Part shown: positions 1-64,000 of the stretch, one piece after another
Layout of the letters: each line of letters begins with the position of its first letter
Numbering within the stretch: position 1 is the first letter of the stretch
NCBI RefSeq assembly: GCF_017744555.1
Contig: NZ_JAGIBD010000004.1
Coordinates: forward strand, 1-64,000
DNA from: Cellulomonas sp.
GTDB lineage: Bacteria; Actinomycetota; Actinomycetes; Actinomycetales; Cellulomonadaceae
DNA: 64,000 nt
Direction of reading: 5' to 3'
Position numbers and translations under genes: made by a program
The notes under the pieces: model-generated
Seen by the model: the letters and a program-made list of their open reading frames with translations, nothing else
Database searches by the model: none
What the model was told of the DNA's origin: nothing

Positions 1-621
1 GCTCAGCGCCGACAGCCGGATGGTCGTGGTGATGAGCAGCACCGCGGCGACGAGCATGACGATCGCCAGGCCGCTGGCGAGCAGCGTCGCCCGGTCGAGC
101 ACGAGGAACAGGTTGTCGAACAGCTTGCGCTGGTCCTGGACCTCCTCGACACCCTGCCGGCCCGACACGACGTCGGCGACGACCTGGTACTTCTCGGGGT
201 CGGTGAGCTTGATGCGGTACGAGGAGTTCATGTCGTCCGCGGTGGCCGCCGACGCCCAGAACTGATCCTTGAACTGCTTCTGGAAGGCGTCGAACGCCTG
301 CTCCTTGGTCTCGAAGTAGACCTTCTCGACCCATGGCTTGATCTCGGGGGCGTCGAGCGCGGCCTGGATGTCGGCCTTCTGCTCGTCGGTCACCTCACCG
401 GCCGCGCACGTGGGCTTCGACGAGTTCTGCGGGCACAGGAAGACGGACACCTCGACCTTGTCGTACCAGTCGTCCTTCATCTTGCCGATCTGCAGCTGCA
501 GCAGCGCCGCGGACCCGACGAACGTCAGCGAGACGAACGTGACGAGGATGACGGAGATCGTCATCGACAGGTTGCGCCGGAGCCCCTGGCCGATCTCGGA
601 GAGGATGAACTGGAGGCGCAT
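1..621 (-). CDS. ftsX: Cell-division protein FtsX (3' end beyond window)
   Basis: FtsX is the membrane subunit of FtsEX, which links ATP hydrolysis at the septum to activation of peptidoglycan hydrolases. Only the first 207 codons are inside the window. A basic cytosolic N-terminus ([17 protein letters not shown]) leads into a membrane segment at about residues 20-42. The extracellular domain follows, with two cysteines (C63, C72), and a second hydrophobic segment starts near residue 178. The ATG overlaps the ftsE stop as ATGA, so translation is probably coupled. The remaining membrane segments lie off the left edge. Confidence 0.93.
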   Translation of the reverse strand, partial: MRLQFILSEIGQGLRRNLSMTISVILVTFVSLTFVGSAALLQLQIGKMKDDWYDKVEVSVFLCPQNSSKPTCAAGEVTDEQKADIQAALDAPEIKPWVEKVYFETKEQAFDAFQKQFKDQFWASAATADDMNSSYRIKLTDPEKYQVVADVVSGRQGVEEVQDQRKLFDNLFLVLDRATLLASGLAIVMLVAAVLLITTTIRLSALS

Positions 622-1310
622 CAGCGGTCCGACCCGTAGACGCCGCGCGACTGGTCACGGACCATCTCGCCGGTCGACAGCTCGATCACGCGCTTGCGCA
701 TCTGGTCGACGATCTCGTCGTCGTGGGTCGCCATGACGACGGTGGTGCCGGTGCGGTTGATGCGGTCGAGCAGGCGCATGATCCCCAGGGAGGTCGTCGG
801 GTCGAGGTTTCCCGTGGGCTCGTCGCACAGCAGGATGCTGGGGCGGTTGACGAACGCGCGCGCGATGGCGACGCGCTGCTGCTCACCGCCCGACAGCTCG
901 TGCGGGCGGCGCTTCTCCTTGCCGGCGAGGCCGACCATCTCGAGCGTCTCGGGCACGGTGGTGAGGATGTGGTGGCGCGGCTTGCCGATGACCTGCAACG
1001 CGAACGCGACGTTCTCGAACACCGTCTTGTTGGGCAGCAGCCGGAAGTCCTGGAACACGGCGCCGATCTGGCGGCGCAGGTGCGGGACCTTCCACGACGA
1101 CAGGTTGCCGAGCTCCTTGCCGGCCACGAACACGCGCCCGGCGGACGCCCGCTCCTCACGCAGCACGAGCCGCAGGAACGTGGACTTGCCGGATCCGGAG
1201 GCCCCGACGAGGAAGACGAACTCGCCCCGTTCGACGTCCAGGGACACGCGGTCCAGCGCCGGTCGGGCGCCGCGCGCGTAGACCTTGGTGACGTTCTCGA
1301 ATCGGATCAC
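621..1310 (-). CDS. ftsE: Cell-division ATP-binding protein FtsE
   Basis: ABC ATPase partner of FtsX, 229 residues, the usual family length. It has Walker [10 protein letters not shown] (residues 36-44), signature LSGGEQQR, Walker [10 protein letters not shown] and a switch histidine in MATHDDE. It acts on the cytosolic face of the division septum. In many actinobacteria ftsE follows prfB closely; here prfB is about 5.4 kb upstream with a sugar-transport cassette between them, so ftsEX probably has its own promoter in 1311-1454. Confidence 0.96.
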
Positions 1311-1423
1311 GACATCGGTGGCCAGTGCTCGGGGACAGGCGGGGAACTGCTGCTGGCCTCGTCGAGACTAGGCAACGTCGCGTGACCACCCTCACGTGAC
1401 ACGCCGTCGGTTGCCTGTGAGGA

Positions 1424-1437
1424 CGGACGGCCGTCCG
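1424..1437. repeat. 14-bp perfect palindrome downstream of the ROK gene
   Basis: CGGACGG followed directly by CCGTCCG, in the short gap between the ROK stop (1455) and ftsE. With no loop bases it is a poor hairpin (five base pairs around GGCC), so it could be a weak terminator or a protein site. A TCACGTGA palindrome lies at 1392-1399. I see no other gene or RNA in 1311-1454. Confidence 0.3.
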
Positions 1438-1454
1438 CTTCGCCCCGATTCGGC

Positions 1455-2741
1455 TCAGCGGGACGCGCTGCGCTGGGCCCCGACCGAGCGCGGCGCCGGG
1501 AGCTCGGCCTCGGTGTCGTCGACGTCGCCGCGGCGCGCCTCGAGGGTGCCGAGCGGGTCCTCGAGCACGTCCGCGAACGCGACCTCGGCCGCGCCGATGA
1601 GCTGCGCGTCGGACCCGAGCTCCGAGCGCACCAGCAGGGCCTGCTCCCGCATGGGCCCGAGCGCTCGGGCGAACGCCTCCGCGAGGGTCGGCTCCATCGT
1701 CGGGTAGAGCGCACCGAGCGTGCCGCCGAGCACCACGACCCGCGGGTTGAAGAGGTTGACGAGGCTCGCGAGGCCGATGCCGACCCACTCCCCCGTCTTG
1801 CGCACGCCCGCGACGGCCCGCCGGTTGCCGACCGCGACATCGGACAGCACGTCGTCGATCTCCGCCTCGCGCGGGTCACGACCCACCGACCGGATGATCG
1901 CCGCGTCGCCGATCTCCGCCTCCCAGCAGCCACGCGCACCGCACGAGCAGACGCGGCCGCCGGGCTTGACGACGATGTGCCCGACCTCGCCCGCGTACCC
2001 GCCGGCACCCTTGAGCAGCTCGCCGTCGACGACGACACCGCCGCCGACACCGGCCTCGCCGCGCACGTAGAGCACGTCCTGCTGGCCGCGCGCCGAGCCG
2101 CGCAGGTACTCCGCGACCGCCCCGAGGTCGCCGTCGTTGCCGACCGCGATCGGGAACCGGTGGTCCGTCGCGACGCGCAGCAGATCGGCGATCGGGACCT
2201 CGTGCCAGCCGAGCGGGGGCGAGCGCCGCACGAGTCCGTCCGGCTGGCGCACGCTGCCGGGGATCGACACGACGATCCCGAGGCACACCGAGCCCGGAGC
2301 CGCGCGGCTGTCCATCTCGCGGGCGAGGGTCGCGATGAGGTCGACGACGCCCGGCACGTCCATCGGCGTGGTCTGATGCAGCCGCCGCCGCACCTGGAGC
2401 ATGTAGCCGCCGAGCCCGACGCGGGCCGCGCCGACCCCGGACTGCGTGACGTCGAACGCCAGCACGTGCACGCTCGTGCTCACCGGCTCGACGACGTTCG
2501 ACGGCCGGCCCTTGCCCCGGACGACGCCGGGCCGCTCCCGCACGAGGCCCGTCTTGACGAGCTCCGACGTGAGCGACCCGACGGTCGACCTGTTGAAACC
2601 GGTGGTGGCGACGAGGTCCGACCGCGACGCCGGGCCGTGGAAGTGCAGCTGCCGCAGCACCGCGGACAGGTTCTGCCGACGCACCTCGTCCTGCGCGGAC
2701 GCATCCGCACGCCGCACGACAGGACCCGCACCGAGCCGCAC
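1455..2741 (-). CDS. ROK-family transcriptional repressor (XylR/NagC type)
   Basis: A 428-residue regulator. Residues about 20-80 form a winged helix-turn-helix (SRSDLVATTGFNRSTVGSLTSEL). A ROK sugar-kinase fold follows, with the zinc signature H255, C265, C267, C272 (CSCGARGCWE). Family members repress sugar-uptake genes and are released by the sugar. It is the last gene of the ABC cassette, 33 bases after the permease stop, so it should control that operon, probably through the two ATGTTG-N7-CAACAT palindromes upstream of the binding-protein gene. The ligand cannot be read from sequence. The last 30 or so residues are a low-complexity tail. Confidence 0.88.
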   Translation of the reverse strand: MRLGAGPVVRRADASAQDEVRRQNLSAVLRQLHFHGPASRSDLVATTGFNRSTVGSLTSELVKTGLVRERPGVVRGKGRPSNVVEPVSTSVHVLAFDVTQSGVGAARVGLGGYMLQVRRRLHQTTPMDVPGVVDLIATLAREMDSRAAPGSVCLGIVVSIPGSVRQPDGLVRRSPPLGWHEVPIADLLRVATDHRFPIAVGNDGDLGAVAEYLRGSARGQQDVLYVRGEAGVGGGVVVDGELLKGAGGYAGEVGHIVVKPGGRVCSCGARGCWEAEIGDAAIIRSVGRDPREAEIDDVLSDVAVGNRRAVAGVRKTGEWVGIGLASLVNLFNPRVVVLGGTLGALYPTMEPTLAEAFARALGPMREQALLVRSELGSDAQLIGAAEVAFADVLEDPLGTLEARRGDVDDTEAELPAPRSVGAQRSASR

Positions 2742-2774
2742 CGCCTGCCCCCTTCAGCCCGCCAGCTCCGTGCG

Positions 2775-4058
2775 CTAGCCCCGTCCTGTCGCCCGTGCCC
2801 GCCGGCGCGAGAGCGCGTCGACAGCCGCAGCACCTGCGAGCACGAGGCCGGTCACCACGTACTTGATGCCGGCCGAGTATCCGAGCAGGCCCATGCCGTT
2901 GTCGATGATCGCGATCACCATGCCACCGATGATGGCGTCGATGATCCGGCCCTTGCCGCCGAACAGCGACGTCCCACCGATGACGGCCGCGCCGACCGCG
3001 TAGAGCAGGACGTTGGACCCACCCTGGTTCGGGTCGACCGAGTTGGCACGGGACACCGCGAAGATGCCGGCGGTCGCCGCCATCGTCGAGCAGATCATGA
3101 AGCACGCGATGCGCACCCCGGAGACCCGGATGCCGGCTCGGCGCGTCGCCTCGGCGTTGCCGCCGACCGCGTAGATGTGCCGCCCGAACGCGGTCCGGGT
3201 GAGCACGAAGCCGAGCAGCAGCGCGATGAGGATGATGATCGGGACGACGATCGGGACGCCCTTGATCGACTTGAGGTCCGGGCGCGGCCCCCGCTCCATG
3301 TTGAGCTCGTAGACGGCCACGAACACGACGACGGCGAGCGCCACGATCTTGAGGACCACGAGCTGGATCGGCTGCGCGAGCAGCCCACGCTTGCGCCGCT
3401 GGCTCCAGTTCCACAGGCCGCTGAACGCGTAGGCGCCGACGCCGACCACCGCGAGGACCCAGCCGAGCACCGGCGGCACGTTGTTGTTCTCGAGCGCGAG
3501 GATCACCTTGTCGGTGACCGAGATGTTGCCGCCGTTGCCGATCATCAGCAGCACGACGCCCTGGAAGGCGAGGAAGGCCGCCAGGGTCGCGACGAACGAC
3601 GGGATGCCGACCTTCGCGACCATCAGACCGAGCATGATGCCGATCACCGTTCCGGTGACGAGCGCCGCGAGCACGGACACGTACCAGGGCCAGCCGAACT
3701 TCGTGAGCGTCAGCGCGAGCACCGTCCCGCAGACGCCGGACGTGAAGCCGGCCGACAGGTCGATCTCACCCAGCAGCAGGACGAACACGAGGCCCATCGC
3801 GAGGAGCATGACGACGGCGCCTTGCTGGAACAGGTTCGCGACGTTGACGTTGGTGATGAACTTCTCGGGCCGCAGCGCGAAGAACACGAGGCTGAGCACG
3901 ACGAGCGCGGAGATCGCGGGCAGCGACCCCATGTCACCGCCGCGCACCTTGCTGATGTAGCCCTGCACGGCCTCGGAGAAGGTCGGCTGCTCGACGTTGC
4001 CGGCGAGGTGCGACAGCGACGTCGGCTTGTCCGCCGGGGAGAGGGTCGGGGTGCTCAT
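2775..4058 (-). CDS. Sugar ABC transporter permease (XylH/RbsC family)
   Basis: A membrane permease of 427 residues with about ten hydrophobic segments. It belongs to the BPD_transp_2 family used for pentoses and related sugars. Typical family stretches are visible: GLVFVLLLGEIDLSAG near the N-terminal third, FGRHIYAVGGNAEATRRAGI in the cytoplasmic loop, and GGTSLFGGKGRIIDAIIGG. The chosen ATG overlaps the ATPase stop (ATGA). With the ATPase and lipoprotein it forms a complete importer. Residues about 190-270 form a long loop with a basic stretch (SQRRKRG), as in XylH. Xylose is a reasonable but unproven substrate. Confidence 0.9.
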   Translation of the reverse strand: MSTPTLSPADKPTSLSHLAGNVEQPTFSEAVQGYISKVRGGDMGSLPAISALVVLSLVFFALRPEKFITNVNVANLFQQGAVVMLLAMGLVFVLLLGEIDLSAGFTSGVCGTVLALTLTKFGWPWYVSVLAALVTGTVIGIMLGLMVAKVGIPSFVATLAAFLAFQGVVLLMIGNGGNISVTDKVILALENNNVPPVLGWVLAVVGVGAYAFSGLWNWSQRRKRGLLAQPIQLVVLKIVALAVVVFVAVYELNMERGPRPDLKSIKGVPIVVPIIILIALLLGFVLTRTAFGRHIYAVGGNAEATRRAGIRVSGVRIACFMICSTMAATAGIFAVSRANSVDPNQGGSNVLLYAVGAAVIGGTSLFGGKGRIIDAIIGGMVIAIIDNGMGLLGYSAGIKYVVTGLVLAGAAAVDALSRRRARATGRG

Positions 4059-4906
4059 GCGAGGGTGCTCCCGTTCGCGTCGGTGGTGGGCGCGTCGGCC
4101 GGGACGTTCGCGGCCGCGACCGGGACGGCGGGCACGTTCGACGACGAGCCGCTGGTGATGAGCTCGATGACCTCGGCCCGCGAGCTCTCGGACGCGCGGA
4201 CCTGGGCGGCCGTCTGCCCGAGGTAGAGGACGTTGATGACGTCGGCGACCTCGAAGACGTCGTTCATGTTGTGGCTCACGAGCACGACCGCGAGCCCGGC
4301 GTCGGCGAGCCGGCGCACGAGCTGCAGCACCTGCTCCGTCTGCGCGACGCCGAGGGCGGCCGTCGGCTCGTCGAGGATGACGACCCGGCTGTTCCACAGC
4401 ACCGCACGCGCGATCGCGACCGTCTGGCGCTGACCACCGGAGAGGCTCGCGACGTGCTGCCGGATCGACCGCACCGTCCGCACGGACAGGCCCGCGAGCA
4501 CCTCGGCGGCCCGGGTCTCCATCGTCGCCTCGTCGAGCCGGACGCCCTTCTTGAGCTCCCGGCCGAGGAACATGTTGTGGACGATGTCGAGGTTGTCGCA
4601 CAGGGCGAGGTCCTGGTAGACGACCTCGATGCCCAGCTCGCTGGCCTTCGCGGGGTCGGAGATGTGGGCGGGCTCGCCCTCGAAGAAGACGTCGCCGGCG
4701 TCGAACGGGTAGATGCCCGCGATGCACTTGATGAGCGTCGACTTGCCGGCGCCGTTGTCGCCGACCAGCGCGGTGACCTCACCGGCCCGTGCGACCAGGT
4801 CCACGCCCCGCAGGGCGTGCACCGCACCGAAGTTCTTCCGCCCGCCGCGGACCTCGAGGGTCGGCGGCGGTGCCAGGTCGGGTGCGCCGTGCGCTGGGGT
4901 TCTCAT
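4055..4906 (-). CDS. Sugar ABC transporter ATP-binding protein, single domain
   Basis: ABC ATPase of the carbohydrate-uptake type: Walker A GDNGAGKST, Q-loop VVYQD, signature LSGGQRQT, Walker B VVILDEPTAAL, switch region VSHNM. At 283 residues it holds one nucleotide-binding domain, whereas RbsA and XylG are tandem duplications of about 500 residues. It therefore presumably works as a homodimer, as in the FrcA subgroup. The last 35 residues are an Ala/Pro/Thr-rich tail. It lies 282 bases downstream of the binding protein; a strong hairpin in that gap probably lowers its expression relative to the lipoprotein. Confidence 0.9.
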   Translation of the reverse strand: MRTPAHGAPDLAPPPTLEVRGGRKNFGAVHALRGVDLVARAGEVTALVGDNGAGKSTLIKCIAGIYPFDAGDVFFEGEPAHISDPAKASELGIEVVYQDLALCDNLDIVHNMFLGRELKKGVRLDEATMETRAAEVLAGLSVRTVRSIRQHVASLSGGQRQTVAIARAVLWNSRVVILDEPTAALGVAQTEQVLQLVRRLADAGLAVVLVSHNMNDVFEVADVINVLYLGQTAAQVRASESSRAEVIELITSGSSSNVPAVPVAAANVPADAPTTDANGSTLA

Positions 4907-5104
4907 CGTCCACCTCGTCGTGTCCTGCGGTGCCCCTGATCGCGGGGGTCACCGCTGCCTGGGGGTCGAGCCGTCGTCGTCCGCGCCGTCGCGGTCGGTG
5001 GCTCGCCCGGGGTGCTGTCCGCGGCCCGTCGTCCGGTGCTCCTGCGGCCTGCGCGCGCCCTGTCCGTCGCCGCCGCAGTCCGGCGGTGCCGTCTCAGGGA
5101 CGCG

Positions 5105-5137
5105 CCCGGCCGGTCCGCGGTTGACGGACCGGCCGGG
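5105..5137 (-). terminator. Intra-operon hairpin between binding protein and ATPase genes
   Basis: Perfect 13-bp stem, CCCGGCCGGTCCG (5105-5117) with CGGACCGGCCGGG (5125-5137), around a 7-base loop. It starts 51 bases after the binding-protein stop and no T-run follows. In binding-protein-dependent operons such a structure usually protects the upstream mRNA or partly terminates transcription, giving more binding protein than transporter. Nothing else is evident in 4907-5188. Confidence 0.6.
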
Positions 5138-5188
5138 TGCTCCCGCCGGTGGCCGCGACGTGCCGCGCGACCACCGACGGGTCCGTGC

Positions 5189-6307
5189 TCAGGAGATGCC
5201 GGCCTCGGTGCACTTGGCGGCGAGCTCCGCGGTGCAGACCTTCTCCTTGGTGGTGAAGCCGTCCGCGATGACGTCCTTGACGTTGTCGAAGTAGATCGCC
5301 TCCGGCTTGAGCAGCACGGCCTTGACCTCCTTGTTCGTCTCGGTGTCGGTCACAGTGCCGGTCGCCTGGCTGGAGGCGTCCTCACCCTTGGCGAGCGCGA
5401 CGGCCAGACCGGCGGCCGCGTCGGCCTCCTTCTTGATGGCCTTGTAGACCGTCATGCACTGGTCGCCCGCGAGGATGTTCTGCAGGCCCTGGTCGGTCGC
5501 GTCCTGACCCGTCACCGGGATGGTGCCGTTGACGCCGTTCTTCTTCAGGACGTTGATGACCGAGTTGGCGAGCCCGTCGTTCGCGGCGAGGACGCCGTCG
5601 ATCGCACCGCCCGTGGTCGTCCACTGCTGCTCGAAGATCGTCTGGGCCTGCTTGTTGTCCCAGTCCGGCACGGCGTCGTCTGCGACCTTGGTGTAGTCGC
5701 CCGAGTCCATCTTCGGCTTGAGCGCCTCGACGGCGCCCGCGTTGAACAGGGTCGCGTTGTTGTCGGTCGGGGAACCGTTCAGGTACGCGATCTTCGCCTG
5801 GGTCTTGCCCTTCTCGTCCAGGCACTTCTGCAGGCCGGCGCCCTGCAGGCGGCCGACCTCGGTGTTGTCGAACGACACGTAGAAGTCCGCACCGCCGCCG
5901 AGGGTCAGGCGGTCGTAGTCGATCGTCGGGACGCCCTGGTCCTTGGCCTTCTGGAGGACGGCCTTGCCGGACCCGGAGTCGAGGTTGACGATCACCAGGA
6001 CGTCGACGCCGTTGGTCAGCATCTGGTCCGCGATCGTCTGAAACTGCGTCTTGTCACCCTGTGCGTTCTGGATGTCGGCGTCGACGCCGGCGGCCTCGAA
6101 CGCCGACTTGAGGAGGGGCGCGTCGGCCGTCTCCCAGCGAGCCGAGGACTTCGTGTCCGGCAGGATCACGCCCACCGACGGCTTGTCGCCGCCACCGCTG
6201 CTCGCGGTGTCGTCGCTTCCCGCGTTGTCGTTGCCGCTCGAACAGCCGGCCAGCAGCAGCCCGGTGGCCATCACGGCCGCCGTCCCCAGGAACATGCTTC
6301 GTCGCAT
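5189..6307 (-). CDS. Sugar-binding lipoprotein of the ABC importer (XylF-like)
   Basis: Periplasmic-binding-protein type 1 receptor, 372 residues from the chosen ATG. The start was picked because GAGGGAG lies just upstream and the protein then begins with a lipoprotein signal (MRRSMFLGTAAVMATGLLLAGC, lipobox cysteine at residue 22). The mature protein opens with a Ser/Gly/Asp linker. Family features include KPSVGVILPDTKSSARW and ITNGVDVLVIVNLDSG-like ligand-domain segments. It is the first gene of the cassette and binds the sugar outside the membrane for the permease and ATPase. Xylose or a similar pentose is the best guess. Confidence 0.9.
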   Translation of the reverse strand: MRRSMFLGTAAVMATGLLLAGCSSGNDNAGSDDTASSGGGDKPSVGVILPDTKSSARWETADAPLLKSAFEAAGVDADIQNAQGDKTQFQTIADQMLTNGVDVLVIVNLDSGSGKAVLQKAKDQGVPTIDYDRLTLGGGADFYVSFDNTEVGRLQGAGLQKCLDEKGKTQAKIAYLNGSPTDNNATLFNAGAVEALKPKMDSGDYTKVADDAVPDWDNKQAQTIFEQQWTTTGGAIDGVLAANDGLANSVINVLKKNGVNGTIPVTGQDATDQGLQNILAGDQCMTVYKAIKKEADAAAGLAVALAKGEDASSQATGTVTDTETNKEVKAVLLKPEAIYFDNVKDVIADGFTTKEKVCTAELAAKCTEAGIS

Positions 6308-6369
6308 CGCTCTCCCTCTCGTGACGACGCCCCATTGCGCTCGTCTCCACCCGGCGCTGGGCGCTCGGA

Positions 6370-6394
6370 CATATGTTGCGTGCCACAACATATG
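6370..6394. promoter_or_regulatory. Operator 1 of the sugar operon
   Basis: Perfect 9-bp inverted repeat, CATATGTTG (6370-6378) and CAACATATG (6386-6394), separated by 7 bases. It lies 63-87 bases upstream of the lipoprotein start codon. Its core, ATGTTG-N7-CAACAT, recurs at 6495-6513. The position suits a repressor site, and the ROK protein of the same operon is the obvious candidate ligand. Confidence 0.65.
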
Positions 6395-6406
6395 AGCGAG
6401 TGCTGC

Positions 6407-6450
6407 AGGTCACAAGCAGTTTCGGATGTTCCGTGGTCAAACTGTGACCT
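6407..6450. promoter_or_regulatory. Wide inverted repeat AGGTCACA / TGTGACCT
   Basis: Eight-base arms at 6407-6414 and 6443-6450 with a 28-base spacer; each arm is flanked inwards by AGTTT/AAACT-like bases. It sits between the two ROK-type palindromes. It could be a second regulator's site (the TGTGA core resembles a CRP-type half-site) or part of the promoter. Confidence 0.35.
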
Positions 6451-6493
6451 TTCCGCCACCCGAACGAGGCACCACCATCGCTCATCCGGGTCT

Positions 6494-6514
6494 CATGTTG
6501 CAGCAGGCAACATA
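6494..6514. promoter_or_regulatory. Operator 2 of the sugar operon
   Basis: CATGTTG (6494-6500), 7-base spacer, CAACATA (6508-6514). The 6-base core arms ATGTTG and CAACAT and the spacer length match operator 1. Centre-to-centre distance from operator 1 is about 122 bases, which would allow looping by a ROK dimer of dimers. Confidence 0.6.
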
Positions 6515-6669
6515 ACCGTCGCGGGGTGTCCAGCGCGGCCGGACGGGGTCGCGGTGCACGCGTCGGACCTGCTGGACGGGCGTCCGGGCACGTCAGCGCC
6601 GTGGCCGGCCGCGAACACCGGCGGCACCAGGTCCGCCGCCGCACCACCAACCCGTGCGTCACGACGACA

Positions 6670-6701
6670 GACGCCCCCGACGCGGGTGCGTCAGGGGCGT
6701 C
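6670..6701 (-). terminator. prfB: prfB transcription terminator
   Basis: A 14-bp stem with one mismatch (GACGCCCCCGACGC at 6670-6683 against GCGTCAGGGGCGTC at 6688-6701) and a GGGT loop. It begins 45 bases downstream of the prfB stop on the minus strand. Confidence 0.6.
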
Positions 6702-6745
6702 GGGGTCGTCACCGCGCGCCGAGCCCGCGGGGCGTCACGAGGAGG

Positions 6746-7861
6746 TCAGGAGGCGTCGAGCTCCTGCGACTTGCGCCACCGGATGCCGGCCTCGATGAAG
6801 TCGTCGATGTCGCCGTCGAACACCGCGCTCGGGTTCCCGACCTCGTGCTCCGTCCGCAGGTCCTTGACCATCTGGTACGGCTGCAGCACGTACGAGCGCA
6901 TCTGGTCGCCCCAGCTCGCCTTGACGTCGCCCGCGAGCGCCTTCTTCTTCGCGTCCTCCTCGGCCTTGCGGACCAGGAGCAGGCGGGACTGCAGCACGCG
7001 GAGCGCCGCGGCGCGGTTCTGGATCTGCGACTTCTCGTTCTGCATCGACACGACGATGCCGGTCGGCAGGTGCGTCATGCGAACGGCCGAGTCCGTCGTG
7101 TTGACCGACTGCCCGCCGGGGCCGGACGAGCGGAACACGTCGACCTTGATCTCCGACTCGGGGATCTCGATCGAGTCGTTGGTCTCGATGAGCGGGATCA
7201 CCTCGACGGCGGCGAAGCTCGTCTGGCGCCGGCCCTGGTTGTCGAACGGCGAGATGCGCACGAGCCGGTGCGTGCCGGCCTCGACGGACAGGTTGCCGAA
7301 CGCGTACGGCACCTTGACCTCGAACGTCGCGGACTTCAGGCCCGCCTCCTCCGCGTAGCTCGTGTCCAGCACCGCCGTCGCGTAGCCGTGCCGCTCCGCC
7401 CACCGCAGGTACATCCGCAGCAGCATCTCGGCGAAGTCCGCGGCGTCGACGCCACCCGCACCCGCGCGGATCGTGACGACGGCCTCCCGCTGGTCGTACT
7501 CGCCCGACAGCAGCGTGCGGACCTCGAGCTCTCCGAGGTCGCGGCGGATCGCGACGAGGTCGGCCTCCGCCTCGGCGAGGCTGTCCTCGTCCTCCATCTC
7601 GGTGCCGAGCTCGACGAGCGTCTCCAGGTCGTCGATCCGGCCGCCGAGCTTCGACACGCGGTCGAGCTCCGCCTGGGCCGACGACAGCGCGCTCGTGACC
7701 TTCTGGGCGGCGTCCGGGTCGTCCCACAGGTCCGGCGCCGACGCCTGCTCCGACAGCTCGGCGATCTTCGCCTTGAGCGCCGTCGGGTCGCTCACCGCCT
7801 GGATGGACTCGAGCGTGGAGCGCAGGCTGCGGATCTCGGAGGGGAAGTCGGTGGTCGCCAC
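6746..7861 (-). CDS. prfB: Peptide chain release factor 2
   Basis: RF2 ends translation at UGA and UAA codons. The 371-residue protein carries the SPF anticodon-like tripeptide (residues 204-206) that identifies RF2, and the GGQ catalytic motif (249-251) in [17 protein letters not shown]. The reading frame is continuous from the GTG start: the in-frame UGA and programmed +1 frameshift near codon 26 of many bacterial prfB genes are absent, so that autoregulation is missing. A TAGCCT hexamer 8 bases before the GTG, with no good ribosome-binding site, suggests a leaderless or very short leader. Confidence 0.97.
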
Positions 7862-7932
7862 AACCGTCCAGGCTACCGGTGTTTGTCACCCGGTCCGCGC
7901 GAGAGCCGTGGGCGCTCAGTCCGGTCGGTTGT

Positions 7933-8412
7933 TCACGACGCCCGGGCCACGGACTCCGCCTCGAGCGCGATGCCGTCCGACCACGGCGCGAGCACCCAGC
8001 TCAGCAGCACGGGCCTCGCGGTGGCGCCGAGCCGGACCTCCGCGGACCGCCCGTCCGGCGTCGTGGCGGACAGCACGGTCAGGTCGTGCAGCCCCTGCGC
8101 CGCCGCCGGGTTGTCGCGCAGGTAGTCGTCGACGGCCGCACGGACGCTCGAGTCGGACAGCGGCAGCCCGGCCTGCCCGCTCCCGTCCGGGAAGTAGCCC
8201 TGCTCAGCGAGCGCGTCGGCGGACTCCAGCGCGACGAGGTCCGCGAGCGCCAGCAGCCGCTTGCGCTCCAGGTGCACGGCCGTGGCGGACGCGACGACGG
8301 TGACCAGCAGCAGAGCGATCGCCACGAACCCGATGGTCAGGATCATGATCTGGCCGTCGTCCTTCGCGGTGCCCGACGCCCGCGACGTCCGGCCACGACC
8401 CCGCCACGTCAT
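7933..8412 (-). CDS. TadG-like pilus-associated protein
   Basis: A 159-residue protein with a basic N-terminus, then one membrane segment (residues about 24-45) introduced by GQIMILTIGFVAIALLLVT. This is the pattern of TadG-like (Flp pilus) proteins, in which a Gly-Gln or Gly-Ser pair precedes the hydrophobic helix. The rest resembles an exported domain. Its ATG overlaps the upstream TadE-like stop (ATGA). It is the last gene of the Tad operon and probably a minor pseudopilin or membrane tether. I see no other domain. Confidence 0.7.
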   Translation of the reverse strand: MTWRGRGRTSRASGTAKDDGQIMILTIGFVAIALLLVTVVASATAVHLERKRLLALADLVALESADALAEQGYFPDGSGQAGLPLSDSSVRAAVDDYLRDNPAAAQGLHDLTVLSATTPDGRSAEVRLGATARPVLLSWVLAPWSDGIALEAESVARAS

Positions 8413-8891
8413 CGCGAGCTCCGGAACTCGTCGACAGCCGCGACACGTTCCGCGCTCACCGGGACCTCGAGCGGGATCGCGCCACGGACGAACGCAGGCA
8501 CGAACGGCAGCGGCACCCGGATCTCGACCCGGGCCGCCACTCGCCCGCCGGGCACGAGGCACGGCGTCGTCGAGCAGGTCAGCTCGAGCGCGTCGGCGGG
8601 GTCGTCGTCGAACGACTGGTCCCGCAACGCGATCCCGACGGACGTCACCGCCCGCTGCGTCCCGACGGCCGACGAGTCCGCCGTGACGTACGTCCGCGCG
8701 GCCTCCCGCGCGGCGCCCTCCGCCGCGAACGTCGCCGCCTGCACACGGCCCAGCACGAGCACCAGGTAGACGATCGGGACGAGCAGCACCACGGTCGCGC
8801 CGAGGAACTCGAGGATCGCGTTGCCCGCCTCGGCGTCGTCGCCCCGCACGCGACGCACGACCCGGCTCCATGCCCTGCGCCACCGCGTCAC
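8409..8891 (-). CDS. TadE-family pseudopilin
   Basis: A 160-residue protein: Arg-rich start, then EAGNAILEFLGATVVLLVPIVYLVLVLG, the TadE-type processing region and membrane helix, with Glu shortly after the Gly. TadE-like proteins are minor pilins processed by a prepilin peptidase and needed for Flp pilus assembly. A cysteine pair (C-STTP-C, residues about 110-115) in the exterior domain could form a disulfide. It overlaps both neighbours by 4 bases, so the three pseudopilin genes are translationally coupled. Confidence 0.75.
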   Translation of the reverse strand: MTRWRRAWSRVVRRVRGDDAEAGNAILEFLGATVVLLVPIVYLVLVLGRVQAATFAAEGAAREAARTYVTADSSAVGTQRAVTSVGIALRDQSFDDDPADALELTCSTTPCLVPGGRVAARVEIRVPLPFVPAFVRGAIPLEVPVSAERVAAVDEFRSSR

Positions 8892-9265
8892 GGGTTCTCC
8901 TCCAGCGCATGGCCGTGCACCGTGAGACGCCCGCCAGGCCCGACCAGCCCGACGACCGGCAACGGGCTGGTGACCTGCACGTCGACGACGTCGACGCCGC
9001 CGACGGTCGTCCGGACCGCGGTCACGTCGCGCGCGTAGGCCACCGAGAGGGACTGCTCGATCAGTGTCCGCGTGCGTTCCTCGCCGTCGGCCGGCTCGTG
9101 CCCCGACAGGGCCGCGTACCGGGCACCCTCGGCCGCGCAGTCGACGAGTGTGTTGCGCACGTGCTGGACGAGCGCGAGCTGCAGCACGGCCACGAACAGC
9201 ACGGTGACGAGAGCGCCGACGAGCGCGAAGTCGACGATGGCCGAGCCCTCGTCGCTGCTCGTCAG
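8888..9265 (-). CDS. TadE-family pseudopilin with an apparent CTG start
   Basis: The 125-residue frame begins TSSDEGSAIVDFALVGALVTVLFVAVLQLALVQ, a textbook TadE pattern (G-S-A-x-V-D-F, then a membrane helix). No ATG, GTG or TTG exists in this frame between the upstream stop region and the hydrophobic helix. The best start is CTG at 9265-9263, overlapping the stop of the preceding gene as CTGA, which mirrors the ATGA overlaps elsewhere in the operon. Coupled re-initiation at CTG is inferred. A sequencing error or a much longer protein opening inside the previous gene are the alternatives. Confidence 0.65.
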   Translation of the reverse strand: MTSSDEGSAIVDFALVGALVTVLFVAVLQLALVQHVRNTLVDCAAEGARYAALSGHEPADGEERTRTLIEQSLSVAYARDVTAVRTTVGGVDVVDVQVTSPLPVVGLVGPGGRLTVHGHALEENP

Positions 9266-9525
9266 GGGCCCGTGACGCCCGCGATCGCGTCCTCGAACAC
9301 GCGGCCGAGCGCCGGGCCCGCGATCATCCAGAGCGCGGTCACCAGCCCGGCCGTCATCAGGGTGACCAGCACCCAGCCCGGCACGTCGCCGCGGTCGACC
9401 GGACCGCCGTCCTCGTGCCACCGCGCCAACCACCGCCCGTGGCACCGCGCGGCGACCCCACGGCCCCACCCGGTCGCGCGTGCCGCGAGCCCGGCGCTCC
9501 GTCCCTGCGTCCTGGCGTTCGTCAT
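9262..9525 (-). CDS. Small single-helix membrane protein of the Tad operon (possible Flp-like pilin)
   Basis: An 87-residue protein: a basic 50-residue N-terminus and one hydrophobic segment near the C-terminus (GWVLVTLMTAGLVTALWMIA), then a short tail. The ATG is preceded by AAGGAG at good spacing. Position between tadC and the TadE genes suggests the Flp major pilin or a substitute, but the Gly-x4-Glu-Tyr processing motif of classical Flp pilins is not seen. The function is therefore open. Confidence 0.6.
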   Translation of the reverse strand: MTNARTQGRSAGLAARATGWGRGVAARCHGRWLARWHEDGGPVDRGDVPGWVLVTLMTAGLVTALWMIAGPALGRVFEDAIAGVTGP

Positions 9526-9599
9526 CGGTGTCTCCTTGGTTGTCGTCCGGACGCCACCCGGCACCCACACACGCGGTCGGATCCGGGGGGCGGTCTCTG

Positions 9600-10532
9600 T
9601 CACAGCCCGACCCTCAGCACGACGAGGCTCGGGAACACGGCGAACACGACGGTGATCGGCAGGATGAGGAACACCACCGGCACCATCATGAGCACTTCCT
9701 TGCGGCCGCCCGACTCCATGAGGGCACGCCGCCCTTCCTCCCGGACGTCCTGAGCCTGCGCCCGCAGCACCTCCGCGAGCGGCGTCCCCCGCTCGACGGC
9801 GACGGCGACGCCCTCAGCGAACCGTGCCAGCGCGGTGAGCCCGGTGCGGTCGGCGAGCCCGTCGAGGGCGACGGTCAGCGGCGCCCCCGCCCGGGCGTCG
9901 GCCAGGGTTCGAGCGAGCTCGCCGGTCAGCTCGCCGTGCGTGCTGCGAACGACCCGTTCGAGCGCGCCGACCGCTCCCTCCCCCGCACCGACGGCCAGCG
10001 CCAGCAGCTCCGCGACGGTCGGCAGCTCCGCGAGCATGCGGGCCTCGCGGTGCGCGACCTCACGGGTCAGCAGCCAGTCGCGCCCCAGCACGCCGGTGAT
10101 CCCGCACAGCGCGACGAGCACGACGAGGGCCACCGGCGACGTCTGGCGCACCGACAGGAGCGCGAGCGCGAGCCCCAGACCGGCGGCGAGCCCCACGACG
10201 CCCCAGACGACCTGGCCGGCGCGGAACTGCTCGACGGTGTCGGCGCGACCGGCCCGGGACAGCCGACGGCGCAGGTCGGACGTCGTGGACCCGAACCGCG
10301 CGACGAACCGCACCGCGTCCGCCATCACGGGGGCGATGAGCCGCTCGACGGTCGGCAGCGCGGTGTGGGCGGCCGGGGTGCGCAGCAGCCGTGACGCGCT
10401 GCTCCGCGGCCGCAGGTACGGCGCGAGCCGCTGGTCGAGGCCGATGCGTCGGGCACGCAGCCGGGCGACGACCAGCAGGATCCCGAGCCCGCCGAGAAGC
10501 CCGACGAGCGCCCCCTGCACCGTCGGACTCAT
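9600..10532 (-). CDS. tadC: Tad pilus inner-membrane platform protein TadC
   Basis: A 310-residue type II secretion F-domain protein. It has an N-terminal helix, a cytosolic region, two central membrane segments (about residues 110-160), the conserved F-domain loop (GERVVRSTHGELTGELARTLADARAG region) and a C-terminal membrane helix (VLMMVPVVFLILPITVVFAVF). It forms the assembly platform together with TadB and is driven by the CpaF ATPase. Its ATG overlaps the tadB stop. Confidence 0.85.
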   Translation of the reverse strand: MSPTVQGALVGLLGGLGILLVVARLRARRIGLDQRLAPYLRPRSSASRLLRTPAAHTALPTVERLIAPVMADAVRFVARFGSTTSDLRRRLSRAGRADTVEQFRAGQVVWGVVGLAAGLGLALALLSVRQTSPVALVVLVALCGITGVLGRDWLLTREVAHREARMLAELPTVAELLALAVGAGEGAVGALERVVRSTHGELTGELARTLADARAGAPLTVALDGLADRTGLTALARFAEGVAVAVERGTPLAEVLRAQAQDVREEGRRALMESGGRKEVLMMVPVVFLILPITVVFAVFPSLVVLRVGL

Positions 10533-11389
10533 CGCAGCACCCGCGGGTCTTCCGGCAGCCGCGCGATGCGGAGCATCAGGAGGTAGGCGACGACCGTGCA
10601 CGCGCCGCCCGCGAGGAGCACCGCGAGGCCCGCCGTGGTGTCGTAGGCACGCGCTGCCTCGGGCCTCGTGGACAGCAGGGCCAGCACGATCCACGGCGCG
10701 GCCACCGCGAGCCGGGCGGCGTAGACGGTCCAGCTCTGCCGGGCCTCGAGCTCCCCTCGCGTCCGCAGGTCGTCGCGCAGGAAGGTCGACAGCGTCCGCA
10801 GCAGCCGCCCGAGGTCGGTGCCGCCCACGTCGCGCGTGAGCCGCAGGGACTCGACGATGCGGTCGGCCACGGGGTCCGCGAGGCGCAGCTTCAGCGAGTC
10901 GAGGCACTCGCCGAAACGGCCCGTCGCGCGGTAGTCCTCAGCGAACGCGAGGAACGGCCCGCGCAGCTCGACGGGCCCGCGCTCGGCGATCTGCGCGACC
11001 GCCTCAGGAAGGGACAGCCCCGCGCGGATGCCCGACGCGAGGTGGTCGACGACCTCCGGCCACAGCTGACGCAGGCGGGCACGCCGCCGTCGCGCCCGGC
11101 CGCGCACGAGGGCCGACGGCGCGAGCCCTGCGAACACGCCGAAGCAGAGCGCGATCGACGGGACCCGGGTGAGCACGAGCCCGACGAGCAGGGCGACGAG
11201 GCCGAACCCCACGCTGGTCAGGGTGAGCCCGCCGGGCGTGACTCCCTCCATCCCTGCCTGGACGAGCGTGTCGCGGGTCCGGGCGCTCCATCCGGGGCGG
11301 CCCCCCGACGGTCGCTCGACCGGCGCCCACCACGACCACCACACGCACGCGACGCCCGCACCGAGGAGCAGACCGACGACGACGCCCAC
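10529..11389 (-). CDS. tadB: Tad pilus inner-membrane platform protein TadB
   Basis: Type II secretion F-domain protein of 286 residues from GTG at 11389, which has GAGG 6 bases upstream and follows the cpaF stop by 7 bases. An upstream GTG inside cpaF is possible but less likely. Two N-terminal helices, the cytosolic F domain (HLASGIRAGLSLPEAVAQIAERGP) and two C-terminal helices are visible. It partners TadC as the platform on which CpaF works. Confidence 0.83.
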   Translation of the reverse strand: MGVVVGLLLGAGVACVWWSWWAPVERPSGGRPGWSARTRDTLVQAGMEGVTPGGLTLTSVGFGLVALLVGLVLTRVPSIALCFGVFAGLAPSALVRGRARRRRARLRQLWPEVVDHLASGIRAGLSLPEAVAQIAERGPVELRGPFLAFAEDYRATGRFGECLDSLKLRLADPVADRIVESLRLTRDVGGTDLGRLLRTLSTFLRDDLRTRGELEARQSWTVYAARLAVAAPWIVLALLSTRPEAARAYDTTAGLAVLLAGGACTVVAYLLMLRIARLPEDPRVLR

Positions 11390-11396
11390 GACGACC

Positions 11397-12632
11397 TCAG
11401 CCCCGCCCGCGCAGCAGCGCGGCGAGGTCGGTACCGGTGCGAGCGAACCGCTCGGGGTGCGGCGGGAAGCCCTCGGCACGCACGAGGTGCCCTGCTCGGG
11501 TGGTGAACACGTCGGCCGTCTCCACGACCCCCTGCTCGACTCGCCCGGGCACCGCGACGATCTCGCGCACCTGCCGCCGACCGTCGACCTCCACGCCGAG
11601 GTGCACCACGAGGTCGACCGCGGACGCGACAGTCGGCACCACGAACCGGTCGGACACGTTCTCGCCGGCCAGCAGCGGGAGCGTGCACAGCTTCGTGAGC
11701 GCCTCCCGCGCGGAGTTGGCGTGGATGGTGCACATGGCCGGCACGCCCGCGTTGAGCGCGATCAGCAGGTCGAGCGCCTCCGCCTCGCGCACCTCGCCGA
11801 CGAGCAGCCGGCTCGGGCGCATGCGCAGCGCCTCCTTGACCAGCCGCCGCAGCGGGATCTCGCCCGTGCCCTCGAGGCTCGGCTGCCGGCACTGCATCGC
11901 GACCCAGTCCCGCGCGCTGAGCCGCAGCTCGAAGACCTCCTCGCACGAGATGACGCGCTCCCGCGGGGGGATCGCACCGCACAGGGCGTTGAGCATCGTC
12001 GTCTTGCCCGCCTGCGTCGACCCCGACACGAGCACGTTGAGCCCGGCCCGGACGGCCGCGTGCAGGAACGCCGCGGCGTGCGGCGGCAGCGACCCGAGCG
12101 CGACGAGGTCGTCGAGCGACGTGGCCCGCACGACGTACTTGCGGATGTTGACGCTCCAGTGGCGCCGCGTGACGTCGGGGATCACGGCGTGCAGGCGCTC
12201 CCCGCCGGGCAGGGACGCGTCGACGAACGGGCTCGACAGGTCGAGCCGTCGGCCGGAGACCTTGAGCATCTGCTCGACGAGGTCCCGCACCTGACCGTCG
12301 GTGAGCATGGTGGTCGTGAGCTCGGCCTCGCCGCGCCTCGCCACGAACACCTGGCTGGGCGCGTTGATCCAGATCTCCTCGACCTCCGGGTCGTCGAGGT
12401 AGCGCTGCAACGGGCCGAGCCCGGCCACTGCGTCCACTACCGCCTTGTGGGCGGCCGCGGGGTCCGCGAGGGGTGGGACGGCGCCGACCACGGACCGCTC
12501 GTCGTAGTCGGCCATGGCGTCATTGACGAGCGCGACCACGCCGGCGCGGTCGCGGGCGGGGTCGAGTCCTGTGCGCCGGATGAGCTCGCGGACCTCGCTC
12601 TCGAGGATCGCCACGCCGTCCACGGCACACAC
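11397..12632 (-). CDS. cpaF: Tad pilus assembly ATPase CpaF/TadA
   Basis: Secretion ATPase of the VirB11/GspE family, 411 residues. The N-domain (LGPLQRYLDDPEVEEIWINAP) is followed by Walker A GSTQAGKTT (about residues 205-213), an Asp-box region, Walker B SRLLVGEVREAEAL and a His-box in CTIHANSARE. It hydrolyses ATP in the cytosol to power pilin insertion. It is the first visible gene of the Tad operon; no CpaE/TadZ-like partner lies upstream. The start is GTG at 12632; a second GTG three codons later is possible. Confidence 0.9.
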   Translation of the reverse strand: MCAVDGVAILESEVRELIRRTGLDPARDRAGVVALVNDAMADYDERSVVGAVPPLADPAAAHKAVVDAVAGLGPLQRYLDDPEVEEIWINAPSQVFVARRGEAELTTTMLTDGQVRDLVEQMLKVSGRRLDLSSPFVDASLPGGERLHAVIPDVTRRHWSVNIRKYVVRATSLDDLVALGSLPPHAAAFLHAAVRAGLNVLVSGSTQAGKTTMLNALCGAIPPRERVISCEEVFELRLSARDWVAMQCRQPSLEGTGEIPLRRLVKEALRMRPSRLLVGEVREAEALDLLIALNAGVPAMCTIHANSAREALTKLCTLPLLAGENVSDRFVVPTVASAVDLVVHLGVEVDGRRQVREIVAVPGRVEQGVVETADVFTTRAGHLVRAEGFPPHPERFARTGTDLAALLRGRG

Positions 12633-12769
12633 CCCCCGCCCGATTCGTCCGGTTCCTGTCCCGGGTGAAGGTAGAGCACCGGGTGAGTCCTCGCGGCGCG
12701 TTGTCCACAGTCCAGACGAGGCGACGACACCCCCGCACGAAGTCCCGCGGGCCGCCCTCGGCGGGGCAC

Positions 12770-12775
12770 TACCGT
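12770..12775 (+). promoter_or_regulatory. -10 element of the epimerase gene, leaderless type
   Basis: TACCGT ends 6 bases before the GTG at 12782, and no Shine-Dalgarno sequence is present. Transcription is expected to start at or next to the start codon. Confidence 0.55.
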
Positions 12776-12781
12776 GTGAGC

Positions 12782-13717
12782 GTGAACACGAGCGCCACCA
12801 GCACCCCCGCCCTGCACGTCCTGCCCTCGGGCACCCAGCACGTCCTCGAGCGAGGCGCGCATCGCGCGGTGATCGCGGCGGTCGGCGCGAGCGTGCGTGA
12901 GTACACGGTCGACGGCCGCGACGTCGTCCTGCCGTTCGACGAGGCGGTCATCGCGCCGGCCTTCTCGGGCGCGGTCCTCGCGCCGTGGCCGAACCGGCTC
13001 CGCGACGGCGAGTACACGTTCGACGGCGTTGACCACGAGGTGCCGGTCACCGAGCACGCCCGCCGCACCGCCCTGCACGGGCTGGTCGCGTACACCGCGT
13101 TCATCGAGGTCTCGTCCGACTCCGACCACGTCACGCTCGAGCACGTCGTCGTGCCGACGCCCGGCTACCCGTGGCCGTTGCGTCTGCGCGTCACCTACAC
13201 GCTCGGCGACGCCGGGCTCACGGTGGACGTCGCCGCGACGAACCTCGGCACGAGCGCGGCACCGTACGGCATCGGGTTCCACCCCTGGCTCTCCCCGGGC
13301 GACGCGACCGTCGACGAGTGCACCCTGCAGGTCGACGCGACCCACCGGGTCACGGTCGACGACCGCCTGCTCCCCGTCGGCGACGAGCCGGTCGCCGGCA
13401 AGTACGACCTGCGCACCGCCACGCTCCTGCGCGGCATCGAGCTCGACGACGCGTGGCTGGGCATGCTCCGCGACGAGCAGGGTCTGTCGTGGATCCGCCT
13501 CACCGGCACCGACGGGCGCACCGCCGCGCTGTGGGCGGACGCCACGCTCGACACCTGGCAGGTGTGCACCGGCGACGGGATCCCCGGGATCGACCGGGGC
13601 GGCGTGGCCGCCGAGCCGATGACGTGCATCGCCGACGCGTTCCGTACGGGTGACCGGCTCGTCCGGCTCGGCGCGGGCGAGACGCACGAGGTGCGCTGGG
13701 GCCTGACGCTCCTGTGA
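12782..13717 (+). CDS. Aldose 1-epimerase (galactose mutarotase family)
   Basis: It interconverts the alpha and beta anomers of aldoses in the cytosol. Of its 311 residues, the mutarotase landmarks are NRLRDGEYTFDG near residue 75, HGLVAYTAF, the catalytic histidine region GIGFHPWLSPG, and a C-terminal AAEPMTCIADAF carrying the catalytic Glu. The GTG at 12782 was chosen from the TACCGT hexamer just upstream. It is divergent from the Tad operon and convergent with the carboxypeptidase. It most resembles the YeaD/GalM-like group often linked to sugar use, but no sugar genes adjoin it. Confidence 0.88.
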   Translation: MNTSATSTPALHVLPSGTQHVLERGAHRAVIAAVGASVREYTVDGRDVVLPFDEAVIAPAFSGAVLAPWPNRLRDGEYTFDGVDHEVPVTEHARRTALHGLVAYTAFIEVSSDSDHVTLEHVVVPTPGYPWPLRLRVTYTLGDAGLTVDVAATNLGTSAAPYGIGFHPWLSPGDATVDECTLQVDATHRVTVDDRLLPVGDEPVAGKYDLRTATLLRGIELDDAWLGMLRDEQGLSWIRLTGTDGRTAALWADATLDTWQVCTGDGIPGIDRGGVAAEPMTCIADAFRTGDRLVRLGAGETHEVRWGLTLL

Positions 13718-13729
13718 CCTGGTGCCCGT

Positions 13730-13758
13730 CCCGCTCGGCGCACGACCGGCCGAGCGGG
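13730..13758. terminator. Bidirectional terminator between convergent genes
   Basis: Ten-base-pair perfect stem CCCGCTCGGC (13730-13739) / GCCGAGCGGG (13749-13758) with a 9-base loop. It lies 13 bases after the epimerase stop and 30 bases beyond the carboxypeptidase stop. Confidence 0.65.
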
Positions 13759-13787
13759 CCGGGCGCGACGACCGTCAGGCGGTCGGG

Positions 13788-15326
13788 TCAGCCGTCGTAG
13801 TACTCGCCGTCGGCCTTGACGCCCTTGACGTACTCCCAGTGCCACCGCTCGTGGGGGCCGCTGCCGCCCGGCTGCGCCCACGCGGGGTTCTGCCACCCGT
13901 ACGTGGGGCCGTTCTCGTTGAGCCACGTCCACTTCGCGCCGGACGTCTGGTCCTGGCACAGGTCGACCGCGAGGCCCCACCCGTGGTTGCTCTTGCCGGG
14001 TGCGGCGGCGAGACCGCCCTTCTGCGCCTTGACGGCGCGCTGCTGCGCGAGCGTCCGGTACCCCGAGCTCAGGCACAGGTCGACGCCGAACCGGGCGGTA
14101 AAGGCCTGGTTGAACTCGGCGAGCGAGACGGCCGCGTCGGCGCGCAGCTGCGTGTGGCCGTCCCACAGCGTGCACAGGTCGGCCGTCTTGAGCAGGCCGT
14201 TCTGACCGGCGGCGCGGGTCGACCCGTCGCAGCCGGCGAGGATCGACCTCGCGTCGTCGCGGCTGGCGCTCGCCACGCCACGGTCGACGAGCGCGTCGTC
14301 GGACGCCGTGAGCGATGCGGGCGGCAAGACCGACAGCGCCGACCCGGTGAGGGCCGAGACCGTCGACGGGAGCGTGGAGTCGGCGAGCGCGTCGTAGCTC
14401 GACCCGCCCGGACCGGCGAACGCGCCCTGGCTCACGGCGGGGATGATGACCGTGCCGCCGGCGAGGGCTCCGAGCACGCCGAGCCGCACGACGAGCCGCG
14501 AGGGGCGGCCCGCCCGCCGGACGGGCGCTGCGTCGTGCTGGACCGCCCGGCCGGGGCGGTGCCGGGTGGAGCCGACGCGCACGGTCTCGGCGGCCGCCAG
14601 CACCGCGGCGTCACGCTCCGGCGAGGCCGTCGGGAGCACCGGGGCGGACGACGTCTCCGAGGAGGGCATCTCGACGGTCGCCACGTGGGACGAGCGCGAG
14701 ACGACCTGCGCCGGCTCCGCCGACTGCGACCGGGCCGGGGTGGGCTCCGACGACGGGGAGAGCGGCGCGGTCGGCTCCGCAAGGCGCGAGAGGGCCGAGG
14801 TCGGCTCCGACGGACGAGACGACGGCGAGGCGGGAGCGGACGCCCGCGACAGGGACGAACCTGCCCGCGTGGTCGCCCAGGTGGGAGTCGTGGGTGCCGG
14901 GCGCACCGCGGGCGCCGGCGCGCCGGGAACGGGGTGGCCGCCGGGCACGGACGAGCCGGCCTGGTCGACGCTGCCGGGCACGCCCGCTCCCCGACCGGTG
15001 TCCCGCGAGTGGGCGTTCGGGCCGGGCGTCGCGCGGACGCTGGTGATCCGCGGCATCCGGTCCGCGACGGGCGAGTGGTCCACGGTCGGCCGCAGCGCGG
15101 TGACGTCCCGCGGGCGCTCGGTGACGGGGGGCAGACCCGGTCCGCCCTGCAGCGGACGGCCGACCTGCGCGGGCGGCACGGCGACCGACCGTCGGGACGC
15201 AGCGGGGGTCGCCGGGCGCGGGGTGGGCGCGCCGGGACCCTGCGTCGCGCGGGCCTGCCGCTCGGCCTCGCGGAGGCTGCGGCGAGTCGGGAGAGCCGTG
15301 CTCGACTCTGCTCGATCAGACCCCAC
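13788..15326 (-). CDS. M15 D-alanyl-D-alanine carboxypeptidase, membrane-anchored
   Basis: A VanY-type zinc peptidase that trims D-Ala from peptidoglycan stems outside the cell. The 512-residue protein starts at GTG with AGGAGGTGTC just upstream. About 270 cytosolic residues are Pro/Ser/Thr/Arg-rich and probably disordered. One membrane helix follows (LVVRLGVLGALAGGTVIIPAV), then the catalytic domain with SNHGWGLAVDL (zinc His and Asp) and RWHWEY (third ligand) near the C-terminus. Four cysteines precede the active site and could form disulfides. The very long cytosolic tail is unusual and could be a docking or phosphorylation region. Confidence 0.88.
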   Translation of the reverse strand: MGSDRAESSTALPTRRSLREAERQARATQGPGAPTPRPATPAASRRSVAVPPAQVGRPLQGGPGLPPVTERPRDVTALRPTVDHSPVADRMPRITSVRATPGPNAHSRDTGRGAGVPGSVDQAGSSVPGGHPVPGAPAPAVRPAPTTPTWATTRAGSSLSRASAPASPSSRPSEPTSALSRLAEPTAPLSPSSEPTPARSQSAEPAQVVSRSSHVATVEMPSSETSSAPVLPTASPERDAAVLAAAETVRVGSTRHRPGRAVQHDAAPVRRAGRPSRLVVRLGVLGALAGGTVIIPAVSQGAFAGPGGSSYDALADSTLPSTVSALTGSALSVLPPASLTASDDALVDRGVASASRDDARSILAGCDGSTRAAGQNGLLKTADLCTLWDGHTQLRADAAVSLAEFNQAFTARFGVDLCLSSGYRTLAQQRAVKAQKGGLAAAPGKSNHGWGLAVDLCQDQTSGAKWTWLNENGPTYGWQNPAWAQPGGSGPHERWHWEYVKGVKADGEYYDG

Positions 15327-15415
15327 GACACCTCCTGTCCTCGTACGTCCGCGACCCTCGGGCGAACCTCCGCGGTCGTGCGCGGCAGCCCGTCGTAGCG
15401 GGTGCCTCGTCGACC

Positions 15416-15448
15416 GCGGTCACGAAACCATAACGGCTTGCGGTCACG
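15416..15448. promoter_or_regulatory. Direct repeat GCGGTCACG upstream of the carboxypeptidase
   Basis: Two identical 9-mers at 15416-15424 and 15440-15448, 24 bases apart, flank an A/T-richer core (AAACCATAAC). They lie 90-122 bases upstream of the GTG. Tandem same-orientation sites of this kind suit a response regulator, but the regulator is unknown. Confidence 0.35.
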
Positions 15449-15516
15449 CTTCCAAGCCCCTGGACAGGCGTCCAGCGCCCGCGCGGGACAGAACAGGGCG
15501 ACACGCCCGCGCACTT

Positions 15517-15533
15517 CCCGGCGACACGCCGGG
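15517..15533 (-). terminator. Terminator of the CNNM/CBS operon
   Basis: CCCGGCG-ACA-CGCCGGG, a 7-bp GC stem with a 3-base loop, begins 13 bases past the stop of the downstream CNNM gene. Confidence 0.45.
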
Positions 15534-15545
15534 GTGACGCACCGA

Positions 15546-16589
15546 TCAGGTCGCCTGCCCCCGCTGCATCGCGTCCCGGACCTCGCCGACGAGCTCCTCC
15601 AGGATGTCCTCGAGGAACACCACGCCGACGGTCGTGCCGCCGGCGTCGACGCGGGCGAGGTGCGACCCCGAGCGCTGCATCGCCGACAGCGCCTCCTCGA
15701 CCTCGTCGTCCGGCCGGACGACGGCCAGCATGCGCACCCGCCAGGTGGGCACGGGCACGTGGCGCCCGGGACCGTCGGCGTACAGGACGTCCTTGACGTG
15801 GAGGTAGCCCGTCGGACGGCCGCCGTCGTCGAGCACCGGGAACCGGCTGAAGCCCGTGCGGGCGACCAGCTGCTCGATGTCGTCGGGTGTGCTGTCCTTC
15901 GCGGCCGTGACGAGGCGTCCCACCGGGATCATGACGTCCTGCGCGGTGCGGTCCGAGAACTCGATCGCGCCCGCGAGCAGCCCCTGCTCGTCGGCGAGCA
16001 GCCCCTCGGCCTGCGAGCGCTCGACGATCGACTGCACCTCCTGCGCGGTGAACGCGGACGCGACCTCGTCCTTCGGCTCGACGCCCGCGAGGCGCAGCGC
16101 GTGGTTGGCGAGCCAGTTGAGGGCGGCGATCACGGGCCGCACCATGCGCGCGATCCAGACGAGCGGCGGCCCGAACATCAGCACGGCACGGTCGGGACCG
16201 GCGACGGCGAGGTTCTTGGGCACCATCTCGCCGAGCACCACGTGCAGGTACACCACGAGCGCGAGCGCCAGGACGAACGCGATCACGTGCGACAGGTCCT
16301 CGTCCACGCCGATCGCGGCGAGCGGGTCGTGGATGAGGTGCGCGATCGCGGGCTCGGCGACGACGCCGAGGCTCGTCGAGCAGATCGTGATGCCGAGCTG
16401 GGCGCACGCGAGCATGAGCGACACGTGCTCCATGGCCCACAGGACCGTCCTCGCACGGCGGTCCCCCGCCTCCGCGAGGGGCTCGATGGCGCTGCGTCGC
16501 GCGGAGATGATCGCGAACTCGGCGCCGACGAAGAAGGCGTTCCCGGCGAGCAGGAGGGCCGCGACGACGAGCGCGAGGGTGCTGTTCAC
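15546..16589 (-). CDS. CNNM/CBS-domain membrane protein (hemolysin C / CorC-like), short paralogue
   Basis: A 347-residue protein with an N-terminal CNNM (DUF21) domain of three or four membrane helices (NSTLALVVAALLLAGNAFFVGAEF; VVLGEMVPKNLAVA) and a CBS pair (TAQDVMIPVGRLVTA; GVVFLEDILEELVGEV). It ends there, without the CorC_HlyC transporter-associated domain present in its upstream neighbour. Relatives are implicated in Mg2+/Co2+ transport; the hemolysin name is historical. Its start overlaps the upstream stop by 4 bases, so the two paralogues are co-translated and may form a heteromer. Confidence 0.88.
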   Translation of the reverse strand: MNSTLALVVAALLLAGNAFFVGAEFAIISARRSAIEPLAEAGDRRARTVLWAMEHVSLMLACAQLGITICSTSLGVVAEPAIAHLIHDPLAAIGVDEDLSHVIAFVLALALVVYLHVVLGEMVPKNLAVAGPDRAVLMFGPPLVWIARMVRPVIAALNWLANHALRLAGVEPKDEVASAFTAQEVQSIVERSQAEGLLADEQGLLAGAIEFSDRTAQDVMIPVGRLVTAAKDSTPDDIEQLVARTGFSRFPVLDDGGRPTGYLHVKDVLYADGPGRHVPVPTWRVRMLAVVRPDDEVEEALSAMQRSGSHLARVDAGGTTVGVVFLEDILEELVGEVRDAMQRGQAT

Positions 16590-17890
16590 AGCGCCTCACC
16601 GTCCTCGTCGAGCTCCTCGGAGACGCGCACACGCTCCACGCGGCGCCCGGCCATCCGCTCGACCTCGACCCGGACGCCGTCGACGACGACCGCGTCGCCC
16701 TCGTCGGGGATCCGCCCGAGCTTGTACATGAGCAGCCCGCCGAGCGTCTCGAACGGACCGTCGTCGGGCACGCGCAGGCCGGTCGTCTCCTGCAGCTCGT
16801 CGGGCCGCAGGACGCCGGGCAGCAGCCACGAGCCGTCCTCCGACCGGGCGGCGGAGGTGCGTCGCCGGTCGTGCTCGTCCGCGACGTCGCCGATGAGCTC
16901 CTCGACGACGTCCTCGAGCGTCACCACGCCGGAGGTCCCCCCGTATTCGTCCACGACGACCGCCATCTGCAGCCCGAGCCCCCGTAGCTCGACGAGCAGC
17001 GGGCCCAGGTGCACGGTCTCGGGCACGCGCGGCGCATCGACCATGAGCGCGGCGGCCGGGACGTCGGCGCGCCGCTCGAACGGCACGGTGATGGCCCGGC
17101 GCAGGTGCACCAGACCGTCGATGTCGTCGGCGGACTCGCCGATCACGGGGAACCGCGAGTGGCCGCTCTGCCGGGCGAGCGCAATGACGTCGGCCGCGGT
17201 GTCCTCGCGACGGACGACGACGAGCCGCTGCCGGTCCGTCATCACGTCGACCGCCGTGAGCTCCGTGAAGTCGATCGAGTTGGTGAGGAGCGTCGCGGTC
17301 GACTCGTCGAGCGTCCCGACCTGCGCCGAGCGGCGCACGAGCGCGGCGAGCTCCTGCGGCGAGCGGCCGCCGGACAGCTCCTCGCGCGGCTCGACGCCGA
17401 CCGACCGCAGCAGCGCGTTGGCGCTCCCGTTGAACAGGTTGATGAGCGGGTGCAGCGCGGTCGTGAACGCGCGCTGCAGCGGCGCGACCGTGCGGGCCGT
17501 GCCGAGCGGGCGGGCGATCGCGAAGTTCTTCGGCACGAGCTCGCCGAACACCATAGAGAAGCCGTTGACCAGCACGAGGGCCAGCACCGCGGCGAGCGCA
17601 CCGCTCCACGCCGACGAGCCGAGCGGCTGCCGGACGAGCCGCGCGACGGCGGGCTGCGTCGTGTAGCCGAGCAGGATCGTCGTGAGCGTGATGCCGACCT
17701 GGGCACCCGAGAGCTCGGTCGACAGCCGCCGCAGGGCCGCGAGCACCGACTGGCCGCGGCGGTCCCCCGGGCGCAGCTGCTTCTGGACGACGCCCGGGTC
17801 GAGCGTGACGAGGGAGAACTCGCTCGCGACGAACACCGCGGTGCCGAACGTGAGGAGCACCCCGAGACCGACGAACAACCAGTCGGTCAT
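16586..17890 (-). CDS. CNNM/CBS-domain membrane protein with CorC_HlyC domain
   Basis: A 434-residue paralogue of the next gene: CNNM helices (DWLFVGLGVLLTFGTAVFVASEFSL), the VFGELVPKNFAIARP motif, a CBS pair (TAVDVMTDRQRLVVV; GVVTLEDVVEELIGDVADEHD) and a C-terminal CorC_HlyC domain (about residues 345-425). It is a candidate divalent-cation transporter or regulator. First gene of a two-gene operon, divergent from the two-component system across a 247-base gap (17891-18137) in which I see no other gene. Confidence 0.9.
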   Translation of the reverse strand: MTDWLFVGLGVLLTFGTAVFVASEFSLVTLDPGVVQKQLRPGDRRGQSVLAALRRLSTELSGAQVGITLTTILLGYTTQPAVARLVRQPLGSSAWSGALAAVLALVLVNGFSMVFGELVPKNFAIARPLGTARTVAPLQRAFTTALHPLINLFNGSANALLRSVGVEPREELSGGRSPQELAALVRRSAQVGTLDESTATLLTNSIDFTELTAVDVMTDRQRLVVVRREDTAADVIALARQSGHSRFPVIGESADDIDGLVHLRRAITVPFERRADVPAAALMVDAPRVPETVHLGPLLVELRGLGLQMAVVVDEYGGTSGVVTLEDVVEELIGDVADEHDRRRTSAARSEDGSWLLPGVLRPDELQETTGLRVPDDGPFETLGGLLMYKLGRIPDEGDAVVVDGVRVEVERMAGRRVERVRVSEELDEDGEAL

Positions 17891-18137
17891 GAGTCACCAC
17901 CGGGCGGGGTGGGCAGCGGTGCAGCGGACAGGAACATCGAGGGGCCGGCACTGTCCCGGAGGGGCGCGCACGCCAGGCCGGGGGGCCGGCAGCTACTTGA
18001 GCTGCTCATCGTGGCGACATCATACGAGGCGACGGCCGCGCGCGAGCGGTGAGGACGACGGCCGGCCTGCACGGGACCCCCACGAGTCGTGCACGCCTTC
18101 GCAGGTCGTCCGGGGTGCGCTGTGCCACGCTGACCCC

Positions 18138-18890
18138 ATGATGAACAGCACCGGCAGCGGCGCGGGCGGCTCGACGACGGTGCTCGTCGTCGAGGACGAG
18201 CCCGCCATCGCTCAGGCCATCGCCCACCGGTTCTCCGCCGAGGGTTGGCGCGTCGAGGCCGCGGGCGACGGCCTCACAGGCGTGGCCGCCGCCGCGCGCC
18301 TGCACCCGGACGTCGTGGTGCTCGACGTGATGCTGCCCGGCATCGACGGTCTGGAGGTGTGCCGCCGCATCCAGGCCGACCGTCCGGTGCCCGTGCTGAT
18401 GCTCACCGCGCGCGACGACGAGACGGACATGCTCATCGGCCTCGGCGTGGGCGCCGACGACTACATGACGAAGCCCTTCTCGATGCGCGAGCTCGTCGCC
18501 CGGACGAAGGCGCTGCTGCGCCGCACGGAGCGCGCCGCCCGCGCCGCCGAGCTCGCGCAGGCGGCGACGCCGGACCCGCCGCTCGTGATCGGCGACGTCA
18601 CGGTGGACCGCGCGCAGCGCCGGGTCCTGCGCGGCGACGACGAGGTGCACCTGACCCCGACCGAGTTCGACCTGCTGCTCGCGCTCGCGGGCTCGCCGCG
18701 CACGGTCCTCACACGTGAGCGCCTGCTCGCCGAGGTGTGGGACTGGGTCGACGCGAGCGGCACGCGCACGGTCGACTCGCACGTGAAGGCGCTGCGCCGC
18801 AAGCTCGGCCCGGACCTCATCCGCACGGTGCACGGCGTCGGCTACGCGTTCGAGCCGGCGGGAGGCGGACAGGAGCCCGAGGACGCGTGA
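18138..18890 (+). CDS. OmpR-family response regulator
   Basis: Cytosolic transcription factor of 250 residues. The receiver domain has the acidic pair VVEDE, the phospho-acceptor D63 (VVLDVMLPGIDG), the switch threonine in MLTARDDE and lysine in MTKPF. The C-terminal OmpR/PhoB winged helix (HLTPTEFDLLLAL; TVDSHVKALRRKLG; RTVHGVGYAFEP) binds DNA. Two ATGs are adjacent at 18138 and 18141. CACGCT lies 6 bases before the first, fitting the leaderless pattern. It is co-translated with its kinase (GTGA overlap). Confidence 0.93.
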   Translation: MMNSTGSGAGGSTTVLVVEDEPAIAQAIAHRFSAEGWRVEAAGDGLTGVAAAARLHPDVVVLDVMLPGIDGLEVCRRIQADRPVPVLMLTARDDETDMLIGLGVGADDYMTKPFSMRELVARTKALLRRTERAARAAELAQAATPDPPLVIGDVTVDRAQRRVLRGDDEVHLTPTEFDLLLALAGSPRTVLTRERLLAEVWDWVDASGTRTVDSHVKALRRKLGPDLIRTVHGVGYAFEPAGGGQEPEDA

Positions 18891-19990
18891 ACGCACCGCG
18901 GCACGTGCGGGGTGAGGCGGGACGTTCGCGCCTGCCGGACGTCCGACCGCTCGACCGGTTCCGCTCGATCAAGATCAAGCTGGGCATCCTCGTCGCCGCG
19001 AGCGTGACGCTCGCGTCGTTCGTCACGTGGGTGGGCCTGTCGCGCCACCTCGGGCCGAGCCGGACGCTCCCGCTGGCGATCGTGGCGTCGCTCGTCGTGA
19101 CGCAGGTGCTGGCGCGCGGCATGACGTCGCCGCTGCGGGAGATGACGCAGGCGGCACGCTGGATGGCGGCGGGCGACTACACACGTCGCGTGACGGCGTC
19201 GAGCGCGGACGAGGTCGGGCAGCTCGCGGACGCGTTCAACACGATGGCGGACGACCTGGAGCAGGCGGACTCGTTCCGGCGCGAGCTCATCGCGAACGTG
19301 TCGCACGAGCTCCGCACACCGGTCACGGCGCTGCAGGCGCAGCTGGAGAACATCGTCGACGGCGTGTCCGACCCGGACCCGACGACGATGCAGGCCGCGC
19401 TCGCGCAGACCGAGCGGCTGGGCAGGCTGGTGTCGTACCTGCTCGACCTGTCCCGGCTCGAGGCCGGCGACGTCCCGCTCGAGATCAGCGACGTGCGGCT
19501 CGAGGAGTTCCTGCACGAGGCGGCAGACGGCGCGGCCCTGGTGGGCGCGAGCAAGCGGCTGCACTTCCCGGTCGTGGTGACGCCGCCGGACCTCACTGTC
19601 CCGGCGGACCCCGAGCGCCTGCACCAGGTGGTGGCGAACCTGCTGCACAACGCGGTGCGGCACTCCCCGCCCGACGACGAGGTGCGGCTCGAGGCGTCGC
19701 GCGTGGCGGGCGAGGTGCGGATCGACGTGGTCGACCACGGGCCGGGGATCGCGCCCGAGCAACGGCCGCACGTGTTCGAGCGGTTCGTGCGCGGCAACAC
19801 GCCGGCCATCACCGGCCAGGGGTCGACGGGCGGCACCGGTCTGGGGCTCGCGATCGTGCGGTGGGCGGTGGAGCTGCACGGCGGCCGGATCGAGGTCGCC
19901 GACGTGGAGCCGGGCTGCACAATGCGCGTGACGCTGCCGGCTGGGGCGCCGCTGGGGTCGGGCCGGTTCGAGAGAACCCCATTGTTCTAA
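18887..19990 (+). CDS. Sensor histidine kinase
   Basis: A 367-residue membrane kinase. Two hydrophobic segments at about residues 33-50 and 60-77 are separated by only about ten residues, so there is no sizeable extracellular sensor domain. HAMP follows (about 76-130), then HisKA with H140 in NVSHELRTP, and an HATPase domain (NLLHNAVRHSP; DHGPGIAPE; GGTGLGLAIVRWAVELHGG). The signal may be sensed in the membrane or come from the ABC exporter encoded just downstream. The stop codon lies inside the left arm of a TGTTCTA palindrome. Confidence 0.92.
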   Translation: MNAPRHVRGEAGRSRLPDVRPLDRFRSIKIKLGILVAASVTLASFVTWVGLSRHLGPSRTLPLAIVASLVVTQVLARGMTSPLREMTQAARWMAAGDYTRRVTASSADEVGQLADAFNTMADDLEQADSFRRELIANVSHELRTPVTALQAQLENIVDGVSDPDPTTMQAALAQTERLGRLVSYLLDLSRLEAGDVPLEISDVRLEEFLHEAADGAALVGASKRLHFPVVVTPPDLTVPADPERLHQVVANLLHNAVRHSPPDDEVRLEASRVAGEVRIDVVDHGPGIAPEQRPHVFERFVRGNTPAITGQGSTGGTGLGLAIVRWAVELHGGRIEVADVEPGCTMRVTLPAGAPLGSGRFERTPLF

Positions 19991-20003
19991 CTCGAATAGA
20001 ACA
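19983..20003. promoter_or_regulatory. Palindrome TGTTCTA-N7-TAGAACA before the ABC exporter
   Basis: Perfect 7-base arms (19983-19989 and 19997-20003) with an ACTCGAA spacer, strikingly A/T-rich for this genome. It overlaps the kinase stop codon and ends 2 bases before the TAGGTT hexamer of the exporter gene. A repressor or activator bound here would control the exporter directly. Confidence 0.6.
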
Positions 20004-20004
20004 G

Positions 20005-20010
20005 TAGGTT
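20005..20010 (+). promoter_or_regulatory. -10 element of the ABC exporter operon
   Basis: TAGGTT ends 6 bases before the ATG at 20017, and there is no ribosome-binding site. A leaderless transcript under the adjoining TGTTCTA palindrome is implied. Confidence 0.5.
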
Positions 20011-20016
20011 GGCCGC

Positions 20017-20976
20017 ATGCCACCCGACCCGGACGACCACACGATCCGCGTGGCCCACCTCTCGAAGCAGTTCGGCACGGTGCGCGCCGTCGACGACCTG
20101 TCGTTCGAGGTCGGCCCCGGCCGCGTGACCGGCTTCCTCGGCCCCAACGGCGCCGGCAAGACGACCACGCTGCGCATGCTCCTCGGCCTGGTCCGGCCCA
20201 CGTCGGGCACCGCCACGATCGGCGGCCGCACGTACGCCGAGCTCGACCGCCCCGGCCGTACCGTCGGCGCCGCGCTCGAGGCGGCGAGCTTCCACCCGGG
20301 CCGGTCCGCGCTCGACCACCTGCGCGTGTACGCCCCGCAGGTCGGCGTGCCCGACTCGCGCGCGTCCGAGGTGCTGCAGCTCGTCGGGCTCGGCGCCGTG
20401 GCGGACCGCCGCGTCGGGGGGTTCTCGCTCGGCATGCGCCAGCGGCTCGGCCTCGCGACGACCCTGCTGGGCGACCCGCCCGTGCTCCTGCTCGACGAGC
20501 CTGCCAACGGGCTCGACCCCGAGGGCATCCGCTGGTTGCGCGTGCTGCTGCGCACGCTCGCCGCCGAGGGACGCACGGTGCTCGTGTCGAGCCACGTGCT
20601 GTCCGAGGTCGAGCAGACGGTCGACGACGTCGTCATCATCGCCCGCGGCCGCCTCGTGCACGCGTCGTCGCTCGCCGACCTCGCCCGGCTCGCCCGTCCC
20701 CGCGTGCGCGTCACGTCGCCCGACGCCGCCGGGCTCGCGGCGCTCGTCCAACGCGCCGGCTGGGCTCGCACCGCGCCCGACGAGCCCGGGGTCGCGGAGC
20801 TGTCCGACGTCACGACGGCGACGGTCGGCGCGGCGGCGTTCGCCGCCGGCGTCGAGCTGCACGAGCTGACCGGCCGGGACGCAGGCCTCGAGGGGCTGTT
20901 CCTCGAGCTCGTCGCGGACAGGTCGGGCGCAGCGGGCCCGGCTGCCGGGGCGGCGACGGACGGGGCGGCGGCCTGA
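20017..20976 (+). CDS. ABC-2 exporter ATP-binding protein
   Basis: Cytosolic ATPase of 319 residues in the drug/lantibiotic/Na+ export (CcmA) group: Walker A GPNGAGKTT, signature FSLGMRQRLGLA, Walker B VLLLDEPANGLD, switch VSSHVLSEVEQ. The C-terminal 90 residues form a small accessory domain and an Ala/Gly-rich tail. It pairs with the overlapping permease gene (TGATG). Proximity to the two-component system suggests that the pair is its target, as in BceRS-type envelope-stress modules, but the substrate is unknown. Confidence 0.9.
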   Translation: MPPDPDDHTIRVAHLSKQFGTVRAVDDLSFEVGPGRVTGFLGPNGAGKTTTLRMLLGLVRPTSGTATIGGRTYAELDRPGRTVGAALEAASFHPGRSALDHLRVYAPQVGVPDSRASEVLQLVGLGAVADRRVGGFSLGMRQRLGLATTLLGDPPVLLLDEPANGLDPEGIRWLRVLLRTLAAEGRTVLVSSHVLSEVEQTVDDVVIIARGRLVHASSLADLARLARPRVRVTSPDAAGLAALVQRAGWARTAPDEPGVAELSDVTTATVGAAAFAAGVELHELTGRDAGLEGLFLELVADRSGAAGPAAGAATDGAAA

Positions 20977-21791
20977 TGCGCGCGGCGCTCGTCACCGAGT
21001 ACCGCAAGCTCGTCACGACTCGCCTGTGGTGGATCCTGCTGCTCGCGATGGTCGCGTACATGGGGTTCCTCGCGGCGCTGCTGGCGTGGGGTGTCTCCGA
21101 GGGCGGCGGGATGTCGAGCACCGCGCAGGGCGGCACCGACGACCTCGTGCTGACCCCCGAGGGCGTGACGCGGTCCGTGTACACGATCGCGGTGACGTTC
21201 GGGTACGTGTTCCCCCTCGTCGTCGGCGCCCTGACGTATCCCGCCGAGCTGCGCCACCAGACGATCACCCCGACGTTCCTGGCCGAGCCGCGACGCACCG
21301 TCGTGCTCGGCGCGAAGCTCGTGTCGGGCACCGCGCTCGGGCTCGTGTTCGGCGTCGCCGGGACCGCGGCCGCGGCCGGCGCCGGCGCGACCGTGCTCGG
21401 GCTGCTCGGCCACCCGACGTTCCTCGACTCGGCCTCGACGTGGCGCACGCTCGGGCTGTCCGCCGTCGCGCTCGCGCTGTGGGCGTTCGTGGGTGTCGCG
21501 CTCGGCACGGTCCTCACCAACCAGGTGGCAGTCGTGGTCGTCGTCCTTGCGTTCACGCAGTTCGTCGAGCCCGTGCTGCGCTTCACGCTGTCGCTGACGT
21601 CGTGGGGCACGGGGGTCGCGTCGTACCTGCCCGGCGCGGCCGGCGAGGCCGTCTCGGGCGGCAGCTTCTACTCCGAGTCCGGGCTGGGGCAGCTGCTGCC
21701 CTGGTGGCAGGGCCTGCTCGTGCTGCTCGGCTACGGCGTCGTGTTCGCGGTGATCGGCCGGTTCACCCGGCTACGGCAGGACGTCACGTGA
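20976..21791 (+). CDS. ABC-2 exporter permease
   Basis: A 271-residue membrane protein with six hydrophobic segments. A long extracytoplasmic loop follows the first (SEGGGMSSTAQGGTDDLVLTPEG). The cytosolic signature ELRHQTITPTFLAEPRR is typical of ABC-2 permeases that couple to a CcmA-like ATPase. The start overlaps the ATPase stop. Substrate unknown. The 269 bases after it (21792-22060) hold no recognisable gene and should contain the kgd promoter; a TGTTG-TCAT-CAACA hairpin-like repeat lies at about 22010. Confidence 0.85.
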   Translation: MRAALVTEYRKLVTTRLWWILLLAMVAYMGFLAALLAWGVSEGGGMSSTAQGGTDDLVLTPEGVTRSVYTIAVTFGYVFPLVVGALTYPAELRHQTITPTFLAEPRRTVVLGAKLVSGTALGLVFGVAGTAAAAGAGATVLGLLGHPTFLDSASTWRTLGLSAVALALWAFVGVALGTVLTNQVAVVVVVLAFTQFVEPVLRFTLSLTSWGTGVASYLPGAAGEAVSGGSFYSESGLGQLLPWWQGLLVLLGYGVVFAVIGRFTRLRQDVT

Positions 21792-22060
21792 TCTCCGCCC
21801 GTACCAGCACGTGAGATCGGACCTTCTCGCAGTACGGAACGAGGCGGTCGACGCATGACCTCGGCGGACGCGCGGCGCACCCGGTCTTGAGGTCGTGCGT
21901 GGACCCCCGTTGCCCACCGTTGACCCTGGTGTGCCGACCAGGTGAAACCGTCGTGCGAACGCCCCGCCCCACGGTCCTGTGAACGGGCCGGACCTGCGCC
22001 ACGTCGTAGTGTTGTCATCAACAGATCCGGCGACGACGCGGTCACGAACCGCAGGCGGAA

Positions 22061-25000
22061 GTGGGCGATCCCAGCGTGACCCAGAAGGCGGAGCCTGACT
22101 CGACGCGTGCCGATTTCGGCGCGAACGAATGGCTTGTGGACGAGCTGTACCAGCAGTACCTCCAGGACCGGAACGCGGTCGACCCGGCGTGGTGGGACTT
22201 CTTCGAGGGCTACAAGCCCGACGAGGTCACCGCGGACGGCTCCCCCGCCTCGGCCGCCACGAACGGGAGCGCCCCGGCTCCGGCCGCCGCCCCGCCGCCC
22301 GCCCCGGCCCCGGCCCCGGCCGCCGTGCCCGCCGCGACGACCGCGCAGCAGACGACGTTCGTCGAGCCGCCGGCCATCACGTCGCCGATCGCCACCGCGC
22401 AGCCGGCCACCGCGCCGTACGCCGAGGTCGCCCAGCGCCCGGCGCGCGCCGACGAGCCGGAGGCCGAGGACGACGTTCAGAAGCTGCGCGGCCCCGCCGC
22501 GCGTGTCGTCACCAACATGGAGGCGTCGCTCGAGGTCCCGACGGCGACGTCGGTCCGCGCGATCCCGGCCAAGCTCATGGTCGACAACCGCATCGTGGTG
22601 AACAACCACCTGTCGCGCGGTCGCGGCGGCAAGATCTCCTTCACGCACCTCATCGGCTTCGCGCTCGTCGAGGCCCTCGCCGAGATGCCCGCGATGAACG
22701 CGTCATACACGCTCGTCGACGGCAAGCCGGGCGTGAACCAGCCCGCGCACGTCAACCTCGGCATCGCGATCGACCTGGCGAAGCCGGACGGCACCCGGCA
22801 GCTGCTCGTGCCGTCGATCAAGAAGGCGGACACGCTCGACTTCGCGCAGTTCTGGAACGCGTACGAGGACGTCGTGCGCCGGGCGCGCGGCAACAAGCTC
22901 GGCGTCGACGACTTCGCGGGCACCACGATCTCGCTGACCAACCCCGGCACCATCGGGACGGTCCACTCGGTCCCGCGCCTCATGCAGGGCCAGGGCACGA
23001 TCATCGGCGTCGGCGCGATGGACTACCCGGCCGAGTTCGCGGGCACGTCCGAGGACCGCCTCAACCAGATGGGCGTCTCGAAGGTCCTCACGCTCACGAG
23101 CACCTACGACCACCGCATCATCCAGGGCGCCCAGTCGGGCGACTTCCTGCGGATCCTGTCGGTCAAGCTGCTCGGCGAGGACGGCTTCTACGACCGGGTG
23201 TTCGCCGCGCTGCGCGTCCCGTACGAGCCCGTGCGGTGGGTGCGCGACTCGTCGACCGACCCTGACGCCGAGGCCATCAAGCCGGCACGCATCGGCGAGC
23301 TCATCCACTCGTACCGCTCGCGTGGCCACCTCATGGCGGACACCGACCCGCTCGCCTACCGCCAGCGCAAGCACCCCGACCTCGACATCCAGAACCACGG
23401 CCTGACGCTGTGGGACCTGGACCGGACGTTCCCGACGGGCGGGTTCACGGGCAAGCCCCGCGCCAAGCTCCGCGACGTGCTGGGCCTGCTGCGCGACTCG
23501 TACTGCCGCACGATCGGCATCGAGTACATGCACCTGCAGGACCCGCGTCAGCGCCGCTGGCTCCAGGAGCGCCTCGAGTCGGGCTACGCCCGCACGCCGC
23601 GCGAGGACCAGCTGCGCATCCTGCGCCGCCTCAACGCGGCCGAGGCGTTCGAGACGTTCCTGCAGACCAAGTACGTCGGCCAGAAGCGGTTCTCGCTCGA
23701 GGGCGGCGAGTCCGTCATCGCGATCCTCGACGCGATCCTGTCGAAGGCCGCGGACGCGGGCCTCGACGAGGTCGGCATCGGCATGGCCCACCGCGGGCGC
23801 CTCAACGTGCTCGCGAACATCGCCGGCAAGTCGTACGCGCAGATCTTCAGCGAGTTCGAGGGCAACCAGGACCCGAAGTCCGTGCAGGGCTCGGGCGACG
23901 TGAAGTACCACCTCGGCACCGAGGGCACGTTCACGTCCGAGTCGGGCGCGACCACGTCGGTGTACCTCGCGGCGAACCCGTCGCACCTCGAGGCGGTCGA
24001 CCCGGTGCTCGAGGGTGTCGTGCGCGCCAAGCAGGACCGCATCGACCTCGGCGGCGACGGCTTCTCGGTGCTGCCGATCCTCATCCACGGCGACGCGGCC
24101 TTCGCGGGCCAGGGCGTCGTGTTCGAGACGCTCAACCTGGCGCAGCTGCGCGGGTACCGCACCGGCGGCACCGTGCACGTCATCATCAACAACCAGGTCG
24201 GCTTCACGACGGGCCCGTCGTCGTCGCGCTCGTCGCAGTACGCGACCGACGTGGTCAAGGGCCTGCAGGTCCCCGTCTTCCACGTGAACGGCGACGACCC
24301 CGAGGCGTGCGTCCGGGTCGCGGAGCTCGCGTTCGAGTACCGCGAGCAGTTCGACCGCGACGTCGTCATCGACATGCTGTGCTACCGCCGCCGCGGCCAC
24401 AACGAGGGCGACGACCCGTCGATGACGCAGCCGCTCATGTACAACCTCATCGAGGCCAAGCGCTCGGTGCGCAAGCTCTACACCGAGACGCTCGTCGCGC
24501 GCGGCGACATCACGATCACCGAGGCCGAGCAGGCGCTGCAGGACTACCAGCAGCAGCTCGAGCGGGTCTTCACCGAGACGCGCGAGGACGGCTGGACGCC
24601 GCCCCCGGCCGAGGCGGAGGCCGTCGCGGGCCTGGAGCGCCCGGAGTCCCAGCTCGAGGACGCCGGCGTGATGGTCGGCTGGAAGACCGCGGTCGACGCG
24701 TCGACGCTCGAGCGGATCGGCCGCGCGCACGTCCGGCCGCCCGAGGGCTTCACGGTCCACCCGAAGCTGCAGCAGATGCTCACCAAGCGCGAGCAGATGT
24801 CGCGCGAGGGCGGCATCGACTGGGGCTACGGCGAGGTGCTCGCGTTCGGCTCGCTGCTCCTCGAGGGCACGCCGGTGCGGCTCGCGGGGCAGGACTCGCG
24901 CCGGGGCACGTTCGTGCAGCGGCACGCCGTCATGCACGACCGCGAGACGGGCGCCGAGTGGACGCCGCTGCTGTACCTGTCGGCGGACCAGGCGAAGTTC

Positions 25001-25837
25001 TGGGTCTACGACTCGTCGCTGTCGGAGTACGCGTGCCTCGGCTTCGAGTACGGCTACTCCGTCGAGCGGCCCGACGCGCTCGTGCTGTGGGAGGCGCAGT
25101 TCGGCGACTTCGTCAACGGCGCCCAGACGGTCATCGACGAGTTCATCTCGTCGGCCGAGCAGAAGTGGGGCCAGCGCTCGTCGGTCGTCATGCTGCTGCC
25201 GCACGGGTACGAGGGCCAGGGGCCCGACCACTCGTCGGCCCGCATCGAGCGGTTCCTGCAGATGGCTGCCGAGGAGAACATGGTCATCGCGCAGCCGTCG
25301 ACGCCCGCGTCGCACTTCCACCTGCTGCGCCGCCAGGCCTACAACCGCCCGCGCAAGCCGCTCGTGGTGTTCACGCCGAAGTCGATGCTGCGCCTCAAGG
25401 CCGGCGCGTCGGCGGTCGAGGACTTCACGACGGGCACGTTCCGTCCGGTCATCGGCGACGACCTCGCGGCCGCGAAGGCCGGTCAGGTCACGCGCGTGCT
25501 GCTGTGCTCGGGCAAGGTCTACTGGGACCTGCTCGCGGAGCGCGTGCGCTCGGGCGACGAGCACACGGCGATCGTCCGGCTCGAGCAGCTGTACCCGCTC
25601 GACGAGGACGGCCTGCGTCACGCGCTCGCTCCGTTCGACGGCGCCGAGCTCGTGTGGGTGCAGGACGAGCCCCGCAACCAGGGCCCGTGGACGTTCCTGT
25701 CGATGCACCTCCCCCAGGTGCTCGGCCGGACGCTCCGGGTCGTGTCGCGGCCCGAGTCCGCGTCGCCGGCGGCCGGGTCGGCGAAGAAGCACCAGGCCCA
25801 GCAGGCCGAGCTCGTCGCGCAGGCCTTCGCCCGCTGA
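22061..25837 (+). CDS. kgd: Multifunctional 2-oxoglutarate decarboxylase/dehydrogenase (Kgd, E2o-E1o fusion)
   Basis: A 1258-residue actinobacterial TCA-cycle enzyme combining a succinyltransferase (E2o) with a thiamine-diphosphate E1o. The N-terminal helix [27 protein letters not shown] is followed by an Ala/Pro linker of about 70 residues. The E2o core spans about residues 145-370, with the catalytic histidine near 350 ([11 protein letters not shown]). The E1o part has [27 protein letters not shown] and a C-terminal transketolase-like domain. No lipoyl domain is present, as in Mycobacterium Kgd. GTG at 22061 was chosen (GGCGGAAG just upstream); GTG at 22076 is an alternative. Confidence 0.96.
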
Positions 25838-25849
25838 CAGCAGCTGGAC

Positions 25850-25884
25850 CGAGGCCCGCGACCCGTGCAGGGTCGCGGGCCTCG
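25850..25884. terminator. Bidirectional terminator after kgd
   Basis: Perfect 15-bp stem CGAGGCCCGCGACCC (25850-25864) / GGGTCGCGGGCCTCG (25870-25884) with a 5-base loop. It lies between the convergent kgd and GlxA-type genes, 12 bases after the kgd stop. Confidence 0.8.
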
Positions 25885-25889
25885 CTCGT

Positions 25890-26849
25890 TCAGCCGACCG
25901 GGGCTCCCACCGGCGCGAACGTGCGCCGGTACGCCTGCGGGCTCGTGCCGAGCGTGCGTGCGAAGTGGTGACGCAGCACGGCGGCGGTCCCGAAGCCGCA
26001 GAGCCGGGCGACCTCCTCGATCCCGGCGTCGGTCTGCTCGAGCAGCTCCTGCGCGCGCACGAGCCGCTGCCGCGTGATCCAGGCGGCCGGGGTGGTCCCG
26101 GTCTCGGCACGGAACCGGCGGGCGAACGTCCGCTCGGAGACGAGCGCGCGGGCGGCGAGGTCCGGGACGGACAGGTCCTCGTCGAGGTGCTCGACCATCC
26201 AGCCGAGCAGGGGCGCGAGCGTGTCCGCGTCGCACGGCAGCGGCGTGTCGACGTACTGGGCCTGGCCGCCGTCGCGGTGCGGCGGCACCACCATGCGACG
26301 GGCCACGGCGGACGCGGCGGCGGCGCCGAGCTCACGGCGCACGAGGTGCAGGCAGGCGTCGATGCCGGCGGCGGTGCCCGCGCTCGTGATGATGCGGTCG
26401 TCCTCGACGTACAGGACGGCGGGGTCGACCACGGCGGCCGGGAACCGGCGCTGCATCTCGTCGGTGTACATCCAGTGCGTCGTGCACCGGCGGCCGTCGA
26501 GCAGGCCGGCCTGGCCGAGCGCGAACGACCCCGAGCAGATGCTCAGCACCCACGCGCCGCGGGCGTGCGCGGCACGCAGCACGTCGAGGACGGCCTCCGG
26601 CACGGGTCCGGTGTCGCCGTACGCGGGCATCGCGACGAGGTCGACGCCCTCGGTGGCCTCGAGGCCGTGCTCGACGACCAGCGAGAACCCCGTCTTGGTG
26701 CTGACGACGCCCGGCTCGACGCCGCACACCGTGAAGTCGAACGACGGGCCACCGGTGTCGGAGCGGTCGATGCCGAACACCTCGCACAGGACCCCGAGCT
26801 CGAACGGCGCGGTGTTCGGCAGGGCGATGGCGGTCACGGAGCGGAGCAT
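25890..26849 (-). CDS. GlxA-family AraC-type regulator (DJ-1/PfpI plus HTH)
   Basis: A 319-residue transcription factor. Residues about 1-180 form a DJ-1/PfpI amidotransferase-like domain with the nucleophile-elbow cysteine in SICSGSFALGQAG. The C-terminal AraC helix-turn-helix pair is LSVPDLAARALVSERTFARRFRAETG and IEEVARLCGFGTAAVLRHHFAR. The ATG at 26849 was chosen because GATACT lies 6 bases upstream; a longer GTG start at 26906 would fall inside the operator array. It probably controls the divergent small gene and itself through the TGGCAGAA half-sites. Ligand unknown. Confidence 0.88.
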   Translation of the reverse strand: MLRSVTAIALPNTAPFELGVLCEVFGIDRSDTGGPSFDFTVCGVEPGVVSTKTGFSLVVEHGLEATEGVDLVAMPAYGDTGPVPEAVLDVLRAAHARGAWVLSICSGSFALGQAGLLDGRRCTTHWMYTDEMQRRFPAAVVDPAVLYVEDDRIITSAGTAAGIDACLHLVRRELGAAAASAVARRMVVPPHRDGGQAQYVDTPLPCDADTLAPLLGWMVEHLDEDLSVPDLAARALVSERTFARRFRAETGTTPAAWITRQRLVRAQELLEQTDAGIEEVARLCGFGTAAVLRHHFARTLGTSPQAYRRTFAPVGAPVG

Positions 26850-26855
26850 GCCGTC

Positions 26856-26861
26856 AGTATC
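26856..26861 (-). promoter_or_regulatory. -10 element of the GlxA-type gene
   Basis: GATACT on the minus strand, 6 bases before the ATG at 26849. This fits the leaderless pattern seen across the window and supports the shorter start. Confidence 0.4.
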
Positions 26862-26870
26862 CGGCGGCTT

Positions 26871-26943
26871 TGGCAGAAGATCAACGGTCGTCGTCAGTTC
26901 TGCCACTCGTGGCAGATTCTCCTCAGGAGAAGACTTTCTGCCA
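26871..26943. promoter_or_regulatory. Four-half-site operator array (TGGCAGAA / TTCTGCCA)
   Basis: TGGCAGAA at 26871-26878, TTCTGCCA at 26898-26905, TGGCAGAT at 26910-26917 and TTCTGCCA at 26936-26943. They form two inverted pairs, 35 and 34 bp long, back to back; the inner pair makes TCTGCCA-CTCG-TGGCAGA. The array fills the divergent promoter region and its last base is the A of the small gene's ATG. An AraC-type dimer is the natural ligand. Confidence 0.7.
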
Positions 26944-27113
26944 TGACGACGTTCTGGATCGTTCTCGGCCTTGTCCTCGCGGCCTGGTGGGTCGCCCGTC
27001 TCGTCGTCGCCGTCCGCCGTGACGGCCTCGGCCAGCGCGGTGGCCCGCGCTCACGCAACGACTGGTCGGACCTCGCGACCGACCTGCCGAGCCACCCGTA
27101 CCGCATCCCCTGA
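26943..27113 (+). CDS. Small membrane protein, divergent from the GlxA-type regulator
   Basis: A 56-residue protein: MTTFWIVLGLVLAAWWVARL forms one hydrophobic helix at residues 3-22, then a basic, Gly/Arg-rich cytosolic tail. AGGAG lies 13 bases before the ATG, a long but usable spacing. Start and promoter are overlapped by the operator array of the neighbouring AraC-type regulator, so it is probably that regulator's target. I do not recognise the family. Confidence 0.6.
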   Translation: MTTFWIVLGLVLAAWWVARLVVAVRRDGLGQRGGPRSRNDWSDLATDLPSHPYRIP

Positions 27114-27257
27114 CGTCCCGCCCGGTTCGTCCCGTCCCGCGCACCTGCGGGACCTCGAAAGCGTGACAGGCCCGGAGATGAACCGACTCCTCGCGCCCCG
27201 CACTGCGACACTTGTCCGCGAGCCCCACCGGGCTCGCGCAGGCGCGGACGGCGAGGA

Positions 27258-27866
27258 GTGGTGCACGTGGGTGAGCTGCCGCTGCGGCTCGCGGTGGTCG
27301 GCGACGAGCTGGCTGCCGGCGTCGGCGACCCGAAGGGTCTGGGCTGGGTGGGTCGGGTGTCGGCCCGCACCCCGACACCCGACCCCCTGACGGTGCTCAC
27401 GCTCGCCGTCCCCGGCGAGACCAGCACCGAGCTCGGCGCCCGCTGGGAGGACGAGGTGGCGCGCCGCCTGTCCCCCGAGGCGGACAACCGGCTCGTCGTG
27501 GCGCTCGGCCGCGCCGACGTGGCCGCAGGGCTGTCGCTCGCGCGCAGCCGCCTCAACCTCGCGAACATCCTCGACGTCGCCGAGCAGCGACGGATCCCCG
27601 CGTTCGTCGTCGGGCCGCCCCCGGGGAGCACGGCCGACGCGGACAAGCTGGCCGACCTGTCCGCCGCTTTCGCCGACGTCGCGAACCGCCGCCGTGTGCC
27701 GTTCGTCGACACGTACAGCCCGCTCGCGGCGCACGACCAGTGGCTCGGCGACCTGGCCGCCGGCAACGGCGTGCTGCCCGGTCAGGCCGGGTACGGGCTC
27801 ATGGCCTGGCTCGTGTTGCACACCGGCTGGCACTCCTGGCTCGGGCTGCCCGAGGACGGCGCCTGA
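27258..27866 (+). CDS. SGNH/GDSL-fold protein lacking its catalytic residues
   Basis: About 200 residues with the layout of a GDSL esterase. Block I is VVGDELAAGVGD, with Glu where the nucleophile Ser belongs. Block III is ALGRADVAAG, with Ala for Asn. Block V is NGVLPGQAGYGLMAWLV, where the usual D-x-x-H is gone and Leu replaces His. The fold seems kept while the Ser-His chemistry is lost, so a binding or regulatory role is more likely than hydrolysis. GTG at 27267 has GAGGAG 8 bases upstream and may be the true start. The reading is mine from motifs. Confidence 0.7.
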   Translation: MVHVGELPLRLAVVGDELAAGVGDPKGLGWVGRVSARTPTPDPLTVLTLAVPGETSTELGARWEDEVARRLSPEADNRLVVALGRADVAAGLSLARSRLNLANILDVAEQRRIPAFVVGPPPGSTADADKLADLSAAFADVANRRRVPFVDTYSPLAAHDQWLGDLAAGNGVLPGQAGYGLMAWLVLHTGWHSWLGLPEDGA

Positions 27867-27892
27867 CCGCTCCCACCGGGCGGCGGGAGCGG
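27867..27892 (+). terminator. Terminator of the SGNH-like gene
   Basis: CCGCTCCC (27867-27874) pairs with GGGAGCGG (27885-27892) around a 10-base GC loop, directly after the stop codon. Confidence 0.5.
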
Positions 27893-27996
27893 CTCGGTCG
27901 GCCCCGGCGGCGGCGGCGTCGACCGCCGGACGGGCGAGCCCGGAGGGCCGCCCGTCAGGAGCAGTCGACGCCACCGCCAGAGCAGCATCGCCACCC

Positions 27997-28608
27997 TCAG
28001 CGCAGGGTCGCGCGGACCGCCGTGAGGGCGGTGTCGAGGACCGTGCGCAGGGTGTCGACCGTGAGCTGCTCGACGGCACCGCGCGCGTCGGCCCGCCGCA
28101 GGTCGGCCCGGATCTCGTCGCGGAACCGCTGGATCATCGCCTCGGCGTCCGCGGTCCGGACGTGCGACGCGAGCCGCGGGTCGTCGGCCGGCGTCGCCGC
28201 GTGCGGGACCGCGGAGGCGCGGGCCTGCTGGGCGGCGGCGGCGAGGTCGGCGCGCAGGCCGCGCATCGATCCGCGCACGTCGGCCCGCACCTCCTCGGCC
28301 CGTTCACGGACCGTCTCGGCGATGCCCTCCTCGAGGTGGGCGAGGTCGTCGCTGCGCGCGGCGAGCTCGGCCCGGCCGGCGTCGGTGAGGAAGTAGGTGC
28401 TCTTGCGGTCCTCGTCGACCCGCCGGACGAGGCCTTCCTCCTCCAGCCGGGCGAGCCGGGGGTACACCGTGCCCGGACTGGGCCGGTAGGTCCCGCCGAA
28501 GCGGTCCGAGAGGGCCGTGATGAGCTCGTAGCCGTGCTTCGGCCCGGACTCGAGCAGCGACAGCAGGTACAGCCGCAGCTGACCGTGCGCGAACACCGGC
28601 GCCATCAT
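27997..28608 (-). CDS. PadR-family transcriptional regulator
   Basis: A 203-residue regulator. Residues 1-90 are the PadR winged helix (GQLRLYLLSLLESGPKHGYELITALSDRFGG; PSPGTVYPRLARLEEEGLV; TYFLTDAG). A long, charged helical C-terminal part follows, probably for dimerisation (Vir/AphA-like). Its ATG overlaps the DUF4097 stop (TGATG). Operon partners of this kind are common: the PadR protein represses its own operon, here most likely through the palindromes at 29438-29509. Confidence 0.88.
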   Translation of the reverse strand: MMAPVFAHGQLRLYLLSLLESGPKHGYELITALSDRFGGTYRPSPGTVYPRLARLEEEGLVRRVDEDRKSTYFLTDAGRAELAARSDDLAHLEEGIAETVRERAEEVRADVRGSMRGLRADLAAAAQQARASAVPHAATPADDPRLASHVRTADAEAMIQRFRDEIRADLRRADARGAVEQLTVDTLRTVLDTALTAVRATLR

Positions 28609-29423
28609 CAGCCGACTCCCGTCCCCGCGCCGCGCAGCACGGTCACGTGACCGGACACGGTGCTCGCCTGCACGAAGCACTCCCCGTCGCCGGTGCGCAG
28701 GTCCACCTTGCGCTGCCCCGGCGCGGAGCCCTTGTAGTCCTCGCCGTCGATGACGATGCGGCCGGACACGGACTGCGCCTTGACCTGCACGCCGTGCCCC
28801 TGCGGGAGGCGGACGGTGACGTCGCCGGAGACCGTCGACGCGGTGACGGACGACGTGCCGGCCGTGACGTCGAGCGTGAGCGCGCCCGAGACCGTGTTCG
28901 CCTGCACCAGGCTGAGCCGGCCGGACGCGGCGAGCTCGCCGGACACCGAGTTGAGGCGCAGGTCGCCGGCGTGGTCGCGGACGACGACCTCGCCGGACAC
29001 CGTCTTGGCGGCGAGCCGTCCCCGCGTGCCGTCGACCACGAGCGAGCCGGTCACGGTCGAGACCGACGAGTCCTCCGCGATGCCCGCGAGGAGGCCCTCG
29101 GCGCTCACCGTGCCCAGCTTGGCGGCGACGTGCCGGGGGACGGCGATGTGCACGTCGGCGCGGTCCTTGTCGCGGAAGTTGAGGAACCTCTCGACGAAGC
29201 CTTCCCACCCGCCCAGGGTGAAGGAGTACCCCACCCTCAGCTCACCGTTCTGGAGGCCGATCTCGAGCGGCCGGCCGTCGACGCCGTGCACCTCGATCCG
29301 CACGCCGTCCTCGTCGTGCGCGACCACGTCGACGCGACCGCCGACGAGCTGCACCCTCAGGGAGTCGATCTGCTCGACCTCGATGATCTGCGGGCCGGCG
29401 ACGACCCAGGTCTCGGTTGCCAT
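28608..29423 (-). CDS. DUF4097 beta-strand-repeat protein
   Basis: A 271-residue protein built of short repeats with the core TVSGE/TVSGD/SVSGR every 17-25 residues (for example AAKTVSGEVVVRD, LNSVSGELAASG, ANTVSGALTLD, ASTVSGDVTVRL). These are predicted to form a right-handed beta-solenoid. No signal peptide or membrane helix is visible, so it is probably cytosolic or peripherally membrane-bound. Family function is unknown. It is the promoter-proximal partner of padR, and three A/T-rich or palindromic sites precede it. Confidence 0.85.
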   Translation of the reverse strand: MATETWVVAGPQIIEVEQIDSLRVQLVGGRVDVVAHDEDGVRIEVHGVDGRPLEIGLQNGELRVGYSFTLGGWEGFVERFLNFRDKDRADVHIAVPRHVAAKLGTVSAEGLLAGIAEDSSVSTVTGSLVVDGTRGRLAAKTVSGEVVVRDHAGDLRLNSVSGELAASGRLSLVQANTVSGALTLDVTAGTSSVTASTVSGDVTVRLPQGHGVQVKAQSVSGRIVIDGEDYKGSAPGQRKVDLRTGDGECFVQASTVSGHVTVLRGAGTGVG

Positions 29424-29437
29424 CTCACGCTCCTGTT

Positions 29438-29451
29438 CGCGATATATCTCG
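29438..29451. promoter_or_regulatory. Palindromic site CGCGATATATCTCG
   Basis: The core GATATATC is a perfect palindrome with near-symmetric CG flanks, 15 bases upstream of the DUF4097 start codon. A/T-rich in a GC-rich genome; candidate PadR operator or -10 region. Confidence 0.5.
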
Positions 29452-29458
29452 TCCGCAA

Positions 29459-29476
29459 GACACGTTATATCGTGTC
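29459..29476. promoter_or_regulatory. Palindromic site GACACG-N6-CGTGTC
   Basis: Perfect 6-bp arms around TTATAT. Second candidate operator of the DUF4097/PadR operon, 21 bases further upstream than the first, about two helical turns. Confidence 0.5.
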
Positions 29477-29495
29477 GGCGGCCCCGCGCAAGACT

Positions 29496-29509
29496 CGCGA
29501 CATGTCGCG
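29496..29509. promoter_or_regulatory. 14-bp perfect palindrome CGCGACATGTCGCG
   Basis: Third symmetric site of the same promoter region, 20 bases beyond the second. Its ACATGT core recalls PadR-type ATGT/ACAT half-sites. Confidence 0.45.
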
Positions 29510-29521
29510 TTTCCGGGAACG

Positions 29522-29562
29522 CGAGAGCGGGCCGCCCCCGCGCCGGGGACGGCCCGCTCTCG
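29522..29562 (-). terminator. pilT terminator
   Basis: Perfect 13-bp stem CGAGAGCGGGCCG (29522-29534) / CGGCCCGCTCTCG (29550-29562). The 15-base loop holds an inner CCCC/GGGG pair. It begins 5 bases after the pilT stop and may also insulate the DUF4097 promoter. Confidence 0.75.
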
Positions 29563-29567
29563 GCAGA

Positions 29568-30671
29568 TCACATCGCCAGGCCGGCCTGGCGCAGCTCGAC
29601 GGTGAGGTCGTGCGGGTTCGACGAGGCGCTCATGGCCTCCTCGTACGTGATGACGTCGTCGCGGACCAGCCGGAACAGGTGCTGGTCGAACGTCTGCATC
29701 TTGTAGAAGTCGCCCTCGCGGATGAGGTCGAGCAGCGGCGGGGCCTCCTGCGGGTCGAGGATCGCCTCGGCCGTGCGGCCCGTGTTCACCATGACCTCGA
29801 CCGCCGGCTGTCGCCCGTTGCCGTCCGCCTTGCGCACGAGCCGCTGCGAGATGATCCCGCGCAACGCCTGCGACAAGGCCACGCGCACCTGCTTCTGCTC
29901 GTGCGGCGGGAAGAAGTCGATGATGCGGTTGATCGTCTCGGGCGCGTCGATCGTGTGGAGCGTCGACAGCACCAGGTGGCCCGTCTCCGCGGCCGACAGC
30001 GCAGCCCGGACCGTCTCGACGTCACGCATCTCGCCGACGAGGATCACGTCGGGGTCCTGGCGCATCGCGGCGCGCAGCGCGACCGTGAAGTCGGCCGTGT
30101 CCTGCCGCACCTCGCGCTGCGACACGATCGCCTTCTTGTCCTGGTGCAGGATCTCGATCGGGTCCTCGATCGTGACGATGTTGACCTCGCGGTACGTGTT
30201 GATGAGGTCGACCATCGACGCGAGCGTCGTCGTCTTGCCGGAGCCCGTCGGGCCCGTCACCAGCACGAGGCCGCGCGGCTCGAGCGCGAGCTCGCCGACC
30301 ACCTCGGGCATGCCCAGGTCGCCCAGCGACTCGGCACCGACGGCGACCCGCCGGAACACGAGCCCGTACGTGCCACGCGCCTGGTAGGCGTTGACGCGGA
30401 ACCGGCCGACACCCGACAGCGAGTACGCGAAGTCCGCCTCGCGCGACTCGCGGAACGCCTCGACCAGGTCGTCGGGCAGGACCTCCTCGAGCATCCGCTC
30501 GGTGTCCGCCGGCTTGAGGTCCGGGACCTGCAGCTTGCGCAGGCGGCCGTCGACGCGCACCCGCGGGGCCGACCCCACCTTGCAGTGCAGGTCGGAGCCA
30601 CCCGTGCTCGCGAGGGCGTGCAGGAACGGGATCACGGACTGCGTCGCAGGCTTCGTCACGTCAGTGGACAT
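29568..30671 (-). CDS. pilT: Type IV pilus retraction ATPase PilT
   Basis: A hexameric cytosolic ATPase that disassembles type IV pili. The 367-residue protein has the N-terminal PAS-like domain (DLHCKVGSAPRVRVDGRLRKL), Walker A GPTGSGKTTT, an Asp box (VTIEDPIEILH), Walker B (DVILVGEMRDVET), a His box (STLHTIDAPETINRIIDFFP) and the C-terminal LLDLIREGDFYKMQTFDQHL of PilT. No other type IV pilus gene is in the window, so pilB, pilC and pilins must lie elsewhere if the system is complete. It is divergent from the bL37 gene. Confidence 0.93.
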   Translation of the reverse strand: MSTDVTKPATQSVIPFLHALASTGGSDLHCKVGSAPRVRVDGRLRKLQVPDLKPADTERMLEEVLPDDLVEAFRESREADFAYSLSGVGRFRVNAYQARGTYGLVFRRVAVGAESLGDLGMPEVVGELALEPRGLVLVTGPTGSGKTTTLASMVDLINTYREVNIVTIEDPIEILHQDKKAIVSQREVRQDTADFTVALRAAMRQDPDVILVGEMRDVETVRAALSAAETGHLVLSTLHTIDAPETINRIIDFFPPHEQKQVRVALSQALRGIISQRLVRKADGNGRQPAVEVMVNTGRTAEAILDPQEAPPLLDLIREGDFYKMQTFDQHLFRLVRDDVITYEEAMSASSNPHDLTVELRQAGLAM

Positions 30672-30767
30672 CGGACGATCGGGCCGCGGACTTGAGGGCT
30701 CCTCTGATGTGGGACCATGGGACGAGTCCGGCGTGCAGCACGGGCGCCAGAACCCGAGGAGACATCG

Positions 30768-30842
30768 ATGAGCAAGCGCGGCCGCAAGCGTCGTTCCCGC
30801 AAGGGCAACTCCGCGAACCACGGCAACCGTCCGAACGCCTGA
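30768..30842 (+). CDS. Ribosomal protein bL37 (24 residues)
   Basis: The 25-codon frame encodes MSKRGRKRRSRKGNSANHGN plus RPNA. It closely resembles the actinobacterial 50S protein bL37 first seen in mycobacterial ribosomes: a strongly basic start, then an ANHG(K/N)RPN ending. GAGGAG lies 7 bases before the ATG. It sits between pilT (divergent) and tandem terminator hairpins, so it is its own transcription unit, with a possible TTGAGG promoter element at 30692. It is easily missed by gene callers because of its size. Similarity is recalled, not computed. Confidence 0.85.
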   Translation: MSKRGRKRRSRKGNSANHGNRPNA

Positions 30843-30874
30843 GTCGTCCGGCGGTCACCCGCAGAGCATGGAGC

Positions 30875-30930
30875 CCGGTGCCTCGAGCACCGGAGCGCAC
30901 GAAGGCCCGGTGCCTCCGCACCGGGCCTTC
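30875..30930. terminator. Tandem hairpins between bL37 and rsrA
   Basis: The main hairpin is a perfect 13-bp stem GAAGGCCCGGTGC (30901-30913) / GCACCGGGCCTTC (30918-30930) with a CTCC tetraloop. A smaller one precedes it, CCGGTGC (30875-30881) / GCACCGG (30887-30893). The sequence CCGGTGC is shared, so the two could form alternative pairings. It serves the convergent bL37 and rsrA genes. Confidence 0.75.
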
Positions 30931-30953
30931 GGCATGTCTGGCGTCGGACGGCG

Positions 30954-31238
30954 TCAGTCCGTGGCCGTCACCCGCATGACCGTGAGCTGCTCGTGGATCC
31001 GCACCCGCAGCGCCTCGGGCGCGACCTCCTGGCAGCCACGCTTCACGAGGTGCTTCACGACGACGTCCACGTCGTACTCCTCGAGGCAGCCCCGGCACTC
31101 GGCGAGGTGCGTGCGCACCGTCTGGGCGTCGAGCTCGGGGAGCTCGGAGTCGAGGTACTCCCACAGGCGGTCCAGCGCGTCGGTGCAGTTGTTCCCGCAG
31201 CCGCCGGCGTGCGCGGCCGGCTCCTCCCACTCGCTCAT
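30954..31238 (-). CDS. rsrA: Redox-sensing anti-sigma factor RsrA
   Basis: A 94-residue zinc-containing anti-sigma factor that holds SigR under reducing conditions and releases it on disulfide formation. The ZAS motif H-x3-C-x2-C is present as HLAECRGC, with further cysteines near the N-terminus ([11 protein letters not shown]) and a late one (RGCQE). The length suits RsrA of mycothiol-producing actinobacteria. Its ATG overlaps the sigR stop (ATGA), keeping sigma and anti-sigma synthesis coupled. Confidence 0.93.
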
Positions 31239-31861
31239 CGAGCACCCTCCGGTGCGGTCGGCGCCGAGGCGACCAGGCCACGACCACGCGCGTAGTCCGT
31301 GAGCATCTCGCGCAGCTGCGCGCGGCCACGGTGAAGCCGGGACATCACCGTCCCGATCGGCGTGCCCATGATCTCGGCGATCTCCTTGTAGGCGAAGCCC
31401 TCCACGTCGGCCAGGTACACAGCGATCCGGAACTCCTCGGGGATCCGCTGCAGGGCGTCCTTGACGTCGGAGTCGGGCAGGTGGTCGAGCGCCTCCGCCT
31501 CGGCGGACCGCAGCCCGCTCGACGTGTGCGACTCGGCCCGCGCGAGCTGCCAGTCCTCGATCTCCTCGGACCGGGACTGCTGCGGCTCCCGCTGCTTCTT
31601 GCGGTACGAGTTGATGTACGTGTTGGTGAGGATCCGGTAGAGCCAGGCCTTGAGGTTCGTCCCGGGCCGGTACTGGTGGAACGCGGCGAACGCCTTCGCG
31701 AACGTCTCCTGGACCAGGTCCTCGGCGTCCGCGGGGTTGCGCGTCATGCGCAGGGCAGCGCCGTACAGCTGGTCCAGGTAGACCAGCGCCTCGGCCTCGA
31801 ACCGCTCGGTGCGCGCCGCGTCGTCCTCGGACTCGGGGGCGCGGTTGATGTCCTCGCTCAT
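31235..31861 (-). CDS. sigR: Thiol-oxidative-stress ECF sigma factor SigR (SigH/RpoE group)
   Basis: An ECF sigma factor of 208 residues from the inner ATG. Region 2 is [27 protein letters not shown]...[22 protein letters not shown]; region 4 is [47 protein letters not shown]. It directs transcription of thioredoxin, mycothiol and proteostasis genes in relatives. The frame stays open for 47 more codons upstream to an ATG at 32002, just behind a GGAAT-N18-GTT promoter. A second, longer isoform like Streptomyces SigR' is therefore likely. Confidence 0.95.
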
Positions 31862-32002
31862 CGCACGCGAGCCTAGTCCGTCTTTCTGAGGGTCACCTGA
31901 GGGGGGCGTCCACGGGCCGAACAGCGAGTCGATCGTGGGGAGCCTCGGGTCGGTCCGCGGCTCGGGCCGGGTCTCGGGTCGCGTCAGGGCGGCGCAGCTC
32001 AT
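31862..32002 (-). other. sigR: In-frame N-terminal extension of SigR (putative SigR' isoform)
   Basis: Forty-seven codons from ATG 32002 run without a stop into the sigR ATG. The translated extension starts [15 protein letters not shown] and is Pro/Asp-rich, apparently unstructured. In Streptomyces an auto-induced promoter makes a longer, unstable SigR' with a 55-residue extension, which limits the response in time. Position, length and promoter here fit the same arrangement; that the extension is translated is inferred. Confidence 0.65.
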
Positions 32003-32011
32003 GGGGAGCAC

Positions 32012-32037
32012 AACCACGACCGGACGACGACCATTCC
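32012..32037 (-). promoter_or_regulatory. SigR-dependent promoter of sigR
   Basis: On the minus strand GGAAT (32037-32033), 18 bases, then GTT (32014-32012), an exact match to the SigR/SigH consensus GGAAT-N18/19-GTT. The predicted transcription start, near 32005, is just before the ATG of the long isoform at 32002. Confidence 0.75.
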
Positions 32038-32140
32038 CGCGACGGTGCGGCGGCCCCACCACGGCACTAGCGTGACCCGCAGGGCGTGCACCGCGCGCCG
32101 GACGACAGGCGCGCCCCGCGCGCCGGACGAGGAGAAGCCC

Positions 32141-32650
32141 GTGCTGCTGCGTCGAGTCGCCCGCTCGCTGTTCGCCTCCTGGTTCGTCTCGGAGGGCCTG
32201 GGCGTCGTCCGGCACCCCGCACCCCACGCCGCCGACGCCGCCGCCGCGCTGTCCGCGTGGCGCGCCCGCCTGCCGGAGGCGGCGATCGACGTCGTCCCGG
32301 GCGGTCTGCTGCGTCGGGAGCTCACCGACCGCCAGCTCACGACCGCCGTCCAGCTCCACGGTGCCGCCCTCGCCGGCGCCGGCCTGCTGCTCGCGCTCGG
32401 CAAGGCGCCACGCACGGCGGCCTTGCTGCTCGCTGCGCTCACGGCGCCGCTCGTCGTCGTCAACCTGCCCGACAAGCGCGCCGACGCGGGCGACCGCGTG
32501 CTGCGGCAGCAACGCCGTGACCGGCTGGTCCGGGCGCTGTCGTTCGCCGCGGGCGCCGTGATCGTCGCCGCGGACCGGGAGGGCCGTCCGGGGATCACCT
32601 GGCGGGTGCAGCACGCGCTCGAGGAGCGGGCCGCATCCGGCGACGACTGA
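32141..32650 (+). CDS. DoxX-family membrane protein
   Basis: A 169-residue protein from GTG at 32141 (GAGGAGAA just upstream). The start [20 protein letters not shown] is the usual DoxX first helix. The middle holds two further hydrophobic segments ([39 protein letters not shown]). Family members have about four helices, and a mycobacterial relative (DoxX with SodA and SseA) acts in thiol and oxidative-stress defence. Being divergent from sigR, it could belong to the same regulon, but no second GGAAT-type promoter facing it is evident. Confidence 0.75.
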
Positions 32651-32697
32651 CCGGCCGACCGGCGTGGACGCCCCCGAGGCGCTCGAAGGCAGGGCAC

Positions 32698-32703
32698 TAA
32701 CCT
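32698..32703 (+). promoter_or_regulatory. -10 element of aroA, leaderless type
   Basis: TAACCT ends 7 bases before the aroA ATG, and no ribosome-binding site is present. Confidence 0.55.
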
Positions 32704-32710
32704 GGGCGCC

Positions 32711-34024
32711 ATGACGCTCCTCGACGCCGCGACGCCGCCGGCCGCCGCCCTGTGGCCGGCCCCGCAGGCCCACGGGCCGCTCGACGCCCTCGTCGACGTG
32801 CCGGGGTCGAAGTCGCTCACCAACCGCTATCTCGTACTGGCGGCGCTGGCCGACGGTCCCGGACGGCTGCGCGGGGCGCTGCGGTCGCGCGACACGCGGC
32901 TCATGGCGGAGGCGCTGGGCGCGCTCGGGGTGCGCGTCGAGGACGACGGCGCCGACTGGGTCGTCACACCCGGGACGCTCTCGGGCAGCACGACCATCCA
33001 CTGCGGGCTCGCGGGCACCGTCATGCGGTTCCTGCCCGCCGTCGCGGCGCTCGCCGACGGTCCGGTGCGGTTCGACGGCGACGCCACCGCGCTCGTGCGG
33101 CCGATGGGTCCGGTGCTCGCGGCGCTGCGCCAGCTCGGCGTGCGGGTCGACGAGCACGGCGAGCCCGGTCACCTGCCGTTCACGGTGCACGGTCGCGGCG
33201 GCCTGCTCGGCGGCCAGGTCGACGTGGACGCGTCGGGGTCCAGCCAGTTCGTCTCGGGGCTGCTGCTCGCCGCCGCGCGGTTCACGCACGGGCTCACGAT
33301 CCGGCACACCGGCCGGACGCTGCCGAGCCTCCCCCACATCGAGATGACCGTGGCGGTGCTCCGCGCCGCCGGGGTCGAGGTCGACGACTCGCGCCCGGCC
33401 ATCTGGCACGTCTCCCCCGGCCGGATCGCGGCGGGCGACGTCCGCGTCGAGCCCGACCTGTCGAACGCGGCGCCGTTCCTGTGCGCCGCGCTGGTCGCGG
33501 GCGGCACCGTGCGGGTCGCGGGCTGGCCGACGTCCACGACCCAGCCGGGCGGACTGGTGCCCGGCATCCTCGAGAAGATGGGCGGCACGGCGAGCCTCGA
33601 CGGCGACGTGCTGAGCGTCAGCGGCACCGGCGACGTCCGCGGCGTCGACCTCGACCTGCACGCCGCCGGTGAGCTCGCGCCGACCATCGCCGCGCTCGCC
33701 GCGCTGGCCGGCTCCCCCACGCGGCTGCGCGGCATCGCGCACCTGCGCGGGCACGAGACCGACCGGCTCGCGGCGCTCGCGAACGAGATCACGCGCGTGG
33801 GAGGGCAGGCCGAGCAGACGGCGGACGGTCTCGTCATCACGCCGCGACCGCTTGCTGCGGGCACCTGGAAGACGTACGAGGACCACCGGATGGCCACCGC
33901 GGGCGCGCTCGTCGGGCTGCGCGTGCCCGGGATCGAGGTCGAGGACGTCGCGACGACCAGCAAGACGCTGCCCGACTTCGTCGGGATGTGGACCGGCATG
34001 CTCGCCGGGACGGCTCCCGCCTGA
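32711..34024 (+). CDS. aroA: 3-phosphoshikimate 1-carboxyvinyltransferase (EPSP synthase)
   Basis: Sixth step of the shikimate pathway: joins shikimate-3-phosphate and phosphoenolpyruvate. The 437-residue protein shows [20 protein letters not shown], the [12 protein letters not shown] segment, [17 protein letters not shown], the catalytic Asp region [12 protein letters not shown], and the C-terminal [11 protein letters not shown]...[13 protein letters not shown]. The stop overlaps the rsgA ATG (TGATG). The aroA-rsgA-hisN order downstream of divergent sigR is typical for actinobacteria. Confidence 0.97.
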
Positions 34025-35097
34025 TGCCGACGCGGCGCTACGACGAACGGGACGTCCGCATCCGTCCCGGACGCGGGACGCGACCGCGCACCAAGCAGCG
34101 ACCCGAGCACGCCGACGCCGAGACGGCACTGGTCACGGGCGTCGACCGCGGCCGGTACGCGGTGCTGGTGGACCCCGACGGCCCGGACGAGCGCCGCGCG
34201 ACCGCGATGAAGGCCCGCGAGCTCGGCCGCGAGCGCGTCGTGCCCGGCGACCGCGTCGACCTCGTGGGCGACACGTCGGGCGACGAGGGGTCGCTGTCGC
34301 GGATCGTCCGCATCGGCGAGCGGCGGACGGTGCTGCGCCGGACCGCGGACGACACCGACCCCGTCGAACGCGTCATCGTGGCGAACGCCGACCAGCTCGT
34401 CATCGTGACGGCGCTCGCCGACCCCGAGCCGCGGACGCGGATGATCGACCGGTGCGTCGCCGCCGCGTACGACGCGGGGATGGACGCGCTGCTGGCGCTC
34501 ACGAAGGCCGACCTGGCCGACCCCGCGGACCTCGTCGGGATGTACGCCCCGATCGGCGTGCGGGTCGTCGTCACCCGGACCGAGGGGCCGAAGGAGTCGC
34601 GCACGATCCACGGGCTGCAGGACGTGCGCGCGGCGCTCGACGGCCGCACGTCGGTGCTCGTCGGCCACTCGGGCGTGGGCAAGTCCACGCTGGTGAACGC
34701 GCTGGTCCCCGACGCGTACCGGGCCGTCGGCGTGGTCAACGACGTGACAGGCCGCGGCCGGCACACGTCCACGTCGGCCGTGGCCCTGCGCGTGCCGGGC
34801 ACCGCCGGGCCGACGTGGGTCATCGACACGCCGGGCGTACGCTCGTTCGGCCTCGCGCACGTCGACCCGCAGCACCTGCTGGGCGCGTTCGCCGACCTCG
34901 CGGAGGTCGCCGAGGAGTGCCCGCGCGGCTGCACGCACACCGATGACTCGCCCGACTGCGCGCTCGACGACTGGGTCGCGGACTCCCCCGACGACGTCAC
35001 GCGCGCCGCCCGGTCGGCCCGCGTCGAGTCGTTCCGCCGGCTGCTCGCGAGCCGGCTCGGCACGGCCGACGACCCGCGCGAGCCGTCGCGTCCATGA
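34024..35097 (+). CDS. rsgA: Ribosome small-subunit GTPase RsgA
   Basis: A late 30S assembly GTPase of 357 residues. It has a basic N-terminus, an OB fold (about 35-105) and a circularly permuted GTPase domain: the G4 motif TKADL precedes G1 GHSGVGKST (about residue 218) and G3 DTPGVRSFG. The C-terminal zinc module is C-x3-C-x-H-x5-C in [15 protein letters not shown]. The start overlaps the aroA stop. It binds near the decoding centre and is released on GTP hydrolysis. Confidence 0.95.
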
Positions 35098-35133
35098 GCG
35101 GCGTGACCTGCGTTCCCGCGGGGCCCCAGCCGC

Positions 35134-35139
35134 TACGGT
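35134..35139 (+). promoter_or_regulatory. -10 element of hisN, leaderless type
   Basis: TACGGT ends 7 bases before the hisN ATG at 35147. This implies an internal promoter after rsgA. Confidence 0.5.
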
Positions 35140-35146
35140 GAGCGGC

Positions 35147-35950
35147 ATGAACCTGCGCCCCGGGTACGACGACGACCTGCGCCTCGCGCACGTGATGGCC
35201 GACCAGGTGGACGGCCTGACGATGTCCCGGTTCAAGGCCCAGGACCTGCGCGTCGAGACCAAGCCGGACCTCACGCCCGTCTCGGACGCGGACAAGGCCG
35301 CCGAGGAGCTCATCCGCGGGCAGCTGTCGCGCGCCCGCCCGCGCGACGCCGTGCAGGGCGAAGAGATGCCCGACACCGGTCACGGCCCGCGCCGCTGGGT
35401 CGTCGACCCGATCGACGGCACCAAGAACTTCGTTCGGGGCGTGCCGGTGTGGGCCACGCTCATCGCGCTGCTCGACGGCGACGAGGTCGTCGTCGGCGTC
35501 GTCAGCGCCCCTGCGCTCGGTCGACGCTGGTGGGCCGCGCAGGGGTCGGGCGCGTGGACGGGCAAGTCGCTCGCGGCGGCGTCGCGTCTGCACGTGTCCG
35601 CCGTCGACCGGCTGTCGGACGCGTCGCTCTCGTACTCGAGCCTGTCCGGCTGGTCGCAGCACGGGCGGTTCGACGAGTTCCTCGCCCTCGAGCGGTCGGT
35701 GTGGCGGTCCCGGGCGTACGGGGACTTCTGGTCGCACGTGCTCGTCGCCGAGGGGGCGGTCGACGTGTCCGCCGAGCCCGAGCTCGCGCTGCACGACATG
35801 GCGGCGCTCGTGCCGATCGTGACCGAGGCCGGCGGGCGGTTCACGTCGGTCCGAGGCGTGCCGGGGCCTTTCGGCGGCTCGGCTCTGGTGTCGAACGGGC
35901 TGCTGCACGAGGCGGCGCTCGAGCTGCTGGACCCGATGCCGGGCGACTGA
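35147..35950 (+). CDS. hisN: Histidinol-phosphatase, inositol-monophosphatase type
   Basis: Removes phosphate from histidinol phosphate in histidine synthesis. The 267 residues carry the IMPase metal motifs: GEEMPDTG (Glu), WVVDPIDGTKNFVRG (D-P-I-D-G-T) and the late ALHDMAALVPIVTEAGG. The actinobacterial HisN subgroup sits next to aroA and rsgA exactly as here, which favours histidinol phosphatase over plain inositol monophosphatase. Confidence 0.9.
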   Translation: MNLRPGYDDDLRLAHVMADQVDGLTMSRFKAQDLRVETKPDLTPVSDADKAAEELIRGQLSRARPRDAVQGEEMPDTGHGPRRWVVDPIDGTKNFVRGVPVWATLIALLDGDEVVVGVVSAPALGRRWWAAQGSGAWTGKSLAAASRLHVSAVDRLSDASLSYSSLSGWSQHGRFDEFLALERSVWRSRAYGDFWSHVLVAEGAVDVSAEPELALHDMAALVPIVTEAGGRFTSVRGVPGPFGGSALVSNGLLHEAALELLDPMPGD

Positions 35951-35994
35951 CCCGACAAGTCGCGCCGCGCGCGTCGGCTGGCACGATCGACGGC

Positions 35995-36735
35995 ATGACC
36001 GAGGCGCACCGCGAGGACCGGGCCGCATCGTTCGAACGCGGCGCCGGCGAATACCACGCCGCGCGGCCCGGTTACCCGACCGAGGTCGTCCGGTGGATCG
36101 TGCCGGACGACGCGCACGACGTGCTCGACCTCGCGGCCGGCACCGGCAAGCTCACCGCCGAGCTCGTCGCGCTGGGCCTGCACGTCGTGGCCGTCGAGCC
36201 GTCGCAGGCCATGCGCGCCGAGCTCGTCCGCAGCCTTCCCGGCGCAGACGCCCGGACGGGTACCGCGGAGGCGACCGGCCTGCCCGACGGCTCGGTGGAC
36301 GCGGTGACCGTCGCGCAGGCGTGGCACTGGTTCGACCCACCGACGGCGTCGGCGGAGATCGCGCGCGTGCTGCGGCCGCACGGCCAGGTGGCGGTCCTGT
36401 GGAACATCCGGGACGACGAGATCGACTGGGTGGGCCGGTGGACCGAGATCGTGCACCGGGGCGACACGCTCACCACGCGCTACGAGGAGCCCGCCCTCGG
36501 CGAGGCGTTCACGGCACCCGAGCACGCGACGTTCCGGTGGGTGGCACCCATGCGACCGGCCGACCTGCGCACCCTCGCCGCGAGCCGCAGCCACCTGCTC
36601 CTGCTGCCGGACGACGAGCGCGAGGCGCTGCTCGACGCGATCGACGAGCTCGCCGCGACCCACCCCGACCTGCGGGGCCGGGACCAGGTCGACCTGCCGT
36701 ACCGCACCGAGTGCTGGCGGGCCCGGCTGGTCTGA
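35995..36735 (+). CDS. Class I SAM-dependent methyltransferase
   Basis: A 246-residue methyltransferase of the Methyltransf_11 type. SAM motif I is VLDLAAGTGKLTAELV, the acidic residue of motif II is in VVAVEPSQAM, and GLPDGSVDAVTVAQAWHWF is the post-motif segment common to the YafE/Crg1-like group. The start MTEAHREDRAASFERGAGEYHAARPGYP is typical of that group. Substrate unknown. CACGAT lies 7 bases before the ATG, another possible leaderless start. Confidence 0.85.
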   Translation: MTEAHREDRAASFERGAGEYHAARPGYPTEVVRWIVPDDAHDVLDLAAGTGKLTAELVALGLHVVAVEPSQAMRAELVRSLPGADARTGTAEATGLPDGSVDAVTVAQAWHWFDPPTASAEIARVLRPHGQVAVLWNIRDDEIDWVGRWTEIVHRGDTLTTRYEEPALGEAFTAPEHATFRWVAPMRPADLRTLAASRSHLLLLPDDEREALLDAIDELAATHPDLRGRDQVDLPYRTECWRARLV

Positions 36736-36763
36736 CCCGGACCCGGCCGGTGGACCGGCGGAG

Positions 36764-37504
36764 TCAGAGCCCCAGCGCAGCCGGCAGCTCGTCGAGGGCG
36801 TGCAGCACCGTGACGTGGGCCGCCGCGATCTGCTCGTCCGTGATCGGGTGCCGCCGGGTGCCGGGCCGGTCCAGCCACACGCCGAGCAGCCCGGCGGCCC
36901 GGGCGGCCTGTGCGTCGACGTCCAGCTCGTCTCCGACGTACGCGGTCCGCGCCGGGTCGGTGCCGAGCCGGCGGCACGCCTCCGCGAAGACGTCGGGGTG
37001 GGGCTTGCCGTAGCCGAGGGTGTCGACGCCGACGAGCATCGGCACGCGCCCGACGAGCCCGACGCGCTCGAGCTTCGAGGTCTGGTACGCGACCGACGCG
37101 TTCGACAACGCCCCGACGGCGACGCCCGCCTCGAGCAGCCTGTCGACGACCGCGACCACGTCCTCGTGCGCCCGCCAGGCCGACGAGAAGCCCTCCTCGA
37201 ACACGGCGTTCCAGCGCGCGTAGCCGTCGCCGTCCAGCGCCGGGCCGCCGAACTGCGCGTGCAGCTCGTTGGCCCGCGCCATCCGTTGCTCGGTGTACCC
37301 GACCTCGCCGCGCGTGTACGCCGCGTAGTGACCGTTGACGTCGGCGCGCCACACGGCGACCAGCTCGGCGTCGCGCTCCGCGGGCAACGCCGGCAGGAAA
37401 CGTCGGGCGACGACGCCCAGGGCCGACGCGAACGCGCCGCGCGTGTCGACGAGCGTGTCGTCGATGTCGAACAGGACACCGTCGACGAGCGGCTCGCGCG
37501 TCAC
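36764..37504 (-). CDS. HAD-family hydrolase
   Basis: A 246-residue haloacid-dehalogenase-like phosphatase. Motif I is [12 protein letters not shown] (nucleophile Asp and acid/base Asp), motif II GALSNAS, motif III lysine in [13 protein letters not shown], motif [20 protein letters not shown] four-helix cap lies between motifs I and II. Similar proteins dephosphorylate small sugar phosphates or FMN; the substrate cannot be told. The start overlaps the gltX stop region by 4 bases, so it is co-transcribed with gltX. Confidence 0.9.
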
Positions 37505-39009
37505 AGGGTCGCGCGCAGCGCCGCGAGACGCGCCAGCGTCGAGGCCTTGCCGAGGATCTCCATGGACTCGAACAGCGGCGGCGAGACCCGGCGGCCGCTC
37601 AGGGCGACGCGGAGCGGGGTGAACGCGAACCGCGGCTTGAGTCCGAGCCCGTCGACGAGCGCGGCCTGCAGCGCCTCCTGCGTCGCGGCCGTCGTGAAGC
37701 CGTCGTCCGGGAGCGCCGACAGCGCGGCCGTCGCGGCGTCGAGCGCGGAGGCGGAGTCGTCGCGCAGCGCGCCGCGAGCGTCGTCCTCGATCACGAGCGC
37801 GTCGTCCGCGACGAACAGGAAGCCGAGCATCGGGACGGCCTCGCCGAGGAGCGTGATGCGCTCCTGGATGAGTGGGGCGCCCGCGTCGAGGAGCGCCCGG
37901 TGCGACGCCTCGAGGTCCGCGTACGAGTCGGTCGGCACGAGGCCGCCGCGGTGCAGGTACGGGACGAGCCGGTCGCGGAAGTCGTCGGGCTCGAGCAGGC
38001 GTACGTGCGCCGAGTTGATCGCCTCGGCCTTCTTGAGGTCGAAGCGCGCCGGGTTCGGGTTGACGTCGGCGATGTCGAACGCCGCGACCATCTCCGGCAG
38101 CGTGAACACGTCGTGGTCGGGCGAGATGCCCCAGCCCAGCAGCGCGAGGTAGTTGAGCAGGCCCTCGGGGGTGAAGCCGCGGTCGCGGTGCAGGAACAGG
38201 TTCGATTCGGGGTCGCGCTTCGACAGCTTCCTGTTGCCCTCCCCCATGACGTACGGCATGTGGCCGAACTGCGGGACGACGCTCGCGACGCCGAGGTCGA
38301 GCAGTGCGCGGTACAGCGCGATCTGCCGCGGCGTCGACGACAGCAGGTCCTCGCCGCGCAGCACGTGCGTGATGCCCATGAACGCGTCGTCCACCGGGTT
38401 GACCAGCGTGTACAGCGGGTGCCCGTTCGCCCGGACGATCACGTAGTCCGGCACCGAGCCGGCCTTGAACGTGATGTCCCCGCGGACCAGGTCCGTGAAC
38501 GTGAGGTCGTCGTCCGGCATCCGCAGGCGCAGCACCGGCTCACGGCCCTCGGCGCGGAACGCCGCGACCTGCTCGTCCGTGAGGTCACGGTCGAAGCCGT
38601 CGTACCCGAGCTTCGGGTCGCGACCGGCGGCACGGTGACGCGCCTCGATCTCCTCGGGCGTCGAGTACGACTCGTACGCGTACCCCCCCTCGACGAGCCG
38701 GCGCGCCACGTCCGCGTACAGGTCGTAGCGCTGCGACTGCCGGTACGGCTCGTGCGGGCCGCCGACCTCGACACCCTCGTCCCAGTCCAGGCCGAGCCAG
38801 CGCAGCGCGTCGAGCAGCTGCAGGTAGCTCTCCTCCGAGTCGCGCGCCGCGTCGGTGTCCTCGATGCGGAACACGAACGTGCCGCCCGTGTGGCGGGCGT
38901 ACGCCCAGTTGAACAGCGCCGTGCGGATGAGGCCGACGTGCGGCGTCCCGGTGGGCGACGGGCAGAAGCGGACGCGCACGGCGGAGCCGGCAGGAGCGGG
39001 GGTGGTCAC
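37501..39009 (-). CDS. gltX: Glutamyl-tRNA synthetase
   Basis: Charges tRNA-Glu (and in actinobacteria also tRNA-Gln as the first step to Gln-tRNA). The class I signatures are [21 protein letters not shown] (HIGH-type) and [11 protein letters not shown] (KMSKS-type) in a 502-residue protein of normal length. The start codon is GTG with TACCCT 6 bases upstream and no Shine-Dalgarno sequence, so the transcript is probably leaderless. No tRNA genes adjoin it in this window. Confidence 0.97.
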
Positions 39010-39015
39010 GGGACC

Positions 39016-39021
39016 AGGGTA
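39016..39021 (-). promoter_or_regulatory. -10 element of gltX, leaderless type
   Basis: TACCCT on the minus strand ends 6 bases before the GTG at 39009. Confidence 0.55.
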
Positions 39022-39126
39022 GTTGCGTCGACGCAGGACCCCGTCGACGTATCACCGGAGGCCCGAGGGTGTCCTTCTCCACACGGGCGCACAGGCGCCC
39101 CGCTCGACGACGAGAGGCCTTGCACC

Positions 39127-39321
39127 ATGTCCAGCCACCCGGGCACGACCCGCGCGACGGCGCACGTGACGCCGTGGCTCCGCGAGGTCCTCCTGCCCTC
39201 CGACCTCGCTGCCCTGCCCGCGCCGGCCGTGCCGGACGACGACGCGATCGACCCGTGGGACCCGCCGGACCTCCGGCTGCTCCGCGCGTCGGTTCCCGTG
39301 CTCGCGACGAGCCGGGCCTGA
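39127..39321 (+). CDS. Hypothetical 64-residue protein
   Basis: The frame starts at an ATG with GAGAGG about 11 bases upstream. It encodes a Pro/Asp/Leu-rich soluble peptide (WLREVLLPSDLAALPAPAVP; DPWDPPDLRLLRASVPVL). Codon third positions are nearly all G or C, as in real genes here. It fills the gap between divergent gltX and convergent FAH genes. I do not recognise it; it could also be a chance frame. Confidence 0.4.
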   Translation: MSSHPGTTRATAHVTPWLREVLLPSDLAALPAPAVPDDDAIDPWDPPDLRLLRASVPVLATSRA

Positions 39322-39324
39322 CTG

Positions 39325-40110
39325 CTAGCTGCGGCGCAGCACCGGGTTCCGCAGGATCCCGATCGACTCGACCTCGACCTCCACGACGTCGCGGTCCACG
39401 ATCGGGCTGACCCCGGCAGGCGTGCCGGTGAGGATGACGTCGCCCGGGAGCAGCGTGAACACCTCGGACACGTACGACACCAGGTAGGCGGTGTCGAACA
39501 CCATCTGCGACGTCCGGCCGTCCTGCTTCGTCTCGCCGTTGACGCGCGCGCTCACCGCGAGGTCGTCCACGTCGAGCCCGGGCACGATCCACGGGCCGAT
39601 GGGGCACGAGCCGTCGAACCCCTTGGCGCGGGTCCACTGCAGGTCGGCGCGCTGGATGTCGCGCGCGGTGACGTCGTTGGCGACGGTGAAGCCGAACACG
39701 TGGTCGAGCGCGCGCTCGGGACTGACGTCCTTCGTGACCTTGCCGATGACGACGGCGAGCTCGGCCTCGTGCTCGACGTGCTCGGTCCAGTCCGGCAGCA
39801 CGATCGGGTCGTCCGGCCCGATCACCGAGGTGTTGGGCTTGAGGAACAGCAGCGGCGCCGTCGGGAGCTCGTTGCCCATCTCCTTGGCGTGGTCGGCGTA
39901 GTTGCGGCCGACGCCGACGATCTTCGAGCGCGGGATCACCGGCGCGAGCAGCCGCACGGCGTCGTCGTCGAGCGGGATGCTCTCGCCCGTCGGCTGCACC
40001 GGCGTGTAGAGCGGGTCGCCCGTGATGACGACGAGCTCCTCGCTGCCGGGCTCACCCTCGACGAGGGCGTAGCGGGGGTCTCCTCCGGTGGTGAATCTCG
40101 CGATGCGCAC
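39325..40110 (-). CDS. Fumarylacetoacetate-hydrolase-family protein
   Basis: A 261-residue metal-dependent hydrolase or isomerase of the FAH fold. Metal ligands appear as E-x-E in VEHEAELAVVIGK and the Asp of GFTVANDVTARDIQ; K in RAKGFDGSCPIGPW completes the site, and LPGDVILTGTPAGV is the late signature. Relatives include ureidoglycolate lyase, HpcE-type isomerases and acylpyruvases. The substrate is not evident and no aromatic-degradation genes adjoin it. The start GTG has TAGGCT 6 bases upstream. Confidence 0.9.
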   Translation of the reverse strand: MRIARFTTGGDPRYALVEGEPGSEELVVITGDPLYTPVQPTGESIPLDDDAVRLLAPVIPRSKIVGVGRNYADHAKEMGNELPTAPLLFLKPNTSVIGPDDPIVLPDWTEHVEHEAELAVVIGKVTKDVSPERALDHVFGFTVANDVTARDIQRADLQWTRAKGFDGSCPIGPWIVPGLDVDDLAVSARVNGETKQDGRTSQMVFDTAYLVSYVSEVFTLLPGDVILTGTPAGVSPIVDRDVVEVEVESIGILRNPVLRRS

Positions 40111-40116
40111 GCTCGA

Positions 40117-40122
40117 AGCCTA
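40117..40122 (-). promoter_or_regulatory. -10 element of the FAH-family gene
   Basis: TAGGCT on the minus strand ends 6 bases before the GTG at 40110. It overlaps the stop region of the upstream hypothetical gene. Confidence 0.5.
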
Positions 40123-40719
40123 GGGCGTCCGTCGGGGCATCCACATCGGCGAGTCCGGGCCCTCGGCCAGGTCAGACCAGAACGGCACGTGCACCGACCG
40201 TCCGCGCGGCGGCCACCGGTCCGGTCCGCCGCCCGGCGCGAGCTCCGCCTCGACGAACGCGAGCAGGTCGTCGGCGAGCACGACGACGTCGCCTCGCCAC
40301 ACGGACAGCACCGGCGCGTGGACGCCCGTCGGCGACGCAGGCAGGTATCGCACGCCGTGCACGGGCACGAGTCGCGGCACGTCGGCGAGCCGTCGCCGGG
40401 CCACGGCCTCGCGCTCGTCGGCGGCGCGCGGCCTGGCTCCCCACCCGGGAAGCCAGAACCCGTGCTCGTGGACGTCCCGCACGACACCGTCGACGGGCAT
40501 CCGGAGCAGCGGCTCGAGGCCGTCCCAGGCACGCCAGCGCGGCCAGCCCGGGCCGACGGGGACGCCGAGCCGCAGGAACGCACGGTGCACGGCGGCGAAG
40601 CGGAAACCGCCGTGCCGTTCGACGCGCGCGACCTCCGCAGCGGTCAGACCCGCGTCGACGTCCTGCGCCGCGCTGACGTGCAGGTAGGCGTGGCGCGCGA
40701 GCTCGGCGGCGGTGACCAC
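40120..40719 (-). CDS. Hypothetical protein, possibly SMI1/KNR4 (SUKH)-like
   Basis: A 199-residue soluble protein. The stretch GLTAAEVARVERHGGFRFAAVHRAFLRLGVPVG recalls the opening of SMI1/KNR4-type domains (Glu-rich helix, then F-x2-x-HRAFL). FWLPGWGARP and RLADVPRLVPVHGVRYLPA follow, a pattern I associate with a widespread actinobacterial hypothetical family. SUKH domains often serve as immunity proteins, but no toxin gene is next to it. CACACT lies 6 bases before the GTG start. Confidence 0.55.
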   Translation of the reverse strand: MVTAAELARHAYLHVSAAQDVDAGLTAAEVARVERHGGFRFAAVHRAFLRLGVPVGPGWPRWRAWDGLEPLLRMPVDGVVRDVHEHGFWLPGWGARPRAADEREAVARRRLADVPRLVPVHGVRYLPASPTGVHAPVLSVWRGDVVVLADDLLAFVEAELAPGGGPDRWPPRGRSVHVPFWSDLAEGPDSPMWMPRRTP

Positions 40720-40755
40720 GTCGGCAGTGTGGCACCCGCGGCGCGCCGTCGAGCG

Positions 40756-41985
40756 CTAGACGCGGAACGCCGCGATCGTGCCCACCATCTCCTGCGAGAG
40801 CGCGACGACGCCGTCCATGCTCGCGTCGACCTCGGAGAGGGCCTGCGCGCTCGTCGAGGCGCTCGTGGCGACGGACGTGATGCTCGCCGCGATGTCCCCG
40901 GCCCGGCCGGCCGCGTCGACGGCACCGCGCGACATCTCGTTGGTCGTCGCGGTCTGCTCCTCGACGGCCGACGCGATGGTCAGCTGGTAGTCGTTGATCC
41001 GCTCGATGATCTGGGAGATCTCGGCGATCGCGGCGACCGCGGCCGTCGTGTCCTCCTGGATGGCCTCGACGCGCTGCGCGATGTCCTCGGTGGCGCGGGC
41101 GGTCTCGGACGCGAGCTCCTTGACCTCGCCGGCGACGACCGCGAAGCCCTTGCCGGCCTCACCCGCGCGGGCCGCCTCGATGGTCGCGTTGAGCGCGAGC
41201 AGGTTCGTCTGCTCCGCGATCGACGTGATGACCTTGACGACGTTGCCGATCTCCTGCGACGACAGACCGAGCTTCGCGACCTGGTCGTTCGTCGCGACGG
41301 CCACCTCTGTGGCGTGCGCGGCGACCTTGGCGGCCTCGGAGGCGTTCTGCGCGATCTCCCGGATCGACGCGCCCATCTGCTCGGCGCCCGCGGCCACGGT
41401 CCGCACGGTGCGGGACACCTCCTGGGCGGACGCGGCGACGGCCTCGGCCGCCTCCGACGTCTCACCGGCCGCGAGAGCACCGGCACGCGACGCGTCCCGC
41501 ACGGTGTCGGCGGTGCCCGTGGTCTGCGAGGCGGTGCGGGTGACCGTCTCGACGAGCTGCGACATCGACCCGATCGCCTCGTCGAGCGCGGCGCCCGCAC
41601 GCGAGATCTCACCGCCGCCGTCGAGGCCCGTGCGCTGCGACAGGTCGCCGCGCGCGACCGCGAGGGCGACGTCGCGGATCCGGCCGGCGGGCCGGCTCAC
41701 GTCGCGCGTGACCTTGCCGGCCGCGAACACCGCGAACCCGATCGCGACGACGGCGAGCGCGAGCATCGCGCCGAGCTGCTGCCGCTGCACGGTCTCGGCC
41801 TCCGCCACGAGGGCCGCAGCGCCCGCGCCGCCGCTCTCGGCGAGACGCCCGATGCGGGTCGTGTACGCGTGCTGGGCGAAGGCCGTCCAGGCCCCGAGCC
41901 CGATCGCCGCGCAGGTCAGGGCGGTGAGCACGCCGAACACCGCGTACATCCGCTTGCCGATGGACAGTCCGCGCCAACCACGCAT
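40756..41985 (-). CDS. Methyl-accepting chemotaxis protein without a large sensor domain
   Basis: A 409-residue receptor. Helix 1 is at about residues 14-35 and helix 2 at about 73-92, with only some 35 residues between them instead of the usual 150 or more. HAMP follows (about 90-145), then a long coiled signalling domain whose hairpin tip [35 protein letters not shown] is clear. Output would be a CheA kinase, none of which is encoded here. It may sense an intramembrane or cytosolic cue, or act with a partner. The start ATG lacks a strong ribosome-binding site. Confidence 0.88.
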
Positions 41986-42113
41986 GAGGTGCTTCCGATC
42001 AGGTGCGAGGAGGCGCGACGGGATGCACCTCGTTGCGAGTCCCATCGGCAGCACCCGGCCGGTGATGACCGCTCGGCGACGGTGATACGTCACACCACCG
42101 CGCGGGCACCCGG

Positions 42114-42935
42114 TCAGACGCGGGCGAGCACCTCGCCGTGCAGCACCGCGAACCAGCCGTCGGGCTGCTCGCCCCACTCGCGCCACGCGTCGGCGAGGAG
42201 CTCGAGCCCGACCTCGTCGGCCAGACCGTGGTCGATGGCCTGCGCGGCGAAGTTGGACGCCACCGAGCGGTCCGCCCACAGCCCGGCCCACCACGTGCGG
42301 TCCTCGGGGGTCGCGTAGCACCACACGCCTGCGCTCGGCACGATCCCGGACGGGTCGAAGCCCGCCTCGCGCACCCACGAGAGCAGCTTCCGGCCGGCGT
42401 TGGCCTCGGCGCGGTTGGCCTGCGTGACCTCGTGGTACAGCGCGAGCCACTCGTCGAGCCCGGGCGACGGCGGGTACCACGTCATGCCGGAGTAGTCGGC
42501 GTCGCGGACGGCGACGAGGCCGCCGGGCCGGGTCACGCGGCGCATCTCGCGCAGGGCCGTGATCGGGTCGGTGAGGTGCTGGAGCACCTGGTGGGCGTGC
42601 ACCACGTCGAACGTGTCGTCCTCGAACGGCAGCGCGTACGCGTCGGCGACCTCGAACGTCACGTTGGACGAGCCGGCCTCCTTCGCGGCCTCGCGCGCGA
42701 TCTCGACGACCGCCTCGGACGTGTCGACGCCGATGGCCTCACCGGGCTCGAGCCGCGCGGCCAGGTCGATCGTCACGGAGCCCGGACCGCAGCCCACGTC
42801 GAGCAGCCGTGTGCCGGGAACCAGGGCGGGCAGGAGGTATCCGGCGGAGTTCTCGGCGGTGCGCCACCGGTGGGAGCGCAGCACGGACTCGTGGTGCCCG
42901 TGCGTGTAGACATCGGGGTTCGCCGGCGTGTTCAC
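42114..42935 (-). CDS. SAM-dependent methyltransferase (UbiE/Methyltransf_11 type)
   Basis: A 273-residue enzyme: motif [20 protein letters not shown], motif [16 protein letters not shown], then [28 protein letters not shown] and [18 protein letters not shown]. Actinobacterial and fungal proteins of this type have unknown small-molecule substrates. GTG at 42935 was chosen because a TACAGT hexamer lies 5 bases upstream; a TTG at 42971 would place the promoter inside the gene. The upstream region is strongly A/T-rich and palindromic. Confidence 0.87.
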
Positions 42936-42940
42936 AACGA

Positions 42941-42971
42941 ACTGTAACCATTTCAAACGGTTCGATTTCAA
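42941..42971 (-). promoter_or_regulatory. Promoter of the methyltransferase with overlapping palindrome
   Basis: On the minus strand TTGAAA (42971-42966), 19 bases, TACAGT (42946-42941), then 5 bases to the GTG. Between the two elements lies AACC-n-TTT-n-AAA-n-GGTT (42962-42946), symmetric except at one pair besides its centre. Binding there would block RNA polymerase. Confidence 0.5.
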
Positions 42972-43008
42972 CGGACGGAACGGATTGTTTCGATACGTGA
43001 GATCTCGC

Positions 43009-43395
43009 CTAGCCGGCGAGCGCGGCCACCGAGAGGCCGACGGCGAGCAACGGCACGAGGCCCTGGGTCACGGCCGCACGCGCCATCCGACGGTCCGTCG
43101 CGACCAGCACGCCGGCAGCCGCGAGCATCGACCCGCAGGCGAGCAGCACGAGCGCGAGCCCCACCTGCTCCTCCCCGGTCGCCGCCAGCACCACGCCGAC
43201 CGTGGCACCGACGGCCAGGAACAGGTTGTAGAACCCCTGGTTCAGCGCCCACGGCCGGACGGCAGCCACGTCCTCGGGCCTGGTCCCGAACCGGGCGTGC
43301 ACGTCGGGGCGCGTGAACAGCACCGCCTCGAGCACGAAGATCACGACGTGGAGGGCCGCGGCGAGGGCGGCCAGGACGAGGGCGGCGGCGAGCAC
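43009..43395 (-). CDS. DUF1304 membrane protein
   Basis: A 128-residue protein with four hydrophobic segments. The family marker ALNQGFYNLFLAVGA follows the first loop (RPDVHARFGTRPEDVAAVRP). Function of the family is unknown. It starts at a GTG with GAGACT 6 bases upstream, and is divergent from the DNA-glycosylase-like gene. Confidence 0.85.
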   Translation of the reverse strand: MLAAALVLAALAAALHVVIFVLEAVLFTRPDVHARFGTRPEDVAAVRPWALNQGFYNLFLAVGATVGVVLAATGEEQVGLALVLLACGSMLAAAGVLVATDRRMARAAVTQGLVPLLAVGLSVAALAG

Positions 43396-43451
43396 GCGGC
43401 CAGTCTCCCGGCAGCGGACCTCGCGGGCAACGACCGCCCGCGGGGCCGACC

Positions 43452-43457
43452 TACCCT
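43452..43457 (+). promoter_or_regulatory. -10 element of the glycosylase-family gene
   Basis: TACCCT ends 6 bases before the ATG at 43464. Confidence 0.55.
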
Positions 43458-43463
43458 GGTGGC

Positions 43464-44354
43464 ATGACCTCGACGGCCCTGGGCACGCGCGCGCTCGACG
43501 CCCGCGCCTGGGTGCCCCTCGCCGCCGCGCACGCCGAGCGGGCCGACCGTCTCACCGCCGACCATCGGGCGCGCCGCGCGGCCGGCCGGAAGCACGCCGT
43601 CGAGGACTTCCTCTTCGAGTACTACCCGACCAAGCCCGCGGCCCTGCGGCGCTGGCACCCCGGCGCGAGCGTCACGCTTCTGCCGGACGGCGACGGACCC
43701 GCGCCGCAGGGTGCGTGGCGCTGGTACCGCACGGACGACGACGGTGCCGTGACGCTCGACGTCGCGACGTTCCTCGCCGACCGCGGCGACACCGTCCGGT
43801 TCGTCGTCGCTCTGCTGTCCGCGACCGCGTCGCGCCCGGCGTTCACCGGCTGCTTCGGGCTGCACGAGTGGGCGATGGTGTACCGGCAGGACGAGCACCG
43901 CCACCCCTTGCCGCTGCGGCTCGGCGACGCCGGGACTGACCACGTCGTCGAGACCCACCGCATCCGCTGCTCGCACTTCGACGCGTTCCGCTTCTTCACA
44001 CCCGCGGCGACCCCGCTCAACGCGCTGCAGCCGACCCGCGAGCAACAGGTCGCGCTCGAGCAGCCCGGGTGCCTGCACGCCGCGATGGACGTCTACAAGT
44101 GGGCGACCAAGCTCGGCCCGGCCGTGCCGGGCGACGTGCTGCTCGACGCCTTCGAGCTCGCGCGGGAGATCCGCACGCTCGACATGCAGGCGAGCCCGTA
44201 CGACGTCTCGTCGTACGGGCTCGAGCCCGTCGCGATCGAGACGCCCCAGGGCAAGGCCGAGTACGTGCGCCGGCAGAGGGACTTCGCGGACCGGTCCGAC
44301 GTGCTGCGGACCAGGCTGCTCGACGCCTGCGCCGCGGTGGGGATCACACACTGA
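43464..44354 (+). CDS. Protein annotated in relatives as 3-methyladenine DNA glycosylase
   Basis: A 296-residue soluble protein of a conserved actinobacterial family commonly labelled 3-methyladenine DNA glycosylase. Recognisable segments are RKHAVEDFLFEYYPTKPAALRRWHPG, GCFGLHEWAMVYRQ, HRIRCSHFDAFRFFTP, LEQPGCLHAAMDVYKWA and EIRTLDMQASPYDV. I cannot see the helix-hairpin-helix or the AAG signature of established alkyladenine glycosylases, so the label rests on family naming only. It stands alone under its own TACCCT promoter. Confidence 0.6.
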   Translation: MTSTALGTRALDARAWVPLAAAHAERADRLTADHRARRAAGRKHAVEDFLFEYYPTKPAALRRWHPGASVTLLPDGDGPAPQGAWRWYRTDDDGAVTLDVATFLADRGDTVRFVVALLSATASRPAFTGCFGLHEWAMVYRQDEHRHPLPLRLGDAGTDHVVETHRIRCSHFDAFRFFTPAATPLNALQPTREQQVALEQPGCLHAAMDVYKWATKLGPAVPGDVLLDAFELAREIRTLDMQASPYDVSSYGLEPVAIETPQGKAEYVRRQRDFADRSDVLRTRLLDACAAVGITH

Positions 44355-44407
44355 CAGCTGGCCCGACGGCGGGCCGGTGGTGGCCGACCGGTCATGACGC
44401 CCGCGGA

Positions 44408-44413
44408 TAGCAT
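44408..44413 (+). promoter_or_regulatory. -10 element of the HGSNAT/DUF418-like gene
   Basis: TAGCAT ends 6 bases before the ATG at 44420. Confidence 0.5.
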
Positions 44414-44419
44414 CCGGGC

Positions 44420-45460
44420 ATGCGCCGCATCGTGGGGGTCGATGTCGCCCGGGGTCTCGCCGTCCTCGGCATGATGACGGCGCACGTGGGGCCCGACGAC
44501 CACGTCCCCTTCCCACCCGGAGGGTTCGCGCAGCTCGCCGACGGCCGGCCCGCGTCCCTCTTCGTCGTGCTGGCCGGGGTGTCCCTCGCCCTGCTGTCCG
44601 GCGGGCGCGACGTCGCGACCGGCACCCGGCTCGTCCAGGCCCGCGTGCGCGTCCTCGTCCGGGCGCTGCTGCTGCTCGGTCTCGGCGAGCTGCTGGTCCT
44701 CCTGGGGACCCCGGTCGCCGTGATCCTTCCCACCTACGGCCTCATGTTCACGTTCGGGTGCATCGCGCTGCGCTGGTCCCGGCCGGCGCTGCTCCTCGGC
44801 GCCGCGACGTTCGCGCTCCTCGGCCCGCCGCTCGTCCAGGCGCTGGCCGCACTCCTGCTGCGTGGCCCGCTCAACCAGGTGGTCGACCTCGCCGTCGGGC
44901 ACTACTACCCCGCGCTCGTGTGGACGGCGTACCTGCTGGTCGGCATGGCCGTCGGTCGCAGCGACCTGCGCTCCCCGCACCTGCGGGCGGCGGGCGCGCT
45001 CGCGGGGATCAGCCTCGTGGTGCTCGGCCACGGCGGGTCGTGGGTCGCCCGCGCGGTGCTCGGCTGGCCCGAGCGCCTGGCGACGTCCGCACCGCACTCG
45101 TCGACGACGTTCGAGGTCGTCGGCAACACCGGTGTCGCACTGCTCGTCCTCGCCGGTGCGCTGGCCGCCGGGGACCGGTGGCCGCGCGCGCTCGCACCGC
45201 TCGCCGCCGTCGGGTCCCTCGCCCTGACCGCGTACACCGTGCACGTCCTGGCGATCGCCGTCCTCGGCGACGTCGTCGTCCGGCAGCCGACCGTCGCCGG
45301 CTGGCTCGCGTTCCTCGGCACGACCGTCGCGCTGTGCTGGCTCTGGGCGTCGACCGTGGGGCGCGGGCCGTTCGAGTGGCTGCTGCACCGCGTCTCGACC
45401 GCCGCGGCCGACGTCGGGGCCCGGGACGAGCAGAAGGAGGAGCCGACGCGGGTCGGGTGA
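44420..45460 (+). CDS. HGSNAT-catalytic/DUF418-like multispan membrane protein
   Basis: A 346-residue protein with about nine or ten hydrophobic segments. It opens RRIVGVDVARGLAVLGMMTAHVGPDD, the first helix typical of heparan-alpha-glucosaminide N-acetyltransferase-like proteins, in which the His after the helix is catalytic. The C-terminal third resembles DUF418 (GSLALTAYTVHVLAIAVLG; GRGPFEWLLHRVS). It probably transfers an acyl group across the membrane, but the acceptor is unknown. It converges with the FHA gene 6 bases away, and I see no hairpin between them. Confidence 0.8.
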   Translation: MRRIVGVDVARGLAVLGMMTAHVGPDDHVPFPPGGFAQLADGRPASLFVVLAGVSLALLSGGRDVATGTRLVQARVRVLVRALLLLGLGELLVLLGTPVAVILPTYGLMFTFGCIALRWSRPALLLGAATFALLGPPLVQALAALLLRGPLNQVVDLAVGHYYPALVWTAYLLVGMAVGRSDLRSPHLRAAGALAGISLVVLGHGGSWVARAVLGWPERLATSAPHSSTTFEVVGNTGVALLVLAGALAAGDRWPRALAPLAAVGSLALTAYTVHVLAIAVLGDVVVRQPTVAGWLAFLGTTVALCWLWASTVGRGPFEWLLHRVSTAAADVGARDEQKEEPTRVG

Positions 45461-45466
45461 CGACGG

Positions 45467-46339
45467 CTACCCGGTGACGTCGAGCGTGCAGAGGACGTCG
45501 CCGAGCAGCAGCGTGGTGCCCGCCGCCACGACGTACGGCTGACCCGCGGCGAGCTGCAGCGGCACCTCGCCCTGCGTGTACGTGCCGTTGCCCGAGTGGT
45601 GGTCCGTCACGAGGATGCGGCCCTGGTCGTCGAGGTCGACCAGCAGGTGGGTGCGGGACAGCATCCGCCGGGGGCTCTCGACCGACACCGCCTGACGGCC
45701 CCCGACCGCGTCGGGCTTGCGGCCGATCACGGCCGCGCGGCCGACGACGATCGGCGTCTGGGGCGGGAAGGTGAGACGCAGCGCGGGCGCTGTCGGGGTC
45801 GTCGGCGCGGGCGCGGTCGGCCGGTGCTCGCCGCGCCTGCCGAGCGGGTCCACGACGGACGAGCGCGCCGCGTCGGACGGTGCCGACGGGTGCTCCGCCG
45901 GCGGCGGCCCCTGCGGCTCGGCACCGGACGGAGCAGGTTCAGCCGCGGCGACCTCGACCGCGAGGGGCTCGTCGACCCCGCACGCCGAGCACACCGCGGC
46001 GGTGACGGGCTGCAGGTGGCGGCACGCCCGACAGCGCGACTCGGCGACGACCACGTCCCCGGGCGGGTCGACGGTCCCGTCGTCGTTGAGCGGCTGCACG
46101 ACCCCGTTGGGCCGGACGGCGAGCGCCCACTCCACGCCGTCCTCGGAGACGAGGAGCTGCACGGGTCGGCCCATCGTCACCGCGACCGCGACGCAGCGTG
46201 CGATCACGCCCGCCCGAAGCGCGTCGACGGACTCCGCCGCACACTCGCGCTCGGTGCCGTTGACCGACAGCCGACCCGTCGCGTCGCGGTTCACGACGGC
46301 CACGATGCGCGGCCAGCGGGGCACTGTCTCGGTCGTCAC
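45467..46339 (-). CDS. FHA-domain protein with zinc ribbon, next to the secretion cluster
   Basis: A 290-residue cytosolic protein. The N-terminal region (1-90) is unassigned. A zinc-ribbon follows (CRACRHLQPVTAAVCSACG, about 103-121), then a Pro/Ala linker and a C-terminal FHA domain (about 195-290: VIGRKPD, SRTHLLVDLD, TDHHSGNGTYTQG), which binds phosphothreonine. GTG start with GAGAGGAG upstream. It ends an operon with the wall hydrolase and lipoprotein, and may link a Ser/Thr kinase to secretion, as FHA proteins do in type VI and VII systems. Confidence 0.82.
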   Translation of the reverse strand: MTTETVPRWPRIVAVVNRDATGRLSVNGTERECAAESVDALRAGVIARCVAVAVTMGRPVQLLVSEDGVEWALAVRPNGVVQPLNDDGTVDPPGDVVVAESRCRACRHLQPVTAAVCSACGVDEPLAVEVAAAEPAPSGAEPQGPPPAEHPSAPSDAARSSVVDPLGRRGEHRPTAPAPTTPTAPALRLTFPPQTPIVVGRAAVIGRKPDAVGGRQAVSVESPRRMLSRTHLLVDLDDQGRILVTDHHSGNGTYTQGEVPLQLAAGQPYVVAAGTTLLLGDVLCTLDVTG

Positions 46340-46362
46340 GTCACGCTCCTCTCGTCGTCGGC

Positions 46363-47409
46363 TCAGCTGCCCAGCGTGATGCCCGCGGCCGACATGAACG
46401 GCTGGGGGTCCACGCTCTTGCCGTGCAGCTGGACCTCGAAGTGCAGGTGGCAGCCCGTCGAGTGCCCGCTGCTGCCGACGCGGGCGATCTGCTGCCCGGC
46501 GGCCACCTCGTCACCGACGCGGACCAGGATGCCCGACGAGTACATGTGCAGGTAGCGGGTCGCGACGTCGGCCCCGTGGTCGACGACGATCGCGCCCGTG
46601 CCGTCCGAGAAGAACCCCGCGAAGGTCACCTTGCCCGCGTGCGCGGCCCAGATCGGACCGTCGCAGCCGCCCGCCTGCAGGTCGACGCCCGCGTGCAGGC
46701 GCGTGTACGCACCGCTCACGGGGTCGAGCCGCATGCCGAAACCTGAGTTGATGGGGCCGGCACCCGGCGACGCCCAGCCGTGGTCGTTGACCGCGCCGGG
46801 CACCAGGTCCCCGCACGCCCCCGTCCCGGCTCCCGACCCGAGGCCGGTGTCCACGCCGCTGAGCGACTCGACGACGTCGACCGCGGGCTGCCAGAACTTC
46901 GTGTAGTGGTACGGGTCCGCGTTGCGCTGCGTGCGGTGCGCGACGATCGTCGGCTCGAGCGACTCCCGGTTCGGGATCTTCATCATCGCCTTGAAGAAGT
47001 TCGTCGAGCTGATGTACGGGTCCATCCGGTCCTCGTAGCTGCCCCACGCGCCGTTCGCCCGCTGCTGGAACAGCCCGCGCGAGTCCGGGCCGGCGGTGTC
47101 GCCGTAGTCGATGACGCGCAGGCTCGACTCCCCCATCGCCGTCATGACGCCGATGGTCTGGTCCCGCACGTCCAGGCCGAGGTCCTTGCCCGCCTTGAGC
47201 ACGTACGCCGCGTTGACGAGCTGCTCACCGCTGTACCCGGAGACCGAGCCGGCCGGCACGGACGACGGGTCGATCGTCACGCCCGCGCCGCCCGGGCCGC
47301 ACCCCGCGTCCGCGCTGCTGCCGACGAGCATGATGCTCAGCACCACGACCAGCAGCAGCAACGGAGCCGCAGCGACCAGCACGATCGGCCACGACGGACG
47401 GCCCTGCAC
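46363..47409 (-). CDS. Bifunctional wall hydrolase: transglycosylase-like plus M23 endopeptidase
   Basis: A 348-residue exported or anchored enzyme with one N-terminal helix (PIVLVAAAPLLLLVVVLSIML). A lysozyme/SLT-like domain (about residues 80-200: GVMTAMGESSLRVIDYGDTAGPDSRGLFQQR, with a likely catalytic Glu) is followed by an M23 domain with zinc residues in HAGVDLQAGG and HLHFEVQLH. Such two-domain proteins (TcpG type) open the cell wall for Gram-positive type IV secretion. GTG at 47409 avoids a long overlap with the upstream gene and was preferred. Confidence 0.88.
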   Translation of the reverse strand: MQGRPSWPIVLVAAAPLLLLVVVLSIMLVGSSADAGCGPGGAGVTIDPSSVPAGSVSGYSGEQLVNAAYVLKAGKDLGLDVRDQTIGVMTAMGESSLRVIDYGDTAGPDSRGLFQQRANGAWGSYEDRMDPYISSTNFFKAMMKIPNRESLEPTIVAHRTQRNADPYHYTKFWQPAVDVVESLSGVDTGLGSGAGTGACGDLVPGAVNDHGWASPGAGPINSGFGMRLDPVSGAYTRLHAGVDLQAGGCDGPIWAAHAGKVTFAGFFSDGTGAIVVDHGADVATRYLHMYSSGILVRVGDEVAAGQQIARVGSSGHSTGCHLHFEVQLHGKSVDPQPFMSAAGITLGS

Positions 47410-47413
47410 CGGG

Positions 47414-48073
47414 TCAGCCCTGCCCGTCGGGCGGCGCCAGGCGCTCGACGAGCCAGGGCGCGGCACCGTCGAGCCGGGACAGGACGACGGTGTACGTCCC
47501 GGCGTCCGTCGGCACCTCCACGTAGCCCAGGTACGCGCTCGAGTCGTCGACGAGCGTGCCGGGGCCGGTGACCGCGCTGGCCGGCACGTTCGCGGGGTCC
47601 GTGTACGAGTAGTCGAGCTGCGCCGCGCTGCTCAGCAGCGGTTCGAGCTCGTCCCACCACTGGTCGGCAGCCATACCCGGTCGGGCGAACGCCGTCATCG
47701 CCTTCTCCGCCGTCCGGGTGACCGCCTCCCGGGACTGCGCGTCCCACTCGGGCACCACATGGTCGCCGACGACCTCGCCCGTGTCCTCGTTGACGACGCC
47801 GTCCGGCGCGGCGGTGAACTCCCCGTCGGGGATCACCGCGGCAGAGGCGGACGAGGTCGCGGAGGCGGTCGGCGTGGCCGTGTCGGGGGCTCCGGAGCCG
47901 GAGCCGCACGCGGCTGTGACCAGCGCAAGGACCGCACCGGCTCCGATCAGCAGGGCGCTGCGGGTCGCCCGCACGACGACGCTGCGAGGGCCGCTCGAGC
48001 GCCCGGACGGCGGCTCGTCGACCGCGTCTCTCGCGGACGTCAGGTCGTTCGTCGCTCGTCGTCCAGTGGGCAC
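47414..48073 (-). CDS. Lipoprotein with NTF2-like C-terminal domain
   Basis: A 219-residue protein from GTG 48073, chosen for the TACCGT 8 bases upstream. A 33-residue cytosolic start precedes a lipoprotein-type helix (SALLIGAGAVLALVTAAC). GTG at 47974 would give a classic short signal (RATRSALLIGAG) but has no start signals. The exterior part is a Thr/Ser linker and a domain of about 130 residues (MAADQWWDELEPLLSSAAQLDYSYTDP; YVEVPTDAGTYTVVL) resembling VirB8/TcpC NTF2-like folds. First gene of the minus-strand operon; probably an outer part of the secretion complex. Confidence 0.65.
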   Translation of the reverse strand: MPTGRRATNDLTSARDAVDEPPSGRSSGPRSVVVRATRSALLIGAGAVLALVTAACGSGSGAPDTATPTASATSSASAAVIPDGEFTAAPDGVVNEDTGEVVGDHVVPEWDAQSREAVTRTAEKAMTAFARPGMAADQWWDELEPLLSSAAQLDYSYTDPANVPASAVTGPGTLVDDSSAYLGYVEVPTDAGTYTVVLSRLDGAAPWLVERLAPPDGQG

Positions 48074-48081
48074 GGCAGGCC

Positions 48082-48087
48082 ACGGTA
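48082..48087 (-). promoter_or_regulatory. -10 element of the lipoprotein-hydrolase-FHA operon
   Basis: TACCGT on the minus strand ends 8 bases before the GTG at 48073. Confidence 0.45.
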
Positions 48088-48127
48088 GTGCACCAATCGG
48101 GCGGTTCACGTGGCTTGTTCCGGTTTG

Positions 48128-48157
48128 TTGCCTTGTCCACCGGGTGCCCGCTATGTT
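48128..48157 (+). promoter_or_regulatory. Promoter of the type IV secretion-like operon
   Basis: TTGCCT (48128-48133), 18-base spacer, TATGTT (48152-48157). The expected start near 48164 leaves a leader of about 35 bases with GGGGGAGG before the ATG at 48199. Divergent from the lipoprotein promoter. Confidence 0.45.
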
Positions 48158-48198
48158 GCGTGCCGCCCGAATCGAACACCCTGGGGGAGGTCCCGCAC

Positions 48199-48816
48199 AT
48201 GAGCGAGACCGCGAACCCGTGGGTCTCCCGCGCCAGCGCACCGGACACCGCGACCAGGGCGGTGACCAGGGTCGTCGTCCCGACGACGGGACCGATCGGC
48301 CCCCAGCAGGGCGTCCCGCTCCCCGATCCGGACGACCAGCTGCCGCTCCTGCGGTTCGCAGCGCCCGCATCGGTGTGGTGGGTCGGCGCGCACGGTGGCG
48401 CCGGTGAGACGACGCTCAGCTCGCTCGTGCCCGGCTGGCGCGGCACCGGTCACGCCTGGCCCGTCGTGCCGACCGCCGGGAGCGCTCCCCGCGCCGTCGT
48501 CGTCGCACGGACCCACGTCCGCGGCCTCCGCGCGGCCCAGGCGGCCGCCGCCCACTGGGCGTCCGGCCGCATCCAGCCCCTCGACCTGCTCGGGCTCGTC
48601 CTCGTCGCCGACGCGCCGGGCCGCCTCCCCAAGCCGCTGCGCGAGCTCGCCCAGCTCGTCGGCGGCGGCTTCCCCCGCGTCTGGTCCGTGCCGTGGACGG
48701 AGTCGTGGCGGCTCGGCGAGACGCCGACCCTCGACTCCGCACCGCGAGAGGTCACCCGCCTCGCCCGCGACCTGCGATCGCTTGCCGACCCCGGTGCCAC
48801 CGGCACCATCATCTGA
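48199..48816 (+). CDS. DUF6668 protein with a degenerate P-loop
   Basis: A 205-residue cytosolic protein whose central segment WWVGAHGGAGETTLSSLVPG is shaped like the Walker A of a MinD/ParA-type ATPase, but Glu stands where the invariant Lys should be. Later segments (LDLLGLVLVADAPGRLPKPLRELAQLVGGGFPRVWSVPWTESWRLGE) resemble the regular strand-helix order of that fold. ATP hydrolysis is unlikely. I recall the same Glu in other members of the family, so it is not a local mutation. First gene of the secretion-like operon, with a strong ribosome-binding site. Confidence 0.75.
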   Translation: MSETANPWVSRASAPDTATRAVTRVVVPTTGPIGPQQGVPLPDPDDQLPLLRFAAPASVWWVGAHGGAGETTLSSLVPGWRGTGHAWPVVPTAGSAPRAVVVARTHVRGLRAAQAAAAHWASGRIQPLDLLGLVLVADAPGRLPKPLRELAQLVGGGFPRVWSVPWTESWRLGETPTLDSAPREVTRLARDLRSLADPGATGTII

Positions 48817-48826
48817 GAGGACCCCG

Positions 48827-49120
48827 ATGGCCCTGTTGTCCACCGTGACCGCCACGGCTGCCCGCATCGTCACCGCGATCCCGGACCCCGACGCCGTCCA
48901 GCCCCCCGGCACCGAGGGCTTCACCGCGATCATGGGCTGGGCCAAGTGGATCGCCCTGGCCGTGTGCGTCCTCGGCCTCATCGGCGCCGGTGCGCTCATG
49001 GCCGTGCAGTCGCGCCGCGGTGAGGGCGGCGAGCACGTCGGCAAGATCGGCATGGCGCTCGGCGGCGTCATCGTGATCTCGGCAGCGGGGAGCCTGGTCG
49101 GCTTCCTGATGTCGGCCTGA
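48827..49120 (+). CDS. VirB2/TrbC-like small two-helix protein
   Basis: A 97-residue protein: an N-terminal amphipathic part, then helices at about residues 41-60 (WIALAVCVLGLIGAGALMAV) and 75-95 (MALGGVIVISAAGSLVGFLM) with a short charged loop between (SRRGEGGEHVGK). Two helices with a tight basic loop are the plan of VirB2/TrbC pilins and of Gram-positive counterparts. GAGAGG precedes the ATG. It could form a channel subunit or pilin-like filament. Confidence 0.65.
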   Translation: MALLSTVTATAARIVTAIPDPDAVQPPGTEGFTAIMGWAKWIALAVCVLGLIGAGALMAVQSRRGEGGEHVGKIGMALGGVIVISAAGSLVGFLMSA

Positions 49121-49124
49121 GCGG

Positions 49125-49880
49125 ATGAGCAGCGACTCCACCGAGCAGAGCCCGTTCTCCCGGCCGGGGTTCGTCGCGGCGGCGGTCGTCGTCGCGCTGA
49201 TCCTCGTGGTGGGCGGCGTCCTCGTCGGGCGGGTGTTCCTCGGAGACGACGACACCGCTGCCGCGGTGGCTCCCTCGGGAACCGCCGTGGCGCCGAGTGC
49301 CGCACCGGAGGACGACGAGGCGGGCGACGACGACGCGGACAGCGTGTGCGGCCTGCGGGGCAAGGAGATCGACGGCAGCCTGTCGATGCCGCCGGAAGCG
49401 GTCTGGGCCTACCAGGGCACCACGGGCTACCCGACGTCCGACGAGTTCGGGCCTGCCAAGACGTCGGACGCCGGCGTGCGTTACTGCTTTGCGCGGACGC
49501 CCGAAGGCGCCCTGTTCTCGGCGGCGAACGCGCTCGCCCAGACGTCGGACCAGTCGTCGCTCCGGCCGTGGGCCGAGTACTTCCTGGTCGGGCCCGGGCG
49601 GGACGCCGTGCTGGCTGAGGACACCGGCTCGAACGTGACCGGCTCGAACGGTACCCGCATGGACATCGCCGGCTTCAGGCTCCTGTCGTACGACGGCGAG
49701 CGCGCGACCGTCGACCTCGCCGTGCGGTACTCCATCTCCGGCCAGCTCGGCTACATGTCGACCGTCTACCCGATGGTGTGGGCGGACGGGGACTGGAAGG
49801 TCAGCGTCCCCGACGCCGACAGCTCGCTCAACGTCGCGAAGATCCCGGACCTCGCGGGCTACGTCGCCTGGGCTCCGTAA
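49125..49880 (+). CDS. Single-pass membrane protein, VirB8/TcpC-like candidate
   Basis: A 251-residue protein: cytosolic start, one helix (FVAAAVVVALILVVGGVLVG, about residues 16-35), an acidic Asp/Glu/Ala linker and a C-terminal exterior domain (about 75-251) ending in WADGDWKVSVPDADSSLN, an NTF2-like trait shared by VirB8 and TcpC. Two exterior cysteines (CGLRG; YCFART) may pair. It lies between the VirB2-like and VirB6-like genes, where a VirB8 homologue would be expected. Assignment is by architecture only. Confidence 0.6.
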   Translation: MSSDSTEQSPFSRPGFVAAAVVVALILVVGGVLVGRVFLGDDDTAAAVAPSGTAVAPSAAPEDDEAGDDDADSVCGLRGKEIDGSLSMPPEAVWAYQGTTGYPTSDEFGPAKTSDAGVRYCFARTPEGALFSAANALAQTSDQSSLRPWAEYFLVGPGRDAVLAEDTGSNVTGSNGTRMDIAGFRLLSYDGERATVDLAVRYSISGQLGYMSTVYPMVWADGDWKVSVPDADSSLNVAKIPDLAGYVAWAP

Positions 49881-51478
49881 TGAACTGCGACGGGGTCCTC
49901 GGGTACACGCCCGCCTGCTGGGGCGAGAGCCTCGTCGAGGGCGCGGTCGGCGACGCGATCGCGAACGTCGCCGGCGCGGTCATGGAGGCGTTCGGCAAGA
50001 CGGTGGCCGCGCTCGGGACCGCGTGGGTGCACATCGGCACGGTCAACCTCACCACCTCGGGAGGGACGACCGCCGCGGCCGGAGCGCCGCCGGGCTCCGA
50101 CGACTTCGCGCGGACGCTGGGCTACGTCAAGTGGATCGCCCTGACCGCCGCCATCCTCGCCCTGTTCGCGCTCGGCGCCGTCATCGCGACGCGTCTGCGG
50201 GCCGGCGAAGGCATCGCGGCGATCGGCAAGCTGGGCCTGATCCTCGGCGGCGTCGTGCTGATCGCAGGCTCGAGCGCGCTGGTCGCGGGCCTGCTGCCGT
50301 CGGGACCGCGGAACGCCGCCGGGACCGTCGGATTCCTGCAGTCCTCGCTGTGGTGGTACGTGGGCGCAGGGGCGGTCCTGTCGATCATGATCGGCGGCGC
50401 GCGCATGGCGTGGGAGCAGCGGGCGTCGCCGGGCAAGGACGTCCTGCGCAGCCTGCTCACTCTCGTGGTCGTCGCGGGCGCCGGGGTGACCATCGTCGGT
50501 CTGCTCGTCGCGGCGGCCGACTCGTTCTCGATCTGGATCATCAACCGCTCAGTCGACTGCGGAGACGGTGCGACCGCCTCGTGCTTCGGCGAGAACATCT
50601 CGTTGATCCTCCCGCTGACGGCGTCGTCGGGCGGGCTGGGATCGATGCTCGTCATCATCCTGGGGCTCGTCGCGATCCTCGCGACCGCCGTCCAGATCGT
50701 CCTGATGGTGGCGCGCGGCGGGATGCTCGTCATCCTCACGGGCATCCTGCCCCTGGCCGCCTCGGCCACGAACACCGAGATGGGCAAGACCTGGTTCCAG
50801 AAGTGCGTCTCGTGGCTCGTCGCCTTCATCCTCTACAAGCCGGCGGCGGCGATCGTGTACGCCGCGGCGTTCCAGCTCGTCGGGACCCCTGCGTTCACGG
50901 ATGACGGCACGGGCCTGCTCGCCGTCCTCATGGGCCTGATCCTCATGGTGCTCGCCCTGTTCGCGATGCCCGCGCTCATGCGGTTCGTGACGCCGATGGT
51001 CGGGTCGCTCGCGAGCGGCGCGGGTGGCGGCGCGATGGCCGCCGAGGGGTTGGCGTCGCTGCCGACCGGCGCCCAGAACCTCGGGCGGTCCGCCGGGGGC
51101 GACGGGGGCGGGTCGGGTGGCGGGTCACCGTCCGGGTCGACCGGGACCCCGACCGGCCAGGCCGCCATGAACACCCCGACCGCAGGCGCGCAGAACGGTT
51201 CACCCCAGGCGGGGGGCATGGCGGGGGGCACGGGGTCGGGCGGAGGTGCGCAGGCAGCGACCGCCGGCGGTGCGGGCGCGGGCGCCGGGGCGGGTGCTGG
51301 CGCGGGTGCCGCCGCCGGCGGCGGTGCCGCCGCAGCTGGTGCGGCAGCCGGACCGGTCGGCATCGCGGCAGGCGCTGCGCTGGACGTCGCGAAGAAGGCA
51401 GGACAGGCGGGGGCAGCGGCCGCGCGCAGCATTGGCGAGCACGCGACAGGAGAGGGAGGCCCCAGTGGCAGTCAGTGA
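49880..51478 (+). CDS. VirB6/TrbL-like polytopic membrane protein with low-complexity tail
   Basis: A 532-residue protein with about eight hydrophobic segments between residues 80 and 380. The conserved WF..C..W stretch is TWFQKCVSWLVAFILYKPAAAIVYA, the signature loop of TrbL/VirB6 relatives in actinobacteria. The last 140 residues are almost only Gly, Ala, Ser, Pro and Thr. A segment near residues 75-140 (SDDFARTLGYVKWIALTAAILALFALGAVI) resembles the VirB2-like neighbour, so that unit may have been duplicated into this protein. The ATG overlaps the previous stop (TAATG). Probably the channel base. Confidence 0.75.
   Translation: MNCDGVLGYTPACWGESLVEGAVGDAIANVAGAVMEAFGKTVAALGTAWVHIGTVNLTTSGGTTAAAGAPPGSDDFARTLGYVKWIALTAAILALFALGAVIATRLRAGEGIAAIGKLGLILGGVVLIAGSSALVAGLLPSGPRNAAGTVGFLQSSLWWYVGAGAVLSIMIGGARMAWEQRASPGKDVLRSLLTLVVVAGAGVTIVGLLVAAADSFSIWIINRSVDCGDGATASCFGENISLILPLTASSGGLGSMLVIILGLVAILATAVQIVLMVARGGMLVILTGILPLAASATNTEMGKTWFQKCVSWLVAFILYKPAAAIVYAAAFQLVGTPAFTDDGTGLLAVLMGLILMVLALFAMPALMRFVTPMVGSLASGAGGGAMAAEGLASLPTGAQNLGRSAGGDGGGSGGGSPSGSTGTPTGQAAMNTPTAGAQNGSPQAGGMAGGTGSGGGAQAATAGGAGAGAGAGAGAGAAAGGGAAAAGAAAGPVGIAAGAALDVAKKAGQAGAAAARSIGEHATGEGGPSGSQ
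51100..51345 (+). repeat. Gly/Ala-coding low-complexity DNA
   Basis: Runs of GGC/GCC/GGG codons encode GSGGGSPSG-type and then alternating Gly-Ala stretches in the VirB6-like tail. Imperfect GGCGCGGGTGCC-like units repeat around 51270-51330. Slippage and sequencing or assembly errors are more likely here than elsewhere. Confidence 0.7.
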
Positions 51479-52976
51479 CCCGACCGCGCGGGAGATGCGG
51501 ACCTACGGCAACTGGCGCCAGCCGACGTCGCCCGGCCTCATGGGCCTCGGCTCGGTCGGCACGGCGATGCTGCTCGGCGGGCTCGTCGTGGTCGTCATGG
51601 TCGTGATGGTCGGCGGCCCGCTCAAGGGGTTCGTCACCGCGGCGGTGCTCGGCGGCGTCATGCTCGCGGTGCTGACCAAGGACAAGCACGGCAAGAACCT
51701 CATCAGCCGCACGGGTGCCCGCGCCGCGTGGTGGCAGTCGCGGTCCCGGGGCACGCACCTGTACCGCTCGGGCCCGCTCGGCCGTGCGCTGTGGGGCACC
51801 TACCAGCTCCCGGGCCTGGCCGCGCCGACGCGGCTGAGCGAGCACACCGACTCGTACGGCCGGCCGTTCGCCCTGCTCTACACACCCGCGACGGGCAGCT
51901 ACTCGGTCGTGTTCGGCACCGAGCCCGACGGGGCGTCGCTCGTCGACCAGGAGCAGATCGACGTCTGGGTCGCCGGGTGGGGCCACTGGCTCGCCAACCT
52001 GGGTGACGAGCCAGGCCTGGAGGCCGCCTCGGTCACGATCGAGACCGCCCCCGACTCGGGCACGCGCCTGCGGCGCGAGGTCGAGATGAACCTTGACCCG
52101 AACGCACCGCCGTTCGCGCGCGCGATGCTGGAGGAGGCGGTGGCGCGGTACCCGCTGGGCTCGTCGACCGTGAAGGCGTTCGTCTCCGTCACGTTCACCG
52201 CCGCGGCCCGGGTCGGCGGCAAGCGCAGGACGGTCGAGGAGATGGGCCGCGAGCTCGCCTCCCGGCTGCCCGCCATGACCCAGACGCTCCAGGCGACGGG
52301 CGCGGGCGCCGCGCACCCGTTGAGCGCGCAGGAGCTGTGCGAGACGGTCCGCATCGCGTACGACCCGGCGTCGGCAAGCCTCATCGACGAGGCGCACGCC
52401 GCGGGCGAGATCCCGGAGCTCTCGTGGCCCGACGTCGGCCCCACCGCGCACGAGGCGGCGTGGGACGGCTACCGGCACGACTCGGCGTACAGCGTCACCT
52501 GGTCGATGACCGCGGCACCGCGCGGCACCGTCCAGTCAGGCGTGCTCGCGCGATTCCTGGCGCCGCACCGCGAGATCGCCCGCAAGCGCGTCACGCTCCT
52601 GTACCGGCCCATCGACGCCGCCCGTGCCGCCGCGCTCGTCGAGACGGACCTGCGCGCCGCGGAGTTCCGGCAGACGTCGACGACCAAGCCCGCTGCGCGG
52701 GACGTGCTCGCGGTGCGCGCCGCCGCCGCGACGGCCGCGGAGGAGGCGTCCGGCGCGGGGCTCGTGAACTTCGGCCTGCTCGTGACGGCGACCGTGATGG
52801 ACCGCCGGCAGGAGGCCGACGCCCGCGCGGCGATCGACAGCCTGTCCGCCACCGCCCGGCTCCGGCTCCGCCCGGTGTACGGGTCGCAGGACTCGGCCTT
52901 CGCGGCGGCCCTCCCCCTCGGGCTCGTGCTGTCCAAGCACATCAAGGTGCCGGCCGAGCTGCGGGACAAGCTGTGA
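51465..52976 (+). CDS. SCO6880-family membrane protein of the secretion cluster
   Basis: A 503-residue protein from GTG 51465 (AGGGAGG upstream), overlapping the previous gene by 14 bases. Two adjacent helices (MGLGSVGTAMLLGGLVVVVMVVMV and FVTAAVLGGVMLAVLT) lie at residues about 25-70. A large cytosolic region follows, with LLYTPATGSYSVVFGTEPDG and EVEMNLDPNAPPFARAMLEEAV, typical of the SCO6880 family found beside VirB4-like ATPases in actinobacterial conjugation loci. It resembles the VirB3/VirB4 N-terminal module of other systems and probably docks the ATPase at the membrane. Confidence 0.8.
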   Translation: MAVSDPTAREMRTYGNWRQPTSPGLMGLGSVGTAMLLGGLVVVVMVVMVGGPLKGFVTAAVLGGVMLAVLTKDKHGKNLISRTGARAAWWQSRSRGTHLYRSGPLGRALWGTYQLPGLAAPTRLSEHTDSYGRPFALLYTPATGSYSVVFGTEPDGASLVDQEQIDVWVAGWGHWLANLGDEPGLEAASVTIETAPDSGTRLRREVEMNLDPNAPPFARAMLEEAVARYPLGSSTVKAFVSVTFTAAARVGGKRRTVEEMGRELASRLPAMTQTLQATGAGAAHPLSAQELCETVRIAYDPASASLIDEAHAAGEIPELSWPDVGPTAHEAAWDGYRHDSAYSVTWSMTAAPRGTVQSGVLARFLAPHREIARKRVTLLYRPIDAARAAALVETDLRAAEFRQTSTTKPAARDVLAVRAAAATAAEEASGAGLVNFGLLVTATVMDRRQEADARAAIDSLSATARLRLRPVYGSQDSAFAAALPLGLVLSKHIKVPAELRDKL

Positions 52977-54556
52977 GCGGACGTCGGGCCGCGACCACCA
53001 AGGACACGACCGGGCCGGACCTGCGCCGTAGGAAGTCCACGAAGGCGCCGGCCGCCCCCGAGGAGATCCGTCCCCAGCGTCCGCCGATGCGCGGCTGGCT
53101 GGGCCGGGGCCGCGGGACGTCGTCGTACGTGCAGGCCGCGGACGAGTGGCGCGGGACGACGGTGCAGGTCTGCGGCCTGTGGCCGTTCTCGATCGGCGCC
53201 GGCACCCCGATGGTCGGCGTGCCCATCGGCCGCCACATCCACACCGGCGCGACGTTGTGCTGCGACCCGATCAGCTGGTTCCAGCGCGCGAAGCTCATCA
53301 GCAACCCGTCGGCGTTCGTGCTCGGCAAGCCGGGCCTCGGCAAGTCGACGCTCATCCGCCGGATGGCGCTCGGGCTGGCTGGGTACGGCGTCATGCCGCT
53401 CGTGCTCGGCGACCTCAAGCCCGACTACGTCGACCTCATCGAGGCGCTCGGCGGCCAGGTCATCACGCTCGGCCGCGGACGCGGCTACCTCAACGTGCTC
53501 GACCCCGGGGAGGCCACGGCGGCGGCGGCGCGGCTGTCCGGCACCGCACGCCAGCAGGTCCTGGCGGACGCGCACGGACGACGGCACACGATGGTCGCGG
53601 CGCTGCTCACGATCATGCGGTCCGCCCCGCCCACGGACCGCGAGGAGACGATCCTCGACCGGGCGCTCAAGGTCCTCGATGAGCGGCATCCGGGCGTCCC
53701 GGTGCTCGGCGACCTGCTGCGCGTCGTCCAGGAGGGGCCAGACGAGGTCCGCGCCGTCGCGCTCGACCGGGGCGACGACACCCGCTACCGGGCCATCACC
53801 GAGAACCTCGAGGCGTCGCTCATCGGCCTCGTCGGCGGCGGCCGGCTCGGCGAGACGTTCTCCCGGCCGACGACCAACCCGATGAAGCGCGACGCGCCCG
53901 TGGTCTACGACGTGTCCGCGATCGACGACTCCGAGATGGACCTGCAGGCCGCGACGCTGCTCGCGTGCTGGTCGGCGGGGTTCGGCACGGTCAACGTCGC
54001 GAACGCCCTGGCCGACGCGGGGCTCGAGCCGCGACGGCACTACTTCGTGATCCTCGACGAGCTGTGGCGCGCCCTGCGGGCCGGCCGCGGCATGGTCGAC
54101 CGCGTCGACGCGCTCACGCGGCTCAACCGGCAGCGCGGCGTGGGCATGGCGATGATCTCGCACACCATGAGCGACCTCCTCGCGCTGCCGACCGAGGAGG
54201 ACCGGATGAAGGCGCGCGGTTTCGTCGAGCGCTCCGGCATGGTGATCTGCGGCGGTCTTCCGTCCGCGGAGATGCCGCAGCTCACCGCGGCGGTGCCGTT
54301 CTCGCGGGCCGAGCAGGAGCTGCTCGTCGGGTGGCAGGACCCGCCCGCCTGGGACCCCGCGACGGGTCGTGAGGCGGAGCCGCCCGGGCGCGGCAAGTTC
54401 CTCGTCAAGGTCGGCGGCCGCCCCGGCATCCCGGTGTCGGTACAGCTCACGGCCGCCGAGGCGTCGATCAACGACACCAACAAGCTCTGGCACGACCGCT
54501 CCCGCATCGGCTCGGCCGCCGCCCAGCCGGTCCCCGCGCAGGAAGGCGCCCTGTGA
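52973..54556 (+). CDS. VirB4/TraC-like secretion ATPase
   Basis: A 527-residue ATPase. The N-terminal basic region and a domain with ISWFQRAKLISNPSAFVLGKPGLGKSTLIRRMAL carry Walker A (about residues 118-126). GDLKPDYVDLIEALGGQVITLGRGRG follows, and Walker B is HYFVILDELWRALRAG, with a sensor segment NRQRGVGMAMISHTMSDLLALP. This is the motor domain of VirB4-like proteins. The usual N-terminal half of VirB4 is missing and seems to be supplied by the SCO6880-family neighbour. GTG start overlaps the previous stop (GTGA). Confidence 0.85.
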   Translation: MSGRRAATTKDTTGPDLRRRKSTKAPAAPEEIRPQRPPMRGWLGRGRGTSSYVQAADEWRGTTVQVCGLWPFSIGAGTPMVGVPIGRHIHTGATLCCDPISWFQRAKLISNPSAFVLGKPGLGKSTLIRRMALGLAGYGVMPLVLGDLKPDYVDLIEALGGQVITLGRGRGYLNVLDPGEATAAAARLSGTARQQVLADAHGRRHTMVAALLTIMRSAPPTDREETILDRALKVLDERHPGVPVLGDLLRVVQEGPDEVRAVALDRGDDTRYRAITENLEASLIGLVGGGRLGETFSRPTTNPMKRDAPVVYDVSAIDDSEMDLQAATLLACWSAGFGTVNVANALADAGLEPRRHYFVILDELWRALRAGRGMVDRVDALTRLNRQRGVGMAMISHTMSDLLALPTEEDRMKARGFVERSGMVICGGLPSAEMPQLTAAVPFSRAEQELLVGWQDPPAWDPATGREAEPPGRGKFLVKVGGRPGIPVSVQLTAAEASINDTNKLWHDRSRIGSAAAQPVPAQEGAL

Positions 54557-56301
54557 GCCCGAACAACCGCCGGCGCGACCCGGGCGGCCTGTCCGGCGAG
54601 ACGCTGCTCGTGTGCGTCGCGGTCGCCGTCGCCGTCGTCGTGGTCGGCGGTGCGTGGGTCGCCGTGCGCGTCGGTCACGCGCTCGACGGGGCCTCGGCCG
54701 GCGTCCCCACCGGCCCGTTCGAGGTGTTCTTCGGGCTGCTCAAGGGCACCGTCGCGTGGCCGTCCTCCGGGACCTGGGTGCTCGTCGGGCTGGTCGTCGT
54801 CGTGGCGCTGCTGGCGTTCGTCGGACGGGCGTCCGTGCGGTCGGTCCGGGGTTCGCGCAGCCGCGTGGACCGCGCGGCCGGGTTCCTCGGGCGCGGCAAG
54901 GACGTCGAGGCCCTGAGCCGGCGCAACGCCGGCGCGACCGCGACGCGCCTGGGGGTCGACGGCTCCCCCGGCGTGCTCGTCGGGCGCGCGGTCGGCAACA
55001 ACGAGCCCCTGTACGGCTCGTGGGAGGACATGCACGTCGACATCTGGGGCCCGCGCACGGGCAAGACGACGAGCCGCGCGGTCCCGGCGATCCTCGACGC
55101 ACCGGGCGGAGTGCTCGTGACGTCGAACAAGCGCGACGTCGTGGACGCGACGCGCGACCTGCGCACCGAGCGCGGCCCGGTGTGGGTCTTCGACCCGCAG
55201 GGCATCGCCCTCGAGGAGCCGACGTGGTGGTGGGACCCGCTGAGCTACGTGACGGACGAGGTCCGCGCCGCCCGCCTCGCCGAGCACTTCGCCGCGGGCT
55301 CGCGCGACCCGGGCGCCCGCACGGACGCGTTCTTCGACCCTGCCGGTCAGGACCTGCTCGCGGGGCTGCTGCTCGCGGCGGCGCTCGACGGCCGCGCGAT
55401 CACCGACGCCTACTCGTGGCTGACCCGCCCGACGGACGAGACCCCCGTCGACATCCTGCGGGACCACGGCTACCGGCTCACCGCCGACCAGGTCGCGGGC
55501 GTCATCACCGCGCCCGACAAGCAGCGCGGCGGCATCTACGGCACGGCCCAGCAGATGGCGTCGTGCCTCACGAGCCGGGCGGTCGCGCGCTGGATCTCCC
55601 CCGACGGACCGTCCGACCGGCGTCCGAGGCTCGACCCGCTCGAGCTGGTCCAGGCCAGCGGCACGCTGTACTCGCTCTCCAAGGAGGGCCGCGGCACCGC
55701 GGGACCGCTCGTCACGGCGCTCACCGTGGCGATCGTCGAGGCGGCCGAGGACCTCGCCGCACGCTCCCCCGGCGGCCGGCTCTCCGTCCCGCTGGTCGGC
55801 GTGCTCGACGAGGCCGCGAACGTGTGCCGCTGGCGCGAGCTGCCCAACCTGTACAGCCACTACGGCTCGCGCGGGATCGTGCTCATGACGATCCTCCAGT
55901 CGTGGTCGCAGGGCGTGGAGGTGTGGGGCGAGCACGGCATGAAGAAGCTGTGGTCGGCCGCCAACGTCAAGGTCTACGGCGGCGGCGTCAGCGACGCGGC
56001 GTTCCTCGAGGACCTCTCGAAGCTCGTCGGCGACTACGACCGGCGCGCGTCGTCCGTCTCGACCACCAAGGGCCAGCGGACCGTCTCGCAGCAGCTCCAG
56101 CGCGACCGGATCCTCGACGTCGCCGATCTCGCGGCGATGCCCAAGGGCCGGGCGCTCGTGCTCGCGTCGGGGTCTCGCCCCACGCTGATCCGCACGCAGC
56201 CCTGGATGACGGGCCCGCACGCGACTGCCGTGCGCGCGTCGATCGCCGCGCACGACCCGTCCGCGAGCGCCGTGCTCGCCGAGGCCGAGGAGCGCGCATG
56301 A
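54553..56301 (+). CDS. VirD4/TraG-family coupling ATPase
   Basis: A 582-residue protein with two N-terminal helices (about residues 19-40 and 75-95). The cytosolic domain has Walker A WGPRTGKTTSRAVPAIL (about 170), SNKRDVVDATR and WVFDPQGIA, and Walker B LVGVLDEAANVCRWRELPNLYSHYGSRGI. Coupling proteins recruit substrates to type IV secretion channels. It is the clearest secretion marker of the cluster. No relaxase accompanies it, so the substrate may be protein, or DNA mobilised from elsewhere. GTG start overlaps the previous stop. Confidence 0.9.
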   Translation: MSPNNRRRDPGGLSGETLLVCVAVAVAVVVVGGAWVAVRVGHALDGASAGVPTGPFEVFFGLLKGTVAWPSSGTWVLVGLVVVVALLAFVGRASVRSVRGSRSRVDRAAGFLGRGKDVEALSRRNAGATATRLGVDGSPGVLVGRAVGNNEPLYGSWEDMHVDIWGPRTGKTTSRAVPAILDAPGGVLVTSNKRDVVDATRDLRTERGPVWVFDPQGIALEEPTWWWDPLSYVTDEVRAARLAEHFAAGSRDPGARTDAFFDPAGQDLLAGLLLAAALDGRAITDAYSWLTRPTDETPVDILRDHGYRLTADQVAGVITAPDKQRGGIYGTAQQMASCLTSRAVARWISPDGPSDRRPRLDPLELVQASGTLYSLSKEGRGTAGPLVTALTVAIVEAAEDLAARSPGGRLSVPLVGVLDEAANVCRWRELPNLYSHYGSRGIVLMTILQSWSQGVEVWGEHGMKKLWSAANVKVYGGGVSDAAFLEDLSKLVGDYDRRASSVSTTKGQRTVSQQLQRDRILDVADLAAMPKGRALVLASGSRPTLIRTQPWMTGPHATAVRASIAAHDPSASAVLAEAEERA

Positions 56302-56732
56302 CGTACGACGCGGACGCCGACTGGGCGGCGGTCGACGGGCAGCTCCTCGGCACCCCGGTGACGCCGGGCCTGGACGGCGCGCTGCACTTCGGCTCGGTCG
56401 ACGAGTTCGTCCGGGACTACCTGCGGCACGTGTACAAGCGGCGGGTCGACGGGCGCAGCCGGTGCTGGGCGGCCGAGTGGTGGCGGTCGGAGGAGGCCGT
56501 CGTGCGGCTCGAGGCGCTGTGGCGGTCGTGGGAGGCCCTGCGGCTCGACGCAGCGACCGGGATGAGCGAGTGGTTCCGGGACCACGCGGACTACCACATG
56601 GGCGTCCTGCTGGACCCGGACGGGCCGTTCGCCGGGGCCACGGGCGACGCCGACACGTGCCGGCGGGGCGACCCGCTGCCGTACGCGGCACCGCCCGAGG
56701 CGATGTTCCCTGACGTGCGGGTGGCGACTTAG
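56298..56732 (+). CDS. DUF4913 protein
   Basis: A 144-residue soluble protein of a family common on actinobacterial conjugative plasmids and integrative elements. The core is CWAAEWWRSEEAVVRLEALWRSWEALRLDAATGMSEWFRDHADYHMGVLLDPDGPF. Function unknown. It overlaps the coupling-protein gene by 4 bases and is the last gene of the plus-strand operon. Its presence supports an origin of the cluster in conjugative elements. A weak hairpin GAGCGA/TCGCTC lies at 56805-56819, past the stop. Confidence 0.8.
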   Translation: MTYDADADWAAVDGQLLGTPVTPGLDGALHFGSVDEFVRDYLRHVYKRRVDGRSRCWAAEWWRSEEAVVRLEALWRSWEALRLDAATGMSEWFRDHADYHMGVLLDPDGPFAGATGDADTCRRGDPLPYAAPPEAMFPDVRVAT

Positions 56733-56867
56733 CCGTCCTGGGCTGCAACGCGACGGCGGGTCCCTCAGCGGGGTCTCGTGCCAGGCGGCGCGGCGCGGTC
56801 CATCGAGCGACCCTCGCTCTGCCCTCGGACGGCTCCCGATGGCGAGCTTGCGTCGCCGGCTTCCGCC

Positions 56868-57494
56868 TCAGCGGCTCCGTGTCGGCGCAGGCCCGGCGGA
56901 CCTTGTCCGCGTCGACGCGCGCGCAGCCGTCCGGGTCCGCGCCGTGGTCGACCCGCTGCGACCCGCCGTCCGCGTCGCCGTGTCGCGTCCACGCGTCGCG
57001 TGCGTCGGGGGGTGGGCGTTGCTGACGTCTGCCCGGATGCGGCCCGCGGCGAGCTCGCGGTCCACGCCGCGACGTTCGAGGTCCGACGCCCACGCGTCAC
57101 GCCGCTCACCCGAGTCGTACGCGACCCGGGCTCCCTCGTGGGCTGCATCGACGACGGCGTCGTCCGTGGTCGGACCGTGCTCCGCCTCGTCGGCGCCCAC
57201 CCCGTACTCCCGGTGCTCCACGTGCTCGGCGCCCCGTGCCGTGGTCTCCGCGACCTCCTCGAGCTGCACGGCCCGGCCGCGGTCGTCGCGTGCCAGCGCC
57301 CGCTGGACGTCCGCCTGCCGCCGGAGCGTCTCGGCACGTGCCGTGGCGTCGCGTGCGGCACCGGTGGCGGTCGCCTGCCCGGTGAGGTCGACGCCGAACC
57401 GCTCGCGCACGTCGCCGCCCGCGCGGTGGGCGTCCTGCCTCGGCACGCGCGACCTCGCCTCGGCCGCGGTCCGGTCCTCGTCCTGCTCGCGCAC
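56868..57494 (-). CDS. Charged helical protein convergent with the secretion operon
   Basis: A 208-residue protein from GTG 57494, with GGAGG 5 bases upstream. Almost every codon ends in G or C, unlike the competing frames. It is about 30 percent Asp, Glu and Arg, predicted helical up to residue 150 (GGDVRERFGVDLTGQATATGA; DDAVVDAAHEGARVAYDSGERRDAW), then a Thr/Arg/Ala-rich tail. No cysteine, signal or membrane segment is present. I do not recognise the family. It faces the DUF4913 gene and diverges from the toxin-antitoxin pair; a substrate, chaperone or mobilisation accessory are possibilities. Confidence 0.65.
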   Translation of the reverse strand: MREQDEDRTAAEARSRVPRQDAHRAGGDVRERFGVDLTGQATATGAARDATARAETLRRQADVQRALARDDRGRAVQLEEVAETTARGAEHVEHREYGVGADEAEHGPTTDDAVVDAAHEGARVAYDSGERRDAWASDLERRGVDRELAAGRIRADVSNAHPPTHATRGRDTATRTAGRSGSTTARTRTAARASTRTRSAGPAPTRSR

Positions 57495-57559
57495 ACGACC
57501 TCCACCGTCGTCGACTCGGCCCGTTCCGTGCTCGGCACGGCGATCGCGGTCACCCTATC

Positions 57560-57569
57560 GACGATCGTC
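57560..57569. promoter_or_regulatory. Palindrome GACGATCGTC upstream of the toxin-antitoxin genes
   Basis: A ten-base perfect palindrome 59 bases before the antitoxin ATG, followed by the relatively A/T-rich TGTGGATATC. It is a candidate autoregulatory operator, with no further evidence. Confidence 0.3.
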
Positions 57570-57628
57570 TGTGGATATCGGGGTCACGGGTGGTGCCGGT
57601 CCGGTAGCGTCCCGCGCGGAGGTGTGGC

Positions 57629-58108
57629 ATGGACAATCAGGACACGACCGGGGTGGACGAGCAGGTCACGGCCGTACGGGTGCTGCACTTGCGCTCGCTG
57701 GTCGATCGACTCGACTACCTGCGAGCGCTGCGTCCGCTGGCTCAGGTGCTCTCGGCCGTCGACATCGCCCGGAGGTTCGGCGTCACGCCCGAGTCCGTCG
57801 AGCAGGCGCTCAAGTCCGCCGCCAAGGTCCCCGACCCCGTCCCGGGCTTCTCGTCGGCCAGCCCGTTCGAGGTCGCCCAGCGCTACGCGGCCGGATACCT
57901 GACCCGCGAGCAGATGATCGACGAGCTCTCCCGCTGGGACTACCTCCCCCAGGACCGGGCCAAGAACATCCTCGACGACCTGCTGATCGACCCTCCTGGG
58001 ACCACCGACGAGGTACAACGGGCGTACGGCCTGCGGCTCATCGACGCCGAGGCGTACGAAAAGGTGATCCGCTCCGCCGGAGCTCGCCGCGGAACGCTCA
58101 ACACGTGA
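57629..58108 (+). CDS. Putative antitoxin of the zeta-toxin pair, HTH-containing
   Basis: A 159-residue acidic protein with GCGGAGG before the ATG. A helix-turn-helix-like stretch is VLSAVDIARRFGVTPESVEQALKSA (about residues 40-65). A second part, ASPFEVAQRYAAGYLTREQMIDELSRWDYLP, precedes a short C-terminal domain. It is not related to the 90-residue epsilon antitoxin or to PezA as far as I can see. Its stop overlaps the kinase start (GTGA), the usual tight coupling of antitoxin and toxin, so the role is inferred from position. Confidence 0.65.
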   Translation: MDNQDTTGVDEQVTAVRVLHLRSLVDRLDYLRALRPLAQVLSAVDIARRFGVTPESVEQALKSAAKVPDPVPGFSSASPFEVAQRYAAGYLTREQMIDELSRWDYLPQDRAKNILDDLLIDPPGTTDEVQRAYGLRLIDAEAYEKVIRSAGARRGTLNT

Positions 58109-59091
58109 GCACGCAGGACCAGGTCGCTGCCCACAGGGACACCGTCCGCCGACTGAGCGAACCTGGCGGCGCACTGTCGATGGACAACCCGCGCACGACG
58201 ATCACCAACCCCGAGTGGTTCGCCACGCCCGAAGACCCCATGCCGAGCCGACTCGACCTGCACGACCGACTCCTCGCGGAGTACCGGGCGTCCCAGCCGA
58301 ACGTGGCTCGCGAGCGTCGCGCGATCGTCCTCGCCGGCCCGCCAGGAGCAGGCAAGTCGACGGTGCTGAAGCAGGCGCTCGGAGACGGCGTGGACACCTA
58401 CCTGCGGGTGGACCCGGACGAGTTCAAGGCCAAGCTGCTGCGGCAGGCGGTGGCCGACGGCTCGTACGAGTCGACGATCAAGCCGGACGAGATCAAGCAG
58501 CTCGAGGCGGGCGGCGAGAAGTTCTTCCCCATGGAGATGGCCTCCCTCGTGCACGACGAGTCGTCGCTGCTGGCCAAGCGGCTGCGCAACGAGGCCATCG
58601 CGAACGGCGAGAACCTGATCATCGACGGTGTGCTCGCCGACCCCGACAAGGCCGCCGCGCTCGGCCAGATGCTGGCGCGCGCGGGCTACGACGTCGAGGT
58701 GATCGACGTCGAGATCCCCTACGACGCGTCCGCGCAGTCGATCGCGAACCGGTGGGAGCACGACTACGTGGCCGCGCTTGAGGGTGCCGACGACCTCGGT
58801 GGCCGCTGGGTCCCGGACGAGTACGCCAGAGACGTCTTCGACGGTCCCGACGGGAAGTCCCGCCCCGAGCACTCCGCCGAGAACCTGGCCCACACGTGCC
58901 CCGAGGTCAGCCGGTTCCGGCGGTACCGCGGTGCCGCTGCCGACCAGCCCCGCAACCTCGAGACCGACCTGCACCGCAGCCGGCCGGGCGCACCGCTGAC
59001 CCCGACGCCCGACCCTCGCGCGGCGAAGCCGGTCACCCGCACGAGGCACACGAGCGTCCAGCCTCGCCACACCACGAGCCGCGGCGACTGA
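58105..59091 (+). CDS. Zeta-toxin-family kinase
   Basis: A 328-residue P-loop kinase with Walker A AGPPGAGKST (about 77-86), followed by YLRVDPDEFKAKLLRQAV, the substrate-binding region of zeta/PezT, which phosphorylate UDP-N-acetylglucosamine and poison wall synthesis. SSLLAKRLRNEAIANGENLIIDG matches the next family block. About 70 extra residues at the N-terminus and a Thr/Pro/Arg tail of about 60 residues distinguish it from small plasmid zetas. It adjoins the secretion cluster and could be a stabilising module, or an effector. Confidence 0.88.
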   Translation: MSTQDQVAAHRDTVRRLSEPGGALSMDNPRTTITNPEWFATPEDPMPSRLDLHDRLLAEYRASQPNVARERRAIVLAGPPGAGKSTVLKQALGDGVDTYLRVDPDEFKAKLLRQAVADGSYESTIKPDEIKQLEAGGEKFFPMEMASLVHDESSLLAKRLRNEAIANGENLIIDGVLADPDKAAALGQMLARAGYDVEVIDVEIPYDASAQSIANRWEHDYVAALEGADDLGGRWVPDEYARDVFDGPDGKSRPEHSAENLAHTCPEVSRFRRYRGAAADQPRNLETDLHRSRPGAPLTPTPDPRAAKPVTRTRHTSVQPRHTTSRGD

Positions 59092-59163
59092 GCGGGTCGG
59101 CGGAGGACCTGGCAGGCGACCGGCGGCACGCGGCGCACGGTAGCCCGACCGCGGACGCGACGG

Positions 59164-59901
59164 TCAGGCGTCGACGGCGTACCGCCGGACGAACGCGGCG
59201 AGCACGAGCGGTGGCGCCCAGACGTGAGACCGACGCGCCCGTTCCGCGAGCACGTCGTGGTCGACCGGACGGAAGTACCCGTACTCCCGGTAGACGCCGA
59301 GGCGCGTGATGATGCCGTCGACGTCCAGCTCGGGGTGGAACTGCGTCGCGTAGAGGTTCTGCCGCACCCGGAACATCTGGACGGGGCACGTCGCGGACGA
59401 CGCGAGGAGCGTCGCGGTCGGCGGCAGCACGGTGCACGCCTCCTTGTGCCCGACGAAGGCGTCGAACGTGTCCGGCACCTGCGCGAGCAGCGGGTCTGCA
59501 CGGCCCTCGGCGGTCAGCGTGATCGTCACGGCCCCGATGGGCTCGGGGTACGTCCGGTCGATGACGCCGCCCTGGTGCACGCCGAGCGTCCCGACGCCGT
59601 AGCACGCGCCGAGGAACGGCAGGTCGCGGTCGACCACGTCGTCGAGAAGCACCGCGACCTCCTCCTCGACGCGTCGCTGCGTCGGGGACTTGTCCTCCTC
59701 GGGCGTGCTGGCGTCGAACGGGCTGCCGCCGACGAGGATCCCGGAGATCTCGTCGAGGTCGAGGGCAGGGATCGGGCCCGCCTCCATGCGGATGCGGCGC
59801 AGGTCCTGCGGCCGCAGCCCCCCGTAGCGCAGCATCGCCGCGTACTCCCCGTCGGCCGCCTTGTCCTCGGCGCGCGAAGCCAGCAGCACGAACGGCTTCA
59901 T
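59164..59901 (-). CDS. Class I glutamine amidotransferase-like protein
   Basis: A 245-residue cytosolic protein of the GATase1 fold. The nucleophile elbow is PFLGACYGVGTLGVHQGG (Cys). The catalytic pair is in YATQFHPELDVDG (His, Glu). The oxyanion strand ISGILVGGSPFD is also seen. It lacks a synthetase partner and resembles stand-alone GuaA-type paralogues acting on glutamyl compounds. TAGCCT lies 6 bases before the ATG. Confidence 0.88.
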   Translation of the reverse strand: MKPFVLLASRAEDKAADGEYAAMLRYGGLRPQDLRRIRMEAGPIPALDLDEISGILVGGSPFDASTPEEDKSPTQRRVEEEVAVLLDDVVDRDLPFLGACYGVGTLGVHQGGVIDRTYPEPIGAVTITLTAEGRADPLLAQVPDTFDAFVGHKEACTVLPPTATLLASSATCPVQMFRVRQNLYATQFHPELDVDGIITRLGVYREYGYFRPVDHDVLAERARRSHVWAPPLVLAAFVRRYAVDA

Positions 59902-59907
59902 GCCCCG

Positions 59908-59913
59908 AGGCTA
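59908..59913 (-). promoter_or_regulatory. -10 element of the amidotransferase gene
   Basis: TAGCCT on the minus strand ends 6 bases before the ATG at 59901. Its divergent partner is the helicase. Confidence 0.5.
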
Positions 59914-59960
59914 GCCAGCCACCGGTGACCCGGCGCTGCGAGCGCGTGCGAGGATCGGGC

Positions 59961-62522
59961 GTGCCCGCCACCTCGACCGCGACCCTCGCCGACCGGATCC
60001 CCGCCGACCCGACCGACGCCGACGCGCTGTACGAGGCGTTCACGGAGTGGGCGGCTGAGCGCGGACTGTCGCTGTACCCGCACCAGGACGAGGCGCTGCT
60101 GGAGCTCGTCACGGGCTCGCACGTGATCCTGTCGACGCCGACCGGATCGGGGAAGTCGCTCGTCGCGACCGCCGCGCACTTCGTCGCGCTGGCCCAGGGC
60201 CGGCGCACGTTCTACACCGCCCCGCTCAAGGCGCTGGTGAGCGAGAAGTTCTTCGCGCTCGTCGAGGCGTTCGGCTCGACGAACGTCGGCATGATGACCG
60301 GCGACTCGTCGGTCAACCCGACCGCGCCGATCATCTGCTGCACCGCGGAGATCCTCGCCAACCTGGCCCTGCGCGACGGCGACGACGCCGACGTCGGCCA
60401 GGTCGTCATGGACGAGTTCCACTTCTATGCGGACCCGCAGCGGGGCTGGGCGTGGCAGGTCCCTCTGCTCGAGCTCAGCACGGTCCAGTTCGTGCTCATG
60501 TCCGCGACGCTCGGCGACGTCGGGTTCTTCGCGGAAGACCTGACGCGCCGCACCGACCGGTCTGTCGCAGTCGTGACGAACGCCGAGCGCCCCGTGCCGC
60601 TGACGTTCACGTACGCCGTCGAGCCGCTGCACGAGCTGCTCGACGAGCTCGTGAAGACCCGACGATCCCCCGTGTACGTCGTGCACTTCACGCAGAAGGA
60701 CGCCGTCGAGCGCGCGCAGTCGCTGCTGTCGACTCCCCTGGCGAGCCGGGAGCAGCGGGACGCGATCGCGGCCGAGCTCGGCGCGTTCCGGTTCGGTCCG
60801 GGGTTCGGCCGGACGCTGTCCCGGCTGCTGCGGCACGGGGTCGGCGTGCACCACGCGGGGATGCTGCCGAAGTACCGCCGGGTCGTCGAGCGCCTCACCC
60901 AGAAGGGCCTCCTGCCCGTGGTGTGCGGCACGGACACGCTCGGCGTGGGCATCAACGTCCCGATCCGCACGGTGGTCCTCACGAGCCTCGTGAAGTACGA
61001 CGGCGTCCGGATGCGGCACCTGTCGGCGCGCGAGTTCCACCAGATCGCCGGACGGGCGGGCCGCGCGGGCTTCGACACGGTCGGCGAGGTCATCGTGCTG
61101 GCCCCCGAGCACGTCATCGAGAACCGCAAGCTCCTGGAGAAGGCGGGCGACGACCCCCGCAAGCTCAAGAAGATCGTCCGCAAGAAGGCCCCCGAGGGTG
61201 CCGTCAACTGGACCGACAAGACGTTCGAGCGGCTGCGCGACGCCCCGCCCGAGCCGCTCACGTCGAGCTTCCAGGTGTCGCACGCGATGGTGCTGCACGT
61301 GCTGGCCCGCCCGGGCGACCCGGTGGCCCACATGGTGAAGCTGCTCACGGACAACCACGAGCCCGAGGGCGCGCGCGGCCGGCACGTGCGTCGCGCGGTG
61401 GCCGTCTACCGCTCGCTGCGGGCCGCCGGCGTCGTCGAGCGCGTGTGGGTCGACGACCCGTCCGCCCCGAAGGGCCGCCGCCGCACCGTCCGCCTCACGC
61501 ACGACCTGCCGCCCAACTTCGCGCTCAACCAGGCGCTGTCCCCGTTCGCGTTCGCGGCCCTCGACCTCCTGGACCGCGACGACCCGGCCTACGCGCACGA
61601 CGTCGTCTCGGTCCTGGAGGCCACGCTCGACGACCCGCGCCAGGTGCTCGCCGCGCAGGAGAACCGGGCCCGCGGCGAGGCGGTCGCGGCGATGAAGGCG
61701 GACGGCCTGGAGTACGACCAGCGGATGGCCCTGCTCGAGGACGTCACGTACCCGCGGCCGCTGGCCGAGCTGCTCGAGGCAGCCTTCGCGACGTACCGCA
61801 CGACCAACCCGTGGGTCGCCGACCTGGCGCTCGCGCCGAAGTCGGTGGTCCGTGAGATGCACGAGCGCGCGATGACGTTCGCCGAGTACGTGTCGCACTA
61901 CCAGCTCGACCGCACCGAGGGTGTGCTGCTGCGCTACCTCGCCGACGCGTACCGCGCGCTGCGCCAGACGGTCCCCGAGGACGCCCGCACGGAGGAGCTG
62001 TGGGAGGTCGTCGAGTGGCTCGGCGACCTCGTCCGCCGCACGGACTCGAGCCTGCTCGACGAGTGGGAACGCCTGAGCAACCCTCTGGACGAGCACGGGG
62101 CCGACGCTCCGGGCGGCACGGACGACGACACCCCCGAGCCCATCACCGCGAGTCCGCGCGTGTTCCGGGCGCTCGTGCGCGGCGCGCTGTTCAAGCGCGT
62201 CGAGCTCGTCGCCCGCGAGCAGTACGGCGCACTGGCCGCGCTCGGTGACCGTGACGCCGACGACGTCGCCTGGACCTCCGAGCGGTGGGCCGAGGCGATG
62301 GACCCGTACTACGACGACCACGAGGTCGTCCTCACCGGCCCCCCGGCTCGCGGTCCCGGGCTGTTCCTCGTGACGACCGGCGCCGCGACGTGGGAGGTGC
62401 GTCAGCTCCTGGACGACCCCGAGGGCGACCACGACTGGAGGATCGACGCGGTGGTCGACCTCGCGGGGTCCGACGAGACGGGCGAGGTGCAGCTCCGGGT
62501 GGTCGCCGTGGGGCCCCTCTGA
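59961..62522 (+). CDS. Ski2-like DEAD/DEAH-box helicase with DUF3516 C-terminus
   Basis: An 853-residue helicase from GTG 59961 (GAGGA upstream). Motif I STPTGSGKSLVA, motif Ia TAPLKALVSEKF, motif II VMDEFHFYAD (DEFH rather than DEAH), motif III MSATLGD, motif V CGTDTLGVGINVP and motif VI QIAGRAGRAGFDT are all present. Beyond residue 420 lies a long helical region matching the DUF3516 group of actinobacteria. Ski2-like enzymes unwind RNA or DNA; the role of this subgroup is not established. Divergent from the amidotransferase by 59 bases. Confidence 0.9.
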   Translation: MPATSTATLADRIPADPTDADALYEAFTEWAAERGLSLYPHQDEALLELVTGSHVILSTPTGSGKSLVATAAHFVALAQGRRTFYTAPLKALVSEKFFALVEAFGSTNVGMMTGDSSVNPTAPIICCTAEILANLALRDGDDADVGQVVMDEFHFYADPQRGWAWQVPLLELSTVQFVLMSATLGDVGFFAEDLTRRTDRSVAVVTNAERPVPLTFTYAVEPLHELLDELVKTRRSPVYVVHFTQKDAVERAQSLLSTPLASREQRDAIAAELGAFRFGPGFGRTLSRLLRHGVGVHHAGMLPKYRRVVERLTQKGLLPVVCGTDTLGVGINVPIRTVVLTSLVKYDGVRMRHLSAREFHQIAGRAGRAGFDTVGEVIVLAPEHVIENRKLLEKAGDDPRKLKKIVRKKAPEGAVNWTDKTFERLRDAPPEPLTSSFQVSHAMVLHVLARPGDPVAHMVKLLTDNHEPEGARGRHVRRAVAVYRSLRAAGVVERVWVDDPSAPKGRRRTVRLTHDLPPNFALNQALSPFAFAALDLLDRDDPAYAHDVVSVLEATLDDPRQVLAAQENRARGEAVAAMKADGLEYDQRMALLEDVTYPRPLAELLEAAFATYRTTNPWVADLALAPKSVVREMHERAMTFAEYVSHYQLDRTEGVLLRYLADAYRALRQTVPEDARTEELWEVVEWLGDLVRRTDSSLLDEWERLSNPLDEHGADAPGGTDDDTPEPITASPRVFRALVRGALFKRVELVAREQYGALAALGDRDADDVAWTSERWAEAMDPYYDDHEVVLTGPPARGPGLFLVTTGAATWEVRQLLDDPEGDHDWRIDAVVDLAGSDETGEVQLRVVAVGPL

Positions 62523-62531
62523 CCCGTCGTC

Positions 62532-62550
62532 TGAGGCAAGGCTTGCCTGT
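62532..62550. promoter_or_regulatory. IdeR/DtxR-like iron box 1
   Basis: Symmetric AGGCAAG-G-CTTGCCT at 62534-62548. The 19-mer agrees with the IdeR consensus TTAGGTTAGGCTAACCTAA at 12 positions and has the same symmetry about a central G. It lies upstream of a VIT1-family metal transporter. Confidence 0.55.
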
Positions 62551-62561
62551 GTTTGCGCAGT

Positions 62562-62580
62562 TCAGGGCAGCCTTTCCTGC
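62562..62580. promoter_or_regulatory. IdeR/DtxR-like iron box 2
   Basis: The core AGGGCAG-C-CTTTCCT matches the IdeR consensus at 11 of 19 positions. Its centre is exactly 30 bases from box 1, so both would face the same side of the DNA. Confidence 0.45.
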
Positions 62581-62604
62581 GATGACAAGCACCGGCGGGC
62601 GGCC

Positions 62605-62610
62605 TACCGT
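62605..62610 (+). promoter_or_regulatory. -10 element of the VIT1-family gene
   Basis: TACCGT ends 6 bases before the ATG at 62617. The iron boxes lie 25-73 bases upstream of it, so they flank the expected -35 region. Confidence 0.5.
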
Positions 62611-62616
62611 GGCCGC

Positions 62617-63180
62617 ATGACCGTGCTCTCGAACGCCCTCCTCGGCACGCCCCGACCGGTCGACGCTCCCCCGTCGGCGGGCACCCTCAACCAGCTGCGC
62701 GCCGGCGTGCTCGGCGCCAACGACGGCATCGTGTCCGTCGCGGCGATCCTGCTCGGCGTCGCGGGCGCGTCGCCGTCCCGGTCCGCCCTGGTGACCGCGG
62801 GCGTCGCCGGTCTCGTCGCGGGTGCGCTGTCGATGGCGAGCGGCGAGTACGTGTCGGTGAGCTCGCAGCGTGACGCGGAGCGTGCGGGTCAGGCGCCCGA
62901 GGACGAGCAGACGAACCCGTGGCACGCGGCGGTCGCCTCGCTCGGCGCGTTCGTGGTCGGCGGCCTCATCCCGATGCTCGTCGTGCTGCTGCCGTGGGGT
63001 GCCGCCCGCGTCCCCGCGGTCGTCGTCGCCGTCGTGCTCGCGCTCGTCGCGACCGGCGCGATCAGCGCGCGCATCGGCAACGCGGCCGTGCCGCGGGCCG
63101 TGCTGCGCAACGTGCTCGGCGGCGGGATCGCGATGGCCGTGACGTACGGCGTGGGCAGCCTCGTCGGCCTCGTCGTCTGA
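62617..63180 (+). CDS. VIT1/CCC1-family iron-manganese transporter
   Basis: A 187-residue membrane protein with five helices. It opens LRAGVLGANDGIVSVAAILLGVAGA, the family's first metal-site helix, and continues AGALSMASGEYVSVSSQRDAE. A short cytosolic segment (ERAGQAPEDEQTNP) replaces the long metal-binding loop of plant VIT1. Family members move Fe2+ or Mn2+ out of the cytosol. The two IdeR-like boxes in front suggest control by iron, probably induction when iron is plentiful. Confidence 0.9.
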   Translation: MTVLSNALLGTPRPVDAPPSAGTLNQLRAGVLGANDGIVSVAAILLGVAGASPSRSALVTAGVAGLVAGALSMASGEYVSVSSQRDAERAGQAPEDEQTNPWHAAVASLGAFVVGGLIPMLVVLLPWGAARVPAVVVAVVLALVATGAISARIGNAAVPRAVLRNVLGGGIAMAVTYGVGSLVGLVV

Positions 63181-63184
63181 CGCC

Positions 63185-63190
63185 TACGCT
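63185..63190 (+). promoter_or_regulatory. -10 element of ybaK
   Basis: TACGCT ends 7 bases before the GTG at 63198. Confidence 0.5.
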
Positions 63191-63197
63191 GGGCGCC

Positions 63198-63689
63198 GTG
63201 GCCAAGCACGCCCCGACCGGCACCCCGGCGCTCGTCGCGCTCGCGGCGGCCGGTGTCCCGCACACCGCGCACCCGTACGAGCACGACGCGTCGAACGACG
63301 TCGGCTACGGCCTCGAGGCCGCGCAGGTGCTCGGCGTGCCGCCCGAGCAGGTCTTCAAGACGCTCATGACGATCGTGGACGGGACGCTCACCGTCGCCGT
63401 CGTGCCCGTCACGGGCAAGCTCGACCTCAAGGCGCTCGCGCAGGCGGTCGGCGGCAAGAAGGCGGCGATGGCGGCCAAGCCCGACGCCGAGCGGGCCACC
63501 GGGTACGTGGTCGGTGGCATCTCGCCGCTCGGCCAGAAGACCGCCCACCCCACGGTGGTCGACGAGACCGTCTGGCTGTTCGACACCGTCCTGGTGTCGG
63601 GCGGTCGCCGCGGTCTGGACGTCGAGCTCGCGCCCGACGACCTCGTCCGGCTCACCGCCGCGACGGTCGCCGACATCGCGCGCGACTGA
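63198..63689 (+). CDS. ybaK: Cys-tRNA(Pro) deacylase, YbaK/EbsC family
   Basis: A 163-residue trans-editing enzyme that hydrolyses Cys-tRNA-Pro made in error by prolyl-tRNA synthetase. YbaK landmarks: YGLEAAQVLGVPPEQVFKTLM, the lysine in VVPVTGKLDLKALAQAVGGKKAAM, and GYVVGGISPLGQKTAHPTVVDE. Length is standard. It starts at GTG with TACGCT 7 bases upstream. Confidence 0.92.
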   Translation: MAKHAPTGTPALVALAAAGVPHTAHPYEHDASNDVGYGLEAAQVLGVPPEQVFKTLMTIVDGTLTVAVVPVTGKLDLKALAQAVGGKKAAMAAKPDAERATGYVVGGISPLGQKTAHPTVVDETVWLFDTVLVSGGRRGLDVELAPDDLVRLTAATVADIARD

Positions 63690-63696
63690 CCGCCGG

Positions 63697-63702
63697 TACC
63701 GT
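63697..63702 (+). promoter_or_regulatory. -10 element of the yggS-like gene
   Basis: TACCGT ends 8 bases before the ATG at 63711. Confidence 0.45.
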
Positions 63703-63710
63703 ACGACGCC

Positions 63711-64000
63711 ATGACCGACGTGCCGGAGCGTGCCGTGCTCGTCGCGCGCCTCACCGCGGTCCGGGAGCGCATCGAGCGTGCGGCGACAGCCGCCGGACGA
63801 GCGCCCGACCAGGTCCGCCTGCTCCTGGCGACCAAGACGATGCCCGCGCCGACGGTGCGCGCAGCGCTGGAGGCCGACGCGGCCCTGCGGGCGGACGACC
63901 CGTCGCTCGCACCGGTGCTGATCGGCGAGAACCGCGTGCAGGAGCTCGTCGCCAAGGGTCCGGACCTCGCCGACCTCGCGCCGGCGACGCACCTCATCGG
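63711..64000 (+). CDS. YggS/PLPBP-family pyridoxal-phosphate protein (5' part)
   Basis: The first 96 codons reach the right edge. They show the family start RLTAVRERIERAATAAGRAPDQVRLLLATKTMPAPTVRAAL, where the lysine of the ATKT motif binds pyridoxal phosphate, and then IGENRVQELVAKGPDL. These single-domain proteins balance PLP and amino-acid pools. The insertion AALRADDPSLAP before the IGENR motif is longer than usual. The rest of the gene, including HFIGxLQxNK-like residues, lies beyond the window. Confidence 0.9.
   Translation, partial: MTDVPERAVLVARLTAVRERIERAATAAGRAPDQVRLLLATKTMPAPTVRAALEADAALRADDPSLAPVLIGENRVQELVAKGPDLADLAPATHLI

Follow-up and report, generated by a model that had tools for sequence, protein, structure and literature searches.

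The SigR/SigR' system of Streptomyces coelicolor, the closest described counterpart of the locus examined here, was reportedly treated by Kim et al. in 2009. In the available part of PMC5472188, SigR' of S. coelicolor is described as unstable and the short SigR as starting at a GTC codon with a AGGAGGTG site. For Mycobacterium tuberculosis, the portion of PMC4803200 that could be accessed gives the SigH consensus as GGAAYR-N17/18-GTT.

We examined a sigR locus within a 64,000-nucleotide stretch of Cellulomonas sp. DNA (the window; contig NZ_JAGIBD010000004.1, positions 1 to 64,000), for which a first-pass annotation had proposed an in-frame extension of sigR behind a SigR promoter. The sigR gene (31235..31861, minus strand) encodes a 208-residue ECF sigma factor of the SigR/SigH type with Sigma70_r2 and r4_2 domains. 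In profile searches, its product scored 364.7 bits against TIGR02947 (SigH_actino; cut-off, 251.55). The downstream rsrA gene (30954..31238, minus strand) overlaps the sigR stop codon (31237-31235) by 4 nt. It encodes a zinc-binding anti-sigma factor with a zf-HC2 domain that scored 83.9 bits against TIGR03988 (cut-off, 62.5) and in which the HxxxCxxC zinc site reads HLAECRGC in translation. By family, zinc site and regulon motif, the two products are predicted to form an actinobacterial SigR-RsrA (SigH-RshA) thiol-stress sigma/anti-sigma pair.

The upstream promoter and SigR-type sites in the genome

Rereading of the minus strand reproduced to the base the promoter elements given in the first-pass annotation (GGAAT at 32037-32033, 18 bases, GTT at 32014-32012), which form part of a GGGAAT-N18-GTT promoter termed P2 (32012..32038, minus strand). 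Nine bases after the GTT, an ATG (32002-32000) was found as described, and 47 codons (31862..32002, minus strand) lead from it to the in-frame sigR ATG at 31861-31859. A divergent open reading frame (window positions 32045-32650, plus strand), which had no Pfam match at an E value of 0.001, adjoins P2. The strict pattern GGGAAT-N18/19-GTTG was detected six times in the 4.3-Mb genome and its reversed pattern not at all; GGAAT-N18/19-GTT was detected 22 times, compared to 3 times for the reversed control. These counts indicated that the P2 motif is more than a chance match and, together with the conserved geometry described below, supported at the sequence level the proposal of a SigR-type autoregulatory promoter upstream of sigR.

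Behind the six strict sites lay sigR itself and genes for an NADH:flavin oxidoreductase, a luciferase-like monooxygenase, a cytidine-deaminase-domain protein (read as RibD), tmRNA and an RpoD/SigA-type sigma factor, which we take to be typical SigR targets. The presence of GGAAT-N18/19-GTT before targets of the SigR type was consistent, at the level of motif and gene, with a SigR regulon. At 3 of the 21 other SigR-type sites, a start codon opening a recognised gene was located 9 to 10 nt after the GTT, in apparent agreement with the assumed position of the RNA start; these genes encode the NADH:flavin oxidoreductase, a deazaflavin-dependent oxidoreductase and a CsoR/RicR-like repressor. Several observations were made in passing. 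The CsoR/RicR-like repressor gene (L353; RicR score below the cut-off) and a deazaflavin-dependent nitroreductase family gene (L343) both lie behind SigR-type promoters with an ATG 9 nt after the GTT. The tmRNA gene (L004, 1068-1434) is situated downstream of its strict promoter, and two further SigR-type sites (L332 and L333; C33:55390, minus strand, and C33:55586, plus strand) lie ~200 bp apart on opposite strands. A ClpB-like gene was found behind a GGAAT-N19-GTT site, and its first 99 residues, the part scanned, scored far below the full-length cut-off. The genome also contains two tandem clpP pairs (L328-L331; C65 and C73), and no hit in the search for the non-degenerate pattern GGAAT-N18/19-GTT lay near either of them; the ~300 to 400 nt before each were read by eye.

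Frame and coding character of the extension

A total of 321 sigR loci were collected, with part of the matches from order and class searches taken in, and 306 were distinct after the removal of identical 300-nt stretches. The family set, representing the GTDB family of the window (Cellulomonadaceae), comprised 125 loci, namely those of genomes labelled f1 and 18 named loci assigned by organism name. A search for GGAA[TC]-N17..20-GTT within 520 nt detected the promoter in 121 of these loci (one candidate in 120 and two in one), and it was located further upstream in another 3. The last, a low-GC locus (L250), has a degenerate -35 box and retains the GTT, nine bases and an in-frame GTG. An ATG or GTG was present 8 to 10 nt after the GTT in 125/125 family loci and was in frame with sigR in 124. 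For the 121 loci whose promoter lay within 520 nt, the corresponding values were 121/121 (99 at exactly nine) and 120/121, while all 3 loci with a distant promoter had an in-frame GTG nine nt after the GTT. This spacing agreed with the earlier suggestion of an almost leaderless P2 transcript. The sole out-of-frame start after P2 was found in L163 (genome G108), whose extension is one base shorter, near a run of C as judged by eye, than that of its sister L244; either a true loss of frame or a sequencing error could account for this.

The extension ranged from 16 to 82 codons, with 39 different lengths, in a set of 120 loci selected because an in-frame start close to the promoter was followed by no stop. 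Five loci left out of this set (L054, L055, L163, L236 and L250) were examined separately, and L163 was restored for the frame count. The 3 extensions behind distant promoters had 95, 95 and 102 codons, giving an overall range of 16 to 102 codons in the 123 loci measured. Extension length differed in 41 of 60 disjoint nearest-relative pairs, and 40 of these 41 differences were divisible by three (binomial p ~ 2e-18 against an expectation of one third), the odd pair being that of L163. Start-to-start distances were used for this analysis because the gap between the GTT and the start itself varies from 8 to 10 nt; the span from the GTT to the short ATG, which was divisible by three in 30 of 42 differing pairs, was rejected as a measure of frame. 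The length of the stop-free run was also rejected as evidence: within the window, no stop interrupts this frame over 965 codons (a 964-residue open reading frame), so 47 stop-free codons alone prove nothing. As judged from the length differences and frame counts, these comparisons showed that the SigR' frame is kept by selection. An in-frame start between P2 and P1, the promoter of the short form, with no stop in between, as would be expected for a SigR' system, appeared to be a family-wide property, and the earlier proposal withstood the test of searching close relatives for stop codons in this frame.

No in-frame stops were present in 4,697 codons of the 120 loci, compared to 53 ± 7 after shuffling and to 172 and 30 when the remaining frames were read. 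These loci had been preselected as stop-free, but they make up all but one of the 121 in which the pattern lay within range. GC contents at the three codon positions were.79,.65 and.91 in the middle of the extension, with extensions of under 26 or 30 codons left out, and were flat (.73,.73 and.74) in the 90-nt stretch preceding P2. The dN/dS ratio was.56 for the extension and.02 for the SigR core, using 24 of the 60 pairs (26 fell within the limits set on distance and length, and 14 of these were of equal length). In same-length pairs, the extension had a ratio of.62 in frame and of.92 and 1.25 in the shifted frames. The first ten codons, taken together, showed scarcely more constraint than the remainder of the extension (pN/pS of.63 versus.69; 39 pairs). 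Stop counts, codon-position GC and dN/dS therefore indicated that the extension is coding and under weak constraint. An AlphaFold model built with 44 aligned family sequences gave pLDDT values of 42 to 50 for the extension and of about 85 to 96 for blocks of residues 61 to 140 (mean, 72.6; pTM, 0.39), and hence the extension is probably disordered.

P1, the short form and competing readings

The first-pass annotation had overlooked a TAGGCT box inside the extension and the lack of a good Shine-Dalgarno site at the short ATG. The box (31870..31875, minus strand) lies 8 nt before the sigR ATG and is the putative -10 element of P1. A TAnnnT hexamer was located at the same distance, exactly 14 nt, upstream of the short ATG in 125/125 family loci; this was TAGGCT in 117 and another TAnnnT in 5, with TAGGCT also found in the remaining 3, which lay beyond the first search range. 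The hexamer is preceded, 16 nt away, by a candidate -35 element, GGTGAC (31892..31897, minus strand). This corresponds to a GGTGnC-like element for which the base frequencies at -36 to -33 were G 0.91, G 0.78, T 0.63 and G 0.80 in 65 Cellulomonas-type loci. A sigma-70 promoter and terminator scan of 31700-32300 detected neither. Matches of 5 or 6 bases to AGGAGG were found before the short ATG in only 1 of 120 loci, compared to 77 of the 93 loci in which the rsrA start was counted as a control. As a TAnnnT lies at -14 and a good Shine-Dalgarno site is absent, short-form SigR also looks leaderless, and in the manner of a SigR' system it would have a separate, housekeeping-type promoter.

Before the long ATG, the base at -1 was C in 95% of the 65 Cellulomonas-type loci, in favour of the start proposed there; C is the commonest base at -1 of M. 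tuberculosis start sites in the available part of PMC3898074. Two observations modified the interpretation of the short form. The base at -1 of its ATG was G in 92% of the 65 loci, which suggests that the P1 RNA may begin one base upstream of the short ATG and so would not be strictly leaderless. Furthermore, matches of 4 of 6 bases to AGGAGG preceded the short ATG in 60/120 loci versus 20/120 in one shuffle, and internal initiation at this ATG on the P2 message is therefore possible.

The reading that we favour, with a probability of about 0.7, is that the locus produces two isoforms, SigR and SigR', and that the choice of promoter is the choice of start codon. Both promoter motifs, both start codons, the frame, the missing ribosome site and coding selection were each evident from the loci compared; the exact 5' ends, exclusive isoform output and the instability of SigR' are what we infer beyond them. 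In unstressed cells, the 5' end of the housekeeping-type P1 transcript would coincide with the ATG at 31861 or lie one or two bases away from it, and leaderless translation would yield SigR, with RsrA then made from its own ribosome site. Thiol stress would free SigR, and the SigR polymerase would use P2. The 5' end of the resulting transcript would coincide with or adjoin the ATG at 32002, and its leaderless translation would give SigR', longer by 47 residues. Since the internal ATG lacks a good Shine-Dalgarno site, this message should give little or no SigR. The extension probably makes SigR' short-lived, as in Streptomyces, and the response would be boosted and then stop. Points against this reading, besides the two observations on the short form, are the out-of-frame start of L163, the lack of SigR-pattern hits near the clpP pairs, the weak additional constraint on the first ten codons and the 34 of 120 extensions without a Cys at residues 2 to 6.

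The principal alternative, which we consider unlikely though it retains real weight, is that P2 must deliver some SigR and that the extension is tolerated ballast, with SigR' as stable as SigR and positive feedback as the only outcome. An in-frame ATG or GTG at the 5' end would then be needed because the short ATG has no ribosome site. The wide range of lengths with a divergent middle, the high dN/dS relative to the core, the weak additional constraint on the first codons and the failure to find SigR-pattern matches near the clpP operons all fit this alternative, whereas the residues at the tip of the extension do not. A Cys was present within residues 2 to 6 in 86/120 extensions (at residue 3 in 77), compared to 7 Cys in the 4,577 residues beyond residue 6; it was absent from residues 2 to 6 in 34, and 30 extensions had no Cys at all. 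The counted part of the SigR core (from residue 24, at most 180 residues) had no Cys in 125/125 loci. Arg-Pro was enriched near the tip, with 63 occurrences in 1,320 residues (positions 3 to 14) versus 22 in 1,915 in the middle. A Cys was also found within residues 2 to 9 in all 51 Streptomycetaceae-type loci (assigned by name or by label f37), at residue 6 in 48 of them, and the instability of S. coelicolor SigR' likewise argues against inert ballast. With regard to the first-pass view that the sequence of the extension need not be conserved, its length is not fixed and its middle diverges, while Cys and Arg-Pro recur near the tip.

The Cys3 codon was TGT in 45/77 cases versus 21/471 Cys codons of rsrA (p ~ 5e-29), and a preference at the RNA level near the 5' end may therefore act on this codon too. 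One possible reason for TGT at codon 3 is that a leaderless message is only weakly structured near its 5' end. A more specific role for the tip, which we regard as improbable, is that SigR' carries a redox-timed degron. While thiols are oxidised, SigR' would survive because its Cys is capped, either by mycothiol or in a disulfide that may involve RsrA; after the return to reducing conditions, a Clp-type protease would recognise the free N terminus and remove SigR'. If so, the dual leaderless layout would put a timer on every sigma molecule made under stress.

The two remaining explanations fared worse. The family-wide open frame would suit a single SigR species made from the long ATG, with the short form a habit of annotation; the invariant position of TAnnnT before the short ATG makes this very improbable, as does its recurrence elsewhere. 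Among 130 distinct loci outside the family, with Streptomycetaceae-type loci kept apart, 123 contained the promoter pattern and 108 had a TAnnnT placed exactly 14 nt ahead of an in-frame start. An in-frame start 8 to 10 nt after the GTT was present in 46 (background for an in-frame start, 452/7371 or 6% per window), and 39 loci had both features. That the frame is a product of chance in GC-rich DNA, with P2 providing an ordinary leader and SigR alone being made, draws on the rarity of stops at such a composition and on the 965-codon frame in the window, but is scarcely credible given the frame, length-change, stop and codon-position results.

Comparison with known systems

SigR' itself is already known, and the nested leaderless variant would extend the Streptomyces layout to Cellulomonadaceae. 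In the open-licence literature searched, no mention was found of nested leaderless starts tying isoform to promoter or of an isoform-specific cysteine in SigR', and no paper was found on leaderless starts in Cellulomonas or on a sigR N-terminal extension in connection with ClpP. If the dual-isoform reading is true, the locus would represent a compact hard-wiring of protein isoform to promoter in which the protein made depends solely on where the RNA starts. Annotation of sigR with a single start in Cellulomonadaceae would then miss one isoform. The extension is kept in frame, not in length, across the family, and the near-terminal Cys shared by Cellulomonadaceae and Streptomycetaceae is a testable candidate for setting the lifetime of SigR'.

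As far as the available part of its description goes, the S. coelicolor SigR/SigR' system shares with this locus a SigR-dependent upstream promoter, an in-frame ATG between p2 and p1, a longer isoform from the stress promoter and a downstream rsrA. The first-pass comparison of extension lengths, 47 versus 55 residues, stands for the 47 codons counted here, whereas the S. coelicolor extension is given as 58 in the part of PMC5472188 available. In the Streptomycetaceae-type loci, the SigR' ATG was located 42 to 104 nt after the GTT behind a GGA/AGG-type site in 51/51, such a site having been required in picking the ATG, and the -14 box was found in none of the 51. Thus, both starts are leadered in Streptomyces, whereas in Cellulomonadaceae neither appears to have a leader, and the short form starts at ATG, not GTC.

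P2 fits the M. tuberculosis SigH consensus in the accessible portion of PMC4803200. The mycobacterial leaderless mRNAs described in the available parts of PMC4633059 and PMC3898074 likewise open with an ATG or GTG, a short distance downstream of a TANNNT box; unlike in those accounts, a single reading frame here contains two nested candidates for a leaderless start. The M. tuberculosis sigE gene, in the part of PMC10027907 available, also has several promoters, one of them leaderless, and isoforms with different N termini. Its oxidative-stress isoforms are shorter, from a promoter inside the coding region, whereas the stress isoform proposed here is the longer one.
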